From IMG/VR virus record IMGVR_UViG_3300020471_000893, positions 1-25,712 of that record: a DNA stretch of 25,712 nucleotides; one strand, 5' to 3'. The position numbers were made by a program, and so were the translations under genes. Below are positions 1 through 25,712 of the stretch, one piece after another. Within the stretch, counting starts at the first letter, position 1. Every line of letters begins with the position of its first letter. This DNA comes from a virus. The notes under the pieces are model-generated. The model was not told the origin of the DNA. It was given only the letters and a program-made list of their open reading frames with translations, and did no database searches.

Positions 1-726
1 GAAGCACACGATGCTATTCAACAAGGTTTTGTATTAGAAGATGATGATGGTACAGAGGTTACAATTAACCCTGCTGTCGCATCAGGAGTTTATACAGCAA
101 GAGAAGTTAAGTTTATTGGTTCAGGTATTACAACAAACTGGACAGATACATCAGACGGAACTGATGGAGACCCGTATGATTTAACATTTACTAATGATGC
201 AATAGGTAAACAATCAATATGGGTACCTGCTGCAGCTATGTATCCAACACAAACAGATGGATGTGCTGGAATTGCAGGATTAGACTCAGGTGGTAACACA
301 GGTCCTGACCTTTATACATTAGATTTTGATGCTACTGCAACAGAACATGCACAGTTCTCAGTAGCTTTTCCTTCATATTGGAACGAAAGTACAATTACAT
401 TTAAAGTTTATTGGACGTCTGAAGCAACAGATACAGATGGTGTCTCTTGGGCATTAAAAGCTGTAGCTTTAGCTGATAGTGATTCATTAAATACAGCATT
501 CGGTACAGCCGTACAAGTTACTGATGATGCTATAAGTGCTGCTAAAGATTTATATATTACAGGAGAAAGTGCAGCTGTAACAGTAGCAGGTTCTCCAGCA
601 GCTGGTGAATTAGTATATTTCGATATTGCAAGAGACCATGACGAATCAAATGACGACATGACAGAAGATGCAAAACTTATAGGAATTAAGATATTCTATA
701 CAGTAGATGATGTCCACGAGGCGTAA
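1..726 (+). CDS. Virion-associated protein, 5' end missing
   Basis: The frame is open from the first base, so the true start lies upstream; 241 residues are visible before the TAA. The segment around the motif GKQSIWVPAAAMYP, followed by a region of alternating beta-type sequence and the tail part SPAAGELVYFDIARD, matches my recollection of a protein very common in marine podo- and siphovirus genomes, usually next to tail-fibre genes. There is no enzyme motif, signal peptide or membrane segment. It lies 3 nt before the glycine-rich tail protein, which supports a tail or fibre role. The exact position in the virion cannot be told from sequence. Function confidence is moderate; coding confidence is high. 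Confidence 0.85.
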   Translation, partial: EAHDAIQQGFVLEDDDGTEVTINPAVASGVYTAREVKFIGSGITTNWTDTSDGTDGDPYDLTFTNDAIGKQSIWVPAAAMYPTQTDGCAGIAGLDSGGNTGPDLYTLDFDATATEHAQFSVAFPSYWNESTITFKVYWTSEATDTDGVSWALKAVALADSDSLNTAFGTAVQVTDDAISAAKDLYITGESAAVTVAGSPAAGELVYFDIARDHDESNDDMTEDAKLIGIKIFYTVDDVHEA

Positions 727-729
727 GCC

Positions 730-1890
730 ATGGTAGGACCTACATCATTTGGTTATCAAAACCTAGGATTTGGAGGAGGAGGTGCTGGTCTTCCACCTTA
801 TTTAGGTTCAGCAACATCTGCTGATTTATTATGGCATGTAAAGAATTTTGCATTCGGTACTTCTAATGCAACTGTATCTGGTGGTTTTAATGTTAATGGT
901 GTAACACTAGCTATGGAAGGTTTAAAAGTAGAAGGTGATACTACAATATCAGGTGATACAAATGTAGGTTCAGGTACTGCAGATAGTCTTGGAACAGCAG
1001 TCAGATATGAAGGTAATTTAACTGTAAATGCAAGTCAAACTCTTTCTGTATCTGCTAGAAAAAGAGGATTATATCTTTTTGTTGATGGTAATTTAACTGT
1101 TAATGGCACTATATCAATGGTTAATAGAGGTGCTGATGGTCAAGCGGAACAAGCTGTACAAATTAATGATGGTACAGGCATATATAGAACAGCAGGAACT
1201 ACAACAATAGCAACTGCAGGTTCTGCTGCAGGTGGTGCTAGTGGTAATACAGGTGTTGATGGTAGCAATACTACAACTGGTTTAACTGCTGGTGGTGGTG
1301 GAGCAGGTGGTAACGGTTGTGCATCTGGTGGAACAGGAGAAAGTGGTTCTAGTTTTACAGGAGGTTCTGGTGGTGGAGGACATGGAAGGTCTAACTATGG
1401 TTGTGGTTCTAGTGGAGGTGCTGCAGGAACTTTAGGTAATGCTGGTGGTAACGGTGGTAATGGACATAATGCTAACTGGTCACAATCAGCAGGTGGTTCT
1501 GGTGGAACAGGAAACCCTGGTGGTTCTGCAGGTACAGGTTATCAAAGTTCTAGTTCTAATGGTTATGCTGGACAAGATGGTACTGGTGGATTACTTGTTA
1601 TATATGCATCAGGAAATCTTACAGTAGCTTCTGGTGCAACTATTTCAACTAGTGGACGACAAGGTTCATCTGGAGATTTACCATCTTGTGGAGGTAACTG
1701 TGACTCTGGTGGTGGTGGTTCTTCTGGCGGAGGTATTTTAGTAGCTATATGTGGAGGTACTTATTCTAATAGTGGTACTGTAACATCAGCTGGTGGTGCT
1801 CAATCAGGTGCAGGAAGTGCTTGCTCAAGTTGTTATGGTAGAGCTGGAGGTAGCGGTGGATTACTCGCTGCAGGAGGATATTTAAGATGA
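730..1890 (+). CDS. Glycine-rich tail adhesin-like protein
   Basis: This 386-residue protein has an N-terminal beta-rich region with repeated phrases such as NLTVNASQTLSV and NLTVNGTISMV (about residues 60-135), then a long Gly/Ser/Asn region with GGAGG and GGSGG runs (about 165-345). Eight or more Cys are scattered through its end. This is the organisation of glycine-rich phage tail-tip adhesins, in which poly-glycine helices form a sandwich that displays receptor-binding loops. ATG follows the previous stop by 3 nt, and the 3' end overlaps the next gene by ATGA. I infer a receptor-binding role. A plain fibre shaft is the alternative. Confidence 0.75.
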   Translation: MVGPTSFGYQNLGFGGGGAGLPPYLGSATSADLLWHVKNFAFGTSNATVSGGFNVNGVTLAMEGLKVEGDTTISGDTNVGSGTADSLGTAVRYEGNLTVNASQTLSVSARKRGLYLFVDGNLTVNGTISMVNRGADGQAEQAVQINDGTGIYRTAGTTTIATAGSAAGGASGNTGVDGSNTTTGLTAGGGGAGGNGCASGGTGESGSSFTGGSGGGGHGRSNYGCGSSGGAAGTLGNAGGNGGNGHNANWSQSAGGSGGTGNPGGSAGTGYQSSSSNGYAGQDGTGGLLVIYASGNLTVASGATISTSGRQGSSGDLPSCGGNCDSGGGGSSGGGILVAICGGTYSNSGTVTSAGGAQSGAGSACSSCYGRAGGSGGLLAAGGYLR

Positions 1891-2462
1891 AATTAATTTA
1901 TGATATAAACAATGAAGAACAAAGAAATTATGCTGCTGCTCAATTAACAGAAGCAGATACAAGTGAGAATAAGATAGTTCCACAACCTATATGGGAGTTT
2001 GATGCTCCAGCTTTTTCTTATAATAATATAATAACTTGTTCTGTACCTACGCATTCTGATGATGTAGGTTCAAATACTCAAGTATGGTTGCCATATAGTG
2101 ATGACCCTACTAATGAACAAGCATTTGCTACTTATTGTGTAAGAAATGGTGGTTATGTTTTAAATAATGTTGAAGGATTAGTAGAAGATACTTTCGGTGA
2201 TTGTACTGTTTATGGAATAGATAAACCTACATGGGCAGAAGTACAAACAGAAAAAACTTATCTTGATACTGTTATTGCTGCAAAGAATGAAAATGATGAA
2301 ATATCTACAATAGAAAAAACATTAACAATTCCGCACAATGTAAATGCACATACTGCACAAAAATATTTTGCTACAAGAGAAGATGCTGCTGCATTTCAAA
2401 CAGATTTAGATAATGCTGCTGCACCAGTAGAAAACCCTTATATAACTCTAGATAACTACTAA
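1887..2462 (+). CDS. Unknown protein in tail-fibre cluster
   Basis: 191 residues; the start overlaps the adhesin stop (ATGA). I do not recognise a family. The protein is acidic, with a middle part rich in aromatic residues and Asn, and a C-terminal half of predicted helices (for example TWAEVQTEKTYLDTVIAAKN) ending in Ala-rich DAAAFQTDLDNAAAP. It contains four Cys in the central third. A small protein translationally coupled to a tail adhesin is often a fibre assembly chaperone or a tip cap, so that is a reasonable guess from position only. No motif supports it. Confidence 0.7.
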   Translation: MKLIYDINNEEQRNYAAAQLTEADTSENKIVPQPIWEFDAPAFSYNNIITCSVPTHSDDVGSNTQVWLPYSDDPTNEQAFATYCVRNGGYVLNNVEGLVEDTFGDCTVYGIDKPTWAEVQTEKTYLDTVIAAKNENDEISTIEKTLTIPHNVNAHTAQKYFATREDAAAFQTDLDNAAAPVENPYITLDNY

Positions 2463-2471
2463 GCTAATATT

Positions 2472-3614
2472 ATGACATTAGATGTGGAGTATCGAAATCC
2501 GTTAATTAATTCTATAAACAAAATAACTAAAATTGCAATTATTGGTAAAGGTACTGCGGGTTTATTAACAGCTGTACATTTTCTTAGATTTTATAATGAA
2601 TATAATTGTAATTTAGAAATTATATATGACCCTGATACTAATCATTTATTAGATATTGGTGAAAGTGTTAATGCTGCTGTACCTGCTCAGTTGTGGGGTA
2701 TAGGTATTGATATGAGTTATGCTGATAAGCTTGGCTTTACTCCTAAGTTTGGTATTAAATATAATGACTTTGGTAATAAAGATTTTATACATCCATTTCC
2801 TACTAATATAACATCACTACATATTGATAGTCATTTGTTTACTAAAGAGTTATTAAAGATATTAGAACAAAGAGGCGTTAAGATAACTGAAAAAAAAGTT
2901 ACAAATTACAATGATATAAATGCTGATTATGTTATTGATTGCAGTGGCTTTTCTAAAGATAAAGAAAAATTATCTCTTAGTCCATACATACCTGTTAATG
3001 CTGCAGTTATAACTTCTGAAAATACTATTAGTAATGATTATTATACTCATCATACAGCTATGCCTTATGGTTGGAAATGGCAGATACCTTTGCTAGATAG
3101 AATATCTTATGGTCATTTATACAACAAAGACATAGATACACCAGATATACAAGGAAAAGTAATAGAGTTTGATAGTTATTACAGAGAAGAAATGTTTGAT
3201 GGAAGAGTATTACACAATGGATTAAATGGATTTTTTTTAGAACCTATGGAAGGTACAGCTTTAACAGTTACTGAAAATATTAATAGACATCTTACAGACC
3301 ATTTAATATATGATACAAATGTAGAACAAATTAATGAAAGTATTGTTAGACACATTAAAGAAGTAGAAACAACTATAGTAATGCATTACCTTAAAGGTAG
3401 TAAATACAATACTCCATTCTGGAATTTAGCTCAAGATATGGCAATAGCTAATTTTAAAACAATTGGTGATGAATTAAAAAATGCAGTTATAGCACATTAT
3501 GTTGATGATTGTAAATGTAATGATAAAGCAGATTCTTATGGATATGGTTTGTGGGATTATAATAGTTTAAGATATAACATAGAAGGATTAGAAATAACTT
3601 TATCTGATATATAA
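2472..3614 (+). CDS. FAD-dependent halogenase (tryptophan-halogenase family)
   Basis: 380 residues. The family uses FADH2 from a separate reductase, oxygen and halide to make HOX, which is passed to a catalytic Lys. Visible signatures: FAD-binding GKGTAG (residues 25-30); IGES (62-65), equivalent to the IGVGEA region; PKFGIK with K92 aligned to the catalytic Lys79 of PrnA; IDCSG (155-159); the diagnostic GWxWxIP (200-206); FLEPME with E257 aligned to PrnA Glu346; and NTPFW (313-317). All key residues are present, so an active enzyme is plausible. It is about 150 residues shorter than PrnA, so substrate-pocket elements are reduced. The characterised cyanophage halogenase VirX1 is the closest known precedent. 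It sits between tail genes and lysis genes; no flavin reductase is visible in the window. Confidence 0.9.
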   Translation: MTLDVEYRNPLINSINKITKIAIIGKGTAGLLTAVHFLRFYNEYNCNLEIIYDPDTNHLLDIGESVNAAVPAQLWGIGIDMSYADKLGFTPKFGIKYNDFGNKDFIHPFPTNITSLHIDSHLFTKELLKILEQRGVKITEKKVTNYNDINADYVIDCSGFSKDKEKLSLSPYIPVNAAVITSENTISNDYYTHHTAMPYGWKWQIPLLDRISYGHLYNKDIDTPDIQGKVIEFDSYYREEMFDGRVLHNGLNGFFLEPMEGTALTVTENINRHLTDHLIYDTNVEQINESIVRHIKEVETTIVMHYLKGSKYNTPFWNLAQDMAIANFKTIGDELKNAVIAHYVDDCKCNDKADSYGYGLWDYNSLRYNIEGLEITLSDI

Positions 3615-3632
3615 TGTGTTATAATCCGATTT

Positions 3633-3794
3633 ATGGATTTGCTCATATTATTATTTTTAGTTGTTTTAGTTATTGAAAACTATGGTAATTTATATAATTT
3701 CTTAACTGGCAAATCAAATGATACTCCTTATTATTATCACAAAAAGGATACTTGGAACTGGCAAGATGATTGGGATAGAGATGACATCTTATAA
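3633..3794 (+). CDS. Small single-pass membrane protein
   Basis: 53 residues. The N-terminal 14 residues (MDLLILLFLVVLVI) form an uninterrupted hydrophobic segment, followed by a polar, aromatic and acidic tail rich in Tyr, Trp and Asp (YYYHKKDTWNWQDDWDRDD). It is a type I or signal-anchor-like protein with a short soluble tail. It lies 18 nt after the halogenase stop and overlaps the next gene's start by 14 nt, which fits the tightly packed operon. No family is recognised. Its place beside other small membrane proteins suggests a lysis or membrane role. Confidence 0.55.
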   Translation: MDLLILLFLVVLVIENYGNLYNFLTGKSNDTPYYYHKKDTWNWQDDWDRDDIL

Positions 3795-3975
3795 CGGAGG
3801 AAACGGTTTTACACAGAAAGAAATGTTGAATCTTATATTGGAAGGACAACAAGATATCAATAAACGTATAGATGAATTACATGAAAAAGTTAATCAAAAA
3901 ATATCAAGACAAGAGCTATCTGGTTGGTTAGTTGCAATCTCGGCACTGGTGGTGTTAATCAATAATTTAATGTGA
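3781..3975 (+). CDS. Coiled-coil plus C-terminal membrane anchor, XhlA-like
   Basis: I take ATG 3781, with GGGATAGAG upstream, rather than the upstream in-frame ATGs at 3718 and 3766, because those lie deep inside the preceding small gene. This gives 64 residues. Residues 14-44 form a charged amphipathic helix (LEGQQDINKRIDELHEKVNQ) and residues 48-63 are hydrophobic (GWLVAISALVVLINNL). This layout matches haemolysin XhlA-type phage proteins that accompany holins, but the family is defined mostly by architecture, so assignment is tentative. The stop TGA overlaps the GTG start of the next gene. Confidence 0.6.
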   Translation: MTSYNGGNGFTQKEMLNLILEGQQDINKRIDELHEKVNQKISRQELSGWLVAISALVVLINNLM

Positions 3976-5852
3976 AAAAACTTGCAGTATTAACTGCAGT
4001 TCTTTTACTAGCTGTGCCTATACATTCTATAGCAGAAGAAACTACAGTCACAGAAACATTTGATAATCAAGAAATAAATACAGATATTACATTTGTATAT
4101 GGAGCTAGTGACACAGTTGTAAGTGCTGCTACTACACAAAGTCCTGAATGTGCAAACCTAAATGAACAAGGTCTAATAGGTATAGAAGATATGGATTGTT
4201 TTGCTAGTGTATACTTTGGTAATGATAGATACCAACTAGGTATTAGAGGTAGCTCAGACAGTCTTACTATTGCATTTCCAAATGAACCTTATGAAGTAGG
4301 TTTTAATTATGGTGCTATAGACCAAGAAGGTGGTGTATCAGGTGTTGTATATTATGATAATGGTGCGTCAGAAAATTTTACACTAGATGTAAATACTGAT
4401 ATGGAAGTAGCAGGTAGTAAAGTTTTCGCAGTAGCAGAAACAGTAGATACATTCATTACAGAAATAGTAATAGAAGGAATAACTGATTGGTGGCTTATAG
4501 ATAATGTATACTATAAATATGATGTACCTAATAACACGCCACCTAGTACGACAACAACAAGTACAACCTTACCCAAAGCAGAGGATGTCGTTGAAGATAA
4601 TATTACAACGTATTTGGCATGGGACGAAAATGGCTGTGAACACCCAGATAACCCTTTATCGTATAAACAATATTTGGAAGCGATAGAAAGTGGAGATTGG
4701 TTCGGTTATCAGCCTGGTGATTGCACTAACATACCTGATGTTGTTGTTGAAATTATCGAAGAAGAGATAGATGATGAGTTGGACGAAGATATACTTGCAG
4801 ATGACACCCTTACAGAGGAAGATATTCTCATTGAAGAGGAAGTTATTGAGCTCACGGAAGAAGAAATAGCTGCTATTGAAGCAGAGATTAAAGCTGAAGA
4901 AGAGCGTTTAATTCAAGAACAGCTTGATGCTGAAAAAGAAGAAGAGATATTATTAGAGCTTGAAGAATCTATTATTGTTAAAGATTTATCTGAAGAAGAG
5001 GTTGAAGAATTAGTTGAAGCTATTAAAGAAATAGAAGAGACTATTGAGATTATTGAAATCGAAGAAGAAGTTATTGAGCTAGATATACCTGATGATATAA
5101 TTATAGTTATAGAAGAGGAGGTAATAGAAGATGAGCCTATTATTGTGGTGGAAGATAAAGTGGTTGATGAGGAAGTTTTGGATGAGCCAATACAGGAAGA
5201 TGTTGAGAAAGAACCTATAGAGCTAACCGAAGAAGAGGTAGTCGAAGAAGTAGCTGAAATTGTAGAAGTTATAGATATACCTATAGTAGAAGAAGATGCT
5301 ACTGAAGAAGAGATAGCCGAAGTCATAGAGGAATATGTAGAGGAACTAGAGACAGAAGAAGTCATAGAAGTTCTTGAAGAAGTTAATGATGTTGGTGTAC
5401 AGAATTTAGAAGAAGTATCAGAAGAAGTCCAGGAAGTTATCCAGGCAGTAGTAGAGGAAGCTATAGAAGATGTTGCAGAACTTACGGATGACCAGGTTGA
5501 GGTTGTCGCTGAAGTATTACAAGTTGAAACTGAAGATGTTGAAATTATTGCAGAAGCAGTTAAACAAGATGATACAATAGCTCAAGCTGTAGAAGAATAC
5601 GTTGAACGTGCAGTAGAAAATGCTGATGTAGAAAATTATACATTAGCTGATGTTGTTACTGAAGTAGCATTTGAAGAGTTTATAGAAGACCCATTAGAAG
5701 TAATACTAGATATTGACATACAAAATATAAACATTACTGACATAGGTAGTGACATGACTACTGACCAAAAGGAAAAAGCTCAAGAAGTTGTAGTCCCAGT
5801 TATCTTGACTAGAATAGCTACTATGGCTTCATTTATATTTAGGAGAAGTTAA
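3972..5852 (+). CDS. Secreted Glu-rich repeat protein with C-terminal anchor-like tail
   Basis: 626 residues from a GTG start that overlaps the previous stop. Residues 1-21 are a clear Sec signal peptide (MKKLAVLTAV...SIA) with probable cleavage before EE. Residues 22-185 look like a beta-sandwich (VTETFDN..., WWLIDNVYYKY). A Thr/Ser linker follows (PPSTTTTSTTLP, about 190-201), then a compact Cys-containing segment (GCEHPDNPLSYKQYLEAIESG). Residues about 258-520 are an extremely acidic Glu/Val/Ile repeat region. The last 21 residues are hydrophobic and end in FRRS, resembling a C-terminal membrane anchor. No family recognised. It lies between an XhlA-like protein and a small two-helix membrane protein, so an envelope or lysis-timing role is possible; a virion-bound protein is the alternative. 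Confidence 0.8.
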   Translation: MKKLAVLTAVLLLAVPIHSIAEETTVTETFDNQEINTDITFVYGASDTVVSAATTQSPECANLNEQGLIGIEDMDCFASVYFGNDRYQLGIRGSSDSLTIAFPNEPYEVGFNYGAIDQEGGVSGVVYYDNGASENFTLDVNTDMEVAGSKVFAVAETVDTFITEIVIEGITDWWLIDNVYYKYDVPNNTPPSTTTTSTTLPKAEDVVEDNITTYLAWDENGCEHPDNPLSYKQYLEAIESGDWFGYQPGDCTNIPDVVVEIIEEEIDDELDEDILADDTLTEEDILIEEEVIELTEEEIAAIEAEIKAEEERLIQEQLDAEKEEEILLELEESIIVKDLSEEEVEELVEAIKEIEETIEIIEIEEEVIELDIPDDIIIVIEEEVIEDEPIIVVEDKVVDEEVLDEPIQEDVEKEPIELTEEEVVEEVAEIVEVIDIPIVEEDATEEEIAEVIEEYVEELETEEVIEVLEEVNDVGVQNLEEVSEEVQEVIQAVVEEAIEDVAELTDDQVEVVAEVLQVETEDVEIIAEAVKQDDTIAQAVEEYVERAVENADVENYTLADVVTEVAFEEFIEDPLEVILDIDIQNINITDIGSDMTTDQKEKAQEVVVPVILTRIATMASFIFRRS

Positions 5853-6070
5853 TGTTTAAAAAAATTTGGAATTGGTTTATAACTATAGTTAAAGAGACCT
5901 TGAATTTAAGCTGGACACTTGTCGGTTTGGTTATTGCGACCCTAACGCTAACTGGCAGTGCTCAGCAAGTTACAGGTCTTGCGACTATAATAACATTAGT
6001 AATTTGGTTATTAACTATAGGTTTTAGAAAAGATAAACCTGATAACAATCAAGGAAAAGTGAGTAGATAA
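5852..6070 (+). CDS. Small two-helix membrane protein, holin candidate
   Basis: 72 residues; ATG overlaps the previous stop (TAATG). It has a basic, aromatic N-terminus (MFKKIWNWF), two hydrophobic segments at about residues 18-36 and 41-58 joined by a short polar turn, and a charged C-tail (FRKDKPDNNQGKVSR). Size and topology fit a class II holin or an antiholin. A second holin-like gene (8674-8982) is present, so the two may work together, or this one may be a different membrane effector. Only topology supports the call. Confidence 0.7.
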   Translation: MFKKIWNWFITIVKETLNLSWTLVGLVIATLTLTGSAQQVTGLATIITLVIWLLTIGFRKDKPDNNQGKVSR

Positions 6071-6108
6071 TGGACTGTTGTGGTAACGGTTGTTGCGGCG
6101 GAAGCTAA
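6070..6108 (+). CDS. Twelve-residue peptide with two Cys pairs
   Basis: The ORF starts in a TAATG overlap with the previous stop, has AAGGAAAAG upstream, and ends in another TAATG that starts the next small ORF. It encodes MDCCGNGCCGGS: two vicinal Cys pairs separated by three residues, then glycines. The double coupling is the main sign that it is translated. Such a peptide could bind metal or form disulfides, but no family is known to me and chance is possible at this length. Confidence 0.4.
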   Translation: MDCCGNGCCGGS

Positions 6109-6209
6109 TGTGCATGGTAACACAAGAGGTGGATGGGTCATTTATACAGATTTGTAATTGTAAATACGGAAGCGAGAGTTGTAATGGAATTAGAAGTACT
6201 AAGATTTAG
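6108..6209 (+). CDS. Small Cys-containing ORF, coupled
   Basis: 33 residues starting MCMVTQEVDG, with four Cys in total (C2, then three in ICNCKYGSESC). It starts by TAATG coupling to the 12-residue ORF and overlaps the start region of the DUF5675 gene in another frame. No family recognised. It may only carry ribosomes to the downstream start at 6184. Confidence 0.3.
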   Translation: MCMVTQEVDGSFIQICNCKYGSESCNGIRSTKI

Positions 6210-6768
6210 TTCACAAAAAGATTCAACATCTGGAATTTTATTTGATGTTGTTAATGGTAAAAGAAATTTTCTTTGTTACACATTAGAAGATGAGCAACGT
6301 GATGTAAAAGTCTGGGGTGAGACAAGAATTCCTGCTGGTAAATATAAACTTTCATTAAGAAAAGAAGGTGGATTTCATACTAGATATCAAGCTAAGTATG
6401 GCAATATGCATCAAGGTATGATACATGTTAATGATGTACCAGGATTTCAATATATTTTATGGCATACGGGTAATACTGATGAAAATACTGCAGGTTGTTT
6501 ACTGTTAGGAGATTCACAAACTAGTAACCTTGTGCAAAAAGATGGATTTGTAGGGTCTAGTGTTAATGCTTATAAGATAGTTTATCCTTATGTAGCAGCA
6601 GCTATACAACAAAGTGATGTATGGGTGACATATATAGACTACGATGGAACTATCAATAGTAATGACACAGATAATGTACAGAGCAATGACATATTAGAAA
6701 AGCTAGAAGAGATAAGTGGAGAAATTCAAGTAGTTGGTGCTAAACTTGATAAGAAAGTTATTTTATAA
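6184..6768 (+). CDS. DUF5675 family phage protein
   Basis: I prefer ATG 6184 over 6133: the family begins at a strand like MELEVLRF, and GGAAG/GAGAG precede 6184. This gives 194 residues. The N-terminal 130 residues fit DUF5675: FLCYTLEDEQRD (29-40), TRIPAGKYKLSL, MIHVNDVPGF (79-88) and the signature WHTGNTDENTAGCLLLG with H94 and C105, an arrangement like the His/Cys pair of L,D-transpeptidase-type folds. The rest is an acidic linker and a short helix. The family is common in phage lysis regions and may act on peptidoglycan, but to my knowledge its activity is unproven. It sits after a small membrane protein, which supports a lysis role. Confidence 0.75.
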   Translation: MELEVLRFSSQKDSTSGILFDVVNGKRNFLCYTLEDEQRDVKVWGETRIPAGKYKLSLRKEGGFHTRYQAKYGNMHQGMIHVNDVPGFQYILWHTGNTDENTAGCLLLGDSQTSNLVQKDGFVGSSVNAYKIVYPYVAAAIQQSDVWVTYIDYDGTINSNDTDNVQSNDILEKLEEISGEIQVVGAKLDKKVIL

Positions 6769-8705
6769 TGAGAGAAATTAAACGTATTGCTAAGTTTGGA
6801 TTTGATAAAAAATCAGTTTTTAATCCTGAAGATGGTAACTTACCTGAAAATTTAGGTCCAAATATAGATGACACACCTTTAAGACAAGAAAGTAAAGCTC
6901 AAGCAAAACAAAAAGTAATTGCTGCATTACGTTCAGGTAAAGATGCAAATGTAAGCGATGTCTTTTCTCCGTCTAACACACCCGGAGCAACAACGTTAAA
7001 TGTAAAAAAAGAAACAACAACTGATTTAGGTTTTAAAGATACAAAGGTAATAGACACAGGTCAACCACTTGATACTACATCTGCTAAAAATTTGTTAAAA
7101 AAATTTGATGACAGAATTCAATTAGCTGAAGAAGTTTTAAATTATACTGACCCAAAGAATAAGAATAAAGTTCTAGGTACTAGTGATATTGGTATAAATA
7201 CGGGAAATGTTATTGGTAGTAAAGATATAACAATAGAATCAAAAGGTAAGTGGGAAGCTGAATTAGCTGAAGCTACACAAGCTAAAGCTGATTATATTGC
7301 TGAAGTAAATGTAAAATCTGGTTGGGCTGGAGCTGATGATTTAATTGATGTAGAAACAGAAAAGAAACTTAGACATCAAGCATTTACTAGTGGAGTAATA
7401 AGTGATTTAAACACTAGCAGACCTCAAGATATTGCAGCTATGGTTGATATGAAAAACACTGGAACATTTACTGACAAAGAATTAGCTGTTGCTAGAGGTG
7501 CAGGTAGTAAAGCAAATGAACCACTTGACTCTAAACAAGTTGGAAGAGATGTTCAATTTGCTTTATCTATAGTGGAAGAAGGTCCTGGACACCACTCAGA
7601 CCTTGATACTTTAAGACGTGATATGGAAGTAGAAGCAATGGGAACAGGTAACTTTCATGAAACTACTTTAGAAGAACGTGCTGCTGTATCTGGTGTTGAA
7701 GCAAAATATGAATATATAGAAAACCCAGAAACTGGTAAAAAGAAAAGAACTCTTGTTGAACCAGACTTAGGTGGTGGTGGTGTAAAACTAGGTGGTTCAG
7801 GTGGTCAAGATTATAAATTAAGTTCTAAAATGGCTGCGTTAGTACAAGGATTAGGTGTTCCGCCAAGTGCACGAACTAGAAGTGGAATGGTATATGGTCA
7901 AGAAAAATGGACAGGTGAACAAGTAAAGTTTGGTATTAAAGATTGGGAAGAAGCAGCTGTTCAACATTTTGGTGGAGAAAAAACACCAGGATACAAAGCA
8001 TATATGGAAGCAGCTTTAACACCTCATTATGATAAAGGTGGCGTAGGTATTGAAAAGAGTCCACAACTAATGGAAATAAACCGTGTTCATAATAAAATTA
8101 TACAAGATGCAGTTTTACGTAAAGTTATTAAAAAAGATATATTAGCTCACGCTGCTGGAGAACCTGGGTTTGGTTATAAAACTGATTGGAAAGGTATTGA
8201 TACTAGTAAACCTAAAGGTGATGTTACTAAAAAAATGACTGAAGCTTATTTCAGAGGAGATTTTGGAGAATCAACTATACGTAACTTACACTCAGCACAA
8301 GTAATGGGTGTTAGTGATATGAAAGGTATTAACGTACCTTTAAAGCAAGCTACTCAATCATATTTTAATGCAAGTAGAAGTCAATTTGATGATATACAAT
8401 TTACTGGTGCTTTAGGTAATCCTACTCATGTTGCACAAGGTCCTGGTAGTGGCGGTGGAGGTTATGCAGAATGGGCTAAAACTAACAATCTACCTGTAGG
8501 TAACGTTTATTCTGATAATAGAACTTTTAAAAACAATACACGTTTTCCTAGAAAAGAAGATGTTTCTAGTGCAAGAGATGCTAAAATAAGAAAGAACATT
8601 ACGAAGTTTAAAGGCGGTCATAGATTTATACCAGGAGCAATAGCTTTAAAAGGTATAATAGGATTACATAAAGGTGGTGGTGGAGCTGACAAATTTAGTA
8701 AATAA
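6768..8705 (+). CDS. Large soluble late protein of unknown function
   Basis: 645 residues; ATG overlaps the previous stop (TAATG). The sequence is hydrophilic and Lys/Asp/Gly-rich, with no membrane segment. Parts are helical and charged (about residues 110-200). A loop rich in Gly lies near residue 340 (GGGGVKLGGSGGQ) and the C-terminus is basic and Gly-rich (KGGGGADKFSK). I recognise no domain. Its size, its late-operon position after the lysis-type genes and the following small basic proteins would fit an internal virion protein, but this is position-based. The 3' end overlaps the holin-like gene if GTG 8674 is that gene's start. Confidence 0.8.
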   Translation: MREIKRIAKFGFDKKSVFNPEDGNLPENLGPNIDDTPLRQESKAQAKQKVIAALRSGKDANVSDVFSPSNTPGATTLNVKKETTTDLGFKDTKVIDTGQPLDTTSAKNLLKKFDDRIQLAEEVLNYTDPKNKNKVLGTSDIGINTGNVIGSKDITIESKGKWEAELAEATQAKADYIAEVNVKSGWAGADDLIDVETEKKLRHQAFTSGVISDLNTSRPQDIAAMVDMKNTGTFTDKELAVARGAGSKANEPLDSKQVGRDVQFALSIVEEGPGHHSDLDTLRRDMEVEAMGTGNFHETTLEERAAVSGVEAKYEYIENPETGKKKRTLVEPDLGGGGVKLGGSGGQDYKLSSKMAALVQGLGVPPSARTRSGMVYGQEKWTGEQVKFGIKDWEEAAVQHFGGEKTPGYKAYMEAALTPHYDKGGVGIEKSPQLMEINRVHNKIIQDAVLRKVIKKDILAHAAGEPGFGYKTDWKGIDTSKPKGDVTKKMTEAYFRGDFGESTIRNLHSAQVMGVSDMKGINVPLKQATQSYFNASRSQFDDIQFTGALGNPTHVAQGPGSGGGGYAEWAKTNNLPVGNVYSDNRTFKNNTRFPRKEDVSSARDAKIRKNITKFKGGHRFIPGAIALKGIIGLHKGGGGADKFSK

Positions 8706-8982
8706 GTTTAAAAGAAAAAGAAACTCTGATGGGACGTTCAAAAAGGATGTGGCGTGGACCCCTTGGAATGAAGCATGGAGTTATAAAATGAGTGATGACT
8801 TAAAAGATATGTTAGAGCGTACTGCTTGGACATTTATAGAAGCATTTATCGGAGCGTTAACAGTTGCTCCATTAGTTGGTGTAGAAGCTGAAACACTTCA
8901 GTTAGCTGCACTTGCTGGTGGTGGTGCTGCATTAGCAGTTATTAAAACATACGCTAAGAAACAAATTACAAAAAGTAGCTAA
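8674..8982 (+). CDS. r1t-type holin-like protein
   Basis: Residues after the motif DDLKDMLERTAWTFIEAFIG contain two hydrophobic stretches (FIEAFIGALTVAPLVGV and LQLAALAGGGAALAVIKTYA) ending in KK. This is the pattern of r1t-type phage holins (ER..WTF..A...L then AA..AG.AA..S.L), which are frequent in actinophages. The start is uncertain. GTG 8674 keeps an upstream part, SDGTFKKDVAWTPWNEAW, that looks coding. ATG 8788 has GGAG 7 nt upstream and overlaps the stop of a 20-codon ORF (8729-8791, other frame) as ATGA. The holin would form the membrane lesion that lets the muralytic enzymes act. Its stop overlaps the next ATG (TAATG). Confidence 0.7.
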   Translation: MVVELTNLVNKFKRKRNSDGTFKKDVAWTPWNEAWSYKMSDDLKDMLERTAWTFIEAFIGALTVAPLVGVEAETLQLAALAGGGAALAVIKTYAKKQITKSS

Positions 8983-9950
8983 TGGCTAAAGCTGACCCAA
9001 AGAAAAAAGATGAGGTTAATGGCCTAGGCTTTATTGCTGCTGGTCAAACTATTAAATCTATTGGTCCTAATTATATTCCTAGTGGTACTAGCCACGTTGG
9101 ATGGAAAGATGCAAAAAAAGGTTTTCATCCAAAACGTTGGGGTCGAATACAATCACAACAATGGATGCCAAAAACTGGTCAAACGTTTGCATGGAAAAGA
9201 GGTCTTGGAGAATATAGTGGTAAGTTTCATAGTCAATTAATGACTGAAAATAAACGAAGAGGTTGGTCTAAAGGTGGTAAGACACATAAAAATATAACTA
9301 CTAGAACTTATAAGCAATGGACAGGTTCAAGTCCAACTTCTTTAACTAAGTTTAAAGGTACACCTGACCAATTTAAAATAAATTTTCCTGCTTCAGAAGC
9401 AAGAACTTATTTCGAACATAATCCAACTAAAGCTACGCAACGTAAAACTACATGGAGAACTTCTATTAAAGGTGGTAAAGCTGCTAGAGCACAGACTGGT
9501 TTAGGTCGTGATAGATTTGGTATGACCATTAAAGAAACAAAACAATATGGTAAAGGTATCAAATATAAAGGTAATAGAGGTGTTACATTTGATTTATTTG
9601 GAAGTAGTAAAAGACCTGTACTACAACCTAAAGGTACTACATTATTTCCTAGAGATAAATATGCTGTACATTATTTAGATAAAGCAGGAAATGTTAAAGG
9701 CCTAGTACAAAGAAGTAGTAAATTAGGTACAGCAGTTTCTAAATTAACTACACCTCAAATATCTGCAGGAGCAAAACTTGTAGGTAAAGGTGCAGCTAAA
9801 TTAGCTACTGGTTTATCTGGAGTAGGTACTGCATGGATGGTATATGATGCAGCTAAAGCTGTTCATAATTATGCTGGTACTAGTGGACATGAGAAGCAAA
9901 TGAAAAAATATAAGAAAAAGGGTGGCTTCTCTGCAACAGGAGGTTACTAA
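8982..9950 (+). CDS. Basic late protein of unknown function
   Basis: 322 residues, strongly basic, with many Lys, Arg, Trp and Gly (for example GWKDAKKGFHPKRWGRIQ). A more hydrophobic Ala/Gly helix lies near the C-terminus (AGAKLVGKGAAKLATGLSG, then TAWMVYDAAKAV). The C-tail is KKYKKKGGF. No domain recognised. The charge suggests contact with nucleic acid or the cell envelope. It is coupled to both neighbours by TAATG, so it is made with the holin-like and small basic proteins, late in infection. Confidence 0.75.
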   Translation: MAKADPKKKDEVNGLGFIAAGQTIKSIGPNYIPSGTSHVGWKDAKKGFHPKRWGRIQSQQWMPKTGQTFAWKRGLGEYSGKFHSQLMTENKRRGWSKGGKTHKNITTRTYKQWTGSSPTSLTKFKGTPDQFKINFPASEARTYFEHNPTKATQRKTTWRTSIKGGKAARAQTGLGRDRFGMTIKETKQYGKGIKYKGNRGVTFDLFGSSKRPVLQPKGTTLFPRDKYAVHYLDKAGNVKGLVQRSSKLGTAVSKLTTPQISAGAKLVGKGAAKLATGLSGVGTAWMVYDAAKAVHNYAGTSGHEKQMKKYKKKGGFSATGGY

Positions 9951-10288
9951 TGGCTCGGCGTCCAAAAAACGCTAGACCAGATTTCAATCCTACGACTGAG
10001 GGTATGGGTAGAAACGAAATGCAACGTAGAACGCAACAGCATAACATACTCGCAACTAAGAAGTACGAGACATTTAAAAAACTAGATTTAGGTGTCGATG
10101 CAAAATGGGTTAATAAGCATAGTAAAGGAAATGAAATGAATCCCTGGGTTATGAAGAACATAAGCAGAATGGTTGGTCAGCAAAGCCGTGCTAATAAATC
10201 TATGCAGGACGCTTTGAAAATGTGGGATACTGCAAGTCAGTTTAAGAAAACAAATTATCCTAATGGAAGGAAAGGAAAAATCTTATAA
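9950..10288 (+). CDS. Small basic late protein
   Basis: 112 residues beginning MARRPKNARPDFNPTTEGMG; rich in Arg, Lys, Gln and Asn, predicted helical in the middle (RRTQQHNILATKKYETFKKL), with the C-terminus PNGRKGKIL. No family recognised. It has TAATG coupling at both ends. It is probably a minor virion or DNA-binding protein, judging from charge and late position. Confidence 0.7.
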   Translation: MARRPKNARPDFNPTTEGMGRNEMQRRTQQHNILATKKYETFKKLDLGVDAKWVNKHSKGNEMNPWVMKNISRMVGQQSRANKSMQDALKMWDTASQFKKTNYPNGRKGKIL

Positions 10289-10356
10289 TGCCTATATCTA
10301 AAAAAGGTTACAAGAAGGCCTACAAGGTAAAAAAGAGTAAGCGTTACAAAAAGTAG
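10288..10356 (+). CDS. 22-residue Lys/Tyr-rich peptide
   Basis: This is the last gene of the rightward operon. It starts by TAATG overlap and encodes MPISKKGYKKAYKVKKSKRY plus two Lys: 11 Lys, 1 Arg and 4 Tyr in 22 residues. The upstream GGAAGGAAAGG gives a good ribosome site. It probably binds nucleic acid or membrane. No family known to me. Confidence 0.55.
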   Translation: MPISKKGYKKAYKVKKSKRYKK

Positions 10357-10378
10357 GCCGTTTCCAATTCTTGGATAT

Positions 10379-10429
10379 GATGACTTAGGTTAAAAAAAAA
10401 CCTGAGACTTAGAGAATATCTAAGTCATC
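10379..10429. terminator. Hairpin between convergent operons
   Basis: A perfect 10-bp inverted repeat (GATGACTTAG at 10379-10388 with CTAAGTCATC at 10420-10429) encloses AGGTT-A9-ACCT. It lies between the end of the rightward operon and the 3' end of the leftward gene; the right arm encodes the last residues of that gene. The position suits a two-way transcription stop, although no long T run follows either arm directly. Confidence 0.6.
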
Positions 10430-11038
10430 AGGATAAGACCATGCCTGTTCAGGCACAAAGTATGAACCTCCCATAGGAAATTCCCATACTTGTAATATGT
10501 CTTGTATTGTTGGGTATTCATTTGAACTTTCGAAATCACCTGTATATATTACATCAGTAACATATCTAGTCATGAGAGTACTGACCTTACCCTTATCATA
10601 AGCTTTATGGAACTTAATATCATTAAGATTTTTAAGTCTCATAAGATGATTTAATGTCTGTTCTGTCACTTCTTGATTGTTCTTTTTCTGTGGTGTACGT
10701 GTCATATGGGTAATGGTTGTTGTTATTGACTTACCACGTCTAGTGCTATAATTATTGTTAGCAAATTTAGCACCGTCTTTCAGCAAGACACTTGGTTTAT
10801 GACTAAAGTCCATTTGTATTGTCATAGTGTCTCTGTCAATTATATAATATACATAGACTTCGGCACCCTTTGGTGTCAAGCCAAGAAAACGCTTGCCCCC
10901 AAATTCATTAAGCTTTTCGGCATTCGCTATTCTCTTGTCCATTACTTTCTGTGCTGCAGAAGAAATTTTTCTTGCTTCTGGTACACGTCTATCGTCCCTG
11001 GTAGTAAAGGCCTTTCCTTTACGTAAGTTCATAGGCAT
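10409..11038 (-). CDS. Unknown basic protein, end of leftward operon
   Basis: 209 residues, ATG preceded by GAAGGAGGACATAT, a strong ribosome site. The N-terminus is very basic (NLRKGKAFTTRDDRRVPEARK) and is followed by an alpha/beta region (YVYYIIDRDTMTIQMDF). The C-terminus is acidic (SYPDDLDIL). I recognise no domain. It is the most distal gene of the leftward block and its end lies inside the convergent hairpin. Confidence 0.7.
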   Translation of the reverse strand: MPMNLRKGKAFTTRDDRRVPEARKISSAAQKVMDKRIANAEKLNEFGGKRFLGLTPKGAEVYVYYIIDRDTMTIQMDFSHKPSVLLKDGAKFANNNYSTRRGKSITTTITHMTRTPQKKNNQEVTEQTLNHLMRLKNLNDIKFHKAYDKGKVSTLMTRYVTDVIYTGDFESSNEYPTIQDILQVWEFPMGGSYFVPEQAWSYPDDLDIL

Positions 11039-11112
11039 ATATGTCCTCCTTCTTCTAAATCTTTAAAACATTCTTCACAAAAGTACTCCATTCCGGGTAC
11101 GGGATGTGACAT
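11029..11112 (-). CDS. 27-residue zinc-finger-like mini-protein
   Basis: It starts by TAATG overlap with the stop of the gene at 11112-11315 and overlaps the next gene's start. It encodes MSHPVPGMEYFCEECFKDLE and then EGGHICL. CxxC plus a later H-x-C makes one possible zinc site. GGAAG just upstream would serve as ribosome site. Coupling on both sides and the metal-site pattern argue that it is real. Function unknown. Confidence 0.5.
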   Translation of the reverse strand: MSHPVPGMEYFCEECFKDLEEGGHICL

Positions 11113-11315
11113 TATTCTTCCTCTCCTTGTTGTTTTTCCCATTGATTGTTGTAATCTGACACAAATTGTGTGATTAATTCATCAACTTTCTCTATATTAG
11201 GTATTTGCTGTAAAGCTGCGTTACCTAAAACCCCTATTAAATTAACTGCCCAATTGCGTAATAACATAGGACTGTCAAATATATTTGATACTGGTATGTC
11301 TTTTTTTTCTGTCAT
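11112..11315 (-). CDS. Small unknown protein with acidic tail
   Basis: 67 residues from ATG 11315, which has GGGAGAA 6 nt upstream; an in-frame TTG at 11330 is the weaker alternative. It is mostly helical with a hydrophobic patch (LLRNWAVNLIGVLGNAALQQI) and ends KQQGEEE. No family recognised. Its start overlaps the end of the transglycosylase gene. The EEE tail encodes GAGGAAG, which serves as ribosome site for the following mini-protein. Confidence 0.6.
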   Translation of the reverse strand: MTEKKDIPVSNIFDSPMLLRNWAVNLIGVLGNAALQQIPNIEKVDELITQFVSDYNNQWEKQQGEEE

Positions 11316-11722
11316 TTGTTCTCCCAACAATGCTTACTACTATTCCAATGGTGCCAACCATCGTTGTTTATTAGCCATGCAGCTACTGCAGTTGACACTT
11401 CAGGATTAGTTCTTTTACTTGTAAGGTTCAGCTTAGGTGTTAACCAAGCCCATGTGTCGTCGTTAAACTGCCACAACCCTACATCTTGTGTACCGTCCCT
11501 GTTATTACCTATTGCATCTGCTTTACCTTTGCTTTCACAATATATAATCTTTAGAGACTTTATTTGGTCATCAATATTGTCAAAATATTTAGCTATTGTA
11601 GGTTGCCAATCGTAAACGTATTCAACCATATGCTTTTCTTTTAAACAATATTGATAGTTACTAATATCGTCAACTGTAGGACTAGTTAATAACATACAAC
11701 TGACGATACTATTAAGTAACAT
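11312..11722 (-). CDS. Lysozyme-like transglycosylase (endolysin)
   Basis: 136 residues. The segment IIYCESKGKADAIGN, followed by GTQDVGLWQFNDDTWAWL and VSTAVAAWLINNDGWHHWNSSKHCW, is the signature of the SLT/Rpf lysozyme-like fold: E63 is the predicted catalytic acid and GLWQFN (82-87) the substrate-groove motif. It would cut the glycan strands of peptidoglycan. The N-terminus (MLLNSIVSCMLLTS) is hydrophobic and could be a short signal or lipoprotein-type segment, implying holin-independent export; this is uncertain. It lies on the leftward strand, away from the holin candidates and DUF5675 on the rightward strand. No strong ribosome site is seen; the start is 3 nt from the preceding stop. 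Confidence 0.82.
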   Translation of the reverse strand: MLLNSIVSCMLLTSPTVDDISNYQYCLKEKHMVEYVYDWQPTIAKYFDNIDDQIKSLKIIYCESKGKADAIGNNRDGTQDVGLWQFNDDTWAWLTPKLNLTSKRTNPEVSTAVAAWLINNDGWHHWNSSKHCWENK

Positions 11723-11725
11723 AAA

Positions 11726-11998
11726 TTATTTTGTAGCTTTAGTTCTCATCTTAGGCATACTTTGTAATTGATATTTAAAATGACCTCTACCTTTTGCAGG
11801 CATAGTCATGATATCAAAACCTCTGTCCCTTAATTCAAACAATACGCTACCAAATCTAGTAGCACGTAAGTCAAATACAAACTCACTGTTACTAATAGGT
11901 TCGTCGTCCATAAATTCAATCAATACGTATTCTATTAATTGACTTTTGCTTTTAATGTAACTAGGAATCTTCTTCCCACGAAATGATTTCACTATCAT
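11726..11998 (-). CDS. Winged-helix DNA-binding protein (HTH_39-like)
   Basis: 90 residues, ATG with GGAGG 7 nt upstream. The part SNSEFVFDLRATRFGSVLFELRDRGFDI and then GHFKYQL resembles the small HTH_39-type winged helix found in phages (recognition helix in a RxxxxxxELRxxG pattern, then a beta wing). The C-tail is basic (PKMRTKATK). A transcriptional or replication-accessory role is likely; targets are unknown. It lies between a zinc-ribbon mini-protein and the transglycosylase. Confidence 0.65.
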   Translation of the reverse strand: MIVKSFRGKKIPSYIKSKSQLIEYVLIEFMDDEPISNSEFVFDLRATRFGSVLFELRDRGFDIMTMPAKGRGHFKYQLQSMPKMRTKATK

Positions 11999-12124
11999 TT
12001 ATTTCCTCCTTATAATCACGTTGTATTTTACACAACCAACATTCTGACAGCCTATAACTTTCCTGTCTGACTTTGTAAAATCTGTTAAAGCTTGGTTGCA
12101 AGATTTACAAAATCTCTTTTTCAT
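11999..12124 (-). CDS. 41-residue zinc-ribbon mini-protein
   Basis: It encodes MKKRFCKSCNQALTDFTKSD followed by a second half with CQNVGC. The four Cys at 6, 9, 26 and 31 make a CxxC...CxxxxC zinc ribbon. The tail is basic (VIIRRK). The start lies inside the 3' end of the upstream gene in another frame, and the stop overlaps the ribosome site of the HTH gene. It is probably a nucleic-acid-binding or adaptor protein. No family name can be given. Confidence 0.6.
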   Translation of the reverse strand: MKKRFCKSCNQALTDFTKSDRKVIGCQNVGCVKYNVIIRRK

Positions 12125-12647
12125 TGATACCCCATTCATCTGGTATATCACTGTTATCTAACCACCAAGACTTACGCCATTTGCCTGTGTGTCCACCGCA
12201 TACAGCAGGGTCATTGGTGCTACAAACAAAGTCTGGACTCTTATCAGACTTTTTGTTATTTCTGTTGTCATAGACTAGTGCCTTACAATAAGGACACTTT
12301 AAGTCATCACGAAATTTCTTTCTTTCTTCCAATTCGCTTACCACCTTATCAACTGTGCCAGATAAAGGATTATCTCCACCATCTTCTTTGATTGTTACTG
12401 GTCCCATTATACTTTGTATCCTATCTACTATATCGTCTTCTTGAGTTAAATCAGGAAGAGTGCTTGACTTTTCTACAAAGGTAAGGTACTTATCTACTTG
12501 GTCCATAGACCATAAAGCCCTATCTTCTGGGTATTTCATTACTGTTGCATACTTGTTAGCGTATCCAATAATAATTTTTATCTGTTCTGGTTTACAATCT
12601 CTTAAGATTTCTGCTACTGATTTAGCTATGAACTGTACGTCAGCCAT
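12105..12647 (-). CDS. Unknown protein with C-terminal zinc-binding region, next to Rad52-like gene
   Basis: 180 residues; starts by TAATG overlap with the stop of the Rad52-like gene. The N-terminal two thirds are helical and acidic. The C-terminal third has CPYCKAL (about 118) and later CSTNDPAVCGG, a four-Cys zinc site, followed by Trp-rich WRKSWWLD. The coupling suggests it works with the annealing protein in recombination or replication, possibly as a loader or partner. That is inferred from context only. Confidence 0.65.
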   Translation of the reverse strand: MADVQFIAKSVAEILRDCKPEQIKIIIGYANKYATVMKYPEDRALWSMDQVDKYLTFVEKSSTLPDLTQEDDIVDRIQSIMGPVTIKEDGGDNPLSGTVDKVVSELEERKKFRDDLKCPYCKALVYDNRNNKKSDKSPDFVCSTNDPAVCGGHTGKWRKSWWLDNSDIPDEWGINEKEIL

Positions 12648-13207
12648 TAGAATGGTGCCTGTTGTGATGTATCATCATCGTCTTCAGTACCAAGTATGCT
12701 GTCCATAATATCATTCATACGTTTCTCATCTTCTGCAGTAGGCTTATGTTCTTTCTTACGCATATCTACTTTAGTTACTTCTACTCTGTCTTCAGGTTGA
12801 ACAACTGCTGTAGCTTCTTCTTCTGACTGTACTGAACCGGACCATAGTTCTACACCTAATCCGAATCTCATACATGCACGTTTAAATGCGTCAGACTCTG
12901 CGTCTTTTAGATTTGTACCGTCATTAAACTTATCGTTGTTTAATTTAAATGTATCTATATCGCCAAAGCCCTCATATGTTCCCATATGGTCTCCGTCATG
13001 TATTGTTATAATACCTTTTGCACCTACAATTCTTTTCTCTCCATTGTGTGTGCTGTATATTGGTTCACAAAACCAACTGTATTTAACTCCACTATCACGC
13101 AATCTTTCTACATAATGTGCGTGTGGTACATAATCACCGAACTTTCCTGCTGGTGCTGGCTTAACCAACTCCTTAGGAAATGGTGCAAGTAATATATCTT
13201 TACTCAT
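12647..13207 (-). CDS. Rad52-like single-strand annealing protein
   Basis: 186 residues, ATG with AAGGAGAAT upstream. The core (residues about 30-122) has the Rad52/Rad22 pattern: VERLRDSGVKYSW, then a beta hairpin (GAKGIITIHDGDHMGTYEGFG) and the signature KDAESDAFKRACMRFGLG (101-118). These proteins anneal complementary single strands and support phage recombination and double-strand-break repair. The acidic C-terminus (GTEDDDDTSQQAPF) resembles tails that contact SSB. An SSB-like gene (22535) and an SbcD-like phosphoesterase (13473) in the same block fit a recombination module. A 5' hairpin lies just before the ribosome site. Confidence 0.85.
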   Translation of the reverse strand: MSKDILLAPFPKELVKPAPAGKFGDYVPHAHYVERLRDSGVKYSWFCEPIYSTHNGEKRIVGAKGIITIHDGDHMGTYEGFGDIDTFKLNNDKFNDGTNLKDAESDAFKRACMRFGLGVELWSGSVQSEEEATAVVQPEDRVEVTKVDMRKKEHKPTAEDEKRMNDIMDSILGTEDDDDTSQQAPF

Positions 13208-13228
13208 ATTCTCCTTTTCATATTCATA

Positions 13229-13272
13229 TCAGGGACAGTAAATTGACCCCTGAAAGGGATGACTGTCCCGTG
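13229..13272 (-). promoter_or_regulatory. Hairpin in leader of the Rad52-like gene
   Basis: GGGACAGT (13232-13239) pairs with ACTGTCCC (13262-13269). Inside is a small hairpin, CCCT-TTC-AGGG on the minus strand. It lies in the gap between the 13286-13456 gene and the AAGGAGAAT ribosome site. It could be an RNase III-type processing site or a translation control element. It resembles, but does not match, the TTCC-N5-GGGC elements. Confidence 0.5.
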
Positions 13273-13285
13273 AAACTATTTTAGC

Positions 13286-13456
13286 TTACTCTTCTTCTAA
13301 AGCCAAAAGTTGCCTTAAGTTTGTTATACCTCTTTCAACTGGTACAAACTTAAAGTCTCCACTGTCATTTAAGAGTATAAATTGTGGTATGTCTCCCATT
13401 CCACTATATTCTATACCCTGTAATCTCCATTTGTCTTTGACATTTATATCTGCCAT
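13286..13456 (-). CDS. Small unknown protein ending in LEEE
   Basis: 56 residues: MADINVKDKWRLQGIEYSGM at the N-terminus, FKFVPVERGITNLRQL in the middle and LALEEE at the end. It looks like a compact beta-plus-helix protein. The codon pattern and length support coding, though no strong ribosome site is visible (GTATAGAACGTTTGGATAGT upstream). It lies in the short space between the metallophosphoesterase and the Rad52-like gene. No family recognised. Confidence 0.6.
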   Translation of the reverse strand: MADINVKDKWRLQGIEYSGMGDIPQFILLNDSGDFKFVPVERGITNLRQLLALEEE

Positions 13457-13472
13457 ATACTATCCAAACGTT

Positions 13473-14528
13473 CTATACATCATCTAATTTTACCAAGTAT
13501 TCTGCTGTCACGCCAGTACCTGGCTTACAAAATAACAACCATTGACATGGTCGTCCCATACTTGCTAACTGTTCTAATGCATATGTATTGTAGCTTTCTG
13601 TACTTCCATTAACCCATAACCTTATATCATTAAGATACATAGTTGTTGGTGTATGAAAGTGGCCAGCAATTGCGTAATCAAAGTCAGGCATTAAACCATT
13701 TGCAGCTAATGTTTTCCAACCTTGTAGCTTTTTACCAAACCCGTACCAAGGAAAGCCACTAAATCCTCGTACGTTATCGCCATGCCAGATAAAAAACTTA
13801 CATTTCTTACCCAGATTGGCTATGTCGAACCAATGGTTATCGCCTGTACTATCAGGTATAGTCCATTTAATTCTTTTTTCGTCTCTATATATCATTGACA
13901 TTATGCTTCCTAGCATTCTGTCAGCGTTAGAATCTGGATGGTAATCTTTTCTATTACGTCCACCCAAGTGTCCATGGTTTCCTATAACCCAATGAACATC
14001 TACTTCTTCAAAGTTAGCTAACAATATGTCAAAAAATTTTGTCATAATTCTAGGACCGTCTAATGTCACTTGTTTATATAGACTTGAATCTATTAAATGT
14101 GTTTGTCCCGGAAAAATTAGCTCACCTTCTATAATGTCGCCTGCTGCAAATACTGCAACCTTGCGTATAGGATGTGCTTTACGCTGTATGTTGGCCAGTT
14201 CGACCACTTTCTTAGCATACGCTACAACTCGTCTCTCAGCTACCTCTGTGTTGTATTCAGGGGTAATTTTAGCTAATTGTATGTCACTAAGTACAGCTAT
14301 AGCTATCTCTTCGTTCTTAGTTTTCTTAGAACTAATAGGTTTAGGAACTTTTGGTTTGTTCCATAAGTTTAAATTAGTTTGTACAGCACTATATACAGCG
14401 TCAATTAAATCTTCTTTACGATTCTTAGCTTTATCTAGTTGCTTAAGTAATTTAAGGTTATCCTTTTTTAGTTCTTGTATCTGTTTGCTTTCAGCTTCAG
14501 CTAATAGGTCGTCTATACTTTTACTCAT
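13473..14528 (-). CDS. Metallophosphoesterase with N-terminal coiled coil (SbcD/Mre11-like)
   Basis: 351 residues. Residues 10-45 are a charged coiled coil. The catalytic domain shows the calcineurin-like motifs in order: SDIQ (81-84, so DxQ where DxH is usual), GDIIEGE (130-136), GNHGH (183-187, where GNHE/D is usual), WHGDN (248-252) and GHFHT (289-293). The two metal sites look intact except for the first His-to-Gln change, which is also seen in some phage members. Function is most likely DNA end processing next to the Rad52-like annealing protein; a phosphodiesterase of another kind cannot be ruled out. The start overlaps the upstream HTH gene by 8 nt. Confidence 0.82.
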   Translation of the reverse strand: MSKSIDDLLAEAESKQIQELKKDNLKLLKQLDKAKNRKEDLIDAVYSAVQTNLNLWNKPKVPKPISSKKTKNEEIAIAVLSDIQLAKITPEYNTEVAERRVVAYAKKVVELANIQRKAHPIRKVAVFAAGDIIEGELIFPGQTHLIDSSLYKQVTLDGPRIMTKFFDILLANFEEVDVHWVIGNHGHLGGRNRKDYHPDSNADRMLGSIMSMIYRDEKRIKWTIPDSTGDNHWFDIANLGKKCKFFIWHGDNVRGFSGFPWYGFGKKLQGWKTLAANGLMPDFDYAIAGHFHTPTTMYLNDIRLWVNGSTESYNTYALEQLASMGRPCQWLLFCKPGTGVTAEYLVKLDDV

Positions 14529-14760
14529 TAGATGTCTCCAATTTTTTAAGATACTTTCTAATAGCTGATTCAGATATCTGTATATTAAAGTGTTCGTCTA
14601 GTAACCTATGTACTACATATGGTTTCATAACTACACCGTCCTTTACCCTGTCCTTTAAAGCAATCCAAAAAGGCATAGCGTCTTTTGTTATTTTACTTTC
14701 AACAAAATGTGCTCCACGTTTACCTTCACTGGCTTCCTTTAATAATTGTTCTATGTCCAT
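14521..14760 (-). CDS. Small helical DNA-binding-like protein
   Basis: 79 residues. The C-terminal half (YVVHRLLDEHFNIQISESAIRKYLKKL) has the form of a helix-turn-helix with a recognition helix SESAIRKYLKKL. The first half is a charged helix. It could be a regulator or a replication-initiation helper. No ribosome site lies in front of ATG 14760, and a weak promoter (TTGAAG at 14794-14789, TATTAT at 14773-14768, minus strand, 15-nt spacer) would give a nearly leaderless mRNA. The gene follows the repeat-rich gap 14761-15194, a candidate control region for it. Confidence 0.6.
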   Translation of the reverse strand: MDIEQLLKEASEGKRGAHFVESKITKDAMPFWIALKDRVKDGVVMKPYVVHRLLDEHFNIQISESAIRKYLKKLETSNE

Positions 14761-14812
14761 ATAAATGATAATAACAGAAAAAAAACGTCTTCAAGTTATT
14801 AAAAAAGAATAT

Positions 14813-14867
14813 AAACCTTTCCTTAGCTTTCCACACCGGACAGCACCTAAGCACAGCTTTCCGCTGC
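14813..14867 (-). repeat. Pentamer array A (11 units)
   Basis: Eleven consecutive 5-nt units fit plus-strand NNWSC, for example AAACC TTTCC TTAGC at the left and TTTCC GCTGC at the right. One unit (GGACA, 14838-14842) breaks the final C. On the minus strand, the direction of local transcription, each unit is G(G/C)(A/T)NN. Confidence 0.7.
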
Positions 14868-14891
14868 ATAATGAAATCTTGAAATTTTTTT

Positions 14892-14946
14892 AGGCCTCAC
14901 CTTTCCGCACCGAACCCGACCTTAGCCCTGCTAACCAAGCCGAAGC
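14892..14946 (-). repeat. Pentamer array B (11 units)
   Basis: Eleven units of NNWSC, for example GCACC GAACC CGACC. The fifth base is C in all 11 and the fourth is G or C in all 11; the third is G in two units. It lies 24 nt from array A, and its right end forms part of the hairpin 14932-15004. Confidence 0.7.
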
Positions 14947-15004
14947 GGAGTACCTTGTAACACACTTTATATATTACAAGCTACTCCGTAGGTCTGTTTG
15001 GTTA
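14932..15004 (-). other. Long hairpin at the edge of array B
   Basis: Nested perfect arms: TAACCAA/TTGGTTA (14932-14938, 14998-15004), CGGAGTA/TACTCCG (14946-14952, 14982-14988) and TTGTAA/TTACAA (14955-14960, 14974-14979), with a 13-nt AT-rich loop. The two inner stems are separated by symmetric 2-nt internal loops. It is likely a folded RNA or cruciform element. Confidence 0.6.
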
Positions 15005-15168
15005 AGAGACTCTATTAGTGTAGCTTAATCATGAGACTCCCTTAAGTAGCTTTCTACTCATGAAAGTATTGAAATACATACGATGAACCCTGCTTTACAA
15101 AGGAAAGGAGGACTTCGCACTGTTGCCAGTTACAAGGTTCATCTTATATGTATATGTATATATGATAT

Positions 15169-15194
15169 ATTCTAAGAGTTCTCACTCTCAGAAT
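15169..15194 (-). terminator. Hairpin after the VWA gene
   Basis: ATTCTAAGAG (15169-15178) pairs with CTCTCAGAAT (15185-15194) with one mismatch and a 6-nt loop, directly after the VWA stop codon. There is no U-run, only an AU-rich tail, so it may be a weak terminator or an mRNA 3'-end stabiliser. Confidence 0.45.
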
Positions 15195-16739
15195 TTATTG
15201 TAGCTGATTTATCTCCAATGCAAAGCGTTTAACTTCATTGATATCAGCCAACCTTGTAATGTTGTGTTTCTTTAACTTTTGTTGACAATCTTTAAGTAGG
15301 TTTACAGAGTTATCTTGTCTTCTACCAAATACGTACATATCTGATACCCATATTCTAGCTGGTGGTTGTTTACCTAACCAATCTAATGCTGGTCCGTCAA
15401 CTAAATTACCACCACCTGAATGTGTATCTAGGTATTCTTGTGTTACACGCTTACCACCTTCTGCGATAATACGTAATACACCTACGTCCCACCTAGATTG
15501 TCCGTCTACAAGTGGTCCGTCATATCTGTCATTGTACATAGCTATAGTTACAGCTGGTAGTTCTGACATTATATCTAGTATATCTTGACCACTAAAGTTC
15601 ATTGAACCTGATGCGTCAATTAATATTGTTCCACCATAAGTTCTTTGCTTTTGTTTGAATATCTTTTTATCAATACAATATCTACTAATGTATTTAGGAT
15701 TAGTCCCGTAATCCATAGGTCTATATTCACGACCTTTCTTAAGTAGTGATTGTAGGTTCACTTGAAGTGGACCTTTAATTTCTTTCATAATACCCCAAGC
15801 ACCTGAGTAATCAGCTGTTGGATTGTAATTCATGTTACCCATGTTTTGCATAAGTTCCATTTTGGTATTATATTGTGCTTCAGCTAAAGTTTGTGCACTT
15901 TCGCCTTCACCTTCGCCTTCACCACTATTACCGTCATCCATATTTGCATAACTAGACTTTGATTTCTTCGCAGCTTCCGCCTTACGACGTTCTGCTTCAT
16001 ATACTTCTTCTAATTCTGGTACGTCGCTAAAGTCTTCATACAATGCATGTAGTTCTTTAGCTACTTGTCTAACTTTACGATATGTAGGTTTGTAATACCT
16101 ATCACCACCATATGAATTTCTATTTTTAGTAGTAATTCTTTTATAGAACCATTGTGCTTTACTTATAGCAAAGTTGATTTGCATTTTACGTAATGTTGTC
16201 AATAAACTATGTCCGTTTTCAGTTCTTTCTTTAAGTTCTTCAACGGTGTCAAGTAATGCACGCCATTCTAAATTGTTAGGTTGTGTGTCACCGTATGTTT
16301 CCATACCTGTAGAATTCCACATGCTAGCCATCATATAACATATCATGTCGTACTCTGACCAAGATAAAAGCATATCTTCATATCGTTTACGTGCGTCTTT
16401 TTCACACATAATCCAATCATTAATAGGTAGTTTACGTTGTGATAATAAGTAACCTATACGTACTTCTTCACAAGCTTCTACTGAAGTTTCGCCTTCATTT
16501 GGACCAAGTTTACCTATAGTTTTAGGTGACCATTTAACATGACCCATTTCATGACGTCTTACCATTCTGTCATGATAAGAATCACAATCTTCACATTTGT
16601 CGCCTAAAGGTACATACATTTCCTTTGATAAGTTACTTGTACGTGGTAGTTTGTTATCTTCAAAGACTTTCCAAGCACCGTCGCCTGTAACTATTGCAGG
16701 AAATGGTAGTTTTTGTTTATGTTTAGGTGTTCGTTTCAT
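15195..16739 (-). CDS. VWA-domain protein with metallopeptidase-like HEMGH motif (CobT/DUF2201-like)
   Basis: 514 residues. The N-terminal part has CEDC (49-52) and HEMGH (63-67), a zincin-type HExxH motif, with acidic residues EACEEVR (88-94) that could supply a third ligand. Residues about 225-290 are charged and low-complexity (SGEGEGEGES). The C-terminal VWA domain has an intact MIDAS start, DASGS (375-379), after GGTILI, and VSDMYV later. The gene overlaps the AAA+ gene by 17 nt; such MoxR/CobS-type ATPase plus VWA pairs act as chaperone-like remodelling machines (cobalt chelatase being the best known). In a phage the target is unknown, and the possible protease site is notable. GGAG lies 7 nt before ATG. 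Confidence 0.82.
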   Translation of the reverse strand: MKRTPKHKQKLPFPAIVTGDGAWKVFEDNKLPRTSNLSKEMYVPLGDKCEDCDSYHDRMVRRHEMGHVKWSPKTIGKLGPNEGETSVEACEEVRIGYLLSQRKLPINDWIMCEKDARKRYEDMLLSWSEYDMICYMMASMWNSTGMETYGDTQPNNLEWRALLDTVEELKERTENGHSLLTTLRKMQINFAISKAQWFYKRITTKNRNSYGGDRYYKPTYRKVRQVAKELHALYEDFSDVPELEEVYEAERRKAEAAKKSKSSYANMDDGNSGEGEGEGESAQTLAEAQYNTKMELMQNMGNMNYNPTADYSGAWGIMKEIKGPLQVNLQSLLKKGREYRPMDYGTNPKYISRYCIDKKIFKQKQRTYGGTILIDASGSMNFSGQDILDIMSELPAVTIAMYNDRYDGPLVDGQSRWDVGVLRIIAEGGKRVTQEYLDTHSGGGNLVDGPALDWLGKQPPARIWVSDMYVFGRRQDNSVNLLKDCQQKLKKHNITRLADINEVKRFALEINQLQ

Positions 16740-17478
16740 TATTAAGCTCCATATTGTTTAAGTTTTTGTCATCAACTTCGTCTGATAATATGATTGCGTC
16801 TAATAATTCATCAGCTCTATCTCCAAAGATAAGGTTAGCTGCAGTCTCTTTATCAAGACCTTTACCTATAAGTTCAAAGAACTCACGCCAAGCTCTAATA
16901 GATAGCCTAGTGTCCATATCTTCTGATAAAGATGTTTCTACAATGATACTTCTCCAAGCCTCTGGAAACATTTCCAAAGCTTTAGGATGTATTTCATTGA
17001 CGTTAATTTTGACAGGGAACCTATCTTTAAGGGCCATAGGTAAGCTCTCAGGTAGAGAGTTTGTAGTTGCTATGACTGTAAATCCTTCAGCTGGTCTTAC
17101 AGTTTCCTTATTGTCGTTGTTCAATGTCAATTGTGCAATGTCTTTGTCATCTAATATAGCGTGCAAGAATGTCATTGCGTCTGGTGATGCGTGGTCAATT
17201 TCGTTAACTACTAACCTACCACCATTACGCCATGCTTGTATTGCTATACCGTCATGCCATTCAAATCCACCGTCTGAACTTGGTTTATAGAAACCTTCCA
17301 AGTTAGCTGACGCTGTATCTTCCGTCATTGTTATTTGATATACATTTGGTTCACCTTCCATTGTGTAACCAATTGCATTTGTTGCAGCTGCATATGTTTT
17401 ACCTGTACCCGGTGGGCCGTATAACAATATTCTGTCTGCATTTCCAATAGCATTTGCTACTAATTTCCAACAATCCAT
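16723..17478 (-). CDS. AAA+ ATPase, MoxR/CobS-like
   Basis: 251 residues with Walker A GPPGTGKT (21-28), a Walker B-like strand RLVVNEID (88-95, with N where the first acidic residue is usual and E93 kept), sensor 1 VIATTNS and an arginine-finger region LKDRFPVKI. The MoxR-type insertion (NLEGFYKPSSDGGFEWHDG) is also present. It would hydrolyse ATP to drive remodelling by the partner VWA protein encoded by the overlapping downstream gene. ATG overlaps the previous stop (GGAGAATAATG). The short form (about 250 residues) lacks extra domains. Confidence 0.85.
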   Translation of the reverse strand: MDCWKLVANAIGNADRILLYGPPGTGKTYAAATNAIGYTMEGEPNVYQITMTEDTASANLEGFYKPSSDGGFEWHDGIAIQAWRNGGRLVVNEIDHASPDAMTFLHAILDDKDIAQLTLNNDNKETVRPAEGFTVIATTNSLPESLPMALKDRFPVKINVNEIHPKALEMFPEAWRSIIVETSLSEDMDTRLSIRAWREFFELIGKGLDKETAANLIFGDRADELLDAIILSDEVDDKNLNNMELNNETNT

Positions 17479-17789
17479 TATTCTCCTTCCATAGTCGTTG
17501 GTACAAACTTACAATATATATCTATATCTCCGTCTGTATTCTTTCTTTGTGATATAACGAACTTACCTTTGCCAGCTAAGTGTGCTATATTTCTTTGAGT
17601 CATATTCTCAATGTTTGCTTTAACTCCTGATATCCAAGTATCAGTTGTTGCTATTACATACCATACATTAGGTGTTGACAATAAAGTTCTTACCTTATCA
17701 TCAGTTAAAATTTGTGGACGTTTGCCCTTTTTATTTAAACCCGCAGCAGGTGGTTCTTGCCTACTCAGACTCGTCTTCTTTATTACCAT
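17478..17789 (-). CDS. Unknown small protein before the AAA+ gene
   Basis: 103 residues, ATG with GGAAGG 5 nt upstream. The N-terminus is basic and Pro-rich (SLSRQEPPAAGLNKKGKRP), then an alpha/beta domain (DKVRTLLSTPNVWYVIATT, IDIYCKFVPTT). It overlaps the upstream gene by 29 nt and the AAA+ gene by TAATG, so it is made with the AAA+/VWA pair and could be a substrate adaptor. No family recognised. Confidence 0.65.
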   Translation of the reverse strand: MVIKKTSLSRQEPPAAGLNKKGKRPQILTDDKVRTLLSTPNVWYVIATTDTWISGVKANIENMTQRNIAHLAGKGKFVISQRKNTDGDIDIYCKFVPTTMEGE

Positions 17790-18333
17790 TAGTACCTTCC
17801 TGTAACCAGTTTTCTACGTCATCAGCTACGTTAAGATGTTCTCTTAATACATTGCTTTGTGTTTGTTCTTCAGCTAACTTAACGTTGTTAGCTTTAACAC
17901 ATTGTATTGTCGTAGGTTCCATTAATAGAAACTCTGCAAAGTTACCTTCTTTTACCATATATTCTCTGAAATCATTTAAGTTTTCATAAGTAAATGGTAT
18001 ATCATCATAGCCTGGTGGTGTGTCAGTAAGTATATGTATATAGTTACTCATGTTGTCAGCTTTCCTAGCAAAGTCTATTTTCTTTGCTTGTGTTATAGCT
18101 GACCAAGTATCAGGTGCCATTACTGAATAGATACATACAAGTACCTCATCGTCTTCATCTTTAGCAAATCCCATACTTCCACCAAATAGTTTAGGACCTA
18201 CGTCTTTCTTAAAGTAAGCAAATGTAACGTGATATTCTGAATCTCGTTTTGATTGTACTTCAATAAATTGATGTACTTCATTATGCTTATCATGGTCACC
18301 GTCATGGTCACAACTATTAAAATGTTCCGTCAT
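17761..18333 (-). CDS. Unknown acidic protein with His/Asp-rich N-terminus
   Basis: 190 residues from ATG 18333, chosen because AAGGAGAAAC precedes it; an in-frame GTG at 18378 would put the leader stem-loop inside the coding region. The N-terminus HFNSCDHDGDHDKHNEVHQ may bind metal. The middle part (EVLVCIYSVMAPDTWSAITQAKKIDF) looks like an alpha/beta domain, and the C-tail is acidic. No family recognised. It is part of the group leading to the AAA+/VWA genes. Confidence 0.7.
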   Translation of the reverse strand: MTEHFNSCDHDGDHDKHNEVHQFIEVQSKRDSEYHVTFAYFKKDVGPKLFGGSMGFAKDEDDEVLVCIYSVMAPDTWSAITQAKKIDFARKADNMSNYIHILTDTPPGYDDIPFTYENLNDFREYMVKEGNFAEFLLMEPTTIQCVKANNVKLAEEQTQSNVLREHLNVADDVENWLQEGTNGNKEDESE

Positions 18334-18404
18334 GTTTCTCCTTTCAGAATTTTCGGGTGATAGCCCATAAAGGAACACGAAAATTCGTGTCCCTCATGGA
18401 CCAT
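18330..18404 (-). CDS. Candidate 24-codon leader ORF
   Basis: ATG 18404, beginning MVHEGHEFSCSF, runs through the whole leader stem-loop and ends KGET, with its TGA overlapping the ATG of the 17761-18333 gene (ATGA). Its last codons are the ribosome site AAAGGAGAA of that gene. It could be a leader peptide whose translation opens or closes the hairpins. No ribosome site of its own is evident, so it may be chance. Confidence 0.25.
   Translation of the reverse strand: MVHEGHEFSCSFMGYHPKILKGET
18347..18390 (-). promoter_or_regulatory. Leader stem-loop element with TTCC-N5-GGGC and two exclusive folds
   Basis: On the minus strand TTCC (18375-18372), five bases, then GGGC (18366-18363). GAATTTTCG/CGAAAATTC (18347-18355 with 18378-18386) is a perfect 9-bp outer stem. 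The segment 18378-18386 can instead take part in a local hairpin ACACGAA/TTCGTGT (18375-18381 with 18384-18390). The two folds are exclusive, and the outer stem ends next to the AAAGGAG ribosome site of the gene starting at 18333. Confidence 0.55.
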
Positions 18405-18408
18405 TAGA

Positions 18409-19179
18409 TTAGAGATGCTTACGCAACTCAAGCCAAGTATCAACTAGCTTATCCATTTCTTTCTTAAGAACTGGTAGCTCTTTGAAATTGACATATGCAT
18501 TTGCCTTAAAGAACATGATAAGCAAACGAACATAAGTAGTAGGACTTTGTCCTATCCATTTCTTGTTCAGGTTTTCTTGAGCCTTCGTGACTGTCTTATT
18601 TAATTTAAGATGTCCAAGACCTTTCTTTAAGGGTACTGCAGTACCTTTAGTAGAAGTACCAAAGTTCTTTATGATACTTTGTACTTTCTTTTCAGGCTTA
18701 TTAATATCCATAGATATTATTGTCATTGACATACCTAATTCATCTGCTGTCTTGACATATTGTTTGATTTCAATAGCTGAATAAGGTAAACCATGTTCCA
18801 TGTTGTGGATAAATGATTGTCTTATTGCTTCTTTATCATCTTTTGTCTCTAGATATCTAACAGGTATCTGTTTGTTACCTAGTTGTCTAGCAGCTTCGTA
18901 TCTATGCCAACCGTCTAGTATTCTCCCTGTTGGTTTACCCTTTCTAGACTCAACTATAATTGCAGGAAATACGTCGCCATTTCTCATAGCGTCTTTGTAG
19001 ATATTTACTCTATTACTTTGCAACATAGTTCTAGGGTATATTGTTTCGTCGCATTCAAGCGAACTTAAATTAGTAAGCTCATCAGCTCCAGATGCTTTAA
19101 CAAGTTTAGCTTTATTAGCCATAACTTTATTAGCTACCTTTTGCTTTCGTTCCTTACTAAGTTTTTCAGCAGTAGTCAT
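18409..19179 (-). CDS. ParB-like nuclease-domain protein
   Basis: 256 residues, ATG in a TAATG overlap with AAAGGAG upstream. The ParB/sulfiredoxin-type fold is shown by DVFPAIIVESRKGKPTGRILDGWHRYEAARQLG (69-101 region) with the core LDGWHRYEAA (88-97) and PVRYLET. After it come helices (YSAIEIKQYVKTADELGMSM) that resemble the ParB HTH region, then a basic C-terminal half. In phages such proteins serve in transcription regulation, DNA nicking or segregation; which applies here cannot be told. It is coupled to the upstream unknown gene. Confidence 0.75.
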   Translation of the reverse strand: MTTAEKLSKERKQKVANKVMANKAKLVKASGADELTNLSSLECDETIYPRTMLQSNRVNIYKDAMRNGDVFPAIIVESRKGKPTGRILDGWHRYEAARQLGNKQIPVRYLETKDDKEAIRQSFIHNMEHGLPYSAIEIKQYVKTADELGMSMTIISMDINKPEKKVQSIIKNFGTSTKGTAVPLKKGLGHLKLNKTVTKAQENLNKKWIGQSPTTYVRLLIMFFKANAYVNFKELPVLKKEMDKLVDTWLELRKHL

Positions 19180-19793
19180 TAACTCTCCTTTGCGTTAGTT
19201 ACGTCGAATCTACCGAATGAACCACCTTTTTGTGGTCTATAGTCTCCAATGCCTTGTTTCTTACCTGCGTCGCTAACTACTTTCGTAAGCACATCAAGTA
19301 CTGATGTTCCTTGCAATGAATTCTCCATTAATTCTCTGTCAACTTCGACACTAAATGTTAGTTTCCATTGGGGAACAACTGGTCTAGCACGCATAACACC
19401 TGCACGTGAGACAACTACTCTACGTTTATCAATGTTATATGATTTAATAGGTCGATTAGACATAGATTTAAGTTCTAAACTATCAACTGGTTCAATCATT
19501 AAGTGATTAAGTAGAGTCTTTAAGTTAGTTCTACCTAACTTAAAAGCTTTAGATGCTTCTAATATAGAAGCTCTGATTTGTGCTGATGGAACAACTAAGT
19601 TACCTTTGTCATTCCTATATGTTCTCATTTCAGCCTCATCCTCATCGTTGTACTTTTTAGTACTACGTGTTTGTGTGACTTCGCCTGAATTCGCACCCAT
19701 CATAGATGGATTATTGAACATAACACCAGGCTCTTTACCTTGTATTTCAAACGTATATACATCAACTGGTGATGTAAATGTGAGTTTTGCCAA
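19179..19793 (-). CDS. Unknown conserved-looking phage protein
   Basis: 204 residues from TTG 19793, chosen because AAAGGAGAT lies just upstream; longer in-frame readings run into the tRNA-like element. The sequence mixes beta strands and basic helices (SAQIRASILEASKAFKLGR, RARPVVPQWKLTFSVEVD) and ends with the glycine-rich signature GIGDYRPQKGGSFGRFDV. A similar G-rich close is seen in RAMP-like folds, but that is too weak for a call. It is followed by the ParB-like gene through TAATG coupling. Confidence 0.65.
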   Translation of the reverse strand: MAKLTFTSPVDVYTFEIQGKEPGVMFNNPSMMGANSGEVTQTRSTKKYNDEDEAEMRTYRNDKGNLVVPSAQIRASILEASKAFKLGRTNLKTLLNHLMIEPVDSLELKSMSNRPIKSYNIDKRRVVVSRAGVMRARPVVPQWKLTFSVEVDRELMENSLQGTSVLDVLTKVVSDAGKKQGIGDYRPQKGGSFGRFDVTNAKES

Positions 19794-19832
19794 TGCAATC
19801 TCCTTTCTGCTTTCGCTTTTTATTTGTTTGAG

Positions 19833-19905
19833 TGGACGTGCTGGGAATTGAACCCAGGTATATAGCACTTCAAAGGGGAAATTCTATATCTGACCTATCA
19901 CGCCC
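19833..19905 (-). tRNA. tRNA-like element with abnormal anticodon arm
   Basis: 73 nt on the minus strand. Acceptor arms GGGCGTG (19905-19899) and CACGTCC pair over all 7 positions (one G-U), with discriminator A. The T arm CTGGG-TTCAATT-CCCAG is perfect, with a canonical GTTCAAT loop. The central 39 nt has tRNA length, but I cannot build a 5-bp anticodon stem around a 7-nt loop. CTTTGAA resembles an anticodon loop (UUG), yet its flanks do not pair. Instead ATATAG pairs with CTATAT to give one long central hairpin. It is therefore a degenerate tRNA or a tRNA mimic. CCA is not encoded after the discriminator as usual. It abuts pentamer array D and precedes a TTG-start gene. Confidence 0.6.
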
Positions 19906-19906
19906 G

Positions 19907-19966
19907 TAACCTTACCAAGCCATTGCAAAGCGAACCTAACCTGACCCCAGCTATCCTGTGCGTACC
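19907..19966 (-). repeat. Pentamer array D (12 units)
   Basis: Twelve units of plus-strand NNWSC, for example GAACC TAACC TGACC. The fifth base is C in 12/12, the fourth is G/C in 12/12, and the third is A/T in 11/12. It is one base away from the tRNA-like element. Confidence 0.75.
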
Positions 19967-20080
19967 AAGTTAAATCTATATACTCAAGCAATGTATAAGT
20001 GAATAAAGGAAGTAATCCACTCTCCCTACTTACTATTTCTTTTCATCTCGTAAGCACCTATACATTGCGTTCAATATATA

Positions 20081-20145
20081 GTGCCTTACCTAACCGATGC
20101 TCTCCGCTCCGATGCCGACCATACCTTATCATACCGCTGCCCAGC
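20081..20145 (-). repeat. Pentamer array E (13 units)
   Basis: Thirteen units, for example GATGC TCTCC GCTCC. The fifth base is C in 13/13, the fourth is G/C in 12/13, and the third is A/T in 12/13. It begins within a few bases of the T tract of the upstream terminator on the minus strand. Confidence 0.75.
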
Positions 20146-20150
20146 ATAGT

Positions 20151-20216
20151 AAAAAAAATGGTAGTGTTTTCGGTAAGTACAACAGGGCTATGAAATACCT
20201 CTTACTCACACTACCA
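20151..20216 (-). terminator. Rho-independent-type terminator
   Basis: On the minus strand a 9-bp stem TGGTAGTGT/ACACTACCA (20216-20208 with 20167-20159), holding an inner GTAAG/CTTAC pairing, is followed directly by eight T. It ends the transcript of the genes at 20221-20521. Confidence 0.75.
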
Positions 20217-20220
20217 AAAC

Positions 20221-20304
20221 TTATTCTTCTTCTAACCAAGACATATGTACACGTTCTCCGTCAACGTATATATATTCTCCAATTATATTATTGTTCTTCT
20301 GCAC
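20221..20304 (-). CDS. 27-residue peptide ending SWLEEE
   Basis: GTG 20304 overlaps the stop region of the upstream gene. The body IIGEYIYVDGERVHMSWLEE reads like a small beta-hairpin protein of a phage type rather than random sequence. It ends just before the terminator. The start is uncertain because no ribosome site is clear. Confidence 0.4.
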   Translation of the reverse strand: MQKNNNIIGEYIYVDGERVHMSWLEEE

Positions 20305-20521
20305 TGTTTAATCTGTTAATTGCTTTTGTTATCTGATAAAGTATAGCTTCGTCAAGCATTGCTGCATAACCTTGTACTCTATCATCAACTTCGTCATTAA
20401 GTGCCCATCTTTTGACGTCAACAATTGTCCATTGCAGTACGTTAATCTTTTCATGAGTTGGTAGTTGGTCTAGTTGTTCCCAAGTTCTATCTAACTCATT
20501 CATTAATAGATTTTCATCCAT
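20288..20521 (-). CDS. Small helical protein
   Basis: 77 residues, ATG with AGAAAGGACAT upstream. It is almost entirely predicted helix and acidic (MDENLLMNELDRTWEQLDQL, ...RVQGYAAMLDEAILYQITKAINRLNS), ending AEEQ. No family recognised. A strong hairpin stands directly in front of its ribosome site. Confidence 0.65.
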   Translation of the reverse strand: MDENLLMNELDRTWEQLDQLPTHEKINVLQWTIVDVKRWALNDEVDDRVQGYAAMLDEAILYQITKAINRLNSAEEQ

Positions 20522-20845
20522 ATATGTCCTTTCTAACTCTATTGGGGACTGTCGTCCCCTAGAGTTTTATATTATTTACATTATTTTTAATGTTTGACAT
20601 AACGACTGTACAATTACTTAACTATGCTTTCGACATTGTACCTTGGGGCTCACGAAGTCCCGACTTATACATAGTGTATTGTACCAACCTGCTACTACTC
20701 AACAGCGTTCATATAGCTGCTCCACATGGCCTTCCCTTGGGGACTGTCAAGTTCTCCTTTCAGATTGCTCTGTGTCCCGTGTTGGACGGAAGTTTATCGC
20801 TGGTATAAATACCATAAGGCGTACTGTTACATACGCCCTAGCTAT
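20522..20845 (-). other. Stretch without a recognised gene; hairpins and tiny ORFs
   Basis: Leftward, it begins with two tandem hairpins after the upstream stop (GGCGTA/TACGCC, 20818-20823 with 20832-20837; TGGTAT/ATACCA, 20801-20806 with 20809-20814). A 22-codon ORF (20747-20815, starting MVFIPAINFRPTRD) follows, and its TGA overlaps a TTG start with AAAGGAGAAC upstream (20709-20750, 13 codons, MTVPKGRPCGAAI). Another 16-codon ORF lies at 20622-20672. A weak relative of the TTCC-N5-GGGC element (GTCC-N5-GGGA) sits at about 20773-20788. None of the tiny ORFs is secure. Confidence 0.35.
20538..20567 (-). promoter_or_regulatory. Hairpin directly before ribosome site of the 20288-20521 gene
   Basis: On the plus strand AACTCTA, a TT bulge, GGGGAC, loop TGTC, GTCCCC and TAGAGTT form 13 bp. 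On the minus strand it ends 2 nt before GAAAGGACATATATG. It may be a processing or stabilising hairpin. On the plus strand TTTT follows, so it could also stop antisense transcription. Confidence 0.55.
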
Positions 20846-21022
20846 TTACTCTTCTTCTAAATTGGGGATTGTTAATCCTACATATTCAGCTACGTGTTGA
20901 ACAAGTTGAACTTGTTTCTTTAACACTTCAGCTATATTTAGGAATTGCTTAATAACTTCGTCATTAAATTGTTCTTGCTGTTCTACAACATTAACGTCTT
21001 TACAACATTTATCTTCTTCCAA
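20846..21022 (-). CDS. Small helical protein, TTG start
   Basis: 58 residues from TTG 21022 with AAAGGAG 7 nt upstream. The N-terminus MEEDKCCKDVNVVEQQEQF has a Cys pair. The rest is an amphipathic helix (NDEVIKQFLNIAEVLKKQVQ...LVQHVAEYVG), and it ends IPNLEEE. It overlaps the end of the Api92-like gene. It is probably a small coiled-coil protein. No family recognised. Confidence 0.6.
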   Translation of the reverse strand: MEEDKCCKDVNVVEQQEQFNDEVIKQFLNIAEVLKKQVQLVQHVAEYVGLTIPNLEEE

Positions 21023-21611
21023 TTTTACTCTCCTTTAATATATTCTTTATATTTAATAAGCTCTTTCTAAATGATGCTTTATCTTTTTCAATAATGACAT
21101 CATCCATAGGATATTCAGTTGTTTCTAAGTCGTATTCGAATTCAACTTGCCATTCATTTTTGATATTTAAATGATACTTTTTAGCTATATCTTGAAGCAA
21201 TACCCAAGGTTGTCCCCAAGCACTCTCAAAATTAAATACAACTGTTCTAGTTTTTCCGTGAGTATTATCAACACTTAATGTTGTGTCCATATCTCCCCAT
21301 TTTGTGCCCCAATTAGCATATTGCCAATCTATAGCATTAAGAACACCGTATTTATTTATAAGTTCCTTTTTATATTCATCAGTTAATGCAACGTAGTTAC
21401 CTTCGTCATCATATGTCCATTCACTATGTCGTTCTCCGTCTATAGTTATTGCACCTGATGATATTTTCTCTATTGCTTCTGGTATAGGAAAAGCAAGTGT
21501 TAAATTATATAATACATTGTCATCTTCAATGTCAACTATATCTTGAAGTAGGTTCTCAATGTCTTCTACTCTTCCGTGCATAGTTGTTGTGTTGTAACAA
21601 ATATTAGGCAC
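21009..21611 (-). CDS. Api92-like / DUF1281-type protein
   Basis: 200 residues. The start MPNICYNTTTMHGRVEDIE, the central FPIPEAIE and the later YANWGTKWGDMD plus FNFESAWGQPW are the landmarks of the Api92-like family (N-terminal MPNxCxN, then the NWGTKWD and SxWxPP type motifs), a ferredoxin-like fold widespread in phages and plasmids. The molecular role of the family is not settled. The start overlaps the preceding gene by 8 nt. Confidence 0.7.
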   Translation of the reverse strand: MPNICYNTTTMHGRVEDIENLLQDIVDIEDDNVLYNLTLAFPIPEAIEKISSGAITIDGERHSEWTYDDEGNYVALTDEYKKELINKYGVLNAIDWQYANWGTKWGDMDTTLSVDNTHGKTRTVVFNFESAWGQPWVLLQDIAKKYHLNIKNEWQVEFEYDLETTEYPMDDVIIEKDKASFRKSLLNIKNILKESKIGRR

Positions 21612-21885
21612 CTTTCTCCTCCCTATACCATTCGTTCATTTCAATCATTTGAGCTCTCATATCATCGTCGCTAGTTTCATTGATAAATTCTGTAAAATCA
21701 TTACGTAAATTATCGTCCTCTAGCATTGCCATAATAAATTCTTTTTGGAATTCACTTCCAAATTTATCAGCTAAATATGTAGATAGAAATAATTGTCCTT
21801 GTGCTAATAAACTAATCTTACTCTGCATATTATTTAGCGTTTCGATTAAGTCCTTAACTAAATCGTCTTTTTCTCCGTCGTTCAT
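21604..21885 (-). CDS. Small acidic helical protein
   Basis: 93 residues, coupled to the upstream gene by ATGA and preceded by GAGGAGGAAG, which also encodes that gene's Glu tail. The sequence is acidic and helical (GEKDDLVKDLIETLNNMQSK, ...NDFTEFINETSDDDMRAQM). No family recognised. Confidence 0.6.
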   Translation of the reverse strand: MNDGEKDDLVKDLIETLNNMQSKISLLAQGQLFLSTYLADKFGSEFQKEFIMAMLEDDNLRNDFTEFINETSDDDMRAQMIEMNEWYREEKGA

Positions 21886-22091
21886 TCTTCCTCCTCTAGA
21901 ACGTGGTTATTATACCATTCAATTGCTTGTTTAGTATCTACTGTTATTTCATAATTAGTAGTTTCATATTTGTAACCTTGATGTGTGCTATCTATATCAC
22001 ACCAGTCTAGAAACTCATTAACTTTTGTAATAGCCTCATCTACTGTGTTACCTAAATCAAGTAATTCAATGCTTACTTTTGCTCCGTACAT
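21882..22091 (-). CDS. Small unknown protein, Glu tail
   Basis: 69 residues starting MYGAKVSIELLDLGNTVDEA, with a beta-alpha-beta look (KVSIEL, ITKVNEFLDW, YEITVD), ending HVLEEEE. It has TAATG coupling to the upstream gene and ATGA coupling to the downstream gene. The EEEE codons GAGGAGGAAGAA double as ribosome site for the next gene. No family recognised. Confidence 0.6.
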   Translation of the reverse strand: MYGAKVSIELLDLGNTVDEAITKVNEFLDWCDIDSTHQGYKYETTNYEITVDTKQAIEWYNNHVLEEEE

Positions 22092-22450
22092 TATTCTTCC
22101 TCTAATATACGTTCTGCAATGTTAGGTTGAAACATTTGGTTCCAATTTGCGTGCATAACTTCTAGCTCCTCAAATGTAGCTATGAAATCTCCTGCATACA
22201 AATTATTTAATGTTTGTTTTTCGTCATTATCTAAATTAATAGCGTGCATATCAAATAAATCTTTCCAGTTATGTACAACGTAGTACCCAATGTTCACGCC
22301 TAACATTTCTAACTCAAAAGAAACACCGCCTCTATTTGGTGTATCATCGTGTTGTGGATGAATTACTAGGTTCGTAATTCTGTTACGTGTGATTTCTGGA
22401 AGATAATCTAATATAGCTCCTGCACTATATGTATTTGTTTCCGTCTTCAA
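22091..22450 (-). CDS. Unknown protein, TTG start
   Basis: 119 residues from TTG 22450 with AAGGAGAGA upstream. It is a mixed alpha/beta sequence: ITNLVIHPQHDDTPNRGGVS and LEMLGVNIGYYVVHN. It ends RILEEE, again encoding GAGGAAGAA before the next ATG. No family recognised. A perfect 11-bp inverted repeat lies in its leader. Confidence 0.6.
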   Translation of the reverse strand: MKTETNTYSAGAILDYLPEITRNRITNLVIHPQHDDTPNRGGVSFELEMLGVNIGYYVVHNWKDLFDMHAINLDNDEKQTLNNLYAGDFIATFEELEVMHANWNQMFQPNIAERILEEE

Positions 22451-22482
22451 TTTATCTCTCCTTTTTATTATTGAAAAAACAT

Positions 22483-22524
22483 ACTATATGTAGCATATCT
22501 ATTGCTAGACATACTACATATAGT
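22483..22524 (-). promoter_or_regulatory. 11-bp inverted repeat in leader
   Basis: ACTATATGTAG (22483-22493) and CTACATATAGT (22514-22524) are perfect complements with a 20-nt loop, 20-30 nt before the ribosome site of the TTG-start gene at 22450. It is a hairpin or operator. Confidence 0.5.
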
Positions 22525-22534
22525 GCTAGTTCTC

Positions 22535-22954
22535 TTATTCTTCTTCTGAAGTATAAGTGAACACGTTATCGACTTTTGTTGGTGCTTGCCATATATCAAG
22601 AATATTTAACTCATTCTTGTACACTGCTTTACCAAAACTATCGGTATAGTTATTACTTTGCAATTTTGCACGTATCATAAGCCTACCGAATGGTCTTGGT
22701 TGTTCAGCATTATGGTTAGCTTTAAGAAATGCTTCGATTTCATCTACTAACTCATTGCCATATGCAACACAAGTTTCACTAGCTTGCTTATTTTGTCTGC
22801 CGTCAGCAACAAACTTTATACCATTGATAAATTTGTTACCTGTTTTGCTAGAAACACCAACTCTAGGACTACCGTCAGTAGTCACTGTTGTTAATGCACC
22901 TGTAAGTATCACTTCGTTTACGTTCGATAGTGTACCTGCGTACTGTTTTAGCAA
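22535..22954 (-). CDS. Single-stranded DNA-binding-like protein (OB fold)
   Basis: 139 residues from TTG 22954 with AAAGGAG 8 nt upstream. The early strand NEVILTGALTTVTTDGSPR, the middle NKFINGIKFVADGRQN and the late strand GRLMIRAKLQSNNYTD, then YKNELNILDIW, follow the SSB order of OB-fold strands, and the C-terminus is acidic (TYTSEEE), like SSB tails that recruit partners. It would coat single strands during replication and recombination with the Rad52-like protein. No strict SSB signature is present, so the call is by pattern. Confidence 0.65.
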   Translation of the reverse strand: MLKQYAGTLSNVNEVILTGALTTVTTDGSPRVGVSSKTGNKFINGIKFVADGRQNKQASETCVAYGNELVDEIEAFLKANHNAEQPRPFGRLMIRAKLQSNNYTDSFGKAVYKNELNILDIWQAPTKVDNVFTYTSEEE

Positions 22955-23016
22955 CGTGTAGCTCCTTTCCGTATCGTACTTATTTTTCTGATACTTTATA
23001 TTATCGATATAAAAAC

Positions 23017-23073
23017 TTATGGTCGGTCGGCGGGCTTGGCCCGTATTGGAACAAGCCGACCGGCCTTACTCAT
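23017..23073 (-). promoter_or_regulatory. Stem-loop element with TTCC-N5-GGGC, copy 1
   Basis: A three-way junction: outer stem of 10 bp (23021-23030 with 23056-23065, one G-U), arm CGGGC-TTG-GCCCG (23031-23043) and small arm TTG-GAA-CAA (23046-23054, plus-strand letters). On the minus strand TTCC (23051-23048), 5 nt, GGGC (23042-23039). An 18-codon ORF (MSKAGRLVPIRAKPADRP), coupled by ATGA to the upstream gene, also spans it. It lies about 65 nt upstream of the SSB-like gene. Confidence 0.55.
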
Positions 23074-23195
23074 CCAGTGAGTATTTCTATCTGTTCTTGT
23101 GGATATCTATGTTTATAAGCTGTATAAATTTTGTCTTCGTCGTAATCAAAGTCAAATGCTTTAACAAACTTATTATTTATATATACCAAATACAC
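23070..23195 (-). CDS. 41-residue protein, GTG start
   Basis: GTG 23195 has AAGGAGAGA upstream. It encodes MYLVYINNKFVKAFDFDYDE and then a helix (YTAYKHRYPQEQIEILTG). It looks like a compact beta-hairpin plus helix. No family recognised. The stop overlaps an 18-codon ORF through the stem-loop element downstream. Confidence 0.5.
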   Translation of the reverse strand: MYLVYINNKFVKAFDFDYDEDKIYTAYKHRYPQEQIEILTG

Positions 23196-23217
23196 ACTCT
23201 CTCCTTCTATGTATTAA

Positions 23218-23273
23218 CCAACACTCTCCCTTCAAAACCTAATTGTTATGCAATTATGGTGTTAAAGTGTTGG
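23218..23273 (-). other. Inverted repeat with inner hairpin
   Basis: CCAACACT (23218-23225) and AGTGTTGG (23266-23273) enclose a perfect AATTG/CAATT hairpin (23241-23245, 23251-23255). It lies just upstream of the ribosome site of the 41-residue protein gene and is another leader hairpin of this strand. Confidence 0.45.
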
Positions 23274-23341
23274 ATAATAGATATGTTCAAGGTCCGCAAA
23301 CTAATTTACACGCTGGACTTTCAACTTGGATTATATATTTA

Positions 23342-23446
23342 TTATTTTTTCCTAGGTCGCCCATTGGGCTGGCCCAATTGGGAAAGGGCGACCGAACGCC
23401 AATGTCTTGGCGAAACTTGCTTTTTATCTAAGTAGAACTTAGCCAT
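23342..23446 (-). CDS. 34-residue basic peptide ending GRPRKK
   Basis: Starts by TAATG coupling to the gene at 23446-23604. It encodes MAKFYLDKKQVSPRHWRSVA followed by LSQLGQPNGRPRKK. The end resembles an AT-hook (GRP core with basic flanks), so DNA binding is possible. The 3' half of the coding sequence is also the stem-loop element at 23355-23393. Moderate confidence that it is translated. Confidence 0.45.
   Translation of the reverse strand: MAKFYLDKKQVSPRHWRSVALSQLGQPNGRPRKK
23355..23393 (-). promoter_or_regulatory. Stem-loop element with TTCC-N5-GGGC, copy 3
   Basis: Outer stem GGTCGCCC/GGGCGACC (23355-23362 with 23386-23393); inner arm ATTGGG-CTGG-CCCAAT (23363-23378), then TGGGAAA unpaired. 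Minus strand TTCC (23384-23381), 5 nt, GGGC (23375-23372). An adjacent hairpin CGCCAA/TTGGCG lies at 23397-23412. Confidence 0.55.
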
Positions 23447-23604
23447 TAATAATTCCCTTCTGCTTTTCTATCTTGCATTTCATCATATTCCTCATTCATT
23501 AAACTTACGTCTAATAAGTCTTTTAACCTAATATGATATGGTCTCTCTTTGTTCCATTTATCAAATAAAAACCAACTTATTATTATTTTTAACTTTCTTA
23601 ACAT
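23446..23604 (-). CDS. Small protein with N-terminal amphipathic or membrane helix
   Basis: 52 residues, ATG with AGAAAGGATATT upstream. The N-terminus MLRKLKIIISWFLFDKWNKE is basic then hydrophobic and aromatic, suited to membrane association. The rest is charged (MNEEYDEMQDRKAEGNY). No family recognised. A three-way-junction element sits directly in front of its ribosome site. Confidence 0.55.
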   Translation of the reverse strand: MLRKLKIIISWFLFDKWNKERPYHIRLKDLLDVSLMNEEYDEMQDRKAEGNY

Positions 23605-23618
23605 AATATCCTTTCTAA

Positions 23619-23656
23619 GCAAGCGGGCCTTGTGCCCTTGTCGGAACGACGCTTGC
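23619..23656 (-). promoter_or_regulatory. Stem-loop element with TTCC-N5-GGGC, copy 2
   Basis: An almost fully paired three-way junction: GCAAGC/GCTTGC (23619-23624, 23651-23656), GGGC-CTTGT-GCCC (23625-23637) and GTCG-GAA-CGAC (23640-23650), with only TT unpaired. Minus strand TTCC (23646-23643), 5 nt, GGGC (23637-23634). It ends 3-4 nt before the AGAAAGGAT ribosome site. Confidence 0.6.
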
Positions 23657-23695
23657 GTTCTCTCCGTCTTACTTTGCTAATTACTTTTTTTTAAG

Positions 23696-23741
23696 AAAAA
23701 AAGACAAATGGTAGCAACTATCTCTAATTACTACCAATGTC
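23696..23741 (-). terminator. Rho-independent-type terminator
   Basis: On the minus strand GACATTGGTAG (23741-23731) pairs with CTACCATTTGTC (23714-23703), one base bulged, followed by seven T (complement of 23702-23696). It stops the transcript of the zinc-ribbon gene at 23792-23989. Its stem resembles that of the other terminator at 20151-20216 (shared CTACCA). Confidence 0.75.
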
Positions 23742-23791
23742 TTAGTTAGGAAAACTGATTGAGAGAGTGTCTCCTAAACTCCCGCTAAGCA

Positions 23792-23989
23792 TTACTCAAC
23801 GCTATGTTGTGCTATTCCGCAAGGTGCGCAAAGGGTTTTATCCCAAGTCTCACGACTGTCCCAGTCTTGGAACTTTTTGCTAAACCAAGAAGTAACGAAC
23901 TTAAAATTAGTTCCTAACTTTTTAGTTTCCTCACAAGAACGACAAACATATGTTTTAGCTTTAGCTTCTGTAGCTTCTGCTTCAGACAT
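23792..23989 (-). CDS. Zinc-ribbon protein, first gene of leftward block
   Basis: 65 residues, ATG after AAGGAGTATGATAT. The Ala/Glu-rich N-terminus (MSEAEATEAKAK) is followed by CRSC (16-19) and, 36 residues on, CAPC: a four-Cys zinc ribbon with basic/aromatic residues between (NFKFVTSWFSKKFQDWDS). As the first gene after the divergent control region, with its own palindromic leader and terminator, it is a good candidate for an early regulator or host-takeover protein. No family name can be given. Confidence 0.65.
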   Translation of the reverse strand: MSEAEATEAKAKTYVCRSCEETKKLGTNFKFVTSWFSKKFQDWDSRETWDKTLCAPCGIAQHSVE

Positions 23990-24039
23990 ATATCATACTC
24001 CTTATGATTTATATTGTGATGCACATTTATGTGCATAGA

Positions 24040-24073
24040 CACCCCCACGAGTGCCCGCAGTGGAAAAAGGGTG
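24040..24073 (-). promoter_or_regulatory. Stem-loop element with TTCC-N5-GGGC, copy 4
   Basis: CACCC/GGGTG (24040-24044, 24069-24073) stacked on CCAC/GTGG (24045-24048, 24060-24063). Minus strand TTCC (24065-24062), 5 nt, GGGC (24056-24053). The usual GGGC/GCCC arm is missing, so this copy folds differently. It lies upstream of the 23792-23989 gene; the palindrome 24019-24036 is between them. Confidence 0.45.
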
Positions 24074-24645
24074 GCTCACAATAAAATCATAGAGTATGTA
24101 TGTCAAGCAGAATGAGACAGAAAACATAGTTTGTTGCTTGTGAAACTAAAAAGGACTGGGACATAGCACAACATACACTCTCTCATTCTCTTGTTTTAAA
24201 CATATGTTTATATAATGTATATATCCATACAAAAGGGTATCAATTTAATCTATATGGGTCCATATAAATTTGTATGGATATATTCTTATAACATATGTTT
24301 ACAAACAACTACATACCTTGTATGTAGAGATTTATATGGGTAGTAATATGTCATATATCTATGATATATGTCATATATCTTTGACCTACCCATTTAAATC
24401 TTTGTCTGTCATCTATTTAACGTATGTCATTAAAAATATGGTGGTAATTCTATAGAACGTAAGTAGTCATTGGTGTTCTGTAGTCTTATTGGGCAGGGGC
24501 GGGCATCTTTTTTATAGGTCTTAATAAGAGTTTTTAACAGTTCTTGGGTACTTAATTTGCGTTTCTACGTTACACTATTACGAGTCTTAAGCTTTCTGCC
24601 TCCCGATGGCACCTTCACCTGTTTCTGTTTAATTGCTCCTAGTGT

Positions 24646-24675
24646 TTGTAATATACGATACTCTAGCACTATAAT
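24646..24675 (+). promoter_or_regulatory. Promoter for terL
   Basis: TTGTAA (24646-24651), an 18-nt spacer and a consensus TATAAT (24670-24675), about 37 nt before the ATG. AGGAG follows at 24696-24701. This is the best sigma-70-type promoter seen in the window. Confidence 0.55.
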
Positions 24676-24712
24676 AAAATCTACGCAACCATCTACAGGA
24701 GATTAGATTTTT

Positions 24713-25712
24713 ATGCCAAATTTAGTGTGTGTGGCACCTAATTGTAAAAAGAGACTATCAGGCAAGCAACGTAAATTTTGTTCAGAACAATGTAATAAAA
24801 GAACCTGGGCACAAACAAAGCGTCATAATAAGAAAATTGATGAAAAACCAATTAACCAGACTTATAAATCTGACGAAGGCGACTACGCAAGTGTACGTAG
24901 GGGCAAACATTATGAGGAATTCAAAGCTTTATATGCAGAATCCCTAGCCCAGGGCGACATTACCGTTATTGGTGTGGCTAATGTTTTAGATGTTAGTTCC
25001 GCTACGGTATCTAGAATGCTTGCAGCATACAAACTAGACGAAGTTACAGCAACAAAGCAGTATGATTGGACGCAACCTGAAGAAGCAACTGAGAGTTTAA
25101 AAAATTTTTCTAGCTTCCGCTCTAAGTACTTTGCAACGGAAACTGGAGAGAAATATGAAACTGCAGATTTTCACGAAAACTGGATTAATAGTATCCTTAA
25201 TGCTATAGACGAAGGTAATGAATTATTAATATTAAGCCCCCCAAGACATGGAAAGACAGAACTGTTAATACATTTTGCTGTCTATCAGATTATGTTAAAC
25301 CCGAACATACGTATCATGTGGGTTGGTGGAAACGAAGATATTGCAAAGAATGCTGTTAGTTCTGTATTAGACCACCTAGAGCAAAATGAGAGATTAATAG
25401 AAGACTTTTGTGGTCCAGGAAAAAACTTTAAACCTGAGAATAGGTCAGGAAAGAACTGGTCTCAAAATCAATTTACTGTAGGTACAAGAACAGTACCCGG
25501 TATTAAATCACCAACTATGGTTGCAGTAGGTAAAGGTGGAAAAATATTATCAAGAGACTGTGATTTAATTATTGCTGATGACATTGAAGACCATCAAACA
25601 ACAATGCAACCTGGTGCAAGAGAAAACACTAGACAATGGTGGACAACAACACTTTCATCAAGAAAAGAGGAACATACTGCTGTAGTAGTAATTGGTTCAA
25701 GACAACACTCTG
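24713..25712 (+). CDS. terL: Terminase large subunit with N-terminal zinc finger and HTH, 3' end missing
   Basis: 333 codons are visible. The ATPase part has Walker A SPPRHGKT (175-182), Walker B DLIIADD (284-290) followed by E, and VVVIGSRQHS, the equivalent of the conserved GTRxH strand of TerL proteins. The nuclease domain lies beyond the window. Unusually, residues 1-115 precede the ATPase: four Cys (6, 11, 23, 27) in a short zinc finger of FCS type, then a basic linker and a helix-turn-helix (about 83-107, DITVIGVANVLDVSSATVSR). This resembles a fused small-terminase-like DNA recognition part. It drives DNA packaging. A promoter and AGGAG lie upstream. Confidence 0.9.
   Translation, partial: MPNLVCVAPNCKKRLSGKQRKFCSEQCNKRTWAQTKRHNKKIDEKPINQTYKSDEGDYASVRRGKHYEEFKALYAESLAQGDITVIGVANVLDVSSATVSRMLAAYKLDEVTATKQYDWTQPEEATESLKNFSSFRSKYFATETGEKYETADFHENWINSILNAIDEGNELLILSPPRHGKTELLIHFAVYQIMLNPNIRIMWVGGNEDIAKNAVSSVLDHLEQNERLIEDFCGPGKNFKPENRSGKNWSQNQFTVGTRTVPGIKSPTMVAVGKGGKILSRDCDLIIADDIEDHQTTMQPGARENTRQWWTTTLSSRKEEHTAVVVIGSRQHS

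Follow-up and report, generated by a model that had tools for sequence, protein, structure and literature searches.

A 25.7-kb viral record from IMG/VR (the window; G+C 35.5%) carries on its minus strand a 73-nt tRNA-like RNA, running 5' to 3' from 19905 to 19833, which is very probably a TLD-only tmRNA, that is, a tmRNA without a coding region. Of tmRNA, which rescues stalled ribosomes in bacteria, it would have the tRNA-like domain (TLD) and lack the part that codes for the tag. Its TLD is unpermuted, its P2 arm is short and closed, and it lies in a phage genome, which places it with the RNA of mycobacteriophage DS6A. The DS6A RNA has already been published, so the kind is known; what is unexpected is how common these mini-tmRNAs are and how uniformly chargeable they look. 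Existing records appear to understate their frequency greatly, and most go without annotation. The phage RNA probably competes with host tmRNA and dampens trans-translation during infection. The parts of the locus are as follows.

19833 to 19905, minus strand: the very probable TLD-only (mini) tmRNA, 73 nt (tmRNA model RF00023, covariance model R1, fold, 10 related viral loci).
19899 to 19905, minus strand: 5' strand of the acceptor stem, GGGCGUG, carrying G3 of G3:U70 (RNAfold).
19890 to 19898, minus strand: D-loop-like unpaired stretch AUAGGUCAG, without a D stem, GG conserved (fold and alignment with relatives).
19860 to 19889, minus strand: P2-like hairpin of 6 + 5 bp with loop CCCCUU, replacing the coding and pseudoknot part of tmRNA (RNAfold; P2 covariation across mini-tmRNAs).
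19841 to 19857, minus strand: T arm CUGGG-UUCAAUU-CCCAG (RNAfold).
19833 to 19840, minus strand: 3' strand of the acceptor stem, CACGUCC, with U70, and the discriminator A73 (sequence and fold).
19906 to 19966, minus strand: pentamer array D, G(G/C)NNN repeated 12 times plus one base, a lineage-specific spacer (5-nt period of G).
19970 to 20090, minus strand: conserved structured RNA domain upstream of the mini-tmRNA, whose helix of some 25 bp bears apical hairpins (8 homologues).
20076 to 20140, minus strand: pentamer array C, which shares a few positions with the beginning of the structured domain (5-nt period of G; 0 of 20000 shuffles).
19179 to 19793, minus strand: downstream gene of unknown function, phrog_4652, with a TTG start and the ribosome-binding site AAAGGAG.

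RNAfold gave the 73-nt RNA three paired elements, namely an acceptor stem of 7 bp, a T stem of 5 bp and a single long hairpin (−24.5 kcal/mol, z −2.76; none of 200 shuffles as good), and neither a D stem nor an anticodon arm formed. The plus strand at 19833 to 19905 folded unremarkably (z −0.15). An initial annotation had described here a 73-nt element whose acceptor stem (7 bp) and T arm are those of a tRNA but in which no anticodon stem forms, an AUAUAG/CUAUAU hairpin replacing the D and anticodon arms. The fold bears this out and extends the stem of the hairpin by five further pairs. That description was right in location and fold; it did not state the minus strand outright, and it missed G3:U70 and the GG of the D-loop. 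Both belong to the features of a tmRNA TLD found in this RNA: the acceptor stem with G3:U70, which is a wobble pair, and A73 (sequence and fold), a D-loop without a D stem whose GG faces the T-loop (fold and alignment), and a canonical 5-bp T arm with the loop UUCRANY. The UUCGAC of the tmRNA D-loop is not conserved in the window's phage group and is lost in the window RNA; the D-loop-like stretch of relatives reads AAAGG, AUUGG or CAGG. CCA is not encoded at the 3' end.

Neither a tag frame nor a stop, as in an mRNA-like region, was present in the window RNA, in which just 30 nt (the P2 arm) separate the D-loop from the T arm. Short frames in the upstream domain were inspected by eye as a hidden tag and rejected: they are not kept between relatives, the one in the window meets a stop at codon 7, and the others are without a start. 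A two-piece or permuted tmRNA was ruled out, since the order is D-loop and then T arm, not the reverse. Pairing of the loop CCCCUUU with the downstream ribosome-binding site was also considered and dropped, as it is not kept in one relative, L005.

ARAGORN called neither a tRNA nor a tmRNA at the element, and a canonical cloverleaf, which the initial annotation had named as the finding that would count against it, was found by neither RNAfold nor ARAGORN. The Rfam tRNA model (RF00005) gave 14.6 bits, below its cut-off of 29. The Rfam tmRNA model (RF00023) matched the element at 32 bits (E 1.5e-9), below its cut-off of 47 and with only the model's two ends aligned. Among close relatives, L177 scored 52.4 bits with RF00023, above the cut-off, while L028 (41 bits), L047 (40 bits) and L183 lay within 40 to 43, so the same element passes or nearly passes as a tmRNA in these loci. 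We also built a covariance model (R1) from 20 phage mini-tmRNAs, none of them from the window's phage group. R1 found all relatives of the element. With filters off, it scored the element itself at 35 bits (E 4.6e-7) and nothing else in the window above 9.5 bits, which leaves a single credible match there. In tRNA-rich phage genomes the best other R1 matches, not identified one by one, reached 32.7 bits, so the membership of the window RNA leans on the relatives that bridge it to the other mini-tmRNAs.

Relatives were gathered through the downstream gene, a MoxR-like gene and a search for the element's 3' end; blastn of the window region against cultured phages gave no match. The element was found in ten further carriers (L002 to L005, L028, L047 (and L048), L177/L178/L180 and L183), among which the acceptor stem and the hairpin covary. 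L177 and L183 have different acceptor and T stems with the pairing retained, and their hairpin is unrelated in sequence but long. No smpB gene was found in 16 records. The MoxR-like AAA ATPase gene is followed by one for a 514-aa protein, maybe its von Willebrand-type partner (15195 to 17478, minus strand); of 25 related viral loci, almost all have the ATPase at 68 to 97% identity. Elsewhere in the window lie a tryptophan halogenase-like gene (2472 to 3614, plus strand; phrog_2928, E 3e-62) and, at 22474 to 22531 on the minus strand, a terminator-like element in which a long near-perfect hairpin, ACTATATGTAGTATGTCTA / TAGATATGCTACATATAGT, is followed by a T-rich stretch.

The initial annotation had joined the element directly to a pentamer array. 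One base (C, 19906) does separate the two, and the array is real: the 5-nt period of G is strongest in the window at 19967 to 19908 and 20142 to 20083, and none of 20000 composition shuffles was as strong. Array D is in register in L002 to L005 and absent in L028, L047, L177 and L183, which keep the mini-tmRNA. The array is thus a separable, lineage-specific insert rather than part of the tRNA-like element, and the junction is incidental. Array C shows indels of 10 to 15 nt between relatives, and a third G(G/C)NNN array of period 5 lies in non-coding sequence at 14808 to 14952 (minus strand), upstream of the gene at 14521 to 14760. The structured domain (about 110 nt) always stands just upstream of the mini-tmRNA in the window's group, including the four array-less loci. 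Of its 30 predicted pairs, 11 show compensatory changes across 8 homologues, and it matched no Rfam family. Further upstream, a hairpin motif, GTAAGA-n-CCCTGT-n-CYGAAA (20168 to 20205, minus strand; 0 expected by chance), is possibly a regulatory RNA and had no Rfam match; it was matched in 28 loci out of 206, which all belong to the window's phage group and include loci where the mini-tmRNA was not found. On the other side, the downstream gene starts 40 nt after the mini-tmRNA, and a Pfam scan of its protein found no family.

Another candidate is an attachment-site remnant, left by a phage that integrated at a tRNA or tmRNA gene of its host. The 3' end of ssrA does serve phages as attP; examples are found in Gordonia phage Yeezy and in Tsukamurella phage TPA4, where the 3' end only is present, beside an integrase. 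The 5' half of the window element is present and paired, and a tyrosine integrase (PF00589) was found in 0 of 12 records of the group, of which some may be fragments. In a comparison with 84,980 species genomes, the element's 3' end occurred in just six stretches; five or more of these are ordinary tRNA-Ala, and its 5' half accompanies none of the six. We therefore regard a remnant as very improbable.

To see how widely such RNAs occur, we searched viral contigs for a textbook tmRNA D-loop with a T arm within 20 to 50 nt and the acceptor stem unconstrained, which gave at least 120 matches. Tandem tRNA T arms among these were removed by demanding a paired acceptor, and at least 74 distinct mini-tmRNAs were left. 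At least 70 distinct mini-tmRNAs have the textbook tmRNA D-loop (UGGUUUCGAC). The typical form is 77 to 80 nt long, with the acceptor, UGGUUUCGAC, a P2 helix of 6 to 9 bp enclosing a small hairpin, the T arm and A73; a second, smaller group is 62 to 65 nt long. A 120-nt form (L032:1060-1179), whose D-loop is close to the textbook one and whose closed P2 arm is larger, stands between mini and full tmRNA. Among cultured phages, unannotated mini-tmRNAs were found in Stenotrophomonas virus Jojan60 (65 bits) and in three Streptomyces phages, BRock (66 bits), Riptide (50 bits) and Tomas (41 bits), the last two with diverged D-loops of the window type. The stretch AGGTTAGATATAG across D-loop and P2 is common to Riptide (L204:972-1048) and a viral contig (L003:4888-4960), possibly a convergent D-loop variant. 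ARAGORN missed nearly all mini-tmRNAs checked. Its sole call over one, a 324-nt tmRNA at L109:5905-6228 with the tag AWDYNPMWVQCSA in an unlikely frame, covers an 80-nt mini-tmRNA, and the long call is probably wrong. By comparison, no more than 9 unique sequences are classed as 'standard, no CDS' in the tmRNA database of 2025 (PMC11915505).

An ARAGORN tRNA lay within 200 nt of 19 of 86 aligned matches, on the same strand in 17 of the 19 and sometimes only 2 to 9 nt away. Such spacing in clusters would suit a tRNA mimic that draws RNase P and 3' tRNA nucleases to split a polycistronic transcript, the role that the initial annotation had offered. In the window the cut would fall between the structured RNA and the downstream gene, 40 nt before its start codon, and the excised piece would be functionless. 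An acceptor and T arm would suffice for that purpose, which leaves the conservation of G3:U70, the D-loop GG and the P2 arm unexplained; and in L028 and L047 the mini-tmRNA is followed by a terminator-like hairpin, not directly by a gene. The element is a tRNA mimic in substance, with the anatomy of a tmRNA TLD; a role as processing signal only, leaving the alanine identity pair without an explanation, is unlikely.

Selection on the structure was examined in an alignment of 86 matches, which is fitted to the model and so favours pairing somewhat: standard pairs fill 96.8% of pair cells, against 65% in shuffles, and the proportion drops to 42 to 55% in a control with slid partners. Both-sided, compensatory changes occur in 13 of 18 pairs, and the P2 pairs covary. 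The length of 73 nt and the unrecognisable anticodon might suggest a former phage tRNA that has lost its anticodon arm and is decaying, as the initial annotation had proposed. Relatives keep the pairing by compensatory change, G3:U70 and A73 are near-invariant, and the tmRNA model outscores the tRNA model. We reject a decayed tRNA on these grounds and give it hardly any weight.

After one row of the alignment, a tRNA-Phe (L076:4992-5059), was left out of the counts, G3:U70 was kept in 84 of 85 mini-tmRNAs and A73 in all 85, across 37 different acceptor stems in which pairs 4:69, 5:68 and 6:67 vary freely. G3:U70 and A73 are the classical identity of alanine acceptors, and the mini-tmRNAs thus look selected for alanylation. 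The sole exception, L183:5071-5143, belongs to the window's phage group and has A3:U70; it is a natural candidate for a non-alanylated form, and charging may therefore not be essential. Plain titration of SmpB would not require charging, and the strong conservation of the charging identity in these sequences suggests that charging matters. It also leaves room for a tag-less rescue, in which an Ala-charged mini-tmRNA enters the stalled ribosome with SmpB and accepts the nascent chain, and the ribosome is freed or trapped without a degradation tag; for the phage, the RNA would then be a substitute and not simply a titrator. Mitochondrial tmRNAs that carry no tag frame are believed to assist all the same, which would agree with such a role; the A3:U70 of L183 speaks against it, and we know of no release step without a stop codon. 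We consider tag-less rescue unlikely, if less so than a processing signal.

Competition with host tmRNA is the mechanism that we prefer. The analysis provides structure, homology, covariation, wide occurrence and G3:U70 conservation as its basis; from these we infer processing, charging and SmpB binding, and also the inhibitory role of the window RNA, to which we lean with some reserve. The mini-tmRNA would be contained in a longer minus-strand transcript, cut by host RNase P before 19905 and by 3' tRNA-maturation enzymes after 19833, and CCA would then be added. It appears to retain the features recognised by alanyl-tRNA synthetase (G3:U70 and A73), by EF-Tu (acceptor and T stem) and by SmpB (the elbow of T-loop and D-loop, without a D stem), and a predicted closed hairpin takes the place of the pseudoknots and tag frame of tmRNA. 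Host tmRNA would then have a rival for SmpB, for alanylation together with EF-Tu, and for the stalled ribosome, and trans-translation would be lowered. For mycobacteriophage DS6A, which has the published phage TLD-only tmRNA, PMC11915505 reports that the tmRNA of E. coli is inhibited by a molecule of similar kind, and this inhibitor is described as working whether or not it can be charged (attributed to Mao et al. 2009). If mini-tmRNAs do inhibit ribosome rescue, trans-translation would be a widespread battleground of phages and bacteria, and the conserved alanine identity pair raises the testable question of why a decoy should be charged. A bolder reading, which we put forward only tentatively, is that phages have commonly and convergently adopted tmRNAs without a coding region, in dozens of lineages, often in tRNA clusters and unannotated. 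On this view such RNAs act only when charged with alanine and, beyond titrating SmpB, go into the stalled ribosome during infection, where tagging is blocked or replaced.

Like the mitochondrial tag-less tmRNA (RF02544) and the plastid tmRNAs of Mallomonadaceae (about 65 bp), the window RNA is without a coding region; those RNAs are organellar, however, and the mitochondrial ones are usually permuted. Many mini-tmRNAs lie inside phage tRNA clusters on the same strand, and they differ from the cluster tRNAs in having no anticodon arm; the window phage's contig itself has no tRNA genes. With the standard one-piece tmRNA (ssrA, RF00023) the window RNA shares the G3:U70 acceptor, A73, the D-loop without a D stem, the T arm and a P2-like helix, whereas it is without the mRNA-like region, resume codon, tag and pseudoknots, at 73 nt against the 374 positions of the model. 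Compared with the DS6A RNA as described, it is AU-rich, its D-loop (AUAGGUCAG) has diverged, and a pentamer array and a conserved structured RNA precede it. Like the DS6A RNA, as characterised in PMC4131195 and PMC11915505, it is phage-encoded and has no tag frame and little beyond the TLD of tmRNA.
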